Below are positions 1 to 64,000 of a stretch of DNA of 64,000 bases, piece by piece. Location of the stretch: assembly GCA_002356215.1 (NCBI GenBank), contig AP017959.1, forward strand, positions 2,620,195 to 2,684,194, in the 5' to 3' direction. Position 1 is the first letter of the stretch. The number at the start of each line of letters is the position of its first letter. The translations under genes were made by a program, and so were the position numbers. The notes under the pieces are model-generated. The model saw only the letters and a program-made list of their open reading frames with translations, had not been told where the DNA came from and made no database searches. This DNA is from [Synechococcus] sp. NIES-970. Lineage in GTDB: Bacteria > Cyanobacteriota > Cyanobacteriia > Cyanobacteriales > MRBY01.

Positions 1-2051
1 GACGTCTGGGGATCAAAAAGGATTTCATACCAAGGCTGTTCCCGCCGCTCCATGTCCACTTGAATTGCCTGCTCTGCGGTGTGGTTTTGGGGGGCGAGGG
101 AACTGATAAATCCCCCTTGGAGGGTTTCTTTAGCCCCTGGCAATAGGGGCAATTTTTCTATATCAAGTTCGGCACATAGACCTGAGGGCTGGAGCATCTC
201 CAATAGGTGACCCGCCAGCCCAAAGCCCGTCACATCGGTGCAGGCGGTGGCCCTATGTTGCCGGAGGATTGCCGCTGCCCGTTGATTGGATTGTTGCATT
301 GAGGCGATCGCCCCATCGATCCAGCTGCCCTGGGCTTTTCCTTGCATTTCTGCGGCAAAAAGCGTACCTGTACCCAAAGATTTTGTCAAAATAAAGACTT
401 GATCTGCTTGAAGCGCTGTTTTGCGCCAAATTGCATCTTTTTGCAATAGACCGTTGCAGGTGAGCCCTAAGCCAAGGCGATCGCCCTCATTGGTATGGCC
501 ACCAATCAGAGCAATTTTTTGGACGTTCAAAACAGCTAATACCCCGGCCAAAAGTTGTGCCAAAAGACCCTGTTGTACCGCTGCTTTTCCGTGGGGGAGT
601 GTTGCCAAAACCAAGACACTATGGGGGGTTGCCCCCATGGCGTAGAGGTCACTAAGGCAGTGGTGAGTAACGATTTGCCCGAGTAAAAAAGGATCATTCA
701 GTAGGCTCGGAAAATAATCCACCGTTTGCACCAAAAGCTGATCCGGGGGGAGCTGGAGCACCGCCGCATCATCGGGGGCATCAAGGCCGAGGAGAACATC
801 TGGATGCTTGGGTACGCTCAAGCTGCCCAGACTGCTGCTCAAAACACTTTTGCCCACTTTCGCTCCGCAGCCGGCACAATACATTTTCGGCGTTGCCCCC
901 ATTGGGGAGCCCATTGGCTTTAGCGGTGTCAAGTCTTGAAATTGGGCCATAAATTGCCGGTCAATGTGATCTTTCCAACGCCAGAGCAGAGGCGATCGCC
1001 AACTCAATTTTCCCCGGGTAGCAAAGGCTTGCTGATCTCCAGTCCCAATCAGTGCCAGGTAGCGTTTTTGGGGTCTATGACAAATAAGGGTTTTTCCCTT
1101 GAGGGTACGTTGCAGATTTTCAAAGAGGGGCTTGCCTTGGCGCACCGCAAAGACGCCTGCCTTTGGCCGGGGATGGTTTGCGATGGTGGCAATATCTCCG
1201 GCGGCAAACACAAAAGGATGGGAGGGCGATCGCAAGGTTGGATCTACCACCACAAAGCCCTGGTCATCGGTTTGTAGACCACTTGCCTGCAGCCAGGTTG
1301 GTGCTGAGGCTTGGGTGACCCAAATGACTTTGCCCCTGAGTTCTAAGCCCGCGGCGCATCGCAATCCTGTCGGCGTCACGGCGGTGACCGTTTCCTGGAG
1401 ATGCACATGAATGCCCCGTTTTTGTAAGAGCCGCATTGCCTGGCGACTGACCTGGGGATTTTGGTTGGTTTCCATCAACCGAGAACCCCGGTGAACTAGA
1501 TGCAAAGTGAGGGAGGCGGGATTTGTTAACCGTTGGCTGAGGGCATGGTGAATATTGAAGGCCAGTTCTGTACCGCCAGCGCCACCACCGACAATGATGA
1601 TGTCTTGGGTTTGATCCGGGTGCTCCTTGGCGGTTTTCAGAATTTGCTGCCAGGCGTTGAGAAATTGGGGCACGGGCTTGGCAGGAATGGCATATTCCGC
1701 AACGCCAGGGATAGTTGCGATACTGGGGGTACTGCCAATGTCTAGGGAAAGGTAATCGAAACGTACAGGAGGGCGCTGTTGGCAATGGATGAGTTTTTGG
1801 TTTAAATCGAGGGCGATCGCCCGATCTTTGAGAAAATCTGCCCGGGCAAAAGTAGCTAAACGGCGCAGATCAATGTGGGTTTCAGCATAATCATAAAAAC
1901 CCGCCACATAGCCCGGTAACATTCCGGAATAGGGAGTATCGCTAACGTCACTGATCAAGGTGAGGCGAGCCTCCGGAAGGGGATTCATTCCCCACATTTT
2001 TAAGGCGATCGCATGGCTGTGACCACCTCCCACAAAAACAACATCGGTCAT
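1..2051 (-). CDS. selD: Selenide, water dikinase (SelD) fused to an N-terminal NADH-dehydrogenase-like flavoprotein domain; C-terminus cut by window edge
   Basis: The frame starts at the ATG complementary to 2049-2051 and stays open for 683 codons to the window edge. The N-terminal half is a pyridine-nucleotide-disulphide-oxidoreductase domain with GGGHSH near residue 8 and a second nucleotide-binding motif, GGGAGG, further on. The second half is SelD, which makes selenophosphate from selenide and ATP. Its active-site loop reads CAGCGAK at about residues 392-398, so the catalytic position is Cys395, not selenocysteine, and Lys398 is kept. The last visible residues, LFDPQT, are the start of the conserved SelD DPQTSGG motif, so perhaps 60-90 residues are missing. 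Fusions of this kind are known in cyanobacteria; the flavoprotein half may supply reducing power, which is inference. It is transcribed divergently from the sensor kinase at 2333. Confidence 0.9.
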   Translation of the reverse strand, partial: MTDVVFVGGGHSHAIALKMWGMNPLPEARLTLISDVSDTPYSGMLPGYVAGFYDYAETHIDLRRLATFARADFLKDRAIALDLNQKLIHCQQRPPVRFDYLSLDIGSTPSIATIPGVAEYAIPAKPVPQFLNAWQQILKTAKEHPDQTQDIIIVGGGAGGTELAFNIHHALSQRLTNPASLTLHLVHRGSRLMETNQNPQVSRQAMRLLQKRGIHVHLQETVTAVTPTGLRCAAGLELRGKVIWVTQASAPTWLQASGLQTDDQGFVVVDPTLRSPSHPFVFAAGDIATIANHPRPKAGVFAVRQGKPLFENLQRTLKGKTLICHRPQKRYLALIGTGDQQAFATRGKLSWRSPLLWRWKDHIDRQFMAQFQDLTPLKPMGSPMGATPKMYCAGCGAKVGKSVLSSSLGSLSVPKHPDVLLGLDAPDDAAVLQLPPDQLLVQTVDYFPSLLNDPFLLGQIVTHHCLSDLYAMGATPHSVLVLATLPHGKAAVQQGLLAQLLAGVLAVLNVQKIALIGGHTNEGDRLGLGLTCNGLLQKDAIWRKTALQADQVFILTKSLGTGTLFAAEMQGKAQGSWIDGAIASMQQSNQRAAAILRQHRATACTDVTGFGLAGHLLEMLQPSGLCAELDIEKLPLLPGAKETLQGGFISSLAPQNHTAEQAIQVDMERREQPWYEILFDPQT

Positions 2052-2217
2052 AGGTTTTTAAAAATTTGTCTTAAAAATTTGCCAAACTTAAAGGAAAAAA
2101 TCACGATCCATCACCCCAGTGACCAACCTTGTTTCCGGTAAAACAACTCTCTTTTTAGGTTCGTCTCCAGGGCTTGATCACCCAAAAAAAAGGGAAATTC
2201 GAACAAATTAAAATAAA

Positions 2218-2233
2218 TGTGACATCGCTCACA
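2218..2233. promoter_or_regulatory. CRP/SyCRP1-type palindrome in the selD / sensor-kinase divergent promoter
   Basis: The sequence is TGTGA, six bases (CATCGC), TCACA. Both half-sites match the consensus for cAMP receptor proteins exactly. It lies 100-115 bases before the sensor-kinase ATG at 2333 and about 170 bases from the selD start. It also resembles a degenerate NtcA site (GTG-N8-CAC), but the CRP match is better. Binding is inferred only. Confidence 0.6.
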
Positions 2234-2332
2234 ACGCCAGTTTCTGGGTGAAATATCCTGAATTTAACACCCCTTATTGTCTGGTGTGCGCCCAGATGAA
2301 ATATTTTCCCGCCGTTGTTCGCCCTAAACCCC

Positions 2333-4936
2333 ATGTCCATTTCCCCTAACCTGTCGTTGGCCATCATTCGCGATCCCCTTGTGGTTGAGGTGAATTGTCC
2401 CCTGGTAGAGGCGATCGCCCAAATGCAGGCAGTCCAAGTCAGTTGTGAGCTCGGGGCGACGGCTGTGGCCAAAATTGAAGCGGCGGGTCGGGCCAGTTGT
2501 GTCCTGGTGGTCGAACGGGGTCAATTGGTGGGTATTTTGACAGACCGACACATTTTACGCCTGAGTTTTGAACCAGGCTGGGCGGAAACTTTGACTGTGG
2601 CGGCGGTGATGCAGTCCCCGGTGAGTACTCTCCAAGAGGATTGCTTGACGAACTTTGGGGCGATCGCCTGGGTTTTTCAAGAGACAAATATGCGCCACCT
2701 CCCGATCCTGGATCGTCAGGGTAAACTCATGGGCCTCTTAACCCAGGAGGGACTCCTCCATGGAGCCGAACCCACCGATCTGTTGCGCATGCGCTCCGTC
2801 GCTGAGGTGATGACGACCCAGGTGAGTACAGTTCTGGCGACGACCCCCCTGGCCGAAGTGATCCAATGCCTAACCGAACGGCAGGTTGGCTCAGTGGTCG
2901 TTACCGAGGCGACCGAAGCAACTGTCCCGGTGGTGCCTATTGGCCTGATTACCGAACGAGATCTTGTGCAGTGCCGTGCCCTCAACCTTGATCCAGAGCT
3001 TTACCAAGCCAGGGAGGTAATGAACCCACTCCCATTTTTTGCGCGGCCCAGAGATTCGCTCTGGAGTATTCAACAGCTGATTGATCGCCACGGCACTCAT
3101 CAGGTGGTGGTGGTAGACGACCACCAAAATTTATGCGGCATTATCACTGCTACGGATCTCATTCGAGCGGTGAATCCCCTAGAGCTATACCGATGGGCAG
3201 AAACTTTGCAGCAGCGGGTCACAAACCTCGAAGCAGCGGTTACCAGCCGGACCCAAGAACTACAACGGGTCAGTCATCTCCAACAACGCATTCTCGACAG
3301 CACGCACTTTGCGATTATTTCTATCGATCCAACGGGCCTCATTCAAACCTTCAATCGAGGCGCTGCCGCGATGTTAGGGTATGACCCAGAAGAAATTGTC
3401 GGCAAACAAACGCCACTTTTATTCCATGACCCAGCAGAGGTGGCGGCGATCGCCGAAGAATTGAGTCAAACTCTCCAGCGCCCTGTGAGCGCCACCATTG
3501 AGGTTTTCCAGATCCTCTGTATTAAAGAAGGGGAGCAGGATCGGGAGTGGACCTATATCACCCAGGCTGGCGATCGTAAAACCGTACGTTTATCCCTTGC
3601 CCCCCTCCAAGACGCAGACGGCCAGATCCTCGGAATTGCGGGCATTGCCCAAGATATGACCCAACGCAAAACCTACGAAGACCAACTCCAGGCCACAAAC
3701 CTCGCCCTGGCCAGGGCCACCCGTCTCAAGGATGAATTTCTCGCCAACATGAGTCATGAGCTGCGGACGCCCCTGAATGCGATCCTTGGCATGGCCGAAG
3801 CTCTCAAAGAAGAAGTGTATGGCCCCCTCCAAGAACGTCAATATCGGTCCGTTCAGACCATTGAAGCCAGTGGCCATCACCTTTTAGCGTTGATTAACGA
3901 CATCCTCGATCTAGCAAAAATTGAAGCCGATCGCCTCGAATTTCACTGCGAAGCCACGGCGATCGCCGATCTCTGTGAATCCAGCCTTGTCTTTGTACGT
4001 CACCAGGCCCAGGAAAAACAAATTCGACTCCACACCGATATTTCCGCCTATCTCCCCAAGCTGTTCATCGATGAACGTCGCATCCGTCAAGTGTTGATCA
4101 ACTTGCTCAGTAACGCGATCAAATTCACTCCTCCCCAGGGAACCGTTAGCCTCGAAGTGAGTCTTAAAGCCATCCCCTCCGAAGCAACCGATGCCCTACC
4201 TCGATACGAGCTAGATTTTCGGGTGCGCGATACGGGCATCGGCATTACCCCAGATAATTTAACGCGTCTGTTCCAGCCTTTCGTCCAAGTCGACAGCGAC
4301 CTCAATCGCCAATACAGCGGCACGGGTTTGGGCTTAGCACTTGTGAAAAAATTAGTCGAACTCCACGGGGGAACCGTTCAAGTCACCAGTCAACTGGGAG
4401 TGGGTAGTTGTTTTTCTTTTCGTTTGCCCTGTCATAACCTCCTGAATAATCCCCAGTGGAGCCTTGAACTGAATACTGAGTTGCCGCCAGATAAGCCCCA
4501 TCCAACGGCGGCAAACTCCCTAGATCTAGCCGTGGTGCCACCTGATCTACAAGGCTGCCGCGTGCTCTTAACAGAGGATAATGAAGCAAACATTCTCACA
4601 ACGGCACGCTATCTGACGGCCAGGGGCTGCCAGGTGATTATTGCTCGCAATGGCCAGGAAGCTATAGATTTACTCCTCGTCGAGCGACCCGATATTATCT
4701 TAATGGATGTGCAAATGCCTGTTTTAGACGGCCTTACGGCTATCCAACGCATCAGAAAATTAGGCGATCGCCAGCTGGCCCAGACCCCAATCATTGCCGT
4801 AACCGCCCTTGTTATGCCTGGGGATGCCGAAAAATGTCTGGCTGCTGGGGCCGATAACTACCTAGCCAAACCCATGAGGCTCAAACAATTAACCGCCTTA
4901 ATCCAAGAAACCCTCGCCCTACAAGAGCCGCTATGA
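2333..4936 (+). CDS. Hybrid sensor histidine kinase: CBS domains, PAS, HisKA/HATPase, receiver
   Basis: An 867-residue soluble sensor with no evident membrane segment. Order: four CBS-like units in roughly the first 290 residues (repeated G-I-L/I-T-x-R-D/H ends, e.g. GILTDRHILRL and GLITERDLVQ); a short coiled linker; a PAS domain ending in a PAC-like segment (residues ~315-450); HisKA with SHELRTPLNA (phosphoacceptor about His475); HATPase with NLLSNAIKFT, DTGIGI and GTGLGLALV; and a C-terminal receiver with phosphoacceptor about Asp792 in LMDVQMP. CBS domains often bind adenine nucleotides, so energy-charge sensing is a reasonable inference. ATG 2333 is preferred over the in-frame TTG at 2315. 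The stop overlaps the next gene's start by 4 bases (ATGA), implying translational coupling. Confidence 0.9.
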   Translation: MSISPNLSLAIIRDPLVVEVNCPLVEAIAQMQAVQVSCELGATAVAKIEAAGRASCVLVVERGQLVGILTDRHILRLSFEPGWAETLTVAAVMQSPVSTLQEDCLTNFGAIAWVFQETNMRHLPILDRQGKLMGLLTQEGLLHGAEPTDLLRMRSVAEVMTTQVSTVLATTPLAEVIQCLTERQVGSVVVTEATEATVPVVPIGLITERDLVQCRALNLDPELYQAREVMNPLPFFARPRDSLWSIQQLIDRHGTHQVVVVDDHQNLCGIITATDLIRAVNPLELYRWAETLQQRVTNLEAAVTSRTQELQRVSHLQQRILDSTHFAIISIDPTGLIQTFNRGAAAMLGYDPEEIVGKQTPLLFHDPAEVAAIAEELSQTLQRPVSATIEVFQILCIKEGEQDREWTYITQAGDRKTVRLSLAPLQDADGQILGIAGIAQDMTQRKTYEDQLQATNLALARATRLKDEFLANMSHELRTPLNAILGMAEALKEEVYGPLQERQYRSVQTIEASGHHLLALINDILDLAKIEADRLEFHCEATAIADLCESSLVFVRHQAQEKQIRLHTDISAYLPKLFIDERRIRQVLINLLSNAIKFTPPQGTVSLEVSLKAIPSEATDALPRYELDFRVRDTGIGITPDNLTRLFQPFVQVDSDLNRQYSGTGLGLALVKKLVELHGGTVQVTSQLGVGSCFSFRLPCHNLLNNPQWSLELNTELPPDKPHPTAANSLDLAVVPPDLQGCRVLLTEDNEANILTTARYLTARGCQVIIARNGQEAIDLLLVERPDIILMDVQMPVLDGLTAIQRIRKLGDRQLAQTPIIAVTALVMPGDAEKCLAAGADNYLAKPMRLKQLTALIQETLALQEPL

Positions 4937-6087
4937 CCATGCCAATCATCCTAGTTGTCGATGATGAACCCCGCAATTTTGATGTGGTAGAAGCTCTTCT
5001 TGGGTATCAGACCTATGAATTACAATATGCATCTAGTGGCAAAGAGGCTCTCGAAAATCTGGCGATGTTTCCCATTGCCCTGATTTTGCTCGATGTGATG
5101 ATGCCGACCATGGATGGCATTGAAGTGTGCACCCAGATCAAAGCCAACAAAGACTGGGCGATGATCCCGATTATTATGGTGACTGCCCTCACTAGCAAAT
5201 ATGACCTGGCCCGTTGTCTAGAAGCCGGGGCCGATGACTTTATCAGTAAACCCGTCAGTGCCCTAGAGCTCAAAGCGCGGGTCCACTCGCTGCTGCGCAT
5301 TAAAACCCAGTATGACCAAATTAGTGAACTGGCCCAGCTCCAACGCAATACTATTGATCTGCTCCGGCAGAACCTCGAAGCGCTCCAAGGCAATTTGGCA
5401 GCCAGCTTTCCCCACGAGCTCAACACGCCTTTAAATGGCATCATTGGTGGACTGAGCCTCCTCTTAGAAGAACACACCACCATGGATGCGGAAGAACGGC
5501 AGGTGTTTCTCCAGATGACCTATGAATCAGCCCTGCGACTCCACAAAACCACACAAAAGTTCCTGACTTACACTAAGCTGGAGCTATATCTCCAAAACCC
5601 AGAGCGTGTTCCTCTCCATGGCCTTGATGGTCCGAAGCCGAGCGCCATGGCCAGCATTATGAAAGATATTGCTGACAGCGAAAAACGAGCAAAAGATTTG
5701 CAGCTCGTCCTGGGCGAAGCCCAAGGAGTTATCTCCTATGCAGACTTCACCACACTGATCACCGAGTTGTTAGAAAATGCCTTTAAATTTTCGTCGGCTG
5801 GCAGTCCGATCCAAGTAGTGAGTCAGGCGATCGCCGATCAATTTGTAATGACTGTCACAAATCAGGGTCGGAGTATAACCCCCGAAGAAGTGCAAAAAGT
5901 GGGGGCTTTTCAGCAGTTTAATCGTCAACTGTATGAGCGGCAGGGTTTAGGTTTAGGCCTTAAAATTGTGATGAGCATCATCACCAAGTACGACGGTGCA
6001 CTAAACATTAGCACGCCTCCAGAGGGGGGCACCTGCATTGAGTTTCGTCTGCCACTGCTACAAGAAGCCTCAGAAAGTCACCCCTAG
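4933..6087 (+). CDS. Receiver-histidine kinase (response regulator with C-terminal kinase domain)
   Basis: A 384-residue protein. The N-terminal CheY-like receiver has the acidic pair Asp10/Asp11, phosphoacceptor Asp54 in LILLDVMMP and the conserved Lys near 106 (SKP). A short helical linker leads to a HisKA-like segment, FPHELNTPLNG (His161), and a HATPase with an N-box (ELLENAFKFS) and a GLGLGLKIV box. The canonical DxGxG box is weak: the matching place reads NQGRSI. Kinase activity is therefore likely but not certain. The gene overlaps the preceding hybrid kinase by 4 bases, so the two probably form one phosphorelay. An alternative ATG lies two codons inside (4939). Confidence 0.88.
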   Translation: MTMPIILVVDDEPRNFDVVEALLGYQTYELQYASSGKEALENLAMFPIALILLDVMMPTMDGIEVCTQIKANKDWAMIPIIMVTALTSKYDLARCLEAGADDFISKPVSALELKARVHSLLRIKTQYDQISELAQLQRNTIDLLRQNLEALQGNLAASFPHELNTPLNGIIGGLSLLLEEHTTMDAEERQVFLQMTYESALRLHKTTQKFLTYTKLELYLQNPERVPLHGLDGPKPSAMASIMKDIADSEKRAKDLQLVLGEAQGVISYADFTTLITELLENAFKFSSAGSPIQVVSQAIADQFVMTVTNQGRSITPEEVQKVGAFQQFNRQLYERQGLGLGLKIVMSIITKYDGALNISTPPEGGTCIEFRLPLLQEASESHP

Positions 6088-6166
6088 GGTCGTAAGTGGC
6101 TGTAGGGCCACGGCCTAGAGAAAACCCTATGACGACAAAAAATATCGCAAGCAATTTTTACCGATA

Positions 6167-6622
6167 ATGACCAACTCTCCCTTTACGTCAACTGAGCGCA
6201 TGGCATCTTTAAAAGTAGCGGTGACAGGGAGTGTATCGGCGGGGCTGGTCGGCTTCATAATCCTCTTGGGCCATCGTATTCTTGATCTGGGTTTAGATGG
6301 TATTGCCCTGAGCTTTTTGGGGGGAATTGCCAGCCTGACATTGATTTATGATGCGTTTATCGCGGCAATCTCTGGGGCTCTATTTGCCCTGACTTACCGT
6401 TATGCGATTCGCATGGATAAAAACCCCCAACTGAATGGGGGGGTGGTCTTGGCTTTCACCCTCGTGCGGGGTCTTGCCCAGGTGGATGCAGGCTCAGCGA
6501 TCGCCCAAAATTTTTGGCCCTTTTTGTCCGCCTGTGGTGAGAGTTTTGGCATTTTTGGCCTCACCGCTTTGGTGCTGAATTTTGCGATCGCCCGGGGTTG
6601 GCTTACGGCTTTTGGAGAATAG
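6167..6622 (+). CDS. Conserved hypothetical membrane protein
   Basis: A 151-residue protein not recognised beyond a general resemblance to small cyanobacterial membrane proteins. Hydrophobic stretches lie at about residues 20-40, 45-75 and 115-145, giving three or four membrane segments, with short charged loops such as RYAIRMDKNP. No catalytic motif is visible. It follows the two-component pair by 79 bases on the same strand and could be read through from it, but nothing ties it to signalling. Confidence 0.65.
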   Translation: MTNSPFTSTERMASLKVAVTGSVSAGLVGFIILLGHRILDLGLDGIALSFLGGIASLTLIYDAFIAAISGALFALTYRYAIRMDKNPQLNGGVVLAFTLVRGLAQVDAGSAIAQNFWPFLSACGESFGIFGLTALVLNFAIARGWLTAFGE

Positions 6623-6675
6623 CGCAGAGAACCCCTTAAAATTGGCCAATGGTCTTTTTTGATTGAATTTTGCCC

Positions 6676-7173
6676 GTGCTTATTTCAGGCGATCGCCCGT
6701 CCCAACTCTGTCCCTGCGGCAGTCAGAAACCCCTGGCCCAATGTTGTGCCCCCTATCTCCAGAGCCAACTGGTCGCCCCCACTGCCGAAGCCCTAATGCG
6801 ATCGCGTTACACCGCCTATTGTTTTCGGGATGTGGACTATCTCCTAAAAACGGAGCATCCCAGTCGCCACACTGCTGACAGTCGCCAATCAATTGCCGCC
6901 ACAGCCCACAGCGTTTTTTGGTTAAATCTCACCGTCCTCACCACAGCGGCGGGCCAACCCCAGGACACAACGGGGATAGTGGAATTTGTCGCCGTCTACC
7001 AGGAAGGAAAAACAGTGGGGCAACTCCACGAGCGATCGCAATTTGTAAAAGAGCAGGGCCGCTGGTTTTATCTAGACGGCGATATTCTGCCGCCTGTGCA
7101 GCCGAAGAAAAATGAACCTTGCTGGTGCAACAGTGGCAAAAAGTTTAAACAATGCCATGGCAAACGACGTTAA
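6676..7173 (+). CDS. YchJ-like protein (UPF0225) with SEC-C zinc motifs
   Basis: About 165 residues. The N-terminus has a SEC-C-like cysteine cluster (CPCGSQKPLAQCC) and the C-terminus a second one (CWCNSGKKFKQCHGK), with an NTF2-like central domain between them, as in the YchJ family. SEC-C motifs bind zinc; the family's cellular role is not established. There is no ATG before the first cysteine motif: GTG 6676 is chosen and TTG 6670 is the alternative. The stop overlaps the stop of convergent mutY by 4 bases. Confidence 0.8.
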   Translation: MLISGDRPSQLCPCGSQKPLAQCCAPYLQSQLVAPTAEALMRSRYTAYCFRDVDYLLKTEHPSRHTADSRQSIAATAHSVFWLNLTVLTTAAGQPQDTTGIVEFVAVYQEGKTVGQLHERSQFVKEQGRWFYLDGDILPPVQPKKNEPCWCNSGKKFKQCHGKRR

Positions 7174-8216
7174 AGGGATAGGCTCAATTGAGGCTCTTGC
7201 AACTGCTCAATAATTTTTAGATGGGCCTTAGAAAATGGGTATTGATTTAATTCTGTGAGTTCAATCCAACCTGCCCCCGTGAGGTCAACCCGATAAATTT
7301 GCGGTTCAATCTCGATTTTGAAATGGGTATAGGCATGGAAAACGGTGTTTAAGCTACGTTCGTACTGTGCCCCTGGGAATAGGTACGCGAGCAAAGCTTG
7401 AATGTCCCCTTCCTGATTGGGAAATTCCCACAGTCCCCCCAAAAGTCCATCCTGGGGGCGCTGCTGGATGAAAATTTGCTGGTCAAAATTAAGGGCGATC
7501 GCCGCCACTAACTTTTTGGTGGAGATTTGTTTTTTCGGGGCCCTGCGAGGAAAATCCGTCGGTCGGTGTTTGAGGTAAGCAGCGCAATAATTTTGCCAAG
7601 GACAATGGGGGCAATCCGGCTTTTTCACAGTGCAGAGGGTCGCCCCCAAATCCATCAGCGCCTGGTTAAAATCCCGGGAATTGTCTCGATCGAGAAGTTC
7701 TTCCGACACGTCCCATAGCTCATCTAGCGCTTTAGCAGGGGGAACTTCTAGGGCAATGAGCCGTGCCAGAACCCGCTTTACATTGCCATCAAGGATTGCC
7801 AAAGGTAAATTGCGCGCCGAACTGAGGATGCCCCCCGCCGTGGTGCGCCCAATCCCTTTAAGGCGTAGGATATTTTCGACATCTTCAGGAAACTGTCCCC
7901 CGAAGTCCCCCATAACCTGTTGGGCCGCCTGGTGAAGATTCCGCGCCCGGGCGTAATATCCCAAGCCTTCCCAGAGTTTCAACACCGTTTGTAAATCTGC
8001 CGCTGCCAAGGCCGCCACCGTCGGGAACTGTGCCAACCAACGTTCATAGTAGGGAATCACCGTCTTCACTTGGGTCTGTTGGAGCATAATTTCTGAGATC
8101 CAGACCCGATAAATATCCGGTTCATTGCGCCAGGGTAGAGTCCGTCCCTGCTGTGCGTACCATTGAAGGAGCGATCGCCGCATTTCCGTTAAGTTGTCTA
8201 CTGTCCAGATGGCCAT
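7170..8216 (-). CDS. mutY: A/G-specific adenine DNA glycosylase
   Basis: A 348-residue base-excision-repair enzyme that removes adenine mispaired with 8-oxoguanine. Visible: the catalytic Glu in SEIMLQQTQV, the helix-hairpin-helix LKGIGRTTAGGI, the catalytic Asp in AILDGNVKRVLARL, and a [4Fe-4S] cluster spaced C-X6-C-X2-C-X5-C (CTVKKPDCPHCPWQNYC). A C-terminal NUDIX-like domain follows from about residue 230. ATG 8216 is preferred to the upstream in-frame TTG at 8237. The gene lies just downstream of tRNA-Glu, separated by a terminator, and converges on the YchJ-like gene with a shared 4-base stop overlap. Confidence 0.95.
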   Translation of the reverse strand: MAIWTVDNLTEMRRSLLQWYAQQGRTLPWRNEPDIYRVWISEIMLQQTQVKTVIPYYERWLAQFPTVAALAAADLQTVLKLWEGLGYYARARNLHQAAQQVMGDFGGQFPEDVENILRLKGIGRTTAGGILSSARNLPLAILDGNVKRVLARLIALEVPPAKALDELWDVSEELLDRDNSRDFNQALMDLGATLCTVKKPDCPHCPWQNYCAAYLKHRPTDFPRRAPKKQISTKKLVAAIALNFDQQIFIQQRPQDGLLGGLWEFPNQEGDIQALLAYLFPGAQYERSLNTVFHAYTHFKIEIEPQIYRVDLTGAGWIELTELNQYPFSKAHLKIIEQLQEPQLSLSL

Positions 8217-8237
8217 GATCAAACTAAGCCTCAACAC

Positions 8238-8271
8238 AAAAAGAGCCCCAGCTAAAACTGAAGCTCTTTTG
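8238..8271 (-). terminator. Rho-independent terminator after tRNA-Glu (hairpin works on both strands)
   Basis: AAAAGAGC and GCTCTTTT arms at 8239-8246 and 8263-8270, with about 16 bases of loop. Read on the minus strand the second arm runs into a T tract. It separates the tRNA from mutY. Confidence 0.7.
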
Positions 8272-8280
8272 ATTTTTTAG

Positions 8281-8353
8281 TACCCCCAAGGGAATTCGAA
8301 TCCCTGTCGCCTCCGTGAAAGGGAGGTGTCCTAGGCCACTAGACGATGGGGGC
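8281..8353 (-). tRNA. tRNA-Glu (anticodon UUC)
   Basis: On the minus strand a 73-base cloverleaf begins GCCCCCA and ends TGGGGGT plus discriminator A. The anticodon arm has loop CTTTCAC with anticodon TTC, and the T-arm carries GATTCGAAT. The 3' CCA is not encoded. In cyanobacteria this tRNA also feeds glutamate into tetrapyrrole synthesis through glutamyl-tRNA reductase. Confidence 0.96.
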
Positions 8354-8482
8354 TTGTGGACTGAGCAGAAGCGTTTTTGTTTGTTTTGCTTGCGACTCAC
8401 AGTTATACAATCTAACTGAAGATTTTTAAGATGTCAACCCTTTTGTCAAAACTTTGTGTTGGGGGCTGACATTCACTCATAT

Positions 8483-9472
8483 CTAGCGGGGAATCGTTGC
8501 CTGGGCCGCTTGATTCATCGTCGTTTTTGCCCCTCCACCGCGCACCGCCTGGAACATGCCAAAGCGACAAAGCCCTGTGCCAAAGGCCAAGCGCATCAAC
8601 AGAATCGTCGGAATTTCCCGCACGGATTTGATAAAGCCCGGGAGACCATATTGCAACCACCCCCAGGGGCGAATTGCCCCGACCCAAATAGTATGGAGCC
8701 AGGAGGGGAGGGTTTCTTTGCTCCAATCAGCGTTCATGACCTGACCTTCCACAAAGCCAGTGGCTTCTAAAAGTTCAGAAAATCCTTCGATGCTCGAAAA
8801 TTTCGGGTGGGCCCATTGGTCAAGCAGTTGGGTCATCACAGGCTGTTCCCACCAGTTGAGGGGAAGATGGCGATCGTCCCGTTGGTTCCAGTCGGCGACT
8901 ACTAGTTTTCCGCCTGGTTTGAGCACCCGCAGCAGTTCCTGAGCAAAAATCGCTTTATCAGGCATATGGGGTCCCGCTTCCACTGACCAAACCACATCAA
9001 AGCTGCCATCAGGAAAAGATAAATTCATCGCGTCATCGACGGCGAATGTAGCGCTCACCCCTGGGGGCGTGAGTTGGGTCGCCCGTTCTACCTGCTTGGG
9101 GCTAATGGTAATTCCGGTCACGTCGAAGCCATAGTCCCGGGCGAGGATGCGGCTACTGCCGCCAATGCCACAGCCTACATCCAGCACCTTTGTGCCGGGA
9201 GGTAACTGATCTAGACCACCCCAGCGCACCATTTCGTGAACAAAATCAGCCTTTGCCTTGAGGAAATTCTTGGCCCGGGGCGGTTTTCCGTAGTGACCAA
9301 GGTGGATATGTTCCCCCCAGTAATATTCAAGAATGCCGTCTTCGGTCCATTCATCATAGGATTCGGCAACGGTTTCAGAAGATTGATAGCGGCGGGCGCT
9401 GAGGAGGTAGGCGGCGGTGGCGATCGCCAACAATGTCGCGCTAATCCCGAGGGCAATGAGCAAAATATTCAT
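8483..9472 (-). CDS. 2-methyl-6-phytyl/solanyl-1,4-benzoquinone methyltransferase (tocopherol and plastoquinone pathway)
   Basis: A 329-residue SAM-dependent methyltransferase that strongly resembles Synechocystis Sll0418, which methylates MPBQ/MSBQ. An N-terminal membrane helix (about residues 2-24) is followed by motif I, VLDVGCGIGG, the conserved segment YDEWTEDGILEYYWG, and VWSVEAGPHMPDK; the C-terminal region GFIKSVREIPTILLMRLAFG is also typical. It is expected to act at the membrane on prenylated quinones. ATG 9472 is chosen over the upstream TTG at 9478. It is monocistronic by spacing. Confidence 0.92.
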   Translation of the reverse strand: MNILLIALGISATLLAIATAAYLLSARRYQSSETVAESYDEWTEDGILEYYWGEHIHLGHYGKPPRAKNFLKAKADFVHEMVRWGGLDQLPPGTKVLDVGCGIGGSSRILARDYGFDVTGITISPKQVERATQLTPPGVSATFAVDDAMNLSFPDGSFDVVWSVEAGPHMPDKAIFAQELLRVLKPGGKLVVADWNQRDDRHLPLNWWEQPVMTQLLDQWAHPKFSSIEGFSELLEATGFVEGQVMNADWSKETLPSWLHTIWVGAIRPWGWLQYGLPGFIKSVREIPTILLMRLAFGTGLCRFGMFQAVRGGGAKTTMNQAAQATIPR

Positions 9473-9690
9473 GGGCAAAAGGACATGGGTGCTGGAAAAA
9501 AAGAGCTCAAGCTATCCTAACCGATCCGGAAAAAGGTCACCTAAGGCGATCATCTTGGGGGGGTTATCCTCAAAAAATCTCCCCTAAGGTAGATTGCATT
9601 TCCATATGAAACGGGAGGCGAAATTCAGGGATTTTTGTTACGTTAGACGGGCACCTACTGCAAAAATGTGCTGTTTTTCAACGAATTTGT

Positions 9691-10788
9691 ATGAATTTAG
9701 ACTTTTTTGCCCAAAATATCTTGGGCAACACCCTCGCGGCCTATGCCATGGCGATCGCCGTTCTGGTGGGAGGCTTACTCCTGATCAATGGCTTTAGGCT
9801 ATTTCTCCTCGGCTCATTGCGACAGTGGGCTAAGCGAACCCAGACGAACCTCGACCCGAAGCTCACAAAAATTTTTAGTCAGTCCCTAGTACGGCTTCTG
9901 TACGTGGGCAATATTTCTTTGGCGATCGGTAATCTCAATTTGCACCCCATCTTGAACCAGACAGTGCAAGCGTTGGTGGTGATTGCCACGACGGTGATCG
10001 GCATTCAATTGATTTCTCAATTGCTGGAATATGCAATCCGTTCTTACCTGATCCGCAAAGGAGACATTGAGCTCGAACAAAGCTTTGGGGCGTTGCTCCC
10101 GATCTTACGGTCAGTTTTGTGGGCTGTGGGAGCGGTTTTTCTCTTAGACAATCTCGGCTTCGATATCTCAGCGGTGGTGGCCAGTCTGGGGATTGGTGGT
10201 TTGGCGATCGCCTTTGCGGCCCAGGGAATTCTCGGAGATTTATTCAGCTATTTTTCAATCGTTTTAGACCGGCCCTTTGCCCTGGGAGATTTTATTATTG
10301 TGGGCGATTTTATCGGGACTGTAGACTATATCGGGATTAAAACCACACGGCTCAAAAGTCTCAGCGGCGAAGAAATTATCATCGCCAATACCGATTTAAC
10401 CAGTTCCCGGATCCGTAACTTTAAACGCATGGAGCGACGTCGCATCGTCTTTAGCCTTGGGGTGCTGTACGAAACTCCGAAGGATAAATTAGAAATTATC
10501 CCTCCATTAATTCAAGACATTATCAGTGCCCAGGAAGGCATTACCTTCGATCGCGCTCACTTCGCCAGTTACGGTGATTTTAGTTTGAATTATGAAATTG
10601 TTTATTACGTAGAAAGTGGCGACTATGCCCTTTATATGGATGCCCAACAAAAAATCAATCTGGCTATCTTTGAGGCATTCAGTCAGCGAAATATTGAATT
10701 CGCTTACCCGACCAATGTGACCTATGTGCAAGGTCTACAGTCAGTTAGTGATCAGGCGATCGCCGATGGCCGCCTCACCAATGGCTAA
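9691..10788 (+). CDS. MscS-family mechanosensitive ion channel
   Basis: A 365-residue small-conductance mechanosensitive channel homologue. Four hydrophobic segments lie in the first ~190 residues. The last is the pore-lining helix, rich in Gly/Ala (ASLGIGGLAIAFAAQGILGD), followed by the beta domain (RPFALGDFIIVGDFIGTV) and the motif TRLKSLSGEEIIIANTDL. The C-terminal alpha/beta domain completes the vestibule. It releases solutes on hypo-osmotic shock, which fits an organism that accumulates glucosylglycerol (see 46.5-59.1 kb). A terminator follows. Confidence 0.9.
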   Translation: MNLDFFAQNILGNTLAAYAMAIAVLVGGLLLINGFRLFLLGSLRQWAKRTQTNLDPKLTKIFSQSLVRLLYVGNISLAIGNLNLHPILNQTVQALVVIATTVIGIQLISQLLEYAIRSYLIRKGDIELEQSFGALLPILRSVLWAVGAVFLLDNLGFDISAVVASLGIGGLAIAFAAQGILGDLFSYFSIVLDRPFALGDFIIVGDFIGTVDYIGIKTTRLKSLSGEEIIIANTDLTSSRIRNFKRMERRRIVFSLGVLYETPKDKLEIIPPLIQDIISAQEGITFDRAHFASYGDFSLNYEIVYYVESGDYALYMDAQQKINLAIFEAFSQRNIEFAYPTNVTYVQGLQSVSDQAIADGRLTNG

Positions 10789-10818
10789 ATCGAAGCTCCC
10801 TTGTGATCGAGCGAGTTG

Positions 10819-10841
10819 CCTCCCGTCTGGGGAGGTTTTTT
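10819..10841 (+). terminator. Terminator of the MscS-type gene
   Basis: CCTCCC (10819-10824) pairs with GGGAGG (10830-10835), followed by a run of six T, about 30 bases after the stop codon. Confidence 0.75.
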
Positions 10842-10914
10842 CTTAGGCTCGAAATCATCATGACACCTCAAAATTCGCCATAATATTGCACAATTGCCCA
10901 TCAAAAAAACGACG

Positions 10915-12114
10915 ATGACCCTAACCCCTCTCAGTTGGCCAGAACTCGAAGCCCTCACCAATTTTCAGCTTGACTACGAAAATGGTCCCACAAATGCCCA
11001 GTCTTCCCTGAGGCTCTTTGGTCAATCAGCAGAAAATATTCGCATCGTTCTTTACCGCGATCGCCATGCCTGGTGTCCTTACTGCCAAAAAATTTGGCTC
11101 TGGTTAGAGGAAATGCAGATTCCCTACCGCATCGAAAAGGTGACGATGTTTTGTTATGGAGAAAAAGAAACCTGGTATAAGCAGAAAGTACCCTCTGGAA
11201 TGCTCCCCGCTGTGGAATTAGATGGGCAATTGATCACCGAAAGTGATGATATTCTCCTCGCCCTGGAACAGGCCTTTGGCCCCCTTACTTTTGCGATGAC
11301 TGACCCCAAGGTTTTACCGTTGCGGCGATTGGAGAGACTGCTGTTTCGGGCCTGGTGCAACTGGCTCTGTCGATCGCCAATGTTCCCTGGCCAAGACCAA
11401 GAGGGTCGCCGCAAATTTATCCAAGTGGTGCAACAGGTGGAAGCAGCTTTGGCCGCCACCCCAGGGCCTTATTTCTTAGAATGCTTTAGTACAGCTGATG
11501 TAATTTTTACTCCCTATGTAGAGCGCATGAACGCCAGTTTGTACTATTACAAAGGCTATTCACTGCGGGAAGAAAACGCCTATTTTGGCGCTTGGTTTGA
11601 TGCGATGGAAACCCGTCTCACCTACCGGGGGACTCAAAGCGATTTTCATACCCATGCCCATGACCTGCCACCGCAGATGGGAGGGTGTTACAGCAATGGC
11701 GATCGCCAAGCCCTCGCTAATCAACAAACAGTGGATGAAGGAGATTGGTTTGCCCTGCCCGATGTCCGTTACCCAGAGCCGGAAAATGCCAGGGAAGAAG
11801 CGCTATATCGCGTGATTAAACATCGCCACAACATTGTGAAGGTGAATCCGGCCAATGACCAGTTTTTTGATCAGGCCCTGCGCTGCGCCCTGACATCCAT
11901 GATGGCAGGAGAAATTTGCATGCCGCCCCAGGGTTCAGACCAGGCATTGCGTTATCTCCGAGACCGGATCAATGTGCCCCGGGATATGTCGATTTACGCG
12001 GCCAAACATCTGCGCACCGCCCTCGAAAAAACAGCCCAGTTGGTGGGCGATCGCCAGGGAGAACCGATTCCAGTGCGCCATCGCCGGGACCAAAATCCCC
12101 TGAATTTCGCCTAG
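10915..12114 (+). CDS. Glutathione S-transferase-like protein with CPYC thioredoxin-fold motif
   Basis: A 399-residue protein. A thioredoxin/glutaredoxin-like N-terminal domain contains the dithiol motif [10 protein letters not shown] at about residue 54, followed by the cis-Pro segment [10 protein letters not shown], then a helical GST C-terminal domain. The last ~120 residues extend beyond a normal GST (about 200-230 residues) and I recognise no domain there. A role as a glutathione-dependent oxidoreductase or transferase is family-level inference. ATG 10915 is preferred to the TTG at 10894. Confidence 0.75.
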
Positions 12115-12327
12115 GGCGATCATCCATTCTTTGCAATTTCTAGGAAATCTTTGCTAATCTTGCGCCGGTTTTTGCAAGTTGCATTAACCTGGCAATAATA
12201 GTCTACGAAATTCCCCATTAGACAGATAAAACCAGGCAATCAGAGGTTTTAGGCGCTCCGTTCTGGAGTAAAAAATCATTGCTGCCGAGCATTAATTCCC
12301 AACGAGTCATTAGTGAGGCGTCCGGCC

Positions 12328-13749
12328 ATGACCCAAACCGTAACCGACATTTTACAAATGATCCGCGATGAAAACATCCAGATTATTGACCTCAAATTTG
12401 TCGATCTCCCCGGCATTTGGCAGCACTGCTCTTTTTATCACGACCAGATTGACGCAGCCTCCTTTGTGGACGGCGTCCCCTTTGATGGGTCGAGTATTCG
12501 CGGCTGGAAAGCGATCAATGAATCGGATATGGCAATGGTTCCTGATCCGACGACGGCTTGGCTAGATCCGTTTTGCAAAGAAAAGACCCTCAGCTTGATT
12601 TGTTCGATCAAGGAGCCCCGTACCGGGGAATGGTATAGCCGCGACCCCCGCAGCATTGCCCAAAAGGCCATAAATTACCTTACGACCACTGGCATTGGCG
12701 ATACGGCTTATTTTGGCCCGGAGGCAGAATTTTTTGTCTTCGATGATGTGCGCTTTGACCAAACTGAAAACACGGGTTTCTACTATGTCGATAGCGTTGA
12801 AGGACGTTGGAACTCAGGCCGTACAGAACCAGGGGGTAACCTGGCTTACAAACCAGGCTATAAGCAGGGCTATTTTCCGGTGCCGCCGACAGATAGCCTG
12901 CAGGATATGCGCACAGAAATGCTCTTGACCATGGCGAAATGTGGTGTCCCCATCGAAAAGCACCACCATGAAGTGGCCACCGGCGGCCAGAACGAACTAG
13001 GTTTTCGCTTTGCCACCTTGATCAAGGCGGCCGACTATCTGATGACCTATAAATATGTGATTAAAAATGTCGCCCGTAAATATGGCCGCACGGTGACTTT
13101 TATGCCGAAGCCCCTGTTTAACGACAATGGCTCGGGGATGCACACTCACCAGTCCTTATGGAAGGATGGACAGCCACTTTTTTGGGGCGATCGCTATGCC
13201 AATTTGAGTCAGATGGCCCTCCATTACATCGGCGGTATCCTCAAGCATGCTCCGGCAATCTTAGCTTTTTCTAATCCCAGTACCAATTCCTATAAGCGTC
13301 TTGTGCCCGGTTTTGAGGCGCCGGTCAATTTGGCCTATTCCCAGGGTAATCGTTCGGCTTCGGTGCGGATTCCCCTGTCAGGGCCTAACCCGAAGGCCAA
13401 GCGGCTAGAGTTCCGCTGTCCCGATGCCACCGCTAATCCCTACCTCGCTTTTGCAGCGATGCTCTGTGCGGGGATTGATGGAATCCAAAAGGCGATCGAT
13501 CCCGGTGAACCTTTGGATGTAGATATTTACGATCTCACCCCGGAAGAACTCAGCAAAATTCCCTCGACCCCGGCCTCCCTCGAAGCGGCCCTCGAAGCAC
13601 TCCAACAAGACCATGACTTTCTCACAGTCGGGGGTGTTTTTACTGAAGACTTCATCGAGAACTGGATTGAGTACAAACTCGATACAGAAGTCAATCCTCT
13701 GCGGCTACGGCCTCATCCCTATGAATTCGCCCTGTATTACGATTGCTAG
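12328..13749 (+). CDS. glnA: Glutamine synthetase type I
   Basis: A 473-residue dodecameric GSI that joins ammonium to glutamate using ATP, the entry point for nitrogen. Visible: the beta-grasp start with the latch region [15 protein letters not shown], the metal-binding signature in [13 protein letters not shown], the ATP-binding segment [18 protein letters not shown] and the glutamate/flap region [18 protein letters not shown] sequence sits near the E. coli adenylylation site, but cyanobacterial GSI is instead controlled by inactivating factors. ATG 12328 gives the usual family length; an upstream GTG (12313) is less likely. The 213-base upstream region has no clean NtcA box. Confidence 0.97.
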
Positions 13750-13806
13750 AGCCGTCGGTGTCTAAATTTTTTAAAAAATAGTCTTGCTGCTTACAAAAAA
13801 ATCACT

Positions 13807-13837
13807 AAAAAAACCTACGGCTTATGGGCTGCAGGTT
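13807..13837 (-). terminator. Terminator of the RNA-binding protein gene
   Basis: On the minus strand AACCTGCAGC pairs with GCCGTAGGTT (nine of ten positions, one G-U) around a six-base loop, followed by seven T. It ends about 100 bases past the rbp stop. Confidence 0.65.
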
Positions 13838-13934
13838 GGGGCAATATTTTTCTAGAAACTCTAGACTTCAGGGATTTTTGGGAACTAAGAAAAACTTTAT
13901 CTCAGCCTGGGTCCCTGATATTTTACAAAGATTT

Positions 13935-14228
13935 TTAGTAACGACCGCGGCCACCACCACTACGGGGGGCGGAAGAACGACGATCTTCACGGGGCTTGGC
14001 TTTATTGACCTTGAGGTCACGGCCCATCCACTCTGCACCATCAAGGGCTTCGATAGCTGCAGTTTCTTCGTCTTCAGTAGACATTTCTACGAAAGCGAAA
14101 CCACGGGGTCTGCCAGTTTCCCGATCAGTGGGCACTTGCACCCGGTTTACTTTGCCATATTCAGCAAAAGTTTCTTTGAGGTCCTCATCAGTGACTTGAT
14201 AGGACAAATTTCCAATGTAAATCGACAT
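13935..14228 (-). CDS. RRM-type RNA-binding protein with glycine/arginine-rich tail
   Basis: A 97-residue cyanobacterial Rbp. One RNA-recognition motif has RNP2 at IYIGNL (residues 3-8) and RNP1 at RGFAFVEM (about 43-50), followed by a short basic tail ending GGGRGRY. Such proteins bind U-rich RNA and are often cold-induced; some act in mRNA localisation. The gene has a long AT-rich upstream region (14229-14483, shared with the divergent HDAC-like gene), consistent with 5'-leader regulation, though none is proven. Confidence 0.93.
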   Translation of the reverse strand: MSIYIGNLSYQVTDEDLKETFAEYGKVNRVQVPTDRETGRPRGFAFVEMSTEDEETAAIEALDGAEWMGRDLKVNKAKPREDRRSSAPRSGGGRGRY

Positions 14229-14483
14229 AATTAACGAATATTCTTCCGAATCGGAGAATCGTAGAGAGCGGACAGAGATTCGGAAAGCTGCGCAGTCAGG
14301 AAAACTTTAGGCAATCTTACTTAACTGGATCAAATCCTTATCTTGTTACCTCCGATTATAACTGTTCTTTTGAAATTTCCAACAAATGAATTAAATTTGC
14401 TGTTGGTTTCGAGTGATTTAACTTTATTCGTAAAAACTCTTTACAATCGCTGGAAGATTAATTACTGAATCTTTTGGGGAGTT

Positions 14484-15386
14484 ATGGGGTTTCCTGTTGT
14501 TTATCATCCTGGTTATGTGACGCCAATTCCGGAGGAGCATCGCTTTCCGATGCCGAAGTTTCGCTTGCTTTATGAGGCGCTTTTGGGGGATGGAGTTATT
14601 CACAAAAATCAGGTTTATACCCCCCAGTTAGCACCCCAGGAGTGGATTGAATGGGTTCATGAGCCAACCTATGTGGCGGCTTACTGTCAAGGCACTTTGG
14701 ATTCCCAAGCCCAACGGCGCATCGGGTTGCCCTGGAGTAAGGGGGTGGTGCAACGGACGTTGACGGCGGTGGGGGGGACAATTCTCACGGCCCAGTTAGC
14801 TCTAGAGCATGGCTTGGCCTGCAATACGGCGGGGGGGACTCACCATGCTTTTCCGGGTTATGGGTCGGGTTTTTGTATTTTGAATGATCTGGCGATCGCC
14901 TCCCGGACGGTGCAGCGGTTGGGGCTTGCCCAAAAGATTTTGATTATTGATTTGGATGTGCATCAGGGGGACGGCACGGCGTTTATTTTCCAGGATGATC
15001 CGACGGTATTCACCTTTTCGATGCATTGTGAGGTGAATTTTCCGAGCCAAAAACAGCGCAGTGACCTGGATATCGGTCTCCCTGTCGGCCTCGATGATGA
15101 TGGTTATCTACAAATTTTGGCCCACCACCTAGGGGATCTCCTCAGCCAGGTGAAGCCGGATTTGGTGTTTTATGATGCGGGGGTCGATACCCATGTGGGC
15201 GATCGCCTAGGAAAATTAGCGATGACCAACCAAGGGCTCTATCGCCGGGAGCGGATGGTACTCAGCACCTGCTTGGCGGCGGGCTATCCCGTGGCCTGTG
15301 TAATTGGTGGCGGCTATGCGAAAAATATTGGTGATTTGGTATTTCGCCATTCCCTGCTTCACCGGGCGGCCCGGGATGTGTATTAG
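14484..15386 (+). CDS. Histone-deacetylase / AcuC-AphA family amidohydrolase
   Basis: A 300-residue arginase-deacetylase-fold metalloenzyme. Visible: the paired active-site histidines in GGTHHAFPGYGSGFC, zinc ligands in DLDVHQGDGTAF, and the third ligand in YDAGVDTHVGDRLG with the tail GGGYAKN. Bacterial members deacetylate acetylpolyamines, acetoin-related compounds or acetyl-lysine; the substrate cannot be read from sequence. A ribosome site (GGGGAG) precedes ATG 14484. It converges on urtE with 6 bases between stops. Confidence 0.85.
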   Translation: MGFPVVYHPGYVTPIPEEHRFPMPKFRLLYEALLGDGVIHKNQVYTPQLAPQEWIEWVHEPTYVAAYCQGTLDSQAQRRIGLPWSKGVVQRTLTAVGGTILTAQLALEHGLACNTAGGTHHAFPGYGSGFCILNDLAIASRTVQRLGLAQKILIIDLDVHQGDGTAFIFQDDPTVFTFSMHCEVNFPSQKQRSDLDIGLPVGLDDDGYLQILAHHLGDLLSQVKPDLVFYDAGVDTHVGDRLGKLAMTNQGLYRRERMVLSTCLAAGYPVACVIGGGYAKNIGDLVFRHSLLHRAARDVY

Positions 15387-15392
15387 TTTTGC

Positions 15393-16118
15393 CTAAACCG
15401 CGAGAAATTCCTGAATGACCGCCTGACTCAGTTCGTGGGTGCTGCCAGAAGCGACAATGCCCCCTTTTTGCATCGCATAGTAACGGTCTGCCTGGCGGAC
15501 AAAGTGCAAATGCTGCTCGACTAAAAGCACCGAAATTCCGGTTTCGGCAATGATTTGTTTTACTGCTGCTTCGATTTCCAAAATAATCGATGGCTGAATC
15601 CCTTCGGTGGGTTCATCAAGAATTAACAGCTTGGGACGACCCATCAAAGCGCGGGCGATCGCCAACTGCTGCTGTTGACCACCACTGAGGTCACCACCCA
15701 TGCGATGCAGCATTTCTTTGAGCATCGGGAAGAGGTTTAAAATTTCTGAGGGGATATTACTCTTATTGCGGCGGCCCTTAGGCAGCGCTTCGAGGCCGAG
15801 GAGTAAATTTTCTTTGACGGTGACCCGGGGGATGACTTCCCGGCCCTGGGGCACATAGCCAATGCCCATCCTGGCGCGGCGATCCGTGGCGAGGGGGTTA
15901 ATTTCTTGGCCCATAAACCGGAGTTTGCCGGTGCGGGGGGGCAACAGGCCCATGATCGTTTTGAGTAAGGTTGTTTTGCCAACGCCATTGCGACCAATCA
16001 AGCACACCATCTCTCCTTGGGGGACATTTAAATCCACATTCCGCAAAATGTGACTCTCGCCGTAGTACACATTGAGATCGGTGACGTTCAAAATTGGGGC
16101 CTCGGCAGCTTGGGTCAT
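15393..16118 (-). CDS. urtE: Urea ABC transporter ATP-binding protein UrtE
   Basis: A 241-residue LivF-type ATPase. Walker A is GRNGVGKTTLLK, the signature is LSGGQQQQLAIARAL, and Walker B is LLILDEPTEGIQPS, the last part typical of UrtE. With UrtA-D it would import urea. No other urt gene lies nearby, so the transporter genes are split or the protein serves another branched-chain-type permease. ATG 16118 is preferred to GTG 16130. The terminator of the upstream cyclophilin gene lies directly before it. Confidence 0.85.
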   Translation of the reverse strand: MTQAAEAPILNVTDLNVYYGESHILRNVDLNVPQGEMVCLIGRNGVGKTTLLKTIMGLLPPRTGKLRFMGQEINPLATDRRARMGIGYVPQGREVIPRVTVKENLLLGLEALPKGRRNKSNIPSEILNLFPMLKEMLHRMGGDLSGGQQQQLAIARALMGRPKLLILDEPTEGIQPSIILEIEAAVKQIIAETGISVLLVEQHLHFVRQADRYYAMQKGGIVASGSTHELSQAVIQEFLAV

Positions 16119-16135
16119 GGCAATTAACACTCAGT

Positions 16136-16180
16136 AAAAAAGGGAAAGATCCGCCCCCATCATAGGTAAGGATCTTTCCC
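16136..16180 (-). terminator. Strong terminator of the cyclophilin gene
   Basis: An 11-base perfect stem, GGGAAAGATCC at 16142-16152 against GGATCTTTCCC at 16170-16180, followed on the minus strand by six T. It isolates urtE from read-through. Confidence 0.9.
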
Positions 16181-16226
16181 CATTTCGTAACAAAGACAGC
16201 AGTCTGATTTTTAGATCGCTGGCGGG

Positions 16227-16751
16227 TTAAAGTTGGCCGCAGTCGGCGATCGCAATTTCCTGTTTTGTTGCACCGCTGCCAGAGCCTTGGGCTTCCATCG
16301 CTTTGACCACATCCATGCCTTCAATAACTTTGCCGAAAACCACGTGCTTACCGTTGAGCCAAGGCGTGAGGGTGGTGGTAATAAAAAACTGAGAGCCATT
16401 GGTGTTGGGGCCACGGTTCGCCATACTCAGCAGACCAGGCACATTGTGGCGCAGCTCAAAGCTTTCGTCTTCAAAGGTATCACCATAAATGGATTCGCCG
16501 CCGGTACCATTGCCATTGGTAAAGTCGCCCCCCTGGCACATAAACTCTGGGATCACCCGGTGAAATTTAGAGCCTTTGAAGTGGAGGGGCTTACCGCGTT
16601 TGCCGATCCCTTTTTCGCCAGTGCAGAGGGCGCGGAAATTTTCGGCAGTCTTTGGGACAATGTCAGCCCGCAGTTCAAAGACGATTCGTCCAGCGCTCTC
16701 GCCGCCGATGGTGATATCAAAAAATACTTGGGGGTTAGCCTGTTCGCTCAC
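16227..16751 (-). CDS. Cyclophilin-type peptidyl-prolyl cis-trans isomerase
   Basis: A 174-residue cytosolic cyclophilin with no signal peptide. It is of the eukaryote-like type: [32 protein letters not shown] (catalytic Arg in FHR), [16 protein letters not shown] and [12 protein letters not shown] are all intact. It speeds proline isomerisation during folding. The start codon is GTG. It is monocistronic, with a strong terminator after it. Confidence 0.93.
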
Positions 16752-16823
16752 GATTGCGTTTCCTAAAAAGTGTGGAGTTTCTTTCCAAATGGTACTGCAA
16801 TCATGACCGGGGGCGATCGCCTG

Positions 16824-18323
16824 TTAAGTGCATTGCTCAATTTGGCGCACAGCAGTCAGAGCGGAATAGCTGACTCCAGCGGTGCCTTCCCCTGGATGGA
16901 CAGAATCTCCCACAAGCCAAACATTTTTAAAGGGAGTTCTGGTGGCGAGGCCAAAGGGGGCAAAGGTAGAAATGCGCTGGCCTACTCCACCGACAAAGCC
17001 TTTTTCGCGGGCCGTATAGAACGCAAAAGTGCGCGGCGTGCCGGCTTCCTGGACGACAATATTTTCTGGGGATAGATCAAAATAGCGGTTTAGTTTGGCG
17101 ATCGCCTCTTGGGTGTATTTTTCTTTTCGCGCGGCATAACCTTCCCCAAACCAGGGCTCCGGGTCAACAAACGAAGAGGCGACAATTGTGGCGTGACCTG
17201 TTGGGGCACGGCCATCATTGGGCTTACTCACAGAAACAAATAGAGAGTTATTTTCGCCAATTTCCTGGTCATAATCGTAGAGAAATTGCAGATGGGGCGG
17301 ACAATTTTCGGGGATAGCGGTGGCTTTTACCCCGAGATACACGACAAAAGCGCCCGATGGTTGCGCCAGATTGTGGATGCGATTTTGGTAGGTTTTAATC
17401 GGCAAAGATTGGGGTGGGTTCTCAACAAGCTTGATTAAATCTTGGACAGTGGTATTTGCGACCACATGATCAAAGGTCACTTGAGAAATTTCACTGCGAC
17501 GCTGGTCAAAAATAGTTAATCGCGGCTGGTCTTGACTGAGATCAATTTCTTTAATCCGGTGGCGGGCCAGGAGTTTTCCCCCGTGCTTTTCTAGGGCTTC
17601 AATCAGGCGATCGCTCAAGGCTTGCATACTGCCCTGGAGATGGAAAAGTCCTTGGGGCGTTTGGGAAACAGCGAGGGCTGTTGCACCGTAGAGCAATGCT
17701 GTTTCGGCAGTATCAACTTGGGAATACAACTTGAGCTGTAGATCAAGAAATGTCTTTAGGCGTTGATCATTCGCCGTACCACAGAGTTTGAGGGCATCTA
17801 AAACCGTCATCAAAGTAAAGGGTACTGTGACGAACGTATCTAGGCGAAATGCTTTGACTAATTGCCAGATATCCCAGGCATTGCGAGGTGGCACAACAGG
17901 ATCACGACCTTGGAATTTCCAACTAGCGGCAAATAAAACCCTTAATAAGTTCCAGAATTTTTCGCTCTTGGGAAATTGCTTGAGACGTTCGGCTTTCCAT
18001 TTATCCATATCACGCCAGACATTGATCGGTTCTGTTTCACCGGGTAAAAACACCGCACAGGCTAGATCACAAACCGTTGCCTCGGGCAAATCAACGCCCA
18101 ATTCTTGAAAAATACGCTGGTGGATGCCCCCTTCTTCCAGGCCCGCGACTTGGGTCGCCCCCACATCAAAGGTGAAACCCTTCCGCTTAAACGTAGAAGC
18201 ACAACCACCCGCGATCGCTGCCTGCTCATAAACGGTGACCTCATAGCCCCGTTTTGCCAACAACGCCCCCGCTGTAAGACCGCCAATGCCTGCCCCAATA
18301 ATCGCGATTTTGCCCTGATTCAT
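16824..18323 (-). CDS. crtD: Carotenoid C-3',4' desaturase-like FAD enzyme (CrtD type)
   Basis: A 499-residue flavoprotein of the phytoene-desaturase/CrtISO superfamily. The N-terminal FAD motif is IIGAGIGGLTAGALLAKRG, followed by GGCASTFKRKGFTFDVGATQ; the C-terminal carotenoid-desaturase signature is WLVGDSVHPGEGTAGVSYSA. The overall sequence matches cyanobacterial CrtD, which desaturates myxol precursors. CrtH-type isomerases and CruE-type enzymes are relatives and cannot be fully excluded. Expected at thylakoid or cell membranes. It is divergent from ffh across 178 bases. Confidence 0.8.
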   Translation of the reverse strand: MNQGKIAIIGAGIGGLTAGALLAKRGYEVTVYEQAAIAGGCASTFKRKGFTFDVGATQVAGLEEGGIHQRIFQELGVDLPEATVCDLACAVFLPGETEPINVWRDMDKWKAERLKQFPKSEKFWNLLRVLFAASWKFQGRDPVVPPRNAWDIWQLVKAFRLDTFVTVPFTLMTVLDALKLCGTANDQRLKTFLDLQLKLYSQVDTAETALLYGATALAVSQTPQGLFHLQGSMQALSDRLIEALEKHGGKLLARHRIKEIDLSQDQPRLTIFDQRRSEISQVTFDHVVANTTVQDLIKLVENPPQSLPIKTYQNRIHNLAQPSGAFVVYLGVKATAIPENCPPHLQFLYDYDQEIGENNSLFVSVSKPNDGRAPTGHATIVASSFVDPEPWFGEGYAARKEKYTQEAIAKLNRYFDLSPENIVVQEAGTPRTFAFYTAREKGFVGGVGQRISTFAPFGLATRTPFKNVWLVGDSVHPGEGTAGVSYSALTAVRQIEQCT

Positions 18324-18501
18324 CCGTTGACGCCTGTTACAATTCTTTACTTTTTCCTATTGTCCAAAATTTTTCCATTCTTGACAAAACGGCGATCGCC
18401 AAGGATAAAGGGAGATTGCCGAACCCGCCACCGCCCCGGACTTGGTAAAGTATTTAGACAGTAAATTTAGCTCCAGATAGCCCAACCAGAGATAAAGACC
18501 T

Positions 18502-19938
18502 ATGTTTGACGCCCTAGCCGAACGCCTTGAAGATGCCTGGAAAGCCCTCCGGGGTCAGGACAAAATCAGCGAATCGAACATCAAAGACGCCCTCAAGGAA
18601 GTCCGTCGCGCCCTGTTAGAGGCGGATGTGAATGTGCAAGTGGTCAAAGGCTTTATCACCGAGGTCGAAAAAGCGGCGATCGGCGCTGAGGTGGTTTCTG
18701 GGGTAAACCCCGGCCAGCAGTTCATCAAAATTGTCTACGACGAACTCGTGAAAATCATGGGGGAAAGCAATGTTCCCCTCGCCGAAGCTCCAAACAAGCC
18801 AACTGTTATCCTCATGGCCGGGCTTCAGGGGACTGGGAAAACCACCGCCACTGCTAAGCTTTCTCTCTATCTGCGCAAACAAAATAAAACCGCCCTGATG
18901 GTGGCGACCGACGTCTACCGCCCGGCGGCGATCGACCAGCTCAAAACCCTCGGGGAGCAGATTCAAGTTCCGGTTTTTGACCTTGGTAGCGATGCCAATC
19001 CTGTCGAAATCGCCCGCCAGGGGATCGAAAAAGGAAAAGAACTGGGCGTTGATGTTGTCCTTGTAGATACGGCTGGCCGCCTGCAGATCGATGCCGACAT
19101 GATGGCCGAGCTCAAGCAGATCAAAGAAACCATTCAGCCCGACGATACCCTGCTCGTGGTCGACTCCATGACGGGCCAAGAAGCTGCCAGCTTAACCCGT
19201 ACTTTCCACGAAGAAATCGGCGTCACCGGGGCAATCCTCACCAAAATGGATGGCGATACCCGGGGTGGTGCTGCGCTGTCGGTGCGGATGATTTCCGGTC
19301 AACCGATTAAATTTATCGGGGTCGGCGAAAAAGTCGAAGCCCTCGAGCCGTTCTATCCCGATCGCCTCGCCTCGCGCATTTTGAACATGGGGGACATTCT
19401 GACCCTCGTAGAAAAAGCTCAGGAAGCGGTAGATCTCTCCGATGTGGAGGAGATGCAGGCAAAATTATTAGAAGCGCGGTTTGATTTCGATGACTTCCTC
19501 AAACAGATGCGCCTGCTGAAAAATATGGGCTCCCTCGGCGGGATGCTCAAGCTGATCCCCGGCATTGGCAACAAGATTGATAAAAATATGCTGGAACAGG
19601 GGGAGGTGCAACTCAAGCGGGTGGAGACAATGATCAACTCCATGACCAAAGAAGAGCGCAAAAACCCAGATCTGTTGGCCCAAACCCCGAAACGCCGTAG
19701 CCGCATTGCCAAAGGTTCTGGCCTCTCTGAAAAAGATGTGTCTAAATTGATTGCCGACTTCACCCGGATGCGGAAAATGATGCAACAGATGGGCCAAGGG
19801 GGAGGTTTACCTGGTATGGGAGGCCTCGGCGATATGTTTGGTGGGGGCATGCCCGGCATGGGTGGCCCTGGTCGCGGTGGGGCGATGCCGAAAAAACAAA
19901 AGAAAGTGAAGAAGAAAAAAGGTTTTGCAGACCTCTAA
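18502..19938 (+). CDS. ffh: Signal recognition particle protein Ffh
   Basis: A 478-residue SRP54 GTPase that delivers nascent membrane proteins to FtsY and the translocon. N domain (about 1-90), then G domain with GLQGTGKTTATAKL, DVYRPAAIDQL, VDTAGR and TKMDGDTRGG, then the methionine-rich M domain (from about 325; MRKMMQQMGQ) that binds 4.5S RNA and signal peptides. The C-terminus is glycine-rich and then lysine-rich, as usual in cyanobacteria. ATG 18502 gives the standard MFDALAERLE start. Confidence 0.97.
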   Translation: MFDALAERLEDAWKALRGQDKISESNIKDALKEVRRALLEADVNVQVVKGFITEVEKAAIGAEVVSGVNPGQQFIKIVYDELVKIMGESNVPLAEAPNKPTVILMAGLQGTGKTTATAKLSLYLRKQNKTALMVATDVYRPAAIDQLKTLGEQIQVPVFDLGSDANPVEIARQGIEKGKELGVDVVLVDTAGRLQIDADMMAELKQIKETIQPDDTLLVVDSMTGQEAASLTRTFHEEIGVTGAILTKMDGDTRGGAALSVRMISGQPIKFIGVGEKVEALEPFYPDRLASRILNMGDILTLVEKAQEAVDLSDVEEMQAKLLEARFDFDDFLKQMRLLKNMGSLGGMLKLIPGIGNKIDKNMLEQGEVQLKRVETMINSMTKEERKNPDLLAQTPKRRSRIAKGSGLSEKDVSKLIADFTRMRKMMQQMGQGGGLPGMGGLGDMFGGGMPGMGGPGRGGAMPKKQKKVKKKKGFADL

Positions 19939-19987
19939 ATATCTTTCGTTACGATAAAGACAATGGCTGGTTCAGTTCGGAGGTTTC

Positions 19988-20365
19988 ATGGCGACTAGTT
20001 TGTATGAAAAATTAGGCGGAGCAGCGGCGGTGGATCTCGCTGTCGAAAAATTTTATGGAAAAGTATTGGCCGATGAGCGGGTCAACCGTTTTTTTGCGAA
20101 TACAGACATGGCAAAACAAAAGCAACATCAAAAAGACTTCATGACCTATGCTTTTGGGGGGACCGAAAAATTTTCTGGCCGTTCTATGCGTGCTGCCCAC
20201 AAAGATCTGGTAGAAAACTCAGGGTTGACGGATGTTCATTTTGAAGCGATCGCCGAAAATTTAGTCTTGACCTTACAGGAGTTAAATGTTCCCCAAGGGT
20301 TAATCGATGAAGTTGTTACAATTGTCGGCTCCGTGCAACACCGCAACGATGTTTTAAATCGTTAA
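19988..20365 (+). CDS. glbN: Cyanoglobin (group I truncated haemoglobin)
   Basis: A 125-residue 2/2 haemoglobin. The histidines known from the Synechococcus GlbN are all present: distal His47 (QKQHQKD), proximal His71 (MRAAHKD) and the C-terminal His118 (VQHRND) that can crosslink covalently to haem. The PCC 7002 protein is implicated in handling reactive nitrogen; that role is inferred here. A good ribosome site (GGAGG) precedes ATG 19988. A terminator follows. Confidence 0.95.
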   Translation: MATSLYEKLGGAAAVDLAVEKFYGKVLADERVNRFFANTDMAKQKQHQKDFMTYAFGGTEKFSGRSMRAAHKDLVENSGLTDVHFEAIAENLVLTLQELNVPQGLIDEVVTIVGSVQHRNDVLNR

Positions 20366-20400
20366 ATCGCTTGCCATTCGAGATTTTAAATTAATTATTT

Positions 20401-20441
20401 GATGGGAAATGCAGCATGGATGTCAACTCCCATCTTTTTTT
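20401..20441 (+). terminator. Terminator of glbN
   Basis: GATGGGA (20401-20407) pairs with TCCCATC (20428-20434), followed by seven T. It ends directly before the methylase ATG at 20442, which argues against an upstream ATG (20409) inside the hairpin. Confidence 0.8.
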
Positions 20442-21239
20442 ATGACAATGGCCAATTTAGAACAATTAAAACCGCCCCTTAAATGGGCCGGAGGAAAGCG
20501 CTGGCTTGTACCTAAGTTGCGGAGAATTTGGCAAGATTACCCAACGCATCAATTAGTAGAACCTTTTTGTGGTGGTTTAGCAGTAGCACTAGGTTTAAGA
20601 CCAGAAATCGCAACTTTAAATGATGCCAACCCCCATTTAATCAACTTTTATCAACAACTTAAAAAGGGATTGAATTCTGATTTGATGATGGTCAATGATC
20701 AGGATTTTTACTATCAATGTCGCAATCGATTCAATGAACTAATCTATAACCAAACAGCCCAGACCCCAGAGGCAGCACTTTTATTTTATTATCTCAATCG
20801 CACCGGTTTTAATGGCTTATGCCGCTTCAATAGTCAAGGTTTTTTCAATGTCCCGTTTGGCAAATATAAAAAAATCAATTATTGTCAGGACTTTAGTCTT
20901 TATAAAGTGGCATTTCAAAACTGGCAATTTTATAGAAGCGATTTTGAGAATCTTACAATTCCTCACGGAAGTGTGATCTATGCTGATCCGCCCTATGATG
21001 TGGAGTTTCATCAGTATGCGGCAGGGGGTTTTACTTGGGAAGACCAAGAACGTTTGGCCCAATGGTTAGCCCGTCAAAATGTCCCGGTAATCACCTCAAA
21101 TCAGGCGACAGACCGCATCTTGGCGCTTTATAGAAAATTGGGTTTTCGCGTTGATACCTTGCTTGCTCCCCGACGCATCGCCTGTAATGGCGATCGCACG
21201 CCGGCGCTGGAAATGTTGGCCTATCGTAACCTTGTCTAA
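20442..21239 (+). CDS. Dam-type N6-adenine DNA methyltransferase
   Basis: A 265-residue alpha-class adenine methylase. Motif I is PPLKWAGGKRWLVPKL, motif IV is YADPPYDVEFHQ, and the CGG-containing segment VEPFCGGLAVAL is also present. Members of this class modify GATC, a sequence inside the HIP1 octamer that is very common in this genome, so this may be the solitary methylase acting on HIP1 sites. No restriction gene is adjacent. The start could also be the second ATG at 20448. The codons look more AT-rich than in the neighbours. Confidence 0.88.
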   Translation: MTMANLEQLKPPLKWAGGKRWLVPKLRRIWQDYPTHQLVEPFCGGLAVALGLRPEIATLNDANPHLINFYQQLKKGLNSDLMMVNDQDFYYQCRNRFNELIYNQTAQTPEAALLFYYLNRTGFNGLCRFNSQGFFNVPFGKYKKINYCQDFSLYKVAFQNWQFYRSDFENLTIPHGSVIYADPPYDVEFHQYAAGGFTWEDQERLAQWLARQNVPVITSNQATDRILALYRKLGFRVDTLLAPRRIACNGDRTPALEMLAYRNLV

Positions 21240-21390
21240 GTACCCAGGAAATCCTAAAAAAGCATTGAAAATAAACATTTGCTGCATGCAAGGGGGCGGT
21301 CTGTAAACTGTGATACCAGGGGGGGATGGGGCACGATTTACTTTGAAGACTCAGTAATATTTTTGTATGAAATAACACAGGAGTGAATCT

Positions 21391-22554
21391 ATGGGGCAAG
21401 GAAAAGCGGTACTGCCCGATGTTGCCCAAAAACTGACACTCCAAGAATTTTTGCGGGCCTGTACCACAACGGATTTGCGCGAGATTCCCCAGGCGGAAAT
21501 GCTGGCGTTGCAATTCCTTCGGGAGGGGACGTTCCAAGAACGCTGGCGTTTGGTGAAAATCTTTGCAAAGTTGTCAGACAAGGCGATCGCCCCATTACTA
21601 GCTATTGCCGAAGATCCGCTAGCGGATACAGAACTGCGCTGGTTTGCGATCCGGATCCTCGGCCAATACCGTGACCCGGAGGCGATCGCCAGACTCATTC
21701 TTCTTATTGATGATTGTTCTGAAGAATTTCTTCTGGAAGAAATCATGGGCACCTTGGTGCAGTTAGAAGCCCAAGCGGTAGATTATTTAGTGCCATTGCT
21801 CAAAAAGCCAGACACCCGCTCCTTAGCTGTGCAAGCCCTTTGTAAATTGCGCTACCCCCAGATGATTAGACCTCTCCTAGAAATCATCAGTGGGGTTGAG
21901 CCCCTGGATCATTGTTTGATTTTAGAAACCCTGAGCCAGTTTCGACAGCCAGAAATTTTAGCTGCCCTTGTGGGGGCGCTCAAAAACCCTGTGGCTGGGG
22001 TGCGGCGGATGGCGGTAAAAGGTTTGGGATTCTGGGCCCAGTCTGTGGATCCGTTGCTCCTGTGTGAACAGGTGCAGCCGCTACTATATGACTTGGATTT
22101 GCAGGTCTGCGCCCAGGCTGGATTTACCCTCAGTCGGCTTGCGATCCCCCAGGCAGCCGAGGCGATCGCCACTGTTTTAGCCTCACCCCACACCCCGGAA
22201 CCATTAAGGATTTCCCTGATCCAAGCCCTAGGCTGGCTAGCAATTCCTGAAAGTTTAGACATCTTAGAATCACTACTCTATGGCACACCGCCAGCAATTG
22301 TTCAAGAAGCCATCAAAGTTATGGGGCGTATCAGCGAACCTAGTCGGCGGCATCGGGGAACCAGTATTTTGCTGCAATTTTGGGCATCCTGCCCGTCGCC
22401 CCCCCCTGCCTCGATTCAACAGGCTTTTGTTTATGCTTTGGGGCAGTTAGCAGATCCCCGGGCCGAGGGTCTTTTGGCCGCACTGAGCCACAGCCAGGAC
22501 AAGATGATTCAACTCCATGCGATCGCTGCCCTCAAAAAAATAAATCGCTGCTGA
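21391..22554 (+). CDS. HEAT-repeat protein
   Basis: A 387-residue all-helical protein of tandem HEAT/PBS-lyase-like repeats from about residue 55 to the end (for example LRWFAIRILGQYRDPEAI, VRRMAVKGLGFWA, IQQAFVYALGQLADPRAE). No phycobilin-lyase-specific motif or catalytic site is recognised, so a scaffold or protein-binding role is the safest statement. It stands alone, with about 150 bases before it and 86 after. Confidence 0.8.
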   Translation: MGQGKAVLPDVAQKLTLQEFLRACTTTDLREIPQAEMLALQFLREGTFQERWRLVKIFAKLSDKAIAPLLAIAEDPLADTELRWFAIRILGQYRDPEAIARLILLIDDCSEEFLLEEIMGTLVQLEAQAVDYLVPLLKKPDTRSLAVQALCKLRYPQMIRPLLEIISGVEPLDHCLILETLSQFRQPEILAALVGALKNPVAGVRRMAVKGLGFWAQSVDPLLLCEQVQPLLYDLDLQVCAQAGFTLSRLAIPQAAEAIATVLASPHTPEPLRISLIQALGWLAIPESLDILESLLYGTPPAIVQEAIKVMGRISEPSRRHRGTSILLQFWASCPSPPPASIQQAFVYALGQLADPRAEGLLAALSHSQDKMIQLHAIAALKKINRC

Positions 22555-22640
22555 AAAGCCCGTCGTTTACTGATTTTTGTGAGCGAATCAGCTAAGCTTA
22601 TTATTTCTTAAACCCAGGATTTCCTACTCCACCAAGCCCC

Positions 22641-23702
22641 ATGAGTATTGAATTTCGTGAGCTACTAAAAAAAGTTGGCAGCGGTAAACACACCAGCAAA
22701 AGTTTAACTAGGGCAGAAGGGGCGATCGCCCTGGAAATGATGCTCAACGGAACGGCGACCCCCGCCCAAATTGGCGCATTCTTAATCTCCCAACGGATTA
22801 AGCGACCCACGGGCACAGAATTGGCTGGGATGCTTGATACCTATGACCGCCACAGCCAAAAATTATCCCCACTTCCCAATGGGGAGAAAGTTTTCATCCT
22901 GGGGATTCCCTACGACGGTAGAACTAAAACTGCCCCCATTGCCCCGATTACGAGTCTGATCCTCAAAACTGCCGGGATTCCCGTCGTGATGCATGGAGGC
23001 GATCGCCTCCCCACCAAATATGGCCTGCCCCTGAAGGAAATTTGGCAACAGCTGGGCCTAGATTTTCCTTCCCTTACCGTTGCACAATTGCAACGTTATT
23101 TCCAACAACAGCAGTTTGTTTATTGCTACACGCCGACCCTCTTACCAGCCAGCCAGACGCTCATTTCCTACCGCGAAGAACTCGGTAAACGTCCCTCCCT
23201 GGCAACCTTAGAACTCATTTGGTCTCCCTATGATGACCCCCAGGCCCAGGCGATCGCCGGCTATGTGCACCCCCCCACCGAAGCAATCATTCGCGATACC
23301 TTTGCCGAACGCGGCAACCCCCCCTACACCTTGATCAAAGGCTTAGAAGGCAGCGGCGATCTACGCATTTCCCAGACCACCATCGTTGTCACAAATCAAA
23401 CCCAATCACCTGACGGCATCGAATATCTCAAACCCAATCCCTACGATTATGGTCTCGGCGGCGAAGATGTGCCTCTCAAGTCAGCCCCTGAATATTATCT
23501 GGATTTGGCGGCACTGCTTCAGGGTCAACCTTCTCCACTGTTGAACTCTGCCATTTGGAATGGTGGCTTTTATCTATGGCACTGTGGCAAGGTCAAAAAC
23601 CTTCAAAGTGGCTTAGATTTAGCAAAAACTTGGTTGATAACAGGTCAATTACAAGAAACCCTTACAAAGCTCAAGACGGATTTTCCCAACCAATCAGCCT
23701 AA
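22641..23702 (+). CDS. Anthranilate phosphoribosyltransferase-like protein (TrpD2/YbiB family)
   Basis: A 353-residue protein of the nucleoside phosphorylase/TrpD fold. The N-terminal helical domain (SLTRAEGAIALEMMLNGTATPAQIGAFL) is typical. The canonical TrpD phosphoribosyl-pyrophosphate loop (GTGGD) is missing and replaced around GIPYDGRTKT, as in the TrpD2 family, some of which bind nucleic acid. True TrpD activity is therefore unlikely. It is followed by several hairpins. Confidence 0.75.
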   Translation: MSIEFRELLKKVGSGKHTSKSLTRAEGAIALEMMLNGTATPAQIGAFLISQRIKRPTGTELAGMLDTYDRHSQKLSPLPNGEKVFILGIPYDGRTKTAPIAPITSLILKTAGIPVVMHGGDRLPTKYGLPLKEIWQQLGLDFPSLTVAQLQRYFQQQQFVYCYTPTLLPASQTLISYREELGKRPSLATLELIWSPYDDPQAQAIAGYVHPPTEAIIRDTFAERGNPPYTLIKGLEGSGDLRISQTTIVVTNQTQSPDGIEYLKPNPYDYGLGGEDVPLKSAPEYYLDLAALLQGQPSPLLNSAIWNGGFYLWHCGKVKNLQSGLDLAKTWLITGQLQETLTKLKTDFPNQSA

Positions 23703-23730
23703 AATTAGCAGCGCAGAGATCCAAAGAATA

Positions 23731-23855
23731 GGTCATCTTCCTGCCCCTAAAAGATGACCAGAGCAACTCTCCTGAAGTCCCGGAAACAAACTTTGTTTCA
23801 GAAAACAGAAGAAAGAGAGACCAGGCCAAAACGAAGGATGGCCCAGTCTTTTTTT
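23731..23855 (+). terminator. Series of three stem-loops ending in a T-tract terminator
   Basis: A 9-base perfect stem at 23731-23739/23751-23759, a 7-base stem at 23783-23789/23793-23799, and a terminator-like hairpin (23819-23848) followed by seven T. The last is a plausible terminator for the TrpD2-like gene. The first two have no T tract. The rest of the 304-base gap up to 24007 is AT-rich with no other feature seen. Confidence 0.5.
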
Positions 23856-24006
23856 CCTCTTTAGACTTGTTTTATATAACTATTTAATTCACAATATTCT
23901 GTAATCCTTTCTTTAAGGCCAAGGGCAAATTTTGTCACTTGGTGATTTCTGTAAATGGCAATGTAATTTTGTAATCTTCAATTCATCCCAGGGAGGCAAT
24001 AGTCAG

Positions 24007-24327
24007 ATGATGACCAATCATGTTGGACGACGGTTTTTGGAATTAGCCGACGGTATTTACATCGAGACCGCTATCCCCCGGGAAAATCATCCGGCCCTCC
24101 GGTCTGGTTTTGCAGGCTATCCAAGTAATCCCCGCTGGAATATACGTAAGCACCAGGCTTGGAGACAGGGTAAACAATGGCGTCAGGCACTGGATGAAGG
24201 GCGAATGGTCGTCACAAATCAGCATTTAGTCCCGATAGTACAACCAGACTGCCAGACCCCACCCCTCGAAAAAACGCCTATGGATTGGCGATCGCCTCTA
24301 AAAAAATTCACCTTTTCCCTGAATTAG
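24007..24327 (+). CDS. Conserved hypothetical small protein
   Basis: A 106-residue soluble protein that I do not recognise as a named family. It is rich in Arg and Trp in the middle (NPRWNIRKHQAWRQGKQWRQAL) and has no signal peptide or membrane segment. A purine-rich ribosome site (GGGAGG) lies about 10 bases before ATG 24007; a second ATG is the next codon. It stands alone before ilvA. Confidence 0.6.
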   Translation: MMTNHVGRRFLELADGIYIETAIPRENHPALRSGFAGYPSNPRWNIRKHQAWRQGKQWRQALDEGRMVVTNQHLVPIVQPDCQTPPLEKTPMDWRSPLKKFTFSLN

Positions 24328-24407
24328 GCTTTTGCGGATAGGCACGATGGGGTTACAGTGAAATTTCCCTTGACTATTTCCACCCCACCCCAAGCGGCGA
24401 TCGCCCT

Positions 24408-25919
24408 ATGCACTGCGATTATTTAATCCAAATCCTTAATGCCCGCGTTTATGATGTCGCCCAGGAAACCCCCCTGGAAGTGGCCCCTAACCTTTCCGCA
24501 CGGTTGCAGAACCATGTGTTGCTAAAGCGGGAAGATATGCAGTCGGTATTTTCCTTTAAGCTGCGGGGCGCCTACAACAAAATGGCCCATCTGACCCCGG
24601 AGCAGTTGCAGTGCGGGGTCATCGCCGCCTCCGCCGGGAACCATGCCCAGGGAGTTGCCCTCGCCGCAACGAAGTTGGGCACCCGTGCCGTCATTGTGAT
24701 GCCGGTGGTGACACCCCAAGTGAAAATCAATGCCGTCAAAGCGCGGGGCGGAGAAGTGATTCTCCACGGCAATGCCTATGACGATGCCTATGCCTATGCG
24801 CGGGAGCTGGCAGAGGCCCAGGGGCTCACCTTGATTCATCCCTTTGATGATCCTGAGGTGATCGCTGGACAAGGAACGATCGGCATGGAAATTTTACGCC
24901 AGTGCCAACAGCCCATCCACGCGATCTTTGTGGCGATTGGTGGTGGTGGTTTGATCGCAGGTATCGCCGCCTATGTGAAACGGGTGCGGCCAGAGATCAA
25001 AATCATTGGTGTGGAACCCGTCGATGCCGATGCAATGAAACAATCCCTCGAACAGGGGAAACGGGTAAAACTGTCACAAGTAGGTCTTTTTGCCGATGGG
25101 GTGGCGGTGCGTTATGTGGGGGAAGAGACCTTCCGCCTCTGCCAAGACTATGTGGATGAGGTGATTTTGGTCTCCACTGATGACACCTGTGCAGCGATTA
25201 AAGATGTCTTTGAAGATACCCGCTCTATTTTGGAGCCTGCTGGGGCTTTGGCGATCGCCGGCATGAAAGCCTATGTGGAACGGGAAGGAATCACGGATCA
25301 AACCTTGGTGGCCGTGGCCTGTGGCGCGAACATGAACTTTGATCGCCTGCGGTTTGTGGCGGAACGAGCGGAACTAGGGGAAGGGCGTGAGGCCATTTTT
25401 GCGGTGACCATTCCCGAAGAAGCGGGCAGTTTGCGAAAGTTTTGTCGCTGTATGGGGAATCGTAACCTGACAGAATTCAACTATCGCATCGCCGACCAGA
25501 GGGAAGCGCATATTTTTGTGGGGATCCAAATTTCCAACCGCAGCGAAATCAAAACCCTCGCCCAAACTTTTGAAGAAAATGGCTTTAAAACGCTTGATTT
25601 AACGGACGATGAGCTAACAAAGTTGCACCTACGTCATATGGTGGGCGGCCACAGTTCCCTCGCAGATAACGAGTTATTTTATCGTTTTGAATTTCCGGAA
25701 TATCCGGGGGCTTTGATGAAATTTGTCGAGACCATGAGTCCCCATTGGAACATCAGCGGTTTTCATTACCGCAACAATGGGTCTGATTATGGTCGCATTG
25801 CGATCGCCGTCCAAGTCCCTCCGGCTGAAATGGCTCAGTGGCAGATGTTCCTCGATCAACTGGGTTATCGCTACTGGGATGAAAATCAAAACCCCGCCTA
25901 CAAGCTCTTTTTGGGCTAG
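24408..25919 (+). CDS. ilvA: Threonine deaminase (threonine ammonia-lyase, biosynthetic)
   Basis: A 503-residue PLP enzyme making 2-oxobutanoate from threonine, the first step of isoleucine synthesis. The PLP lysine lies in SFKLRGAYNKM, the phosphate-binding loop is GGGGLIAGIAA, and ASAGNHAQGVALAA is conserved. Two ACT-like regulatory domains (from about residue 330, IFAVTIPEEAGS, and 430, YRFEFPEYPGAL) indicate the isoleucine-inhibited biosynthetic form. Confidence 0.96.
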   Translation: MHCDYLIQILNARVYDVAQETPLEVAPNLSARLQNHVLLKREDMQSVFSFKLRGAYNKMAHLTPEQLQCGVIAASAGNHAQGVALAATKLGTRAVIVMPVVTPQVKINAVKARGGEVILHGNAYDDAYAYARELAEAQGLTLIHPFDDPEVIAGQGTIGMEILRQCQQPIHAIFVAIGGGGLIAGIAAYVKRVRPEIKIIGVEPVDADAMKQSLEQGKRVKLSQVGLFADGVAVRYVGEETFRLCQDYVDEVILVSTDDTCAAIKDVFEDTRSILEPAGALAIAGMKAYVEREGITDQTLVAVACGANMNFDRLRFVAERAELGEGREAIFAVTIPEEAGSLRKFCRCMGNRNLTEFNYRIADQREAHIFVGIQISNRSEIKTLAQTFEENGFKTLDLTDDELTKLHLRHMVGGHSSLADNELFYRFEFPEYPGALMKFVETMSPHWNISGFHYRNNGSDYGRIAIAVQVPPAEMAQWQMFLDQLGYRYWDENQNPAYKLFLG

Positions 25920-25927
25920 GGCCACCC

Positions 25928-27118
25928 CTATTCCCAAAGCACTTCAGCCCGCTCTTGGACAATGCGCTGGTAGACTTTGTCGGTGGCGATCGCCAACTTT
26001 GCCCAATTAAAACGTCGGGGCAGATCGGCATAGGCATTTTCCACCAAAGTCTTGGCATATTCTGGATGCTGGAGCACTTCCAAAATTCCCCAGGCGAGGG
26101 AGCTGGCCACATTTGCGTAGGTGACAATGCCCGTTTCTCCGTGGGTAACCACCTCCGGCAACCCACCCGTATTGGATACAACCACCGGGACACGCGCCGC
26201 AAAACTTTCGAGGGCGACGATCCCGAAGGGTTCATACAGGCTGGGAAATACAGCACAGTCAGCGATCGTTTGGAATTTATCTAAATCTTCATCGGACATA
26301 AACCCAGTGAAATTGCACTGCTCCCAGATCCCCAGATTCCAGGCCTGTTCCTTGAGGCGATCGCTATTGCCACCGCCGATAATCACAAACCGTACTTTCC
26401 CCCGCATCACTTCCAGGACTCGAGGGGCCGCACTTAGGAGAACGTTAATCCCTTTCTCGTAGGTTAAGCGCCCCACATAATAAACAATGCGTTGATCATC
26501 AGCGGCAAAACGGCGACGAAAAGCTTGTCGATCAAAAGTGATATCAGGTTGTTTCTTTTCTGGGCGAATCCCATTAAAAATCACATCAATTTTTTGCCAG
26601 GGGGTCTGCAAAGCCCGCTCCAATTCATGGCGCATATACTGACTGCAAACAATGACCCGCCAAGCTTCGTGGCTGAGCATTTTTTCTTTGCGAGCAATGT
26701 AGCGGTGGGTGTCCGTGTGGATACCATTGTGACGGCCATATTCCGTGGCATGGATGGTCGCTAAAAGGGGAATTTTGAACTGATGCTTGAGGGCGATCGC
26801 TACATCTGCAACTAACCAATCATGACCATGGATTAACCCGCAGAGGCCTGTTTTTTCCAAAAAAGCCACACCATAGGCGAGCATTTCTCGATTCATAGCA
26901 GTGACCCACTGAAAAAAATCCTCATGGTCTGGTACAGTCACCCGATGCACATGGAGTCCTTCTACAATTTCATAGGCTGGGGCTAATCCTGTGGCCACCG
27001 TCAAAATATGAATTTCATGGCCAAGACTGGCAATTTCTGGATATAGCTCCCCCACATGGCGCGCGATTCCCCCTACTACCCGGGGGGGAAACTCCCAACT
27101 GAGTACCAAAATGCGCAT
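25928..27118 (-). CDS. GT4-family glycosyltransferase
   Basis: A 396-residue GT-B glycosyltransferase. The N-terminal acceptor domain starts MRILVLSWEFPPRVVGGIA. The C-terminal nucleotide-sugar domain has YYVGRLTYEKGINVLL and the EX7E-like PSLYEPFGIVALESFA. It resembles glycogen-synthase-like and sucrose-synthase-like GT4 enzymes, but the donor and acceptor cannot be named. ATG 27118 is clear. It converges on ilvA with 8 bases between stops. Confidence 0.85.
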   Translation of the reverse strand: MRILVLSWEFPPRVVGGIARHVGELYPEIASLGHEIHILTVATGLAPAYEIVEGLHVHRVTVPDHEDFFQWVTAMNREMLAYGVAFLEKTGLCGLIHGHDWLVADVAIALKHQFKIPLLATIHATEYGRHNGIHTDTHRYIARKEKMLSHEAWRVIVCSQYMRHELERALQTPWQKIDVIFNGIRPEKKQPDITFDRQAFRRRFAADDQRIVYYVGRLTYEKGINVLLSAAPRVLEVMRGKVRFVIIGGGNSDRLKEQAWNLGIWEQCNFTGFMSDEDLDKFQTIADCAVFPSLYEPFGIVALESFAARVPVVVSNTGGLPEVVTHGETGIVTYANVASSLAWGILEVLQHPEYAKTLVENAYADLPRRFNWAKLAIATDKVYQRIVQERAEVLWE

Positions 27119-27220
27119 CGTTATATCTGCCTCACCACTGCTCAAAAATATGCCTTTTCCTGCTGGTTAAACCCGTTAACTGAAGCCGTTTAAAGAAATT
27201 TCACCGCTCTTCTCAAGAGC

Positions 27221-27250
27221 CTGAACAAACGCTCTTTTTTCCCCTACAAT
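27221..27250 (+). promoter_or_regulatory. Probable promoter of Yfr1
   Basis: CTGAAC (27221-27226) and TACAAT (27245-27250) are spaced 18 bases apart, as in a sigma-70 type promoter, with the predicted start near 27257. A terminator-like stem, AAGAGC/GCTCTT followed by T (27215-27240), overlaps it and could be a leftover from a former upstream gene. Confidence 0.5.
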
Positions 27251-27256
27251 AGAAGT

Positions 27257-27349
27257 GGGCAAAAACTTTTGCGATAAATAATGAAAGTTTTTGTTCACTC
27301 CTCACACCATACTTCGTCCGAATCGCCATAGTATTCGGGCGTTTTTTTT
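27257..27349 (+). ncRNA. yfr1: Yfr1 small regulatory RNA
   Basis: The core is the unpaired motif ACTCCTCACAC at 27297-27307, the invariant signature of Yfr1. It is flanked as expected: a 5' hairpin with a 10-base perfect stem (27260-27269/27284-27293) and a 3' terminator hairpin (27315-27323/27333-27341, nine pairs with one G-U) followed by eight T. In many cyanobacteria Yfr1 lies just before trxA, as here. It base-pairs through the core with target mRNAs, porin messages in Prochlorococcus. The 5' end is inferred from the promoter and could be nearer 27280, giving a shorter RNA. Confidence 0.9.
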
Positions 27350-27627
27350 GTCGTTCATCCATTCCATTGGAGCAGACTCACCGTCACCCATCATTGATAC
27401 TGTCAGGTCAATGGAGGGCAAGGTCAGTGCCGATGGGAGCTTAGGGAAAGAATCTCAGACGAGAAAAAGCTCGCTATATCCTAACATTGCTTTCCCCCCT
27501 TTTCGGAAAAGGGAAAACGCAAAATTTTCTATCATTTTCAAGAAAGTTTCTAATTGGGCCTGGAGCTTTATGCTAAGATTCTCAGGTATCCTTCGAAAAA
27601 TCTTGTATAAATTAGGAATTTAGAGGC

Positions 27628-27951
27628 ATGTCAAAAACTGCCGCAGTTACAGATGCAACCTTTCAGGAAGAAGTTCTCGAAAGTGACGTCCCTGTACTCG
27701 TCGACTTCTGGGCCCCTTGGTGCGGCCCCTGCCGTATGGTTGCTCCCGTTGTGGAGGAAATCGCCGAACAATACCAAGATCAAATCAAGGTGTTCAAACT
27801 CAATACCGATGAAAACCCTGGTGTTGCCAGCGAGTATGGTATTCGAAGCATCCCCACCCTCATGATTTTCAAAGGGGGTAAAAAGGTCAATATGGTCGTT
27901 GGTGCTGTACCCAAGACGACCCTCGCCGCGGCGATTGATAAAGAACTTTAG
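27628..27951 (+). CDS. trxA: Thioredoxin (m-type)
   Basis: A 107-residue cytosolic thioredoxin with active site [10 protein letters not shown] and cis-Pro in [11 protein letters not shown]. It reduces target disulphides, taking electrons from thioredoxin reductase, and light-dependently from ferredoxin-thioredoxin reductase. The 278 bases between Yfr1 and the ATG hold a possible promoter with TAAGAT near 27573 and no convincing gene. Confidence 0.97.
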
Positions 27952-27982
27952 AAATGATTGGGTGATTTTTAGTGCATAGTCT

Positions 27983-28016
27983 GGAAATCAGCTCTCAACT
28001 CACTCCGCTGATTTCC
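27983..28016 (+). other. Stem-loop in the trxA 3' region
   Basis: A perfect 10-base stem, GGAAATCAGC (27983-27992) and GCTGATTTCC (28007-28016), around a 14-base C/T-rich loop with no T tract after it. It precedes the terminator hairpin, so the trxA message probably ends in two stem-loops. Confidence 0.6.
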
Positions 28017-28021
28017 CCAGA

Positions 28022-28048
28022 AACCCTAGCAACATACTAGGGTTTTTT
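28022..28048. terminator. Bidirectional terminator between trxA and the convergent gene
   Basis: AACCCTAG (28022-28029) and CTAGGGTT (28037-28044) flank a 7-base loop. T runs follow on the plus strand and A runs precede, so it can end both trxA and the minus-strand gene ending at 28047. Confidence 0.8.
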
Positions 28049-28481
28049 AGTGCTGTTGCTGAGTGGCGATCGCCTTTAGTTTTTGGTAGGCTCCGGAATC
28101 AGCTAGGTCAGGGGGCGGCGAAAAAGCAGCAATTTCTTGATGGATCAGAGCTTCTGGGGGGGGTGAGGTGAGGGCCAGGGCAGTCCACACTTTCGCCGGG
28201 GGTAACTCTGCACAAATAAGCCGCTCGAATTCGGGGTTAAATTGCACCTGGGGGCTCCCTCGTTTTTGCCAAACCCGCAGAATCGCCGTCACAGAAATTT
28301 TTTTGTAACGACCCCGGTAGAGGGCTTCGAGAACCGCGAGCCGAACCCAAGCGATCGGGCTCTGGCCTAGCCATTGATCAAGGGCGATCGCCGGGCTTTG
28401 ACCCTCTAGTTCGAAGCTGTAATATTCCAGTAGGGCTAAAGTTTCGGCGATCGCCTGCTGGTTTGGGAAAACAACCCCCAT
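28047..28481 (-). CDS. Conserved hypothetical protein
   Basis: A 144-residue soluble protein, alpha-helical in appearance, that I do not recognise. It has ELEGQSPAIALDQWLGQ and a small-domain-like segment RYKKISVTAILRVWQKRG, with a proline-rich stretch near residue 110. No catalytic motif is seen. It lies 94 bases after the next minus-strand gene and could share its transcript. Confidence 0.6.
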   Translation of the reverse strand: MGVVFPNQQAIAETLALLEYYSFELEGQSPAIALDQWLGQSPIAWVRLAVLEALYRGRYKKISVTAILRVWQKRGSPQVQFNPEFERLICAELPPAKVWTALALTSPPPEALIHQEIAAFSPPPDLADSGAYQKLKAIATQQQH

Positions 28482-28575
28482 GCAAGCCCTCCTCCTGATG
28501 GTACGACTCTATCCCATCATCGCTGAAAGTTGCAATTAAGCACAATCAATCACTGAACATTTCGCAGTGGTATGT

Positions 28576-29058
28576 CTAAATTTCAGAACGGTTCACTCGA
28601 TTGCGGACCCTGGCGATCGTCTGGGGAAGTACACCCACGAGATCTGCGAATACCTCATCGGTAAGCTGAGCGGCGGTGTCTAGGTCAAACCAGTGCTCAA
28701 ATTGATTGAGGATGACTTGGGCGCGATCTTCAGGCACGGGCTTCTCAGTGATTTGCTGGAGCAATCGCACCCATTGTCGTCGAATGAGATAGGCTTTTTC
28801 CCGTTCTGGGCCTGGGGTCGGTACCAAGAGGGAAAGGGAGCCAACTGGAATAATCTGTTCGACATCTTGATCGAAAACACCGCCAATGATCGCCCCAGGG
28901 CCAGCAAAATCACCGTGGTACGTTTTACGTAAAATCAAACCATTGCGCCGACGGGGATTGACCATTAATAAGTTTCCCTCCTTGAGTTGAGCCAAGATCG
29001 TATCTTTGTCTAAGGGGGACAACATAATTTCTGGAGGAAAGGAAGACGGAGAACCCAT
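28576..29058 (-). CDS. Conserved hypothetical protein
   Basis: A 160-residue soluble protein that I cannot assign to a family. The N-terminal half has basic and glycine-rich strands (LLMVNPRRRNGLILRKTYHGDF) and the C-terminal half is helical. No membrane segment or signal peptide is visible. An inner ATG (29025) is an alternative start. It lies 62 bases downstream of the acetyltransferase gene, so these two and the next gene may form one minus-strand unit. Confidence 0.6.
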   Translation of the reverse strand: MGSPSSFPPEIMLSPLDKDTILAQLKEGNLLMVNPRRRNGLILRKTYHGDFAGPGAIIGGVFDQDVEQIIPVGSLSLLVPTPGPEREKAYLIRRQWVRLLQQITEKPVPEDRAQVILNQFEHWFDLDTAAQLTDEVFADLVGVLPQTIARVRNRVNRSEI

Positions 29059-29120
29059 AGCTCAATAAGTAAGGGCGATCGCCGGTTAGTAGGAGAGACG
29101 ACAACGGCAAGTGTACTTTT

Positions 29121-29726
29121 CTAGACAGCCAAATCTTTCTGAACAAAGAGACGACGAGGACGACGTAACAACCAAGCAGTGAGGGGACGTTCGGTATATT
29201 TAATATCATACCCACAACTGAGGTAGAGCTGTTTTGCCGCTTCATTATTTTCTAAAACATGGAGCGCCACGCTGCTGTAGTTCCAGTAGCGCCCTTGGGT
29301 TTCGCAACGGGCTAATAATTTTCGGGCAATGCCAAGACGTCGATAGTCGGGATTAACGGCTAAATTGGCAATATAAGGGGCTCTGGTTGGGGCGATCGCC
29401 AGGGCGTCGAGATAGCGCACCGAGATTTCTACGGACCCTACTACTTCTTGGGTATTGCCAGTCTGGAGGGCAGCCACAAAGCAGGCATGATGTTCTTTTT
29501 GGTGCTTGAGGCGGTGACAGAGGTCTTCATAGACGCCCAAGCGCAACACGGGAGTCAGCCACCGCCAAGGATGTTCATGGTGATGAAAACTATGGGTAAG
29601 CACTGTCGCTAAAGAACGAGCATCATCAAGGGTCGCAGGCCGGATACTGAGGCTGCCATCATTGGAAAACCGTTCGGTCAGCGGTAACTGGGGGACGTTC
29701 CAAACAGAAGAAAGATGAGAATTCAC
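29121..29726 (-). CDS. GNAT-family N-acetyltransferase
   Basis: About 201 residues with a GNAT fold. The acetyl-CoA motif A is IANLAVNPDYRRLGIARKLL (R-x-x-G-I-A), followed by VALHVLENNEAAKQLYLSCGY of motif B. The substrate is unknown; ribosomal-protein or small-molecule acetylation are both possible. GTG 29726 is chosen because a GGAGG ribosome site precedes it; TTG 29729 is adjacent. A long hairpin lies 29-75 bases upstream. Confidence 0.82.
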   Translation of the reverse strand: MNSHLSSVWNVPQLPLTERFSNDGSLSIRPATLDDARSLATVLTHSFHHHEHPWRWLTPVLRLGVYEDLCHRLKHQKEHHACFVAALQTGNTQEVVGSVEISVRYLDALAIAPTRAPYIANLAVNPDYRRLGIARKLLARCETQGRYWNYSSVALHVLENNEAAKQLYLSCGYDIKYTERPLTAWLLRRPRRLFVQKDLAV

Positions 29727-29754
29727 CAAGCCTCCGGAGACAGGGTTAAAATTT

Positions 29755-29801
29755 TTCTAGGAAATGCGGCACTGAACTACCATTGTGCCAATTTCCTAGA
29801 A
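29755..29801. other. Long imperfect hairpin upstream of the acetyltransferase gene
   Basis: Outer arms TTCTAGGAAAT (29755-29765) and ATTTCCTAGAA (29791-29801) are fully complementary. Inner arms GGCAC/GTGCC (29768-29772/29785-29789) extend the stem around a 12-base loop. It sits in the leader of the minus-strand gene; no T tract suited to termination follows directly. Confidence 0.5.
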
Positions 29802-29996
29802 TGCTTGTCGAGGTAGCGGCTGTTTACGCGCCCCAAGCTGTTTATATCTGCCTTGGCAAGCCCTCTTTTCTATTATGCGTATCTGAGGAACAGCGGCAAT
29901 TGATTTTTTCAAGACTTCTTTAAAACTTTAAGGAGCGTCGATTCTTGCCTCGGCCTGGGCCAAAAATTTTACTGAAATTACACAAAAAGAATCACC

Positions 29997-30173
29997 ATGG
30001 GACGTCAATCAAAACTCAAACAACAACGAAAAACAACAGCTGAGCTGTCAACATCTAGTCAATCTCAAAGTCAGAAAGGAGACATTGAGACGTTAACGCA
30101 ACTGGGCTATGGGCAGCATAACCAACTGCGATCGCCTGAAATTCCAGAAGACCGACCAGAGCCCCAGGTCTGA
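29997..30173 (+). CDS. Small hydrophilic protein (58 residues)
   Basis: The ATG at 29997 opens a 58-codon frame with an N-terminus MGRQSKLKQQRK, a Ser/Gln-rich middle and a Pro/Glu-rich end (IPEDRPEPQV). The basic start MGRQSKLKQQR is one I associate with small conserved cyanobacterial proteins, but I know no function. A purine-rich AAGGAG lies well upstream. It is convergent with hemC and separated from it by a hairpin. Confidence 0.55.
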   Translation: MGRQSKLKQQRKTTAELSTSSQSQSQKGDIETLTQLGYGQHNQLRSPEIPEDRPEPQV

Positions 30174-30177
30174 ACCT

Positions 30178-30208
30178 AAAACAAATCCCTCCATCTTCCA
30201 GGAGGGAT
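30178..30208 (-). terminator. Terminator of hemC
   Basis: ATCCCTCC (30185-30192) and GGAGGGAT (30201-30208) form an 8-base stem around 8 bases. On the minus strand it is followed by TTGTTTT. It may also end the small gene on the plus strand, though no T tract follows on that side. Confidence 0.65.
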
Positions 30209-30242
30209 CCTTCGCATAATTTAAAGATCTAAAAAAGTGCTT

Positions 30243-31208
30243 CTAGGCGCGGTTGGCGGCGTTAATTTCAGCAAGGATTGTCGCGGCGCCCTGGGCAGTG
30301 ACCTTTTGAGCCAAGTCAATCCCCAGTTGTTCGGCATCAGCCCGGCTACCACTAACTTCGTCGCGAATCAATGTTTGACCATCGAGGCTGGCGACCATGC
30401 CCACGAGGGTGAGGCGATCGCCTTCAATGGCCGTATTGACACCGATGGGCACTTGGCAGCCCCCTTCCAACTGGCGCAAGAAAGCCCGTTCTGCATAGCA
30501 GCGATCGCGGCTTTCTGCATGTTCGAGGACGGGGCGCAGTAAACCGAGGATTTCTTCATCCCCATCACGGCATTCGATACCCAAGGCCCCTTGGCCCACC
30601 GCATGGAGGGAAATATCGCTGGAAATCAGCTGGTGAATGCGATCGCCAAAATCGAGCCGTTGCAAACCCGCCGCCGCCAGAATAATCGCGTCATATTCGC
30701 CCCCGTCTAATTTTGCCAAACGGGTGTTGACATTTCCCCGGATATCTTTGAATTCTAAGTGGGGGAAATGGTGCCGCAGTTGGGCCAGACGCCGCAACGA
30801 GGATGTCCCAATTACTGCCCCTGCAGGTAGGGTTTCGAGCTTTTTATCTTTGTGCTGCTCATGAACCACGAGGGCGTCCGCCGGGTCAACCCGTTCTGTC
30901 ACACAACCGAGCATCAGCCCTGCCGGTAAATTTGTTGGTAAATCCTTGAGGGAATGCACCGCAAAATCTGTTTCCCCCTTAAGCATTCCGTCCTCCAGCT
31001 CCTGGGTAAACAAGCCTTTGTCACCAATTTTGGAGAGGGCCACATCTAGCACCTTATCCCCTTGGGTTTCCATGGTTTGGACTTCGAAGGTGATGTCAGG
31101 GTAGGCTTTCTGCAGCTCATCCCGGACCCAGTAAGTTTGAACAAGGGCCAGTTGGCTTTTGCGGGAGCCGATGCGCACGGTGCGTTTTGTGGGGGTCTCA
31201 GCGGTCAT
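30243..31208 (-). CDS. hemC: Porphobilinogen deaminase (hydroxymethylbilane synthase)
   Basis: A 321-residue enzyme that condenses four porphobilinogens in haem and chlorophyll synthesis. The N-terminal [12 protein letters not shown], the catalytic-Asp loop [20 protein letters not shown] and [11 protein letters not shown] are all present. The dipyrromethane-cofactor cysteine lies in [10 protein letters not shown]. Length fits the family. Confidence 0.97.
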
Positions 31209-31355
31209 ATCAACAGGATTTATAAAAAGGATCTTAAATTTTTTGACTCAAACTAGGGTATCGCGTTGTCTGTCCCCCGTCGCAGAATTTTTTCCGGGAA
31301 CCCACGGAAATGTTACAACTATTTACGAAATGGGGATTTCCCAAAAGGCGATCGC

Positions 31356-32531
31356 CTAGGGGACAAGGCGGACAAATTTTTTCTTACCGACCCGCAGCAC
31401 CTTATTCACCAATTGTTCAGGGTTCTCGAAAGCAAGATTCATATCCGTAATTCGTTCTTCATCGAGGCGTACAGCCCCGCCTTTGATTTGCCGGCGACCT
31501 TCACCGCCACTGGCACAGAGCCCAGAGGCACCCAAAATGTAAAACAGAGGCGAGGGAAATGCCACCGCACCCAGGGAGAACTCAGGAATATTCGCCGCCG
31601 CCACATCCTGCACTGCTTTTTCGGCATCGATTGCCGCTGCCGCCCCATGGAACTGAGTGACAATTTCCCGAGCGAGGAACTTCTGCTGCTCCCGGGGATT
31701 TTCTGGCAAGGTCTGGAGGTCGCAGTTGGTCAGCAACTCGAAATAATCTTTCAGTAAGCTATCGGGGGTATTTTGCAGCTTTTGGTACATGGTGTGGTGG
31801 TTGTCCTTGAGACCCACATAGTTATTGAGGCTCTTGGACATTTTTTCCTTGCCATCGGTGCCGATCAAGATCGGCAAGAGTAGGCCAAATTGGGGCTTTT
31901 TACCAAAGTGCCGTTGGAGATCTCGGCCCACGGCGATATTAAATTTCTGGTCAGTGCCCCCTAATTCCACATCCGCATCGACGGCGACGGAATCATAGCC
32001 CTGCATCAGGGGATAGAGAAATTCATGGATGTAAATGGGGTTTTCGCTCTGGTAGCGCTTGGCGAACCCTTCCTTGGCGAGCATCTGCTGGACGGTCATG
32101 GTCGCCAGCAGTGCCTGGATTCTTGCTAAATCGAGATCTTGGAGCCATTCGGAGTTGTAGCGAATTTCTAAGCGGCCTGGGGTGTCAAAATCGAGGATCG
32201 GGCGCAGCTGTTCGAGGTAGGTCTCGGCATTGCGTTGTACATCAGCGGCACTGAGCTGTTTGCGCACTTCGGATTTGCCGGTGGGATCGCCGATCTGGGC
32301 GGTAAAATCGCCAATAATCACCACGGCTGTGTGGCCTGCATCCTGAAAGGCACGCAATTTTCGGAATGGAATACTGTGGCCCAGGTGCAGATCCGCCCCC
32401 GTCGGATCGATCCCCAGTTTCACTCTCAGGGGGCGATCGCCTGTCTGGAGCACTTTTGTTAAATTTTCATCCGAATTATCCGGGAAAATTTCACTGGTGC
32501 CACGGGTAAGCCACTCAAGATGCGCAGACAT
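31356..32531 (-). CDS. tyrS: Tyrosyl-tRNA synthetase
   Basis: A 391-residue class Ic synthetase. The HIGH-type motif is HLGHS (in [15 protein letters not shown]) and the KMSKS loop is [12 protein letters not shown]-terminal S4-like domain ([16 protein letters not shown]) binds tRNA. This layout corresponds to the TyrZ-like subclass. ATG 32531 is preferred to GTG 32537. Confidence 0.95.
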
Positions 32532-32642
32532 GTTCACAGGAGGTCCGTTTACTTAATTGCAGAAAATTCAACCTGCCCATTGTGCCATATTCTGCCCAGC
32601 TTCATTCTCAGGTGGGGTGATCGGCAATCGTGGGGTTTCGGT

Positions 32643-33512
32643 TTACCGTTCGCGGGCTGGGGTATAACCTTGGGCCATGGTCGGAGTTGGTTCTGTTGTG
32701 GTGATCCGGGGTAGGCGATCGCGCTGTTGGAAAAGAATAAAGGCGGCGACGGCGAGCAGAAAATAGCCGAAACTTTTTTGTAGTTGCTTGGGATTAAAGT
32801 ACCGAGTGCTATAGCTGCCCCCAAGGATCCCGAGGCTAGCAACAAAGGTGAAATTTACCATCAGGGGCCAGTCAAGGGTCACATCGGCTTGGCCAAGGTA
32901 GCCGACAAATCCGGCGATCGCATTCATCACAATAATCATGAGCGATGTGCCAATAGCTTCTTTCATCTCTGTTTTGCCGAGGAGCACCAGGGCCGGCACA
33001 ATGGCAAAGCCACCCCCAACACCGACTAAACCGGTTAAAACCCCAATGCCCAAACCTTCCGTGAGGAGCCAGAGCCAACAATACCGACACACTGGGACAG
33101 GATAATCCGCCAGGGTTGGTTCATTGGCAGGGTGGGCGATCGCCTGACTACTTTTCCGGACCATAAACACTGCCGCCAGTAACATCATTACGGCAAACAA
33201 GACTAACTGCACTGTGCCCGTAATAAATGGCAAGCGGGTTAACTGAGCCCCCAGGAACGCCCCAACCATGGTTGCCGAGCCAAAAATCCCTGCTTTTTTG
33301 AGGTTGATATTACCCTGACGCCAGTGGGGGGCTAAACCGATAAAACTAACGATGCCCACAATGAAAAGTGTCATGGCGATCGCACTTTTCGGCTCCACTC
33401 CCATCACATAAACCAAGATCGGCACCGCCAATACCGAACCGCCACCACCCATCAAACCCAAACTGACTCCAATACAGGCCGCTAGAAAATAGCCCAAAAG
33501 CTGCATCAACAT
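32643..33512 (-). CDS. TauE/SafE-family sulfite or anion exporter-like permease
   Basis: About 289 residues with seven or eight predicted membrane segments and the two family half-repeats (GVSLGLMGGGGSVLAVPILV and GVLTGLVGVGGGFAIVPALV). Members move sulfite, sulfoacetate or related anions. It lies downstream of a rhodanese and a persulfide dioxygenase-like gene on the same strand, which suggests it exports a sulfur-oxidation product such as sulfite or thiosulfate (inference). A GGAGG at 33524-33528 favours ATG 33512; ATG 33521 is also possible. Confidence 0.85.
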   Translation of the reverse strand: MLMQLLGYFLAACIGVSLGLMGGGGSVLAVPILVYVMGVEPKSAIAMTLFIVGIVSFIGLAPHWRQGNINLKKAGIFGSATMVGAFLGAQLTRLPFITGTVQLVLFAVMMLLAAVFMVRKSSQAIAHPANEPTLADYPVPVCRYCWLWLLTEGLGIGVLTGLVGVGGGFAIVPALVLLGKTEMKEAIGTSLMIIVMNAIAGFVGYLGQADVTLDWPLMVNFTFVASLGILGGSYSTRYFNPKQLQKSFGYFLLAVAAFILFQQRDRLPRITTTEPTPTMAQGYTPARER

Positions 33513-33575
33513 CGTGCCCATGTCCTCCCAAAAAAAGCCCCCAGCCAAGGTGGGGTGCTGTGTCGTTTGTTAAAT

Positions 33576-34109
33576 TTATTTGACCTGGTTGTAAGGAAGG
33601 TGGGCCAAGAGATTTGCCATGCCGCAGAAGCCCGTGAATCCGGCAAACATCAAGCCGCCACCGACAAATCCAGTGAGAAGCAAAAACCAGGGGGAGACGA
33701 AAGCACTCAACAGAGTTCCGGTAAGGACTAGGCCCCCGGCAACAATCTGCACCTGGCGCATCATTGGCAAGGGGGCTTTTTTGTTTTCGTTGTAGGGCAA
33801 GTTCGCTTCTTTCCAGGCCATAAACCCACCGTCGAAGTGAGCCACTTGGTCATAACCTGCCGCAAAGAATAAATCCGCCGCCCGCCGGGAACGATTGCCG
33901 CTTTGACAATAGAGAATTACATTTTTTGTGGTCTGGGGAACTGTTTCGAGGGTTAAGCGAGATAGGGGGATATTTTGTGCGCCGGCCACATGTTCCCGGG
34001 CATATTCAGCCTGTTCACGCACATCAAAAACGACGGTATTGGGAGAATTTACCTGGGTGGTAAATTCGGCAGGGGAAAGTTCAAGTAATTGCCGCTGAAT
34101 AGTTGTCAT
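33576..34109 (-). CDS. Rhodanese domain fused to a DUF2892-like membrane anchor
   Basis: A 177-residue protein. A single rhodanese domain (about 10-105) has the active-site loop YCQSGNRSRRAA with catalytic Cys68, which carries a persulfide. The C-terminal part has two hydrophobic segments (about 120-140 and 145-165) around GFVGGGLMFAGFTGFCGMA, typical of DUF2892. It probably transfers sulfane sulfur at the membrane. It lies between the MBL-fold hydrolase and the permease on one strand with short gaps, so an operon is likely. Confidence 0.88.
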   Translation of the reverse strand: MTTIQRQLLELSPAEFTTQVNSPNTVVFDVREQAEYAREHVAGAQNIPLSRLTLETVPQTTKNVILYCQSGNRSRRAADLFFAAGYDQVAHFDGGFMAWKEANLPYNENKKAPLPMMRQVQIVAGGLVLTGTLLSAFVSPWFLLLTGFVGGGLMFAGFTGFCGMANLLAHLPYNQVK

Positions 34110-34188
34110 TGCAATAAAAAATAAAGAAATTCAAAAAATTGAGTGGAGTCTTCGGGAAAAATCGCCCTCTTACACAGGGGAAAAAGAA

Positions 34189-34869
34189 CTAGACATTGCC
34201 GCACGCTTGGTTTGCGGGCACAGCTTCCATGATTTTTGTCGGGTCGGGCAGGTTGAGATTATTCATCAGGTGAATAAAGTCTTGGCGATCGCCCTTGAGA
34301 CGGGGGTTAAAGGCTTTTTCTTCGGCGATACTGGAAACCTGGTGTCCTCGGTAATCATGGCCTGGATAGACGAGGGTTTCAGGGGGGAGGCTGAATAATT
34401 TTTGGATCGAGTCGTAGAGAGTTCCCGCATCACCACTCTGAAAATCCGTCCGGCCACAGCCTCGAATAAATAGTGCATCCCCCGTAAAGAGGTGAGTACC
34501 ATTGGCTAAAAAGGCCATGTGGCTATCAGTATGGCCTGGGGTGGCGATCGCCTGAATTTCAATGCGACCAACTGTTAGCACCTCTCCATCAGCAATGGAA
34601 CGATCAGCGCAGGCGACCTCTGCCCCCTCAGGAACGACACCTAAACAGTGCGTTTCTTCCCGGAGCCGACTTGTGCCTGTCACATGATCTGCATGGACAT
34701 GGGTTTCTAGGGAATATTTCAAGGTCAAACCCAACTCCCGTAGTAACTTGAGATCCCGCTCTACCTGTTCAATGACCGGATCAATCAAGACCGCTTCTTT
34801 ACTGTCAAAATCGGCAACGAGGTAGGTGTAGGTATAGGTTTCGTGATCGAAAAGTTGACGAAAGAGCAT
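34189..34869 (-). CDS. Persulfide dioxygenase-like metallo-beta-lactamase-fold protein (ETHE1 type)
   Basis: A 226-residue protein starting MLFRQLFDHETYTYTYLVAD, as in ETHE1-type enzymes that oxidise glutathione persulfide to sulfite. The metal motif is THVHADHVTG (His57, His59, Asp61, His62), with further ligand regions TPGHTDSHMAF and FTGDALFIRGCGRTDF, and PGHDYRG near the end. ETHE1 uses a mononuclear iron with fewer ligands than glyoxalase II, and the context with rhodanese and TauE supports the sulfur role. ATG 34869 matches family starts. Confidence 0.88.
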   Translation of the reverse strand: MLFRQLFDHETYTYTYLVADFDSKEAVLIDPVIEQVERDLKLLRELGLTLKYSLETHVHADHVTGTSRLREETHCLGVVPEGAEVACADRSIADGEVLTVGRIEIQAIATPGHTDSHMAFLANGTHLFTGDALFIRGCGRTDFQSGDAGTLYDSIQKLFSLPPETLVYPGHDYRGHQVSSIAEEKAFNPRLKGDRQDFIHLMNNLNLPDPTKIMEAVPANQACGNV

Positions 34870-34917
34870 GGTATCGAAGAACAGCAACTGAGTGACTAAG
34901 TCTGCCGTTAAATATCA

Positions 34918-34949
34918 ATATATCACTAAAAAGTAATTTATGGATATAT
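34918..34949. promoter_or_regulatory. Inverted repeat upstream of the sulfur operon
   Basis: ATATATC (34918-34924) and GATATAT (34943-34949) are complementary across 18 bases, in an AT-rich stretch 49-80 bases before the persulfide dioxygenase ATG. ArsR-type persulfide sensors (BigR/SqrR) use AT-rich operators, so this is a possible site; no regulator gene is adjacent. The remaining gap to 35248 holds only a 17-base palindrome at 35124-35140. Confidence 0.35.
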
Positions 34950-35123
34950 TTCTTCTGTTTTTCTTAAACTTGCGGGGTTAATTTTCTCTTGAAGGCACCG
35001 GGCAAATACCTATACTCATTGGTACAGGAACCTAAAAGTTCGGAACCAGTCCCCTTGGAGGAGAGAGAACGTGGGGTTTGTTACATTCAGAATCGCCATT
35101 CCCACCTATGGTAGACCTAAAGG

Positions 35124-35140
35124 AAAATCTTCAAGATTTT
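35124..35140. other. Short palindrome upstream of yvcK
   Basis: AAAATCTT, one C, AAGATTTT: an 8-base perfect inverted repeat 108 bases before the yvcK ATG. It could be an operator or an RNA hairpin. A 23-codon frame starting GTG 35071 behind a GGAGGAG ribosome-like site ends within it, but there is too little to call a gene. Confidence 0.35.
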
Positions 35141-35247
35141 GATAAAAAATGGTCACTTTTCCTGTTTGATCTTTTGGGTGTGCTTTTTTTCCTCGCCCCG
35201 AAGGTACCTCTTCTGAGAGTGCTGCCGTCGTTCCACCATACAAAACT

Positions 35248-36657
35248 ATGTTGATTAACCCCTTCCGCCGTACAGTCCAAAAACATCTCCAGGCCCAAGT
35301 GCGGCCGATGGACGTAACCAAAAATTGGACGCAACATCATCTCAGTCACTGGCTGAAATGGATGATGCCAGGGCTCTCGGTTAAACGTTGGCTTCTCATG
35401 AGCGCCCTAGGAGTGTTGTTTACGGTGTTGGGACTGGCAGTATGGCTCAATCTCACCCCAGTCTCTCGCCTCATGACCCTCGTGGGGATTTTCCTCCAGT
35501 GGTTATCGACAGTGATCCCCCGTAATATTTCTGGGCCAATTGCGATCGCCTTGGGTTTAGGTCTCATTTTTTGGGGACAAAACCGTACCTTTGGCGCCAT
35601 AACCACGGCCCTGAATCCCGATGGGGATGAAGAGTTAATCGATATGCTCCATAACCATCGCCGCCTCAATAAAGGCCCAAAAATTGTCGCTATTGGTGGG
35701 GGCACGGGTTTATCTACCCTGCTGCGGGGGCTAAAGAAGTACAGTAGCAATATCACTGCCGTGGTGACCGTGGCCGATGATGGCGGTTCCTCCGGGCGAC
35801 TACGTCGAGAAATTGGGGTATTGCCCCCCGGAGATATTCGGAACTGTTTAGCGGCTTTTGCTGACGAAGAAAAACTACTCACCGAGCTGTTTCAATACCG
35901 TTTCAAGGCCGGAGATGGTCTGGTGGGCCACAGCTTTGGTAATTTGTTTCTGACGGCGATGAGCGAGATTACCGGAGACTTAGAACAGGCAATCTTAGCA
36001 AGTTCTAAGGTGTTAGCGATTCAGGGGCAAGTGTTTCCAGCAACCCTCAGCGACATGAAACTATGGGCAAGGCTAGCCGATGGTCGTGTCATTGAAGGGG
36101 AATCGAATATTCCAGAAGCGGGAGGGCATATTGTTGAGATGGGCTGCACCCCTGCGAATCCCCCGGCATTACCCGCTGCGATTAAGGCGATTGAAGAAGC
36201 AGACTTTATCATTATGGGGCCGGGAAGCTTGTATACCAGTGTTATCCCCAATCTACTCGTGCCCGAAATCCGCGAGGCGATCGCCCGTAGCCGTGCCCCC
36301 AGGATTTATGTATGTAATATTATGACCCAACCGGGAGAAACCGATGGTTACACCGTCGCCGACCATATCAAGGCCATTGACCGCGCCTGCGGTAAAAAAC
36401 TCTTTGATGCGGTCTTAGTACACCAGCGATCGCCCTCTGAAGAAGCTCTCCGTCAATATGCCCTGGAGCGCTCCCACCCCGTATTTCTCGACCGAGAAGA
36501 AGTGGCGAGACTGCGGCGACGGGTCGTCATCGCTAACATCATGGAAGAAGACCCTGACACAGGCTTTGTTCGCCACAATCACGAGCGTTTAGCCGCCCTT
36601 TTGGTGCGCTGGTCTAGTCGCGCCGCTGAAGTTCAAGCCAAAATGAGCAATATTTAA
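35248..36657 (+). CDS. YvcK/CofD-like gluconeogenesis factor with N-terminal membrane segments
   Basis: A 469-residue protein. Two hydrophobic segments (about 48-70 and 95-115) precede a CofD/YvcK domain that binds UDP-sugars in Bacillus. Visible: [46 protein letters not shown] and [19 protein letters not shown]. YvcK affects carbon metabolism and cell shape in other bacteria; here the role is inferred. Its stop overlaps that of the convergent GGDEF gene by 4 bases. Confidence 0.9.
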
Positions 36658-38066
36658 CCAGCCACAATCGTTCGATTGCGTCCAGCCCGCTTCGCCTGGT
36701 ATAGGGCTTGGTCTGCCTGAAAAATGAAATGTCCCATATCCCCCTGAAAATTAGGCTGGGTCACATGGATACCGATACTGACCGTCACATAGTTGCTAAT
36801 GGTTGATTTAGGGTGGGGAATCTCCGCCTGGGCCACGGCCTGGGTCAGATCCTGGGCTACGGTTTCCGCCCCAGCGCGGTCTATATTAGTGAGCAGTAAA
36901 ATAAATTCTTCCCCCCCATAACGGGCGGCTAAATCCGTGGTGCGTCGGGCCATGGAGTTAATAATTGCTGCGACTTTCTGGATACATTCATCCCCTTTTT
37001 GGTGGCCATAGTAGTCGTTATAGGCTTTAAAAAAATCGATGTCGATCATGATTAAAGCCAAAGGATAGTGGTATCGAAATGCCCGTTGCCATTCTTTCGT
37101 TAGGATGATGTCGAAAAAACGGCGATTAGCAATATTGGTCAGCCCATCTTGGTAGGAGAGTTCCTCGAGTTGTTGATTTAATCGCAAAATTTTTTTCTGG
37201 GCTTTTTTTAAAGCTTCGACTTGGGTCTGGAGTCGAATGGCAAACCATACGGCGATCGCCAAAACAATCGACAAAGACCCCCCTAAAATCAAGACCCCCA
37301 AAGTAAGGGGATGGGCTAATCGCTCCCATTGGGAGGTCTCAAAGAGCATCAGTTTCTTCGAAAAAAAAGCTTGCCACAGGACCACTGTCAACGTTAAACC
37401 CAACCATAACAAGGTGAGTGGGAAGAAGAAATCCGAAACTTTTTGGTGGATTTTGAGACTCAGTTCCCGTGCTTGAAGAATCAACATCAAACCCACCAGC
37501 ATAAAACCACCGGAGGTGTGTAGCGCCATCTGGGTCAACTTTCCCCAACCATAGGCTGTTTCAATATTTGAGACATAGCCCAGGCCAGCAACAGTCCCTA
37601 AACCCATCACCCAGGCCCCGAAAAAACTGCCCCCCAACAAATTATGTCTGTACCCAGGATTTGCAATTAACAGTAGTGCTAAACCGCTCAACACAAAGCA
37701 GAGGGCCGTATTGGGGGCCATACGCCCTGGATGGGAAGTCGCGACGACAATATAGTGACGCATAAACAGCTCATCAAGGAAAAGATTTAGCCCAAATGCA
37801 TATTCCATCAGGGTCACGCCCCCCAGAATCAGCACACAGATGGCTAAAGCGATCGCCACTTTTTTCTGCCATGACAGCAACAACAAACCAGTGCCCAACA
37901 GAACAAAGCCCAGGGCCGTGTTGAACTGCATCGGGACAAAAGTGGGATGGAGCTGAATTAAACTAGGGAGCCGCCAGTACCAACCCAACATCACGCTTAA
38001 GCCCAAGGTAGATACCAAGATGGCACACAGATAGATCAGGGGTGGGATGAAAGGGAATATTTTCAT
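36654..38066 (-). CDS. Membrane-bound GGDEF diguanylate cyclase
   Basis: A 470-residue protein. About 270 N-terminal residues hold roughly eight hydrophobic segments, a membrane sensor region that I cannot name. A short coiled coil ([19 protein letters not shown]) leads to a GGDEF domain: [35 protein letters not shown] and the active-site signature [11 protein letters not shown]. The signature is intact, so cyclic-di-GMP synthesis is expected. No EAL domain is present. Confidence 0.9.
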
Positions 38067-38146
38067 CGGTGCAGGGGATGAGCTTCAGAGAGGAAGGGCG
38101 AAAGCAAGCCACTCTATTTCTATTCTGGTCGGCGATCGCCCCAAAC

Positions 38147-40564
38147 CTAGCAGGGAGATTCCCCTAAAGCTTCATAAATCGCCCAAATGCCCATGGCCCG
38201 AAGATAGTGACAAGCCCGGAATGTACCATTAGCGGTGATTGCTTCAGGGGTACGAAACTGTAAACCATTGTCATACACTTGGGTGACAACTGCTTCTACC
38301 ATCCGTAAAGCTTCCGTTTTCATACCGTTGCGAATCATGAAAGCAGCGATCCCAAAGTTAATCCCTGTCCACACTTCCAGGGGGTGGGTATCATTTTCTT
38401 TTTCGGGAGAACCATCAGGATTCAAGCCGTTTGCTGCTCCAAATTGCCCCCCGTGGAATTTCTCAAAACAGGCTGAATAAATAGTTTTCAAGGTTGTCTG
38501 GGTGCGTTCCTGGGGATTCACATCGGGCAGTTGCAGTAGTTGGGCATAATACTGACCGCACAGCTGATCCGCCATCACCACCCGGGAATTACTTCCCGTA
38601 TCTAAGGTGTAATAATTACCATTCCAGAGGCGTTCTTGGTAAAGGGGCCGGGCCTGGTCGAGCCAACTTTGGTAGGTGGCGATCGCCTGGGTAAACTCCG
38701 CTGGGGCCACTTGATTTTGGTGCTCCTCAAAGTGACTGGGGCGTTCTTGGAGAATTTTTGCCATGGCGATCGCCGCTTCTAGGGCCGCAATCCATAACCC
38801 GCCACAATAGGCACTGATCCCCTTGAGTTTCCAATCATCGAAGGTCTGATCCGGCGCACCACCATTTTCCGGGATGCCATCCCCATCCAGGTCAAAGGTT
38901 TTTAGATAATCCAACGCCATGACGATACTTTCCCAGCAACTCCAGAGAAATTCCGTATCCTCACTGCCCGTCATCACAAAATCCCGGTACACCTGCAAGA
39001 CAAAATCTGATCCCAAATCCTTCCAGAGGTTGCAGTCCTGATAGGCAGTGTAATTGGTCGCTTCCCAAGGATGCTCGTTGGGGGCTCCCAGGTCATGGGG
39101 GGTTGCCCCGGCCACTTTGCGCGTTGCCATAGTTTTGTTGTAGCCGATCATGCGTTGCTTAACATCACTACTGGGAATCGCCCGGGCAAAGGCTTCGAGG
39201 ACAGCTTTGTCTAATCGGGGCCAGAGCATCATCAGCGCAAAGGAGCCATACATCCGCACATCGAGGCTTTCGTACCAGCAATAATCTAAACATTCCAGCA
39301 CCCCAAACTGCCCCACCGGATCATCCTCCGTCGCCGCCGTCCAGAGACTGCCCCCCTGGGCCAAGAGATACAGTTCATTAAACAGTGCCATCTTCAGCCA
39401 ATCGGGAAGATCCGGGCGATCGAGGATCGGCTTTTGCCACTCGGCGATTCGTTCTTTCCAGAGATCGCTGTGTTTCATTGCCGTGCGAATCATCGTCCAG
39501 ACATTATTGCCACTGCGACCAAAAAAGTCTGTGTAACGCCGGAAGTAGGTGATATTTTGGGCGAATTCCATGACCGGCAGATCCCAAGCCAGAAAAAAGG
39601 GAATCTTCTTGGTTTTTCCGGGACGGATTGTAAAGCGCACGGCGATCGCCCCGGCGATTTGTTCCCCAGGGGCCGCGGGGGTTTCATCTTCCACATCGGG
39701 TAAGGAGCCATTCCCCGCGAAATAATCCCACACATCGCGGCCATCTCCCACCGGATTCCAGCGGTTGTGATAGAAAACTTCCAAGGTCGGATTGGTCACC
39801 GTCGCAAAGCAAATCTGCCCTTCCCCCTCGCTGATTTCGTCGTGGGGACGCACCCGATTCAACAGGCAGCCTACCCGATAACGGTCTTGCACCCATTGGT
39901 TTAGGTTTCCGGTGCTGTCTCCCCAGCGGGATTGGTAGTCATAGACCGGAGAACCATCATCTCGCAATACCACCTCCGGTGCTTTGGTGGCCTTCGTGAA
40001 CCAGCCCACCATATTCTGCCAGGTCATCATGATGCTAATCGTGATTGGCTTATCGGTGGGGTTATGGGCCGTCCATTCAAAAACAGCGATCGGGTAGCTG
40101 GTTTCCTGGTAGCTCTGGGCGATGATCGGCGAAAATTGCTCGCAGGTAATCTCTGCTTGGAAAACCCCTTCATACTTGTACCAACTGCGGGGATAGAGGG
40201 CAGCATAGGTGCCTTTTTCGGTGGGATACCACTGCCAACTGTCGAGGCTGCCATCTTCTGGGGCCATAGTACCCATGGCATAGGCTTGGGCAACTTCCCC
40301 TTCGGGTTGCTCAAAAACACTAAATTGACAAGCACCAGCATTGCGAAACGTGTGTTCCCCCGCGTCGAGATGCCACAGATTAAAGTCTCCCCTAGGCGAT
40401 CGCCCAATACAACCTGCCCCGAATCCCCCTAAAGGCATCCCATGCCACGGGCCATCATCCAAATTACTGGCATAACGGACGGTATAGGGTTGATCCCAGC
40501 CCAAACCAATGGGACGTTTCCAGGCACAATCGGGGATGATGGGAGGTTCCGCAAACAGACTCAT
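38147..40564 (-). CDS. GH116 beta-glucosidase / GBA2-like glucosylceramidase
   Basis: An 805-residue glycoside hydrolase of family 116. The N-terminal beta domain begins with GMPLGGFGAGCIGRSPRGDF. The C-terminal (alpha/alpha)6 domain carries the nucleophile region ALFNELYLL and the acid/base region GAPDQTFDDW. No signal peptide is evident, so it is probably cytosolic. Bacterial members cleave beta-glucosides; the physiological substrate here (glucolipid or soluble glucoside) is unknown. A separate transcript by spacing. Confidence 0.88.
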   Translation of the reverse strand: MSLFAEPPIIPDCAWKRPIGLGWDQPYTVRYASNLDDGPWHGMPLGGFGAGCIGRSPRGDFNLWHLDAGEHTFRNAGACQFSVFEQPEGEVAQAYAMGTMAPEDGSLDSWQWYPTEKGTYAALYPRSWYKYEGVFQAEITCEQFSPIIAQSYQETSYPIAVFEWTAHNPTDKPITISIMMTWQNMVGWFTKATKAPEVVLRDDGSPVYDYQSRWGDSTGNLNQWVQDRYRVGCLLNRVRPHDEISEGEGQICFATVTNPTLEVFYHNRWNPVGDGRDVWDYFAGNGSLPDVEDETPAAPGEQIAGAIAVRFTIRPGKTKKIPFFLAWDLPVMEFAQNITYFRRYTDFFGRSGNNVWTMIRTAMKHSDLWKERIAEWQKPILDRPDLPDWLKMALFNELYLLAQGGSLWTAATEDDPVGQFGVLECLDYCWYESLDVRMYGSFALMMLWPRLDKAVLEAFARAIPSSDVKQRMIGYNKTMATRKVAGATPHDLGAPNEHPWEATNYTAYQDCNLWKDLGSDFVLQVYRDFVMTGSEDTEFLWSCWESIVMALDYLKTFDLDGDGIPENGGAPDQTFDDWKLKGISAYCGGLWIAALEAAIAMAKILQERPSHFEEHQNQVAPAEFTQAIATYQSWLDQARPLYQERLWNGNYYTLDTGSNSRVVMADQLCGQYYAQLLQLPDVNPQERTQTTLKTIYSACFEKFHGGQFGAANGLNPDGSPEKENDTHPLEVWTGINFGIAAFMIRNGMKTEALRMVEAVVTQVYDNGLQFRTPEAITANGTFRACHYLRAMGIWAIYEALGESPC

Positions 40565-40798
40565 AGGGACGGGCCAATCTCGTAAATAAATACAGCCTTC
40601 AGTCTATCGCCTTTACCACCTCCGATCACAATTGCTGTTTCTCCCTCTAGGAAGTTTAAGAAACGCAAATTATCTAAAGAAAAATTTCTGGGTTGAACAA
40701 AACAATGAATGCTAACGTCGGAGGGAGAGCGTCAAAAAAGTTTTCTACCCATTTGCATCTTTTTAAAATCTTCTACGCATTTTGAGAGGGGAAGCAAA

Positions 40799-41911
40799 AT
40801 GTTTCATATACGACATGCCTTATCTGTCGGGGCGATCGCCGCTAGTCTCACCTTGATCACCGGGGGCGTTTGGGCCGCAGAAAAACCCACAATCCAAATC
40901 GCCATTCTTCTCGATTCCAGCAATAGCATGGATGGCCTAATCGACCAGACCCGACGGCAGTTATGGACAGTGGTCAATGCCCTAACCGATGTGCGCAAAG
41001 ATGGCGAACTGCCAAATCTGGAGGTGGCCCTGTACCACTACGGCAATGACTCACTGCCCGCCGATGAAGGCTTTAACCGCCAGCTTACGGATTTCACAAC
41101 AGAGTTAGATGGGGTTTCGGAAGCGTTGTTTACCATCCGCACCAATGGCGGCCAGGAATACAGCGGCTGGGTCATTCAAGATGCAATTAATCAACTCAGT
41201 TGGGATAATGATCCGGACAATTTTCGAGCCATTTTTATTGCGGGGAATGAACCTTTTGACCAAGGACGCGTGAATTGGGCTGAGGCAGCAAACCTGGCCA
41301 AACGCGCAGATGTCCTCGTCAATACAATTTATTGCGGTAATGCCGAAAGTGTCGAGCGGGATCTATGGGCCGCTGGGGCAGAGCTAGCCAATGGTGCTAA
41401 CTTCAACATCGATCAAGACCGGGCCGTGGTGATTTCACCAACCCCCTATGATGATGATATTCGCCGCCTTAACGACGAACTCAACCAAACGTATCTTCCC
41501 TATGGCGCTATGGGTGAGCAAGGTTTAGAGCGACAGTTAATGCAGGATGACAACGCCGGCGCCGCTTCGGTCTCCCGGAGCATTGCTAAAAGTTCTGCCT
41601 ACTACCGCAATAGTTCTTGGGATCTTGTCGATGCGATCGCCGAAGCAGAAGTGAGCCTCGAAACCCTCGAAGAAACGGCTCTACCGGAGGAATTGCAGGG
41701 CTTAAGCTTGGCCGAACAGGAAGCCTACATCACCAATACCCAAGCAGAACGGGAAGACATTCAAGCCCAAATTCGTGACCTCACAGCCCAACGGGAAAGC
41801 TATCTCAGCACCTTACCCACCGATGAAGCGGCCAAAGATACCCTTGATTATGTGATGATCCAGGCCCTGCGGAGTCAACTGGCGCGCAAAGGATTTGTGC
41901 TACCCCGCTAA
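40799..41911 (+). CDS. Secreted or periplasmic von Willebrand factor A domain protein
   Basis: A 370-residue protein. A signal peptide (about residues 1-27, ending GGVWAAE) is followed by a VWA domain with an intact MIDAS start, ILLDSSNSM (DxSxS), a Thr-containing segment TNGGQEYSGW, and AIFIAGNEPFDQG. The C-terminal third is a charged coiled coil (QAEREDIQAQIRDLTAQRE). It probably binds a partner through a metal-dependent site; the partner is unknown. A ribosome site (GAGGGGAAG) supports ATG 40799 over upstream in-frame starts. The stop overlaps that of convergent glcD by 4 bases. Confidence 0.82.
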   Translation: MFHIRHALSVGAIAASLTLITGGVWAAEKPTIQIAILLDSSNSMDGLIDQTRRQLWTVVNALTDVRKDGELPNLEVALYHYGNDSLPADEGFNRQLTDFTTELDGVSEALFTIRTNGGQEYSGWVIQDAINQLSWDNDPDNFRAIFIAGNEPFDQGRVNWAEAANLAKRADVLVNTIYCGNAESVERDLWAAGAELANGANFNIDQDRAVVISPTPYDDDIRRLNDELNQTYLPYGAMGEQGLERQLMQDDNAGAASVSRSIAKSSAYYRNSSWDLVDAIAEAEVSLETLEETALPEELQGLSLAEQEAYITNTQAEREDIQAQIRDLTAQRESYLSTLPTDEAAKDTLDYVMIQALRSQLARKGFVLPR

Positions 41912-43389
41912 AATACCTCTGCGTCTTTGCAGTCGCTCACATTTGTCATCTTTGCCGATTCGCCACAAGTACGGGGGGTCGGAAATAGTTTGCCAGGATT
42001 GGCGAGGCCCTTGGGGTTAAAAGCATTGCGCACATAGCCCATGGTTTCTAGATCCGCATCATTGAACATATCTGGCATGTACATTTTTTTGTCAGCGCCA
42101 ATGCCATGTTCTCCAGAAATACTACCTCCCTTCGCGACGCAGAGCTTGAGGATTTCGCCCCCGACTTTTTCTACAGCTTCTAAATCCCCAGGAATGGCGC
42201 TGTTGTAGAGGATTAGTGGGTGTAAGTTACCATCCCCTGCATGGAAGACATTGGCAATTTTGTATCCGTGGCGATCGCCAATCGCATTAATCTCGGTTAA
42301 CACTTCAGCCAACTTCGTCCGGGGGATGACTCCATCTTGAACGAAGTAATCAGGGCTAATATTGCCCGCCGCCGCAAAGGCTGATTTACGCCCTTTCCAG
42401 AGTTTCATCCGAGTTTCTGCATCACTGGCACTCGTAATTTGCCGAGCTCCCTGGGCTAGGCAAATAGCCTTAATCCGTTCTTTTGTGGCGTGAATTTCTG
42501 CCGTCATCCCATCAATTTCGATCAACAGAATGGCCGCCGCATCACGGGGGTAACAATTCAGCTTCACGATGTCTTCCACTGCATTAATGCTGAAGTTATC
42601 CATAATCTCCATGCCTGCTGGAATAATTCCGGCACTGACGATCGCCGCCACAGACTTCCCCGCCGCTTCAATGGAGGCGTAATCAGCTAGAAGCACACAG
42701 ACGGCTTCCGGTTGCTTGAGGACTTTGAGCGTAATTTCCGTGGCGATTCCGAGGGTTCCTTCTGACCCCACAAAGACGCCCATCAGGTCATAACCTGGCA
42801 TCTCCGGTACGAGGCCCCCCAAGGTGACGACCTCGCCCGTTGGGGTCACAACCTTGAGCTTTAAAACATGGTTTGTGGTCACGCCGTACTTAAAACAATG
42901 GACCCCACCAGAATTTTCTGCCACATTGCCACCGATAGAACAGACCGTTTGGCTAGAAGGATCCGGCGCGTAGTAAAAGCCTGCACCACTGACCGCCTGG
43001 GTGACCCAATTGTTAATCACCCCAGGCTGCACGGTGATTTGTTGATTTTCGAGATCCACATTCAGGATTTCCCGCATCCGCGCTGTGACGATGAGAATGC
43101 CATCTTCTAAGGGTAAAGCGCCCCCCGAGAGGCCTGTCCCGGCTCCCCGGGCGACCCAAGGAATTTCTTGTTCGTGACAAAATTGGGCGATCGCCGCAAT
43201 TTCTGCAGTAGTTCTCGGGAGGACAACGAGGGCAGGCCGCTTCCGGTAGGCACTGAGGCCATCGCATTCGTAGGTGAGGATTTCTTCTTTCCGGCGTACC
43301 ACCCCATTTTTACCAACTATTTCTTCTAAACGCCGCTGAATCCATGGCCAATCGTGGGGTTGTGGGGAAGAAGTCGAAGCAAAAACCAT
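41908..43389 (-). CDS. glcD: Glycolate dehydrogenase/oxidase subunit GlcD (FAD-linked)
   Basis: A 493-residue FAD-binding type-4 oxidase. The FAD region is VARGAGTGLSGGALPLEDGI, with GGNVAENSGGVHCFKYG and, near the C-terminus, the signature SGEHGIGADKK. It oxidises photorespiratory glycolate to glyoxylate. glcE and glcF are not adjacent, as is common in cyanobacteria where GlcD acts alone or with GlcF. The phosphoribulokinase-like gene lies upstream on the same strand but is separated by a terminator. Confidence 0.93.
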   Translation of the reverse strand: MVFASTSSPQPHDWPWIQRRLEEIVGKNGVVRRKEEILTYECDGLSAYRKRPALVVLPRTTAEIAAIAQFCHEQEIPWVARGAGTGLSGGALPLEDGILIVTARMREILNVDLENQQITVQPGVINNWVTQAVSGAGFYYAPDPSSQTVCSIGGNVAENSGGVHCFKYGVTTNHVLKLKVVTPTGEVVTLGGLVPEMPGYDLMGVFVGSEGTLGIATEITLKVLKQPEAVCVLLADYASIEAAGKSVAAIVSAGIIPAGMEIMDNFSINAVEDIVKLNCYPRDAAAILLIEIDGMTAEIHATKERIKAICLAQGARQITSASDAETRMKLWKGRKSAFAAAGNISPDYFVQDGVIPRTKLAEVLTEINAIGDRHGYKIANVFHAGDGNLHPLILYNSAIPGDLEAVEKVGGEILKLCVAKGGSISGEHGIGADKKMYMPDMFNDADLETMGYVRNAFNPKGLANPGKLFPTPRTCGESAKMTNVSDCKDAEVF

Positions 43390-43446
43390 GGTTACGGGGG
43401 AGAGATCGCAGTGGTTTCTATCTTACGCGACAGGCTGATCCCAGAG

Positions 43447-43466
43447 AAAATAAAGCGCTTTATTTT
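43447..43466. promoter_or_regulatory. 20-base perfect palindrome upstream of glcD
   Basis: Centred between 43456 and 43457, ten bases on each side are complementary with no loop (core AAAGCGCTTT). It lies 58-77 bases before the glcD ATG. A gap-free palindrome suits a dimeric repressor or activator better than a terminator. Confidence 0.45.
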
Positions 43467-43484
43467 TTTATGATTTATGGCAGC

Positions 43485-43510
43485 AAAAAACCCCCACCAA
43501 AAGCAGGGGT
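43485..43510 (-). terminator. Terminator of the class I phosphoribulokinase gene
   Basis: On the minus strand ACCCC (43510-43506) pairs with GGGGT (43494-43490) around an A/T-rich loop, followed by a run of six T. Confidence 0.7.
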
Positions 43511-43554
43511 CAATTAAAAAATAGAACATATCTAGCAAGAATATTTGTCTAGAT

Positions 43555-44457
43555 TTAGCGGAGCTTCCGGGCTTCTTCCACCATTTGGTCAATGAGGGGA
43601 GAGAGGATCAATTCCATGGCAAAGCCCATCTTGCCACCGGGGACCACCAGGGTGGTGTGGCGGGACATGAAGGAGCCAGGAATCATGCTCAAGAGATAAG
43701 GGAAATCGATGGTAAAGCGATCGTAGAAACAGCGGTTGGTGTGGACGATCACAAAACTTTCGTCGGGGGTGGGAATATCCCGAGTAATGAAAGGATTAGA
43801 GGTGTCTACCGTAGCGACCCGCTGGAAGTTAATGTGGGTGCGGGAGAATTGGGGGGTGATGTAGTTTACATAGTCGGGCATCCGGCGCAGGATGGTTTCG
43901 ACGATGGTTTCGGCACTGTAGCCCCGTTCAGCGTTATCCCGAGAAATCTTCTGGATCCATTCTAGGTTCACGATGGGTACAACTCCCACCAGCAGATCTA
44001 CATACTGAGCCACATCGATACCGTTACCAACCGCACCACCATGGAGCCCTTCATAGAAGAGCATGTCGCTGTTGGCTTTGATGTCTTCCCAGGGGGTGAA
44101 TTCACCGGGCTGACGGTCGACGCCGAGGCGGGCATTGTGATGTTCTGCTTCTTCGACGCTGTGGAGGTAGTAGCGTTGTTGGCCTGTGCCCTGTTCGCCA
44201 TATTCCTTAAAAAGGGCTTCGAGTTTGTCAAGGACGTTTGCCCCAAGGCCAAAGTGACTGAAATTTTTACCCGCAGCAGAGGCCTGGGCCATCATGCGCT
44301 TCATTTCGACCCGATTGTATTTGTGGTAGCTGTCACCTTCAACAACAACGGGATTGATGTTTTCGCGGCGGAAAATATGCTCAAAGGCACGCTTAACGGT
44401 GGTGGTCCCAGCTCCGGAGGACCCGGTGACCGCAACAATAGGATGTTTTTTAGACAT
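43555..44457 (-). CDS. Phosphoribulokinase, class I (proteobacterial-type)
   Basis: A 300-residue P-loop kinase. The P-loop is VTGSSGAGTTTVKRAFEHIF and the next motif VVVEGDSYHKYNR, both closest to class I octameric phosphoribulokinases of proteobacteria. Cyanobacterial Calvin-cycle enzymes are normally class II, about 330 residues with an N-terminal redox cysteine pair, absent here. It may phosphorylate ribulose-5-phosphate or a related substrate; a uridine-kinase-like activity cannot be excluded. It is placed behind glcD but has its own terminator. Confidence 0.8.
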   Translation of the reverse strand: MSKKHPIVAVTGSSGAGTTTVKRAFEHIFRRENINPVVVEGDSYHKYNRVEMKRMMAQASAAGKNFSHFGLGANVLDKLEALFKEYGEQGTGQQRYYLHSVEEAEHHNARLGVDRQPGEFTPWEDIKANSDMLFYEGLHGGAVGNGIDVAQYVDLLVGVVPIVNLEWIQKISRDNAERGYSAETIVETILRRMPDYVNYITPQFSRTHINFQRVATVDTSNPFITRDIPTPDESFVIVHTNRCFYDRFTIDFPYLLSMIPGSFMSRHTTLVVPGGKMGFAMELILSPLIDQMVEEARKLR

Positions 44458-44495
44458 GAATGGTGATCTTAAACGGACAGGTAGGACAAATCATA

Positions 44496-45212
44496 TCAGG
44501 CGGTGGGATCTTTCTCGGCGGTGGCGATCGCCAATGGGCTTGTGGGATCTTGCTGCAATAGTTGATAACAAGCTTCGAGGGGTTGGCGATCGCCCATCGC
44601 AGTGACAAGGGTTTCATAGGTTTCCTTGTGCCGCTCCAGGAGATTTTTGGCCTGGAGAATGGCCCATTGTTCTCGCTGGGGATAGGTGCCGGGAGAAATT
44701 CCTAACTTTGCGAGCAGCTGCCGTAATTGGGCACGATCAGCCGCTCCCCCCAAGGCTTGACCATAAGCCAAATTTTCAGCGGCGATCCCGGCCATGAGGG
44801 TTGTGCTGAGGCGTTCGAGTAATAAGTTCAATTGCTGGGGATTTTTTAGAGATATTTCCACTGCCTCAAGGTCAAAAGTAACGCCTCCTTGCCCTGGTTG
44901 CCCTTGTTTTAGTGCTTCCCAGGGGGTAAGACTATAGCCCGTAATTGGGATCCCCAGGAGGTGACCTGCAAGGAAGTGGCCCGCTTCGTGGCGCAAAATG
45001 CGCTGACGACGTTCAGCGGGAGTAAACAGGTCGAGGAATAGGGTCATGCCCTGCCCCTGCCAATTAAAGGTATCTACCGTCGCAAAAGCCATGATCGCCA
45101 CGGTGATGCTGGCAGGCACAAAGGGAGAGAGCTGAAAAATCCCCCCCAGAAGGCTGGTCATGGTCATCAAAAAAACACCAATGGCAATCAAATTCAGGGC
45201 AGTCTGTTGCAT
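44496..45212 (-). CDS. Membrane-anchored HEAGH metalloprotease-like protein (FtsH M41-related, no AAA domain)
   Basis: A 238-residue protein. Two N-terminal hydrophobic segments (about 5-28 and 32-48) precede a zinc motif HEAGHFLAGHLLG (HEAGH at 75-79), as in the peptidase domain of FtsH but without the ATPase. Such stand-alone forms are conserved in cyanobacteria and plastids. Whether it cleaves proteins is unknown: the third metal ligand is not obvious. It ends 13 bases after mobA starts downstream of trpF, so trpF-mobA and this gene probably form an operon. Confidence 0.78.
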   Translation of the reverse strand: MQQTALNLIAIGVFLMTMTSLLGGIFQLSPFVPASITVAIMAFATVDTFNWQGQGMTLFLDLFTPAERRQRILRHEAGHFLAGHLLGIPITGYSLTPWEALKQGQPGQGGVTFDLEAVEISLKNPQQLNLLLERLSTTLMAGIAAENLAYGQALGGAADRAQLRQLLAKLGISPGTYPQREQWAILQAKNLLERHKETYETLVTAMGDRQPLEACYQLLQQDPTSPLAIATAEKDPTA

Positions 45213-45224
45213 GGCAGGGGAAAA

Positions 45225-45815
45225 TTAGGCTTGGGTCTCCAAGGTAGCGAAATCGGCGGGGGTATTGCAATTAAAGAGCATCTGCGGCTGGGCGATCGCC
45301 AAAGGGAAAACGGGCACTGTGGCTAACCATTTTTGGAAAGAACGGCCTCCCTGGTCGATAAATTGCTGGAGGGATCTTTGGGCCGTGCTCCGATAGAAAC
45401 CACAACAGGGTTCATAGAATTTCCCCTGATTGACGAGGGCAGCAGCGGCGGTTGGGGGGATTGTTTCAAGTTGCGCGATCCATTGATTTAATTGCCCCTG
45501 ATCGAGGTTGGGCAGGTCGCAGGCCAGCAGCAAAATCCAGCCTGAAGGATTCAGAGTTTTCAAGCCATGGTGCAGAGCCACAAGCCCCCCCTCTTGGTAA
45601 GGGTCATCCAACCAACGGACGGTCGAATTTAAAAAAGACTGATAGCGATCGCGCCAGGGAGTCAAGAGATAAGTATCGTCACTGAGGTTCGTCGCAACCT
45701 TAAGGGTACGCTCTAGAAGAGTTTGCTCACCCAGACGTAAAAGGGCTTTATCCTGGCCCATGCGCTGGCTTTTGCCCCCCAGGAGGATAAAAATCGGCAA
45801 TTTCGCGTTAGACAT
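45225..45815 (-). CDS. mobA: Molybdenum cofactor guanylyltransferase
   Basis: A 196-residue nucleotidyltransferase that attaches GMP to molybdopterin. The signature is [17 protein letters not shown] near the start, followed by [11 protein letters not shown] (metal-binding Asp). It supplies cofactor for enzymes such as nitrate reductase. It overlaps trpF by 8 bases, so the two are coupled. Confidence 0.9.
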
Positions 45816-46443
45816 GGACCGGTTGGAGGGCGCGCATCAGAGCTTCTACTTTCGTAAGGTCTTTAATGCCGGGACTTATTTCAACACCACTGGAGAGGTC
45901 AATGCCATCGGGATGCAGTTGACTAAGGGCCGTTTGGATATTGTCTGGGGTTAACCCTCCCGCGAGAAACCAGGGCACAGCGGGACGGAATTGGCGCAGA
46001 TCATCCCAGTTAAGCGGGTGGCCTGTGCCGCCGAGTTGATTGGGATCGTAAGCATCCAGCAGTAGGGCATCAACAACAGCTTCATAGTTTTTCGCCGCGT
46101 CCAGAGAAAGGCGATCACGAATCCGCAGGGCTTTAATCATTTCTAAATTGGGCCGCTGTTGGCGCAGTTGTTGGCAAAAATCCGGGGATTCATCACCATG
46201 GAGCTGGGCTATGGTCAAACCCCCTTGGTCAACAGTGGCGAGGATTTCAGTAAGGGGTTGATTGGCAAAAACGCCGACTTTCCCGATCGTTTCGGGCAAA
46301 ACGATGGTTAAGGACGCAATTTGCGCCGCGGTAACATAGCGGGGAGATTTTTTCACGCAGATAAAGCCGATGTCTGTCACCCCCAGTTGGGCGATCGCCT
46401 GAGCTTGGTCTACCTGGGTGAGCCCACAAATCTTAATCCGCAT
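45808..46443 (-). CDS. trpF: Phosphoribosylanthranilate isomerase
   Basis: A 211-residue TIM-barrel enzyme of tryptophan synthesis. The N-terminal KICGLT contains the catalytic cysteine; [31 protein letters not shown] (catalytic Asp), [11 protein letters not shown] and GIDLSSGVE follow, all as in the family. It is first in the minus-strand run trpF-mobA-protease-like gene. Confidence 0.96.
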
Positions 46444-46560
46444 AAATTCCCTAAATTACCCGCAACAATGGTGCGAATGTAGCATAATTTCTGCCCAAGA
46501 ATTGTGCAAAAAAAAGAGGGCGATCGCCCCCCAGATTTTCACGGTGCTCCAGTTGAGAGG

Positions 46561-47574
46561 TTAATCCAATAAATCACAAGCTTCGGCCTTGAGGTCCCGC
46601 TCCATGAGATTACTCACCGCTTCCGCCGGGGTGATTTTCCCCTTCAGCAGTCGATACACTTGGCGGGCGATGGGAATGGGGATTTGTTCCCGGTTGGCGA
46701 TCGCAATCAACACAGCAGTTGTATTAACCCCTTCGGCAGTGCTACCGAGCTCTTCTAAAATTTGTTCTAAATCTTTACCCTGAGCCAGACCATAACCCAC
46801 CCGATAGTTGCGGCTGAGGGGGCTGGTGCAGGTGGCGAGCATATCGCCTAAACCTGCTAAACCGAGGAAGGTTTCCGGTTGTGCCCCTAAGTGAGTGCCG
46901 ATGCGAATCATTTCTGGCAGAGCCCGTGTAATTAGGGCCGATTTGGCGTTGGTGCCGAGCTTGAGCCCTTCACAAACCCCCACAGCGATCGCCATCACAT
47001 TTTTCAACGTGCCCCCCAGTTCTGTCCCCAGAGGATCATTGTTGGTGTAAACCCGGAAGCAGTCAGAAGCAAAAACTGTTTGTACTGTTTCGGCGGCCTC
47101 AAGATCAGTGCTCGCAACCACGGTGGCGGCAGGGAGACCCGCTTCAATTTCCTTAGACAGGTTCGGCCCAGAGAGCACGACAACAGGATTTTCGGGGAAG
47201 GTTTCTTGCCAAATTTGAGACGGGGTACGGGTGGTTTTCGGGTCTAAGCCCTTGGTCGCCGTGACGATAATGGTTTCCTTGGGCAGGGAAAGATCCTTGA
47301 GTTGTTCCGCTACATCCGCCACCCCCTTCATAGAAATGGCTGAAATAATAATGTCGGCGCCAGCGATCGCCACCTGGAGCGAGAGTTCCCCTTGGCGAGA
47401 CCAGATCCGTAGCTCATGGTCATTAACAGCAGCTAGGGTAGCGAGGGCCGATCCCCAAGCGCCAGATCCCAACATTGCGATGGTTTTACGGTTTGTATTC
47501 ACAGAGTTCGGACGCCTCACAGGGACAACGGCATTTAAGGTCGGGGTTTCTTGGGGAGAAATTGTAGAAGTCAT
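46561..47574 (-). CDS. gpsA: NAD(P)-dependent glycerol-3-phosphate dehydrogenase
   Basis: A 337-residue enzyme that makes glycerol-3-phosphate from dihydroxyacetone phosphate. The Rossmann motif is LGSGAWGSALATL, followed by VVLSGPNLSKEI, the catalytic region LGGTLKNVMAIAVG with its lysine, and GLAGLGDMLATC. About 30 extra residues precede the Rossmann fold, and the loop after it is shorter than in E. coli, as usual in cyanobacteria. Here its product feeds both lipids and glucosylglycerol-phosphate synthesis by ggpS upstream. Confidence 0.93.
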   Translation of the reverse strand: MTSTISPQETPTLNAVVPVRRPNSVNTNRKTIAMLGSGAWGSALATLAAVNDHELRIWSRQGELSLQVAIAGADIIISAISMKGVADVAEQLKDLSLPKETIIVTATKGLDPKTTRTPSQIWQETFPENPVVVLSGPNLSKEIEAGLPAATVVASTDLEAAETVQTVFASDCFRVYTNNDPLGTELGGTLKNVMAIAVGVCEGLKLGTNAKSALITRALPEMIRIGTHLGAQPETFLGLAGLGDMLATCTSPLSRNYRVGYGLAQGKDLEQILEELGSTAEGVNTTAVLIAIANREQIPIPIARQVYRLLKGKITPAEAVSNLMERDLKAEACDLLD

Positions 47575-47699
47575 GGTGTCTGTTTATTTTCTCAAAAAAG
47601 TGATAGTCACAATGCAATCAAAAAGCGGAAATCTTGGGTGTTTAGCCCCTCAAACTGCACAGGGCTTTAGAAAAAGATTTTTCCAATTCAAGAATCAAT

Positions 47700-49400
47700 T
47701 CAGGAATAAACCTCTGCTTGTTGGCGATCGCCTTTGGGCTCGAGGCAATAGTCTGGTAAACAGTTTTGTTCGATAAAGGTCTTGTAGGCGGCCACTTGGC
47801 GATCGCCTTCGGTTTCGTCCCAACCGCAATGGGTTTGCAGGGTATCCACCAAAGCAGGTAAGGCGTCATAACCGTAGTTTGCCAGCATCGATAGGGTCGT
47901 CCGCCGCCGACAAATATCCTTCAGGGTCTGGGCCAGTTCAAAGCGCACCGCATAAACGGCCTGGGCCTTGATATCTGGTAAATAGGGAACCAGGCGATCG
48001 CCTAAATCAGGGGCGTCATCCACAAGGGTCAGCACAGCGGGAGCCTTGGCCCCATAGATCCGGAATAAATGCTGAATTGAAGCACGTTCTACGGTGCCGC
48101 TGTAGCGGTGGATCATTTTTTCAATGACCTGATCATCGGCGGCGATCGCCCCGGGCAGCAATTTTTTGCGGGTGGGACAAGGGGGGACAGGGCGATTTAA
48201 CTTGCGGTATACCAGATCCACCATTTCTTCGCCCACTTGCCGGTAGGTGGTGAGCTTACCGCCAATGAGAGAAATCAGGTTACTGACCCCTTCGCGGGTA
48301 TGGTCAAAGAGAATATGGCTGCGGGTGATGCTACCGGGATTTTTGTCCCCCACATAGGGCAGGGGCCGCACCCCAGAATAGGTAAATTTCACATCGGCCC
48401 GGGTCAGTTGGGCTGTGGGTAAAATGCGGTTGGTTTCCGCCAAAAGATAGTCAATTTCGTCATTGTTGGCCTTGACGTGGTCTAGGCTGCCAGAATATTT
48501 CAGATCTGTGGTGCCAATGAGATATTTACCCAGCCAGGGAATGATGAAGTAAGGGCGATTATCACTGGCCGCTTCCACGTAGAGGGCGGCCTGGGGCGCA
48601 CCGGGGAACGGATCCACCACAATATGACTGCCCTTTGTACCGCCCATCTTCGGGGTCCGGCCCACGGGTTTCGGTTGATTATTTTCCTGACCCAAGCGAC
48701 AGACTTCATCGACCCAGGGGCCGGAAGTATTGACCACAATGCTGGTCTGGGTCTGGACAGTGAAGGTTTCTCCGGTGAGCTGATCACGGCAGGCGATCGC
48801 CTGAATCTTTCCCGTATTGGTATCCCGTTCCAGGGTGGTGACAGCGGTGTAATTGAGCACCGTCGCCCCCGCTGCCTGGGCATCGAGGACATTTTCTAAA
48901 CAGAGCCGCTCAGCGTATTCCACCTGGCCATCGTAATATTGGGCCGCACCGACTAAATCAGGCGATCGCACGGTGCGGAATAGATTTTTAAATTTGCTGG
49001 CACTCAACATCCGGTGGGAAGGCACAGTTTTATCAAAACTGAGTATGTCATAGAGCAACATTCCCGCCTGGATCAGCCAGTAGCCGCGCGCTGCTCCCTT
49101 GTAGAGAGGAATCGTCATTTGCAGCGGTTGCACTAGGTGGGGCGCCGTGCGTAACAAGACTTCCCGCTCGTGCAAGGATTCCCGTACCAGATGAAATTCT
49201 AAATATTCCAAATAGCGCAGCCCCCCGTGGATCAACCGGGTAGACCAACTGGTGGTGCCGCTCGCAAAGTCATCTTTTTCGATGAGAAGCGTTTTGAGGC
49301 CCCGCAACGCGCCGTCCCGGGCGATCCCAGCACCATTGATGCCGCCACCAATAATAATCAGATCATAGGTTGTCTTTTGAATGGTTGAAAAATCTCGCAT
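47700..49400 (-). CDS. glpD: FAD-dependent glycerol-3-phosphate dehydrogenase
   Basis: A 566-residue membrane-associated flavoenzyme oxidising glycerol-3-phosphate to dihydroxyacetone phosphate and passing electrons to quinone. FAD motif DLIIIGGGINGAGIARDGALR, signature TSWSTRLIHGGLRYLEYLEF, and the C-terminal GlpD domain are visible. With glpK it recovers glycerol released from glucosylglycerol. It lies between gpsA and ggpS on the same strand. Confidence 0.95.
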   Translation of the reverse strand: MRDFSTIQKTTYDLIIIGGGINGAGIARDGALRGLKTLLIEKDDFASGTTSWSTRLIHGGLRYLEYLEFHLVRESLHEREVLLRTAPHLVQPLQMTIPLYKGAARGYWLIQAGMLLYDILSFDKTVPSHRMLSASKFKNLFRTVRSPDLVGAAQYYDGQVEYAERLCLENVLDAQAAGATVLNYTAVTTLERDTNTGKIQAIACRDQLTGETFTVQTQTSIVVNTSGPWVDEVCRLGQENNQPKPVGRTPKMGGTKGSHIVVDPFPGAPQAALYVEAASDNRPYFIIPWLGKYLIGTTDLKYSGSLDHVKANNDEIDYLLAETNRILPTAQLTRADVKFTYSGVRPLPYVGDKNPGSITRSHILFDHTREGVSNLISLIGGKLTTYRQVGEEMVDLVYRKLNRPVPPCPTRKKLLPGAIAADDQVIEKMIHRYSGTVERASIQHLFRIYGAKAPAVLTLVDDAPDLGDRLVPYLPDIKAQAVYAVRFELAQTLKDICRRRTTLSMLANYGYDALPALVDTLQTHCGWDETEGDRQVAAYKTFIEQNCLPDYCLEPKGDRQQAEVYS

Positions 49401-49546
49401 GAGTCACCGTTGGGAATCGGAGCAAAGGTTTGATCGATGTGGATTTTGGTTAGCCACTATTTTGGCGCTGCCTAGGCTGACCTAGGGGAAAACAGCTTTG
49501 GGCGATCGCCGCCGTTTTTCCCATAGCTCAACCCAGGCAATCCGCT

Positions 49547-51049
49547 TTACACGAGGGCCGGTTCTTTCCCAAGTACGGCCGCCGCCTTCGCTTCCCGGAA
49601 CATATGGTTTGCCCACTGCTGGACGTCATAGCGCTGAATGGCTTGGTACATTCCCTTCATCCGCCGTTGCTGTTCCTCAAGGGACATCGCTAGGGCTTCA
49701 TCGATAGATTCATCCATCCGCTTCGCCGCGTAAGGATTGGTCAGAATCGCATCAGGTAGTTCCACCGCCGACCCCGCAAATTCCGAAAGGATCAAAACCC
49801 CATCATTACAGCCATGGGCGACCACATATTCCTTCGCGACCAGATTTAGACCATCCCGTAGGGGCGTGATCCAGGCGATATCTGCTGCCCCAAAGAAACC
49901 CAGGAGTTCTTCGTAAGAAAGAGCACTGGTAAACAGGAGAATCGGTGTCCAGTTCAATTTTGCAAAGCGACCATTAATGCGTCCCACGAGTCGCTCGATT
50001 TCACTCTGGGCATTTTTATAAACCCGCATGCCCGAGGCTGCTTTTGCTGCGGCCACCACGAGATTCACCTTGGTTTGCAGTTCCGGGCGCCGTTCCAGTA
50101 GTCGTTCATAGCAGAGGAGCATTTCCTTGGTGCCTTTGACATAGTCCACCCGACCCGCCGAGATGATGAGCTTATTGCTGCCGAGTTCCTCGCGAATTTT
50201 GCGAATCCGTTCCTGGGTTTCGGCTTTTTCTACCTGGGCTCGGATTTGGGCCGGATTTGTTCCCACCGGAAAAGCGTCGAGGTTCACCAAGTGATCTTTG
50301 TAGCGCAGTTGGGTCGTGATCTCTGGCTCGGCGAGGGCTGTCCCCACCGCCGTAAACGCATTTTCATCCACAGGTACTTGCCGGGTAATTTCTACCTCTC
50401 GGAGGCTCCGGGCCACGGCGACGAAGTTTTGCACATAGCGGGGCAGATGGAAGCCGCAGAGATTGCAGCAGAGTAGACTATCCACGATCGCCTCACGCCA
50501 GGGCAGGATGTTGAAAATATCTACGCTGGGGAAAGGGGTGTGGTGAAAGAAAGCAATCTTGGCATTGGGCTTGCGTTGACGAATGAAATAGGGAGTCAGC
50601 CAGAGATTGTAATCATGGATCCAAAAGAGAGCGTCGTCATCGGCATTTTCGCAGGCAGCTTCGGCGAACAGCTCGTTGATTTGTTTGAAGTTCTCCCAAT
50701 CCGAAGAATCATAGGTAAATTGCCAGGGGAAAGAGTGCAGGATGGGCCAAAAAGCTTCCTTGGAAGTGATGTGATAAAAGTTTCTAACCTGGTCTGCCGA
50801 GAGGGGAATGCGGTGGACGACAGAATTTTCCTGGCCGGGGTAAGCCATTTTCGTCTGGAAAGTTTCCTGTTGCTTTTCGGCCACCTGCTTCCATGCGACC
50901 CAGGTACTGCGCTCTGCATTGGCAAAAAAGCTTTTGAGGGTCGGCATAATGCCATTGGGACTGGTTTTGTCACGGTAGAAGGTTCTGCCGTTTTCACGCA
51001 CCTCATCATAGGGCTCCCTATGGTAGAGAATGACGAGAGAAGCTTTCAT
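49547..51049 (-). CDS. ggpS: Glucosylglycerol-phosphate synthase
   Basis: A 500-residue GT20 (trehalose-phosphate-synthase-like) enzyme joining glucose from ADP-glucose to glycerol-3-phosphate. Visible: IFWIHDYNLWLTP-like region, AFFHHTPFPSVDIFNILPWR, SAGRVDYVKGTKEMLL and TPLRDGLNLVAKEYVVA. Together with stpA (57866) it makes the compatible solute glucosylglycerol. A strong ribosome site (GGAGG, six bases away) fixes ATG 51049. The promoter region is the 805-base gap shared with gghA. Confidence 0.95.
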   Translation of the reverse strand: MKASLVILYHREPYDEVRENGRTFYRDKTSPNGIMPTLKSFFANAERSTWVAWKQVAEKQQETFQTKMAYPGQENSVVHRIPLSADQVRNFYHITSKEAFWPILHSFPWQFTYDSSDWENFKQINELFAEAACENADDDALFWIHDYNLWLTPYFIRQRKPNAKIAFFHHTPFPSVDIFNILPWREAIVDSLLCCNLCGFHLPRYVQNFVAVARSLREVEITRQVPVDENAFTAVGTALAEPEITTQLRYKDHLVNLDAFPVGTNPAQIRAQVEKAETQERIRKIREELGSNKLIISAGRVDYVKGTKEMLLCYERLLERRPELQTKVNLVVAAAKAASGMRVYKNAQSEIERLVGRINGRFAKLNWTPILLFTSALSYEELLGFFGAADIAWITPLRDGLNLVAKEYVVAHGCNDGVLILSEFAGSAVELPDAILTNPYAAKRMDESIDEALAMSLEEQQRRMKGMYQAIQRYDVQQWANHMFREAKAAAVLGKEPALV

Positions 51050-51198
51050 TAAGACCTCCAGGGGTTGGAATTGAATCGATAAAACGTCGAAAAGAAACAT
51101 CGGTGGCCATTGCGCCTGACAGGGGGGCTATGGTTAACCCCGGGCCTACAACATGGTCAACATCGAGATGTATTACACAAGGCAAAAAGTACAAGGAT

Positions 51199-51210
51199 CT
51201 AGGTACCTAG
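51199..51210. promoter_or_regulatory. 12-base palindrome in the ggpS/gghA gap
   Basis: CTAGGTACCTAG is a perfect palindrome about 150 bases upstream of ggpS. The gap 51050-51854 otherwise holds a possible small gene (51438-51620) and HIP1 copies. The palindrome is a possible operator only. Confidence 0.3.
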
Positions 51211-51437
51211 GGGCAAAAAAATGTCGTTGAATTTTGCCGCCAAAAACTAGGTCAAAGATGCTTGAGTTTGTCCTGAAGATTTGGTTTCGTGATGCCAAAT
51301 AGAGGCTTCATTAACCTAGAAAAAATTCAAAATAGGCGAAAATGGCCAGAATATTCAGTTAGACACTTAGACATTATAGCATTTTTTCAGATTTGTGTTT
51401 TGTGGAATTTGATGATGGCTTGTCGTTGACAAAGGAA

Positions 51438-51620
51438 ATGTCTACTATGGTCAGAAGGCTTGATTTAGAAGCAAAGCTGGCAATCTTATATTTCGAAGAA
51501 AGTCAATTTTTGCCTGAAACTCTACTGTTTATCAGGGAATATTTATCTAAATCGAGTGATCAAAACAGCAGTATTTTGACAATACTGAGATGTTTTGGTG
51601 ACTCGATTAATGTTTTTTGA
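51438..51620 (+). CDS. Possible small protein (60 residues) between ggpS and gghA
   Basis: ATG 51438 opens 60 codons with a plausible helical, charged sequence (LDLEAKLAILYFEESQFLPE) and a hydrophobic end. I do not recognise it. In Synechocystis a small protein, GgpR, controls ggpS from an overlapping reading frame; this one is divergent from ggpS and shows no clear similarity I can see. It could be a chance frame. Confidence 0.35.
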   Translation: MSTMVRRLDLEAKLAILYFEESQFLPETLLFIREYLSKSSDQNSSILTILRCFGDSINVF

Positions 51621-51854
51621 GATAATGCTCTGGGGCGATCGCCTCCAAGTTTGCCGATAAAAAAATGCCCTAATCTTGTCAGCAATTCTTGATTATTCCA
51701 AATACGAGAAGCAAAAGACTTTAGATTTTCTGATGGTTTAGGGAATGGAGATGGACCAGTAGCGAAGGACCGCACCAGCGTGATCCTTGGGGGAAATCAG
51801 CCGGGGCCACAGTGCCTATTATTGTGACAGTTACATTGAAAGTATATTGAAAGC

Positions 51855-54398
51855 GTGAACAGGACATTTCAACAGCCCACTCTTATCGAAGCCGCCACCC
51901 AAACTTTGTTAGATTGGGCCGACCAGATCACCCATAGTGATGAAAGTTATTTTCACAAGGCACAGCGCCTCGCAAGGCGTCTCGGGGCCCACTACCGCAC
52001 AGACGGCCTCACGGAGGTCGGTTTCTGGACGCCGGAATTGACCGGGGAAGTGATCCAAACTAACCGTGATATTTTTCTGGAAGTATTTACGCCCCTAGAG
52101 CCAGTGGATTTTTCGGCGCCGACCCAGGCGATCCGCTGTCGTCGTGACTGCGTTGAACTGAAACAACAGGGAGAATTTTGCTGGGGGGTGATTGCAGGTC
52201 TGAGGCCAGGCGATCGCCAACAGTTGGGCTCCCTCTACTGGCTGCGCCATGTTGACCGAATCCAGGATAAACTCTCGACGATTCGGGATGTGCTCGCAGT
52301 GTCTTTACCCTATGGGGTCTTTGGCCCTGCGGAACTCTACGACCTCGACAACCTACAGCGGCAGCGGCCAGATTTAGGGTATTTTACCAACCATGCCACG
52401 GCCATTGATCCAGACCAAGCCCCCTGGGACCGCCCCTTGCTAGAAGATGCCGATGCAACCTTGCCCCGGGTACCGGCACCGACCAACATTTTGCAGGTGC
52501 ATCTCAAGACTGCTTCTCCGGAGGGAACCCTGGCCGGTTTAACGAAAATTTATCGGCGCCTCTCGGACAAATTAGCCACCGGGGAAACCCTCTCCCCAGC
52601 GGAACAAAACTATCTGGGCTACGACGCTCTACAATTGCTCCCCATCGAGCCCACCATTGAATATCGCCTTGAAGAGGACAATCGCCCCCACGAATTTTTT
52701 GCGATCGCCCCCAATGAAATCATTGAAATGGGCCACATCGAATCGGGCATTGAGATTGAAATTACTCTCCGGAAGCCAAAAACGCAAAATTGGGGCTATG
52801 ATGTGCCGATTTTGGGGTCAGCAGCGACAAATCCGACAATTCTCGACAGTTTGCGACCCGATGAACTCGTCGATTTCGTCAGTACCCTCCATAATTTTTC
52901 TACGGGGCCGATCCAAGTCATCTATGACCTCGTCTATGGCCACGCTGACAACCAAGCCCTGGAGTTGATCAACCCCCAATACCTCAAGGGGCCAAATATG
53001 TATGGCCAGGATCTGAACCACCAGATTCCCCAGGTGCGGGCAATTTTGCTGGAGTTGCAACGGCGGCGCATTAACTCCGGGGCCGATGGCATTCGCATCG
53101 ACGGGGGCCAGGATTTCCGCTTCTTCAATCCCCTCTCCGGGCGGGTAGAGCAGGATGATAATTACCTTTTGGCCATGAGTGATGTGGTGCAGGAAATTGG
53201 CCCGCACCAACGGCTTTTATTTACGATTTTTGAGGATGGTCGCCCCTGGCCCGATGACGGATGGGAACATACATCCACCTACCGGGATTTAGTGGAGCTC
53301 CGCCCTGAATCCTACCAGTGGGGACCATTGATTTTTGCCCACAATACGCCGACCCTCAAGGGGTTCTGGGATTACAAATGGAACCGGATTATTGAGGTGA
53401 TGTTCCAGGGCGATCGCTGGATTACCGGTTGCGCAAACCATGACACCGTGCGCCGGGGAAATCAGATTGATCCTGGAACCACGGATATTAACTGGCATCT
53501 AGGGGACACCCTCAATGAGGTGATTCTCAATGCCTACGATAACCCCGCCACCAGCCTCTGGGTCTATGGGTTTATGCCGGGGCTGCCGATGGATTTTATC
53601 AATGCTTTGATGCGATCGCCCTGGGGTTTTTTCCGCAACACCGACGAGCTCTATGGGGTGAAAGTGGCCGCTGAGGAGGTCAATTTCCTCGCCTGGCAGG
53701 TGACCCCGGAATTGTTTAATCGGCCCTGGGCCTTTACGGGTTTAAAGAAATTGGGTTTTACAGATCTAGACTTCCTGCAGGAGTTTATGGCGGCCCTCAA
53801 TGAAGCCCTGATCGCCACGGACTATGACCTGGAAAAAACAGCGCTCCTCTGTCAACGGTGCCTTGGCGATCGCGAAGGCGTTTGTGAAGTCAAACCCTTA
53901 AAAATCATTGGCGAGACAGAGCACCAAGCATTTCTGGATCACTTAACAGTGGCGAAACTGAAAACCATCGCCATGGCCTTTATGGAAGATGGCCACGAAG
54001 TTTGTCGGGTGTCCCACCACGGCGATCGCGTCGATCCAGCCCAGGCCGCCTTTAATCTCTCACTCCGGGACTATCGCCGCGCCCACCCCTGGCTCCGGCA
54101 CAATTTGCAGGAAGGCGATCGCTTTAATCGCCTCAGCAACGATGACCATACGATTTTCTACGGGTTGCGTACTGGCCCCCAGGCGGACGACCCTGAAGAA
54201 ATAGTGATGATTGCCCACATGGAAGGAGAACCCACCACCATTACTCCTGGTGACTGGCTCCAGCTAGACCTGGCCCAATGGCGAGTGGCGATCGCCTCTC
54301 CCGGTTTAGAAATCGCTGACGGAAAGGCAGGCCTACGCAGCTTTGCCCTCCACCAGGGTCAGGGGGTAATCCTTGAACGGCTGCCGTCTGAATCCTAG
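51855..54398 (+). CDS. gghA: Glucosylglycerol hydrolase-like GH13-type enzyme (GghA)
   Basis: An 847-residue glycoside hydrolase resembling Synechocystis Slr1670, needed to re-use glucosylglycerol. The middle has a GH13-like barrel: nucleophile region GADGIRIDGGQDF, acid/base region LFTIFEDGRPW, and transition-state Asp in GCANHDTVRR. It would split glucosylglycerol into glucose and glycerol. It is divergent from ggpS, so synthesis and breakdown can be controlled oppositely. The start is GTG 51855 without a strong ribosome site. The stop overlaps the convergent transporter by 4 bases. Confidence 0.82.
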   Translation: MNRTFQQPTLIEAATQTLLDWADQITHSDESYFHKAQRLARRLGAHYRTDGLTEVGFWTPELTGEVIQTNRDIFLEVFTPLEPVDFSAPTQAIRCRRDCVELKQQGEFCWGVIAGLRPGDRQQLGSLYWLRHVDRIQDKLSTIRDVLAVSLPYGVFGPAELYDLDNLQRQRPDLGYFTNHATAIDPDQAPWDRPLLEDADATLPRVPAPTNILQVHLKTASPEGTLAGLTKIYRRLSDKLATGETLSPAEQNYLGYDALQLLPIEPTIEYRLEEDNRPHEFFAIAPNEIIEMGHIESGIEIEITLRKPKTQNWGYDVPILGSAATNPTILDSLRPDELVDFVSTLHNFSTGPIQVIYDLVYGHADNQALELINPQYLKGPNMYGQDLNHQIPQVRAILLELQRRRINSGADGIRIDGGQDFRFFNPLSGRVEQDDNYLLAMSDVVQEIGPHQRLLFTIFEDGRPWPDDGWEHTSTYRDLVELRPESYQWGPLIFAHNTPTLKGFWDYKWNRIIEVMFQGDRWITGCANHDTVRRGNQIDPGTTDINWHLGDTLNEVILNAYDNPATSLWVYGFMPGLPMDFINALMRSPWGFFRNTDELYGVKVAAEEVNFLAWQVTPELFNRPWAFTGLKKLGFTDLDFLQEFMAALNEALIATDYDLEKTALLCQRCLGDREGVCEVKPLKIIGETEHQAFLDHLTVAKLKTIAMAFMEDGHEVCRVSHHGDRVDPAQAAFNLSLRDYRRAHPWLRHNLQEGDRFNRLSNDDHTIFYGLRTGPQADDPEEIVMIAHMEGEPTTITPGDWLQLDLAQWRVAIASPGLEIADGKAGLRSFALHQGQGVILERLPSES

Positions 54399-55837
54399 GG
54401 CTTTGTTTCAGTGGGAATCTGTTGGCGATCGCCCGCCTCGAGCTGGCGGCGAATTTCAGCATGGACAGTTGCCGTAATCGGGTAAAAATAAGCCAGGATC
54501 AAACCCCCCAACAGCAGCACTGTACCAAAGGGGCCAATCACTAAACGGATCACCCAGAGGGCCGAATCTGGTTGCACAGCAGGCGGGCTACCGGGGACTC
54601 GCTCAATGTAACCTGCCCAACTGAGCGCCTGACCGACAATGTAGATCCCAAAGGCGATCCCCAACTTTTGTAGCATCACCATAAACGCATAAAAAATTCC
54701 TTCCCGGCGCTGCCCCGTGCGTAGCTCATCGAGTTCGATCACATCCGGTAACATCGACCAGGGGATCAAATAGGCCGTCGATACCCCTAAGCCCGCCATA
54801 AAGCCGAGGCAAAACAACAAGCCCACCTGACCCGGTTGCAGGAAAAAGAGTCCCGCCTGGGCCACAACCCAAAGCCCGATCCCCAGGGCATAAACGGTGC
54901 GTTTTCCCCAACGGCGACTGAGGCGACTCCAGATAAATAGCATCCCCAAAGCTGTGCCCTGCACCACCAAGGCGAATTGGGTAAAAACAAAATCCGAAAG
55001 CCCCATCCAACTGACCACAAAATATTGCATCACCACCGCCGTCAGTTGCGCCCCCAGCCAGGAGCAAAGATAAATCCCCATGACCAACAAAAAAGGGCGA
55101 TTGCTAAAAATAATTTGCACCTGTTGCAACAGAGATAGGCGCGGTTGATAGCGCTGTTTGTGCTGCCGCCGATACTGTTCCATCAGTTGCACCCGCTGCC
55201 ATGTGCCCCGCACAGACCAATACATCGTCCCCAAGGCGATCGCCGCCGTGATCACTGCTAAAACCAGATACCGTTGGGCAATATCTGGAACGAGGCGAAA
55301 AATCCCCTGGGCCAAAGCCAAGGCGAGAATACTACTGCCGATCGCAAAGGTAAACCGAAAACCATTCAGCTGGGTGCGCTCGTTGTAATCAAAGGTGAGC
55401 TCTGGGGTCAGGGCCACATAGGGCAAAAAAATCACCGTGTAGGCCGTGTTAAAAATCAACGCCAGGGTTGCATAGTAAAAAAATAGGCCATCCGTCCCCA
55501 AATTCGGAATCATCCACATTGCGACAAAACACAGAGCAAAGGGCACCACCCCAAAGATCATCCAAGGGAACCGCCGGCCCCAGCGGGAATCGGTGTGGTC
55601 ACTGAGCCAGCCGACAATCGGGTCACTGATGGCGTCCATCACCTTACCCACCACCAGAATCAAGGCACTTTTATCAGCGGGCAAGCCGGCCACATCCGTA
55701 AAGAAAAACAGCACAAAAAAAACGAGGATGTTCCCCGTCATCGAAACGCCGACCGTGCCAGCACCATAGGCCATTTGTGTACTTGGGGTCAGGGCGGGCA
55801 ACTGAAAGGAAGTGGGAGACTGGGGCGCGTCGGACAT
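54395..55837 (-). CDS. GPH-family sugar/glycoside:cation symporter (MFS superfamily)
   Basis: A 480-residue protein with about twelve membrane segments. The N-terminal motif VVGKVMDAISDPIVGWLSDHT (D-x-x-x-D-P) and the conserved RRFPWMIFG are characteristic of glycoside-pentoside-hexuronide symporters. Its position among glucosylglycerol genes suggests it carries glucosylglycerol, glycerol or a related glycoside, which is inference. The classical GgtABCD system is not in this window. Confidence 0.85.
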   Translation of the reverse strand: MSDAPQSPTSFQLPALTPSTQMAYGAGTVGVSMTGNILVFFVLFFFTDVAGLPADKSALILVVGKVMDAISDPIVGWLSDHTDSRWGRRFPWMIFGVVPFALCFVAMWMIPNLGTDGLFFYYATLALIFNTAYTVIFLPYVALTPELTFDYNERTQLNGFRFTFAIGSSILALALAQGIFRLVPDIAQRYLVLAVITAAIALGTMYWSVRGTWQRVQLMEQYRRQHKQRYQPRLSLLQQVQIIFSNRPFLLVMGIYLCSWLGAQLTAVVMQYFVVSWMGLSDFVFTQFALVVQGTALGMLFIWSRLSRRWGKRTVYALGIGLWVVAQAGLFFLQPGQVGLLFCLGFMAGLGVSTAYLIPWSMLPDVIELDELRTGQRREGIFYAFMVMLQKLGIAFGIYIVGQALSWAGYIERVPGSPPAVQPDSALWVIRLVIGPFGTVLLLGGLILAYFYPITATVHAEIRRQLEAGDRQQIPTETKP

Positions 55838-56220
55838 GGGTATCTGGGGGCAAAGAGTACTATTATCCCCGGTTCAGTCGCCGGCGGGGGAAGATTGCTC
55901 GGCGTCATCTTTGTGTCAACTGACCATAAAGCCAGCCATAGTAAAATAGGTTTCAGCAACAAGCATCGGCCTATTGTGGCGGCGATTTTGCCCCTGGGAT
56001 CAGCTTGCCTTGGCAGCCCCAGACCATCAAAAAATAGTTGTTTTAGCGTTGGCGATCGCCTGACCGATGTTGTGTCATCCGCCCTCGCCCTTGTGGTGTT
56101 TAGGTGCAGCGATGCGGGCATAAAGGATTTGATTTTTTGTGTAGAAATTGCGGGAATATTTTTCCCCTGATGAGCAACAGCAATCCTGACCCGACCTGTA
56201 AAAATCAGTTTGAAGGAACA

Positions 56221-57729
56221 ATGCTTACCTCAAAATATGTCCTGGCGTTAGATTTGGGTACGACAGGCAACCGCGCTTTATTGTTTAACCGCAACGGCGA
56301 CCTCATCGCCCAAGCCTACAAAGAGCTCACCCAGTATTATCCCCAGCCCGGTTGGGTCGAACATGACGCCAGTGAAATCTGGAACGATACCCAGGCCGTA
56401 CTCCGGCAGGTGCTCAATAACAATAATCTCGATGTCCGCGACATTGCGGCGATCGGCCTCACCGTCCAGCGGGAAACCTGTTTACTCTGGGATAAAACGA
56501 CAGGAAAACCCCTCCACCGGGCGATCGTTTGGCAAGACCGCCGCACCGCCCCCCTCTGTCAAACCTTAAGTGCCGCCGGGAAAGCTGCCGAAATTTATGA
56601 AAAGACGGGCCTTGTTTTAGATGCTTATTTTTCGGCAACAAAATTACATTGGTTACTAAACTGGGCCTGGGAAAATAGCACCGTAAAGCCGGAAAATATC
56701 CTCGCGGGCACCATCGACACCTGGATCCTCTGGAACCTCACGGGGGGAAAAGTCCATCGCACCGACCACAGCAATGCCAGCCGGACAATGCTGCTCAATC
56801 TCCAGACCCAGGACTGGGATCTAGATTTATTGGATCTGTTCGACATCCCCGCCCAGATAATGCCGACGGTGCAGTCTAGTCTGGGTGAGTTTGGCACCAC
56901 AGATCCTGCCCTCTTTGGAGCGGCCATTCCAATTACTGCGATTTTTGGGGATCAACAGGCGGCCCTCTATGCCCATGGTTGCGATCGCCCGGGGTTATTA
57001 AAATGCACCTATGGCACGGGGGCTTTTTTGGTGGCCCACACGGGGGATCAAATTAAGCGATCGCAGCACCAACTTTTAAGCACCATTGCCTGTACCCAGC
57101 CCAGCAGGGATGGGACAAACCTCCAGGTCGGCTATGCCCTCGAAGGCAGTATGTTTACTGCCGGGGCCTGTATCCAATGGTTGCGAGATGGCTTGCAAAT
57201 TATTGACACCGCCGCCGAAACTGATGCCCTCGCCCAAACGGTTGAAAACAACGGCGGCGCTTATTTTGTGCCCGCGCTCAGCGGCCTGGGAGCGCCCCAC
57301 TGGGATATGAGCGCCCGGGGTGCTTTCCTTGGTTTGACCAGGGGCGTCAAAAAAGAACATCTGGTGCGGGCTGTCCTGGAGGCGATCGCCTACCAAGTTA
57401 AGGAAGTGGTCGATGCCATTAACCAAGATTCCGGCACACCGATCCAGGAGCTAAAGGTTGATGGAGGGGCCTGCCATAACAATTTCTTGATGCAGTTTCA
57501 GGCCGATGTCTTGGGGATCCCCGTCGAACGGCCCGCCATGCTTGATGCCACCGCCCAAGGGGCCGCTTTTGCTGCCGGATTAGCAGTCGGTTTTTGGGAC
57601 GATTACCAAACCCTTGTGCAAAATCGCAAAATTGACCACGTCTTTAAACCCAGTGCCAATGCTACCCAAGCTCAAGAGTATTTTAAAACCTGGCAAAAAG
57701 CCGTCGAACGCGCCAAAAATTGGGTCTAA
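56221..57729 (+). CDS. glpK: Glycerol kinase
   Basis: A 502-residue FGGY kinase that phosphorylates glycerol to glycerol-3-phosphate. Visible: LALDLGTTGNRALLF (phosphate-1 loop), VQRETCLLWDKTTGKPLHRAIVWQDRR, TYGTGAFLVAHTG, and KVDGGACHNNFLMQFQADVLG. A good ribosome site (AAGGA) marks ATG 56221; longer upstream frames are not needed. With glpD it channels glycerol released by gghA. The 383-base gap before it shows no other feature. Confidence 0.95.
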   Translation: MLTSKYVLALDLGTTGNRALLFNRNGDLIAQAYKELTQYYPQPGWVEHDASEIWNDTQAVLRQVLNNNNLDVRDIAAIGLTVQRETCLLWDKTTGKPLHRAIVWQDRRTAPLCQTLSAAGKAAEIYEKTGLVLDAYFSATKLHWLLNWAWENSTVKPENILAGTIDTWILWNLTGGKVHRTDHSNASRTMLLNLQTQDWDLDLLDLFDIPAQIMPTVQSSLGEFGTTDPALFGAAIPITAIFGDQQAALYAHGCDRPGLLKCTYGTGAFLVAHTGDQIKRSQHQLLSTIACTQPSRDGTNLQVGYALEGSMFTAGACIQWLRDGLQIIDTAAETDALAQTVENNGGAYFVPALSGLGAPHWDMSARGAFLGLTRGVKKEHLVRAVLEAIAYQVKEVVDAINQDSGTPIQELKVDGGACHNNFLMQFQADVLGIPVERPAMLDATAQGAAFAAGLAVGFWDDYQTLVQNRKIDHVFKPSANATQAQEYFKTWQKAVERAKNWV

Positions 57730-57755
57730 CCCCCTCTGCCTACGGCATCTCCCCC

Positions 57756-57777
57756 GAGGGAGAAATTCCCTCTGTTT
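57756..57777 (+). terminator. Terminator of glpK
   Basis: GAGGGA (57756-57761) pairs with TCCCTC (57767-57772) around a 5-base loop, followed by TG and five T. Confidence 0.7.
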
Positions 57778-57865
57778 TTACAGCACTCAACCCTTTATTC
57801 CCCTCCTCAGGGAGGACTAGGGATGGGTTTAGGGGGATGTAAACCACTCACTTAACGAAGGATTT

Positions 57866-59110
57866 ATGACTGTTTTAGCGCTCCATGACCAACATTATTC
57901 CCTGGATCATGCAGCTTTTCTCGAAACCCTGAGCACCACCAAAAATTTACTGATTATTCAAGATCTTGATGGCGTCTGTATGGGCCTTGTTAAAGATCCC
58001 CTCACCCGCACAATCGACCCTGATTACATCCGCGCTAGCCGTAAGTTTAAGGATCACTTTTTTGTTTTGACCAATGGCGAACATGGAGGGAAACGGGGTG
58101 TCAATCGTATCGTCGAGCGGGCATTTCGGAACATTGACGCCAAGCATGAAATTAGTTATCTGCCCGGCTTGGCTGCTGGGGGGGTGCAATGGCAGACTGA
58201 TCAGGGCCAAATTTCCCATCCTGGAGTCAGCCAAGCAGAACTGAATTTTCTCGCGACTGTGCCGGATTTGATCGGTCAATGTCTGCAGCAATTTTTTGCA
58301 AAGTACCCCGATCTTTTTCCGACGGACAATCAACCGGAGCTGATCCATGCGTCGGTTTTAGATAATCTCGTTTCGCCGACGGCAAACCTAAACGTTCTCG
58401 CGGAATATTTAGGCGATCGCCTGGATATTTACCAAGATCTCCAGCGCACCATCGCAGCTTTGCTGGATGATTTGTTAGAAAAAGCCAGCCAACAGGGTTT
58501 AGACAACAGTTTTTTTGTGCATTATGCGCCCAATCTAGGCCGCGATCACACCGGGATAGAAATGGTCCGCTTTGCAACTGGTGCTGATTCTGGCACAACG
58601 GATTTTCAGTTTATGGTACGCGGTGCTGTGAAAGAAGCAGGGGTATTGGTATTGCTCAATGAATACTACTCTCGTCATGCAAAGTATTATCCCCTTGGTG
58701 AAAATTTCAATGCCCGCCAAGCACCCCAAAACCATGAGGATTTATTACAGCTTGTGCAAGACAATTTTGATCCGCAGTTAATGCCTCTCATCGTTGGGGT
58801 TGGTGATACGGTGACCAGCCAGACTGAAGGGAATCAGGTGAGACGGGGCGGGAGCGATCGCCTATTTTTGCAACTGGTTCAAGATATCGGCCAATGGGCT
58901 AAGAGTGGCAATTTGGTGGTGTATATCGACAGCTCCCAGGGAGAATTAAAAAACCGAATCCCGTTAAAAATTGGCGTTGTTGCGGGTCAAGAGAAAGTGA
59001 TCGCAGGGATCACAGATCCGGCGGATCCATTGAAAATCAACGTCGCTTTTCCGGACGGTTTTGAGCAATACACCACTCTCTTTCAACAGGCTGCCGCAAA
59101 ACGAGGCTAA
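57866..59110 (+). CDS. stpA: Glucosylglycerol-3-phosphate phosphatase (StpA/GgpP)
   Basis: A 414-residue phosphatase close to Synechocystis StpA. The HAD nucleophile motif is IQDLDGVCMG (Asp33, Asp35). The C-terminal part contains VGVGDTVTSQ, where the usual metal-binding acid lies. It removes phosphate from glucosylglycerol-phosphate made by ggpS. It lies beside glpK here, whereas I recall it separate from ggpS in Synechocystis. Confidence 0.93.
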   Translation: MTVLALHDQHYSLDHAAFLETLSTTKNLLIIQDLDGVCMGLVKDPLTRTIDPDYIRASRKFKDHFFVLTNGEHGGKRGVNRIVERAFRNIDAKHEISYLPGLAAGGVQWQTDQGQISHPGVSQAELNFLATVPDLIGQCLQQFFAKYPDLFPTDNQPELIHASVLDNLVSPTANLNVLAEYLGDRLDIYQDLQRTIAALLDDLLEKASQQGLDNSFFVHYAPNLGRDHTGIEMVRFATGADSGTTDFQFMVRGAVKEAGVLVLLNEYYSRHAKYYPLGENFNARQAPQNHEDLLQLVQDNFDPQLMPLIVGVGDTVTSQTEGNQVRRGGSDRLFLQLVQDIGQWAKSGNLVVYIDSSQGELKNRIPLKIGVVAGQEKVIAGITDPADPLKINVAFPDGFEQYTTLFQQAAAKRG

Positions 59111-59165
59111 AAAAGTTCACGGGCGATCGCCCCCCCTAAAATAGATATAGCCCTCAGAGATTGAG

Positions 59166-59516
59166 ATGATCATGAGCCCAAACCTGGAACTAATCCTCGA
59201 ATCCCTCAAGCAAAAGTTGAGTGCACATTATGGAGAACGTCTCGTTAACTTAACTCTGTTTGGTTCCCAGGCTCGTGGTGATCAACAAGCTGAATCGGAT
59301 ATAGACATCTTGGTGGTACTGCGCCCCCAGAATAGTGATGGTAAAACGCTATCAGTCAATCCAGTTGAGGAAATTAAACGTACCGGCAAAATCGTTGCGG
59401 ATCTTTCCCTTGAATATGACGTCGTGATCAGTTGTCTCTTTATGGATGAGCTTAATTATCAGACTCGTAATAGCGCGTTACTGCGCAACATTCGCCAAGA
59501 AGGAGTGTTGCTGTGA
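59166..59516 (+). CDS. MNT-type minimal nucleotidyltransferase (antitoxin-like)
   Basis: A 116-residue DNA polymerase beta-like nucleotidyltransferase. The catalytic motif is GSQARGDQQAESDIDILVVL (GS-x10-DxD), fully intact. MNT proteins pair with HEPN toxins and can neutralise them by AMPylation. The stop overlaps the GTG of the following HEPN gene by 3 bases, the classic layout, but that partner is broken (59513). ATG 59172 is an alternative start. Confidence 0.85.
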   Translation: MIMSPNLELILESLKQKLSAHYGERLVNLTLFGSQARGDQQAESDIDILVVLRPQNSDGKTLSVNPVEEIKRTGKIVADLSLEYDVVISCLFMDELNYQTRNSALLRNIRQEGVLL

Positions 59517-59660
59517 CCGAACTTGATTGAGGCACAAGAGCTGCGGACTATCGGTGACTATGGAAAAGTGAATGCTGTCACAGTCGAGCAGGCCCAAGAG
59601 CAAATTGACCGGGCTGAAAAATTTGTTGCGATCGCACTTCAGGAGATCGGCCAAATATAA
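59513..59660 (+). pseudogene. HEPN-domain toxin gene with internal deletion
   Basis: GTG 59513 starts four codons (MTEL) typical of a HEPN protein and reaches a stop at 59528. From 59523, in another frame, 46 codons match a HEPN C-terminus, with RTIGDYGKVNAVTVEQAQE and RAEKFVAIA, ending at 59660. The central part with the RX4-6H catalytic motif is missing. Only the first codons and the last ~45 remain, so no toxin is made. Confidence 0.7.
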
Positions 59661-59728
59661 CTCAGGCGATCGCCCGCCCACTGGGCAAAATCAAAAACAC
59701 TTGTATTAATAAGTCTAAACCAGCATTA

Positions 59729-59827
59729 ATGACAACTCAGCAAGCGGCCCTGACTGACTTTGTGCAATATTGCCAAACTTTCATCATCAAGCCAGATTTT
59801 CAACTGGATTTGAGCACCATTTGGTGA
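59729..59827 (+). pseudogene. Deletion scar joining a methylase-like start to an Uma2 end
   Basis: A 32-codon in-frame chimera. The first ~19 codons (MTTQQAALTDFVQYCQTFI) resemble the start of large restriction-modification-type DNA methylases as I remember them. The last codons (PDFQLDLSTIW) equal the end of the intact Uma2 gene at 61862. The 37 bases 59791-59827 match 62407-62443 at 34 positions, and all three differences are synonymous or stop-for-stop. Confidence 0.6.
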
Positions 59828-59912
59828 GTTTTCACGGAGCGCGAAGCTCAGCCTGATTTCATGAAATTTTCTGGAAAAAGTCAATATTTTTTACATTGGA
59901 GAACTTGCATTA

Positions 59913-59947
59913 TCTCTAGGGAGATTTTCTTTAAGACTACCTAGAGA
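59913..59947. promoter_or_regulatory. Inverted repeat upstream of the J-domain/HNH cassette
   Basis: TCTCTAGG (59913-59920) and CCTAGAGA (59940-59947) are perfectly complementary across 19 bases, about 120-155 bases before the J-domain ATG. Possible operator or hairpin; no regulator is known. The rest of 59828-60066 is AT-rich and carries no other gene. Confidence 0.35.
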
Positions 59948-60066
59948 ATGCTTTTTAGAAAAACAAACAATTTAAGAAATGTAACAATTGCTTGTTATTA
60001 CTATTGTGTTCAATCTTCTCAATAGGCATTGTGTTATTTTGGGGTATATCCACAAACAACAAACTT

Positions 60067-60609
60067 ATGGCCACAAGTAAGAGCAAAAAACGTCCTAATA
60101 TTAATTATGTCAAGGAAAAAATAGCGCATATTGCTGCAAAGTATAAATATGATCCTGAAATATTGTTAGAGTTCGCTGAATATGTCAATGGCGGTAAATT
60201 TACTCCTGTTGAACTAAGTATGCAACAGCTTAAAAATGCTGTCGTGAAATCATTTGGTTGCAAAAATTACCAAGAACTCAAAAAAAATGGAAATTTCAAG
60301 CTTTATGTTAAAGATGAAAATTTGAAGTTAAACCTAAAAACGTCATGGAAAAAAATTTATCGTGAGTGGGTAGATATTCCAGAAAGCGAAAAAAATGATA
60401 TTGGCTATGGTTGCATCAATGGAATTGATATATTTAAAAATTTTAGACCCTGGGAAGTCTTTGAACTGAATCCCCGAGAAGCATCTGTCGAAGATATCAA
60501 GACAGCTTTTCGAAAGCTAGCTTTAACACATCATCCCGATCATGGTGGAGATCAAAAAGTATTTGCACAACTCCAGCATATGCGAGATAGTCTTTTAGCA
60601 GCTTATTAA
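60067..60609 (+). CDS. Protein with C-terminal J domain (DnaJ-like co-chaperone module)
   Basis: A 180-residue protein. The first ~125 residues are lysine-rich and not recognised. Residues ~129-180 form a J domain: WEVFELNPREAS, helix II IKTAFRKLALT, the HPD loop at 156-158, then HGGDQKVFAQLQHMRDSLL. The J domain would stimulate an Hsp70. There are no Gly/Phe or zinc regions, so it is not a standard DnaJ. ATG 60067 is preferred; an upstream TTG frame (59992) would add a hydrophobic segment. It lies 18 bases before the HNH gene, likely one operon, and is AT-rich compared with the core genome. Confidence 0.75.
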   Translation: MATSKSKKRPNINYVKEKIAHIAAKYKYDPEILLEFAEYVNGGKFTPVELSMQQLKNAVVKSFGCKNYQELKKNGNFKLYVKDENLKLNLKTSWKKIYREWVDIPESEKNDIGYGCINGIDIFKNFRPWEVFELNPREASVEDIKTAFRKLALTHHPDHGGDQKVFAQLQHMRDSLLAAY

Positions 60610-60627
60610 CAATTATCTTGAAGAAGC

Positions 60628-61647
60628 ATGACAAAAAAACAATCTTTTAATATCAAGGATAAGGAATTAGCTGGGTCATGGTCCATCAGCATGGAAAGGC
60701 TATATGAAATATGTGATTTCTTTGATGCAAATGACGAAGATGAATGGAATTTAAATCATGATGAACACTTTATATGGGTCAATCAAAAACTAAGAAAAAG
60801 AATCTTTAGTCCCCCAGGTGCTTACGCTATTTGTCGATACATTGACCAAAATGAAGGTAAAAATTTATTTCGCAAATTAACACGTTGGATTAGCGGACGG
60901 GACAGGCAAATTAGAAGTATGCTTGTTCAAAAGAAAATCATAGATATTGTAGACGAAAAAAATGCAATAGTATTTCAATCTGGAAAAGCTTTTGTCACGC
61001 AACGATATACAAGAGAGATATTGGGTTTATACCGTAGGCAAGATGTCTTAAATAGAGCATTTGAAGAAGAAATGAAAAGCTCTAACAGAGAACCATTACA
61101 ACTGGGAAAACACTTTATTATAAATGAGGAAAATTATAAGTGTTTTAGCGGTGCTGGCATTGCTAGAGTTAGCTCAAATCTCGGTCAAACATTGACAAAT
61201 AAGCATCGTAGAGAGTGGTGCAACTTAGTCTCTCAGCAGATTGGTGGTGAGATCAAGCGTTTAATGGAAGACCGTGAACTAAGAGAGCAGAAAATTCAAG
61301 CGGCTATGCAAAAAGCAAAAAACAGTGCAAAGGGAGTATGTCAAATAACAGGAGAAAAGAAGACTGCGGCCAATCCATTTAATCTAGCAGTACATCATGT
61401 TTTCGATAAAAAAACATATCCTGATTTAGCTGATCACCCTAACAACTTAATTGTCATCAAGGATGAAATTCATCAAGATTTTCATACATGGATGGGAGGA
61501 ACAAAAGAACCCTGTGGTGTTGAAGAGTTTGAAAAATTTATTATTGAATTTTCAAGTGATCTATTTATCAAGCATGGCTCTCCACAGATGAGCAAAGCTC
61601 TCAAAAAAATAAAGAAAATTAAAATGACAGTTAAGCCACTACTTTGA
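60628..61647 (+). CDS. HNH-type nuclease-like protein
   Basis: A 339-residue protein. The C-terminal part (about 236-290) has an HNH-like fold: CQITGEKKTAANPFN, then AVHHVFD (His256-His257), NNLIVI (Asn273) and IHQDFHTW (His282, His286). This gives the H-N-H order of a beta-beta-alpha-metal nuclease. The N-terminal ~200 residues (with ICRYIDQNEG and RWISGRDRQIRSMLV) are not recognised and may bind DNA. A charged helix (RLMEDRELREQKIQAAMQ) links the two. ATG 60628 follows a purine-rich AAGAAG site. Together with the J-domain gene it forms a compact cassette flanked by gene remnants. Confidence 0.72.
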   Translation: MTKKQSFNIKDKELAGSWSISMERLYEICDFFDANDEDEWNLNHDEHFIWVNQKLRKRIFSPPGAYAICRYIDQNEGKNLFRKLTRWISGRDRQIRSMLVQKKIIDIVDEKNAIVFQSGKAFVTQRYTREILGLYRRQDVLNRAFEEEMKSSNREPLQLGKHFIINEENYKCFSGAGIARVSSNLGQTLTNKHRREWCNLVSQQIGGEIKRLMEDRELREQKIQAAMQKAKNSAKGVCQITGEKKTAANPFNLAVHHVFDKKTYPDLADHPNNLIVIKDEIHQDFHTWMGGTKEPCGVEEFEKFIIEFSSDLFIKHGSPQMSKALKKIKKIKMTVKPLL

Positions 61648-61707
61648 TTTTAAAAATATTCCTTAAATTGCAAACTATCCTGTTTTTAGCAAATTAAATG
61701 ATGGAAG

Positions 61708-61857
61708 ATGCTGGGTCAATTTCATGAACTTCAGCGACTTCAAGACGATATCCTCAAAAAACTGCTCCACCTAAACCTCGCCCTCGCCGAAAAAGAAAAA
61801 AATGGCGAAAATATAGTTGGCCCCTGGGCGATCGATAATCCACCGACTGCAAATTAA
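61708..61857 (+). pseudogene. C-terminal remnant of a restriction-modification-type DNA methylase
   Basis: Fifty codons open from ATG 61708 to TAA 61857, with LQDDILKKLLHLNLALAEKE and a tail IVGPWAIDNPPTAN. This resembles the end of large DNA methylases, whose last helix often reads 'LLALNL'. No catalytic motif is left. It ends 4 bases before the intact Uma2 gene, so a methylase-Uma2 order probably preceded the decay. Confidence 0.5.
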
Positions 61858-61861
61858 GCGA

Positions 61862-62443
61862 ATGAATATCACCCTCCCTTTAGAGCTGACCCTCGAAAAC
61901 TGCAATTTCAGCGACGAACAATTCTTTCAGCTCTGCCAACAAAATAAAAACTTCCGTTTCGAGCGGAATGCCCAAGGAGATTTAGCGATTATGTCCCCCA
62001 CCGGCGGCGAAACCAGCGAACGCAACGCCAGTCTAACGGCACAACTCTGGGTCTGGAATCAACGATCCAAACGGGGAAAAACGTTTGATTCCTCCGGCGG
62101 ATTTATCCTACCCAATGGCGCAATGCGATCGCCTGATGCCGCCTGGATTCCTCTCGCTCGTTGGGACGCCCTGGAACCGGAAGCAAAGACGAGATTTTTA
62201 CCCCTCTGCCCCGATTTTGTCGTTGAGCTGCTTTCACCGACAGATTCCCTGCCCCGCACCCAAGCCAAGTTACAGGAATTTATCGACAATGGGACGCAGC
62301 TCGGTTGGCTGATTAACCGGGCGACGCACCAGGTTGAAGTGTATCGCCCCGATCAACCTGTGGAAACGCTTGAGCTGCCGGAATTTCTGAATGGCGAAAC
62401 TGTCCTGCCAGATTTTCAACTGGATTTGAGTACTATTTGGTAA
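61862..62443 (+). CDS. Uma2-family (DUF820) putative endonuclease
   Basis: A 193-residue protein of the PD-(D/E)XK-like Uma2 family, very numerous in cyanobacteria. Visible: FRFERNAQGDLAIMSPTGGE, RSPDAAWIP (catalytic Asp), and FVVELLSPTDSLPRTQAKL with the E/x/K-type region. Function is not established; nuclease activity is predicted. ATG 61862 is the natural start. Its last 37 bases recur as a remnant at 59791. Confidence 0.88.
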   Translation: MNITLPLELTLENCNFSDEQFFQLCQQNKNFRFERNAQGDLAIMSPTGGETSERNASLTAQLWVWNQRSKRGKTFDSSGGFILPNGAMRSPDAAWIPLARWDALEPEAKTRFLPLCPDFVVELLSPTDSLPRTQAKLQEFIDNGTQLGWLINRATHQVEVYRPDQPVETLELPEFLNGETVLPDFQLDLSTIW

Positions 62444-62452
62444 GGCCCTAGG

Positions 62453-62488
62453 CTAATCCAATTTCCGACCAATGAGCTCGACGAAATC
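62453..62488 (-). pseudogene. Fragment of an ABC ATPase C-terminus
   Basis: Read on the minus strand it encodes DFVELIGRKLD and a stop, close to the C-terminus IFVELTGRQLD of the ABC ATPase at 63185. Over 33 bases (62454-62486 against 63186-63218) 28 are identical. It lies just before the VapBC-type pair. Confidence 0.6.
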
Positions 62489-62514
62489 AAGCCCAATTTC
62501 AAAAAAACAGAACC

Positions 62515-62706
62515 ATGACAGAAAGAGAACAATTGATTCGAGAAATTGAACAGATCCCCGATTATTTAGTTCATAAAATACTAAAAATCTTGTTAGAAGA
62601 AAGGCAAGAAAAATTCAATCTTGACCAGTCTGAAAAATTACGTCCTTTTGGATTATGTGAAGGAGAATTCATCGTTCCAGATGATTTTGATGAGCCATTG
62701 CCATAA
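62515..62706 (+). CDS. VapB-like antitoxin, shortened by a premature stop
   Basis: A 63-residue protein. The N-terminal helix (REQLIREIEQIPDYLVHKIL) is a DUF2281-like dimerisation or DNA-binding region; the C-terminal FGLCEGEFIVPDDFDEPLP is the conserved toxin-binding tail. Related proteins normally continue PLPEDI...; here the Glu codon reads TAA at 62704, and the frame then continues with DIIQLFENPV to a TAG at 62737. The antitoxin thus lost about eleven residues. The toxin gene starts 35 bases after the new stop. Confidence 0.78.
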   Translation: MTEREQLIREIEQIPDYLVHKILKILLEERQEKFNLDQSEKLRPFGLCEGEFIVPDDFDEPLP

Positions 62707-62741
62707 GACATTATTCAACTATTTGAGAATCCAGTTTAGCC

Positions 62742-63131
62742 ATGGAGATCTTGCTGGATACACATATTTTTCTCTGGTTTTTAAATAAAGATTCTCGTCT
62801 TCCCATAGGAATCATTACAGCTATCCGCAATCCAGATAACATTGTCTCTTTGAGTGTTATCTCAATTTGGGAAGCAACGATTAAACATCAGCTTGGTAAA
62901 CTTCCTTTACCAGAATCTCCAGAAATATATTTAACAGAACAGAGAAAACGCCATGGTATCGATAGCTTATCAATTACAGAAAATACAATTAAAGAGTTGA
63001 TTCACCTACCAAATATCCATCGTGATCCATTTGATCGTCTTCTGATTTGTCATGCTAAAGAAAAAAAGTTGGTTTTTATTAGTCAGGATCCTCTTGTTTT
63101 AAAATATCTAGAAGTTGAATTTTTCCAGTAA
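62742..63131 (+). CDS. PIN-domain ribonuclease toxin (VapC-like)
   Basis: A 129-residue PIN domain with all acidic residues: Asp6 (LLDTHIF), Glu44 (IWEATIKHQ), Asp95 and Asp98 (HRDPFDRLL). It would cleave RNA and is paired with the upstream antitoxin; the toxin itself looks intact. ATG 62742 lies two bases after the old antitoxin stop (62739), the usual tight coupling. Confidence 0.88.
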   Translation: MEILLDTHIFLWFLNKDSRLPIGIITAIRNPDNIVSLSVISIWEATIKHQLGKLPLPESPEIYLTEQRKRHGIDSLSITENTIKELIHLPNIHRDPFDRLLICHAKEKKLVFISQDPLVLKYLEVEFFQ

Positions 63132-63184
63132 AAAATAAAAATTTTTAATGTCATGTTTGTCAATTGAATTATTCAAAATAAGAA

Positions 63185-64000
63185 TTAATCCAATTGCCGC
63201 CCGGTAAGCTCGACGAAAATATCTTCAAGATTCGACTCACGAACCATCATGCTGGTTTTATCGGGCAAGCTATCGAGGTGATTTTGGGCTTCCTGTAGGG
63301 TCGGGAAAAATTTGTATTCCCAGCGATCGCCTTTTTGTTTCACCACTAATCCCTTGCCATGTTTCGCCTGGAGGTCTTCAAAAGTACCCTCATCAATCAA
63401 GCGACCCGCTTCCATAATGCCAATGCGATCGCACAAGGTGGCGGCCTCTTCCATGTAGTGGGTGGTGAGCAGGATCGTCATGCCGCTCTTGTTGAGGTTG
63501 CGGATAATTTCCCAGAGGCGGCGGCGAGTTTGGGGATCCAGACCAACGGTGGGTTCATCGAGAAAGAGAATTTTCGGCTCATGCAATAGGGCCCGGGCGA
63601 TCTGGACGCGGCGTTTCATCCCCCCCGATAGGGTTTTAACGAGGGCATCGCGGCGATCGCTCAGTTCCACATATTCTAAGGCTTGACGGATCAGCCGTTG
63701 GCGCTTGGGATTAGGGATATGGTGCAGGCGGCCATGGAACTCCAGATTTTCCCAGACGGTGAGATCCACATCGACACTCATCTGTTGCAACACCACGCCG
63801 ATATTGCGCTTGGCATGGGCGCGATTTTGCATGACATCTTCCCCGGCGATGTAAATTTTGCCACTCGTCGGTTCTGTCAGGGTGATCAGCATCCGGATCG
63901 TGGTGGACTTCCCAGCACCGTTTGGCCCCAGCAGCCCATACATTTCGCCCGCTTGGATATCAAAAGAAAGCTGATTAACCACCGGCACTTTACCGAAAAC
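63185..64000 (-). CDS. ABC transporter ATP-binding protein (DrrA/NodI type), N-terminus beyond window
   Basis: 271 codons are visible and the frame stays open to 64000 (VFGKVPVVNQ), so the true start is outside and GTG 63988 is internal. Walker A is GPNGAGKSTTIRML, signature LSGGMKRRVQIARAL, Walker B ILFLDEPTVGLDP, H-loop TTHYMEEA. The C-terminus (SNLEDIFVELTGRQLD) is the typical ABC-2-type export tail. The permease gene should follow or precede outside the window; the exported substrate is unknown. Confidence 0.92.
   Translation of the reverse strand, partial: VFGKVPVVNQLSFDIQAGEMYGLLGPNGAGKSTTIRMLITLTEPTSGKIYIAGEDVMQNRAHAKRNIGVVLQQMSVDVDLTVWENLEFHGRLHHIPNPKRQRLIRQALEYVELSDRRDALVKTLSGGMKRRVQIARALLHEPKILFLDEPTVGLDPQTRRRLWEIIRNLNKSGMTILLTTHYMEEAATLCDRIGIMEAGRLIDEGTFEDLQAKHGKGLVVKQKGDRWEYKFFPTLQEAQNHLDSLPDKTSMMVRESNLEDIFVELTGRQLD

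What the first reader, a model, noticed from the sequence alone, without database searches (positions are those of the whole stretch)
2218..2233. Perfect CRP palindrome between selD and a CBS-containing hybrid kinase
TGTGA-N6-TCACA with both half-sites exact lies about 100 bases before the kinase ATG. Linking cAMP signalling to a kinase whose CBS domains may sense adenine nucleotides would be a notable energy-sensing circuit.
Basis: partly seen in the sequence, partly recalled or inferred. Interest (0 to 1): 0.5.

Follow-up and report, generated by a model that had tools for sequence, protein, structure and literature searches.

The report
Unconserved CRP-like site before kinase operon
A perfect binding-site word for the cAMP-sensing regulator CRP does sit in front of a two-gene signalling operon in this cyanobacterium, but it is missing from the one relative found with the same operon, so it is at best a local add-on and may be chance.

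Summary
In detail: TGTGACATCGCTCACA lies at 2218-2233, 99 bases before the kinase ATG (2333), in a 281-bp divergent gap. The genome is a Picosynechococcus. It encodes a CRP orthologue whose recognition helix is identical in six of six genus genomes and one class III cyclase gene. TATCCT, a possible -10, begins 20 bp after the site, close to class II activator spacing. The kinase gene overlaps a second kinase gene by 4 bases, so the pair is probably one operon.

Against it: the genome has 3 perfect sites with about 1.9 expected; 2 are intergenic with 0.28 expected. The one syntenic orthologous operon found (G002) lacks the site, and PCC 7117 lacks the operon. None of 29 usable upstream regions of homologous kinases, G002 included, has a site with one mismatch or fewer. 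Conserved sites can be found in this genus: an hli-like promoter has one at -90 in three of six genomes, not including this one.

Verdict: a plausible, lineage-specific CRP operator candidate, about as likely to be chance. CRP control of cyanobacterial kinases was already predicted in 2009 (PMC2633013). The energy-sensing circuit rests on adjacency.

The parts
2218..2233 (.). Perfect TGTGA-N6-TCACA palindrome, candidate CRP operator
   Evidence: Direct sequence; pattern search
2254..2259 (+). TATCCT, candidate -10 element (TAN3T) beginning 20 bp after the palindrome
   Evidence: Sequence; spacing computed. The general sigma-70 scan found no promoter in 2040-2345, so this rests on the CRP-type TAN3T rule alone
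2333..4936 (+). Hybrid histidine kinase: CBS x4, PAS, HisKA, HATPase_c, receiver (867 aa from the ATG)
4933..6087 (+). Receiver-HisKA-HATPase_c kinase, overlapping the first by 4 bases; probably the same operon
   Evidence: same gene order in G002
3..2051 (-). NDH-2-like / SelD fusion gene, divergent; it runs past the left edge of the window
   Evidence: Pyr_redox_2, AIRS, AIRS_C; open frame 732 aa in the whole genome

Best explanation
The palindrome is an operator of the CRP type that belongs to this lineage only. The CRP orthologue, when charged with cAMP, would bind it at about -40.5 relative to a start site set by TATCCT (2254-2259). There it would act as a class II activator of the two-gene kinase operon 2333-6087, adjusting the dose of an accessory phosphorelay. 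Shown: the site, the gene layout, the presence of CRP and cyclase genes, and the lack of conservation. Inferred: binding, the start site, activation, co-transcription and any physiological meaning.
For: Perfect word in a divergent intergenic gap. Two intergenic perfect copies in the genome with 0.28 expected, P about 0.03. The word with up to one mismatch exceeds three same-composition controls, 74 against 46, 31 and 18. CRP orthologue present, recognition helix identical in six of six genus genomes; one class III cyclase gene. TAN3T 20 bp downstream, near the ~22 bp described for most identified CRP-activated genes of two cyanobacteria (passage of PMC2633013). CRP sites at an hli-like promoter differ between clades of this genus although the helix does not, so private sites can occur.
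Against: Absent from G002, the one syntenic orthologous operon found (best match in 400 bases has 3 mismatches). 0 of 29 usable homologue upstream regions have a site with one mismatch or fewer. Perfect copies genome-wide are near expectation, 3 against 1.93. Near-sites are not more intergenic than everted controls, 17 of 67 against 14 of 45. TAN3T at a gap of 19-23 is found at 3 of 28 strand-ends of control sites, so the spacing alone is weak. No sigma-70-like promoter found by the scan. Reviewed work also describes SyCRP1 as a repressor (passage of PMC13249358), so activation is only one option.
Confidence: 0.42

Rival explanations
1. Chance word: the palindrome has no regulatory role, and the kinase operon is expressed from a promoter that does not use CRP.
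For: Genome-wide number of perfect copies near expectation, 3 against 1.93. The everted control word also has an intergenic perfect copy. No site in G002's gap. No excess in intergenic DNA over the everted control.
Against: Two perfect intergenic copies with 0.28 expected; TAN3T at a fitting distance on the kinase side; the word with up to one mismatch exceeds three controls genome-wide.
Confidence: 0.42
2. A real operator, but with another user or target: another CRP-family protein such as NtcA (the site contains GTG-N8-CAC, akin to the recalled NtcA consensus GTA-N8-TAC), or CRP acting on the divergent selD fusion gene, for instance as a repressor.
For: NtcA-like and a second CRP-like protein are encoded. 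The site is 166 bases from the selD start. Reviewed SyCRP1 work includes repression (passage of PMC13249358).
Against: The site departs from the recalled NtcA consensus at both inner positions. The second CRP-like protein has a different recognition helix, without RETVTR. No upstream region of selD in the other five genus genomes is known to carry the site: those gaps, read, hold no TGTGA-N6-TCACA by eye, and the perfect sites fall elsewhere.
Confidence: 0.12
3. RNA-level element: the inverted repeat forms a hairpin or terminator in a transcript rather than a protein site.
For: A terminator-like match on the minus strand, 2239-2220, with a T-rich tail.
Against: Folding energies on either strand are no better than shuffles: z -0.47 and -0.13. 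The stem lies upstream of selD, where no transcript to be ended is known.
Confidence: 0.04

Closest known systems
SyCRP1 (sll1371) candidate operators of Synechocystis PCC 6803, e.g. slr1667-slr1668 (TGTGATCTGGGTCACA, -245) and slr0442 (TGTGATCCAGATCACA, -189) (passage of PMC2633013)
   Same: Same TGTGA-N6-TCACA word, upstream of a transcription unit, CRP orthologue present
   Different: Nearer to the start codon (centre about -107.5 from the ATG), different target, no binding data, and no conservation seen
Predicted CRP-regulated kinases and two-component genes in 12 cyanobacterial genomes (PMC2633013 section 4.4, read)
   Same: Same kind of prediction: CRP word upstream of signalling genes; 'dozens' of such genes were predicted there
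   Different: The paper's main text does not mention 7002 (0 occurrences); its supplementary tables could not be read
CRP-type site at -90 of an hli-like gene in G001, G004 and G005
   Same: Same genus, CRP with the same recognition helix, same word
   Different: Kept in position in three species; the kinase site was seen in one genome only

Membership tests
cAMP-CRP (SyCRP1-type) operator | TGTGA-N6-TCACA word | tested here: met
   0 mismatches at 2218-2233
cAMP-CRP (SyCRP1-type) operator | CRP with DNA-contact residues and a cyclase in the same genome | tested here: met
   CRP with RETVTR helix, identical in six of six genus genomes; class III cyclase gene. Cyclase substrate not tested
cAMP-CRP (SyCRP1-type) operator | TAN3T about 22 bp downstream (class II layout) | tested here: met
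   TATCCT after 20 bp; a gap of 19-23 is also met at 3 of 28 control strand-ends
cAMP-CRP (SyCRP1-type) operator | Conservation upstream of orthologues | tested here: not met
   0 of 29 usable homologue regions, including the one syntenic one in G002. Not strictly defining, since sites turn over; it lowers the claim
cAMP-CRP (SyCRP1-type) operator | cAMP-dependent binding and regulation | not testable with these tools
   Needs gel shift, ChIP or mutants
CBS-domain hybrid histidine kinase | CBS repeats, HisKA, HATPase_c and receiver in one chain | tested here: met
   Pfam: CBS (4 stretches), PAS, HisKA, HATPase_c, Response_reg, all above cut-off. Relatives of the CBS part are common: 162 of 388 genomes of the order at E <= 1e-45
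Adenine-nucleotide-sensing CBS (Bateman) module | Ribose-contact motif G-h-x-T-x-x-D in each CBS (motif recalled) | tested here: inconclusive
   By eye: GLITERD and GIITATD keep it, GILTDRH and GLLTQEG do not. Solved sequence relatives are assorted CBS proteins (names only); no ligand evidence

The most novel reading that the evidence does not exclude
This Picosynechococcus lineage has recently wired an accessory CBS/PAS phosphorelay into the CRP regulon. Cellular cAMP (carbon and light status) would set the dose of a kinase whose second pair of CBS domains reads adenine nucleotides, while a sister clade uses a CRP with the same recognition helix on an hli-like gene instead.
Probability: 0.12. 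Interest if true: 0.45.

Novelty: new member of a known kind. Interest (0 to 1): 0.2.

Why it matters
If bound, it adds one target to the CRP regulon of Picosynechococcus and shows how quickly CRP targets turn over between species that share an identical CRP recognition helix. If not, it is a caution: a perfect textbook palindrome in the right place is still roughly an even bet in a 3.1-Mb genome.

Tried and rejected
A first named-genome search with the CBS part of the kinase alone found no relative. It was followed by a search with an alignment of six SelD fusions, which found 10 loci; one coincides in position and identity with G003 and names it PCC 7117.

Apparent shared sites at the neighbours of L168/L090 and L139/L089 were rejected. 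L168 and L090 lie inside a small ORF with a CDGSH-like motif whose codons make the word, and the L139/L089 sites are not on the same side of the shared gene. L168 was therefore removed from the intergenic count (18 of 67 became 17 of 67). The 1 of 36 strand-end figure still includes L168.

An RNA-hairpin reading was set low on folding z-scores. A sigma-70 promoter scan of 2040-2345 found none. In the 300 bases before the matched start of crp no site with one mismatch or fewer was found in any of six genomes (best 2 mismatches, G003). In G001, G004 and G005 the match starts at residue 17-18 of the query, so those 300 bases include a little coding DNA.

Rows dropped or missing: 4 test sites and 1 control site in the second copy of a repeat of about 20 kb; 3 of 74 test sites not printed in the list; L062 (truncated flank, so its 'upstream' was wrong), leaving 29 of 30 homologue regions. 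Those 30 are the best-scoring homologues that were fetched as loci (G001, G002 and 28 others), not every match.

Papers: passages, outline and sections 13 and 20 of PMC2633013, supplementary tables not seen; passages of PMC13249358; all others search listings only. A search for 'Picosynechococcus' with 'CRP' found 0 papers. One for CBS domain, histidine kinase, cyanobacteri and cAMP found 12 papers, 11 listed, none on this point from title and start of abstract.

Full report
The site. TGTGACATCGCTCACA is at 2218-2233, exact in both half-sites. It lies in a 281-bp divergent gap between an NDH-2-like/SelD fusion gene (minus strand, start 2051) and a hybrid kinase (ATG 2333). The kinase has four CBS stretches, PAS, HisKA, HATPase_c and a receiver. 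A second kinase (receiver-HisKA-HATPase_c) overlaps the first by 4 bases, so the two are probably one operon. The genome belongs to Picosynechococcus: the same-genus genome G003 coincides in position and identity with PCC 7117.

Chance. The genome has 3 perfect copies of the word and a dinucleotide model built on the window predicts 1.93. Two of the 3 are intergenic by a rough codon-usage gene caller, where 0.28 are expected, P about 0.03. The everted control word has 2 perfect copies, one of them intergenic. With one mismatch allowed the word occurs 74 times, against 46 for the everted word, 31 for the reversed word and 18 for AGTGT-N6-ACACT. Against the everted word P is about 0.013. That excess is not intergenic: 17 of 67 classified test sites against 14 of 45 controls. 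So the word is mildly over-represented, and the statistical case for any one copy is weak.

Trans-acting parts. Six of six genus genomes encode an orthologue of the CRP (72-86% identity to that of G000) and a second, diverged CRP-like protein. In the CRP the stretch PHRELSSLSGLARETVTRVLTKLEKK is the same in all six. The genome has one class III cyclase gene, with FHA-like and GAF-like N-terminal parts judged by eye.

Promoter geometry. TATCCT at 2254-2259 begins 20 bp after the site, which would centre the site at about -40.5. Xu and Su state that most identified CRP-activated genes in two cyanobacteria carry TAN3T about 22 bp downstream (PMC2633013, passage). As a control, TAN3T at a gap of 19-23 occurs at 3 of 28 strand-ends of everted intergenic sites. 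Among the 36 strand-ends of the test sites listed as intergenic it occurs once, here (one of those sites, L168, was later found to be coding). The geometry fits but is not strong evidence, and the general promoter scan found nothing.

Conservation. Of six genus genomes, G000 and G002 have this kinase operon beside selD; the other four have different neighbours there. G002 has both kinases in the same order, with an extra stretch of several hundred residues (GAF- and PAS-like by eye) in the first, and the same downstream neighbours. Its gap has no TGTGA-N6-TCACA; the best match in the 400 bases before its kinase has 3 mismatches. In the pairwise alignment the site faces GATAACATCGGTTAGG, though that alignment is weak. 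In PCC 7117 (G003) selD faces the orthologue of ORF 6167-6622 directly, without the kinases. Among 29 homologue upstream regions that could be used (G002 and 28 more distant), 0 have a site with one mismatch or fewer and 3 have two mismatches. Shuffles predict about 0.4 regions at one mismatch or fewer among the 31 scanned, own included.

Positive control. The same comparison does find a kept CRP-type site elsewhere in the genus. Upstream of an Hli-like gene (name from recalled sequence features) in G001, G004 and G005 the word stands at -90 with 0, 0 and 1 mismatch. In G000, G002 and G003 the best match within 300 bases of the orthologous gene has 3 mismatches. Perfect sites are also more numerous in G001, G004 and G005 (7, 7, 9; reversed-word control 4, 1, 3) than in G000, G002 and G003 (3, 1, 0; control 1, 1, 0), although those genomes are larger. 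Targets of a CRP with an unchanged recognition helix thus seem to turn over between clades. A site private to one genome could therefore still be real.

Kinase ligand. By eye, CBS3 and CBS4 keep the ribose-contact aspartate (GLITERD, GIITATD) while CBS1 and CBS2 do not (GILTDRH, GLLTQEG); the motif is recalled. Solved relatives by sequence are assorted CBS proteins. Adenine-nucleotide sensing is possible, not shown.

Verdict. A real, perfectly formed, probably bindable CRP word in a plausible promoter position, seen only in this genome among the kinase homologues examined. Functional use and chance are about equally likely. Kinases as CRP targets in cyanobacteria were predicted in 2009 (PMC2633013 section 4.4), so the finding is a candidate new member of a known kind.

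Noticed in passing
L237, L238, L239 (G001, G004, G005), about 90 bases before the hli-like ATG: A CRP-type palindrome with 0, 0 and 1 mismatch at the same distance from the gene in three species, absent from G000, G002 and G003; followed downstream by TGTAAT-type repeats that resemble the HLR1 element (recalled). A better-supported CRP target than the site in the finding.
   Followed up: partly
window 2333-6087: The two-kinase operon is accessory: present at this place in G000 and G002, absent from the place in the other four genus genomes; in G003 (PCC 7117) selD faces the 6167-6622 orthologue directly. The first kinase is 1326 aa in G002 against 867 aa here.
   Followed up: partly
G000:C1 about 863,000-894,000 (outside the window): Four near-CRP words and one everted word recur exactly 20,056 bases apart, which points to a duplicated stretch of about 20 kb, real or from assembly.
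   Followed up: no
L001, 1501-1516: The other perfect intergenic site of this genome lies between an FTR1-like permease gene (by eye) and a large ORF, another divergent gap.
   Followed up: no
L168, about 901-916, and L090: The codons of a CDGSH-like motif (Cys-Asp-Gly-Ser-His) spell a near-CRP site, TGTGATGGTAGTCATA: a trap for motif scans.
   Followed up: yes
L016 (G001): An IS1-like transposase frame (by eye) lies beside the CBS kinase homologue of G001, which is not next to selD.
   Followed up: no
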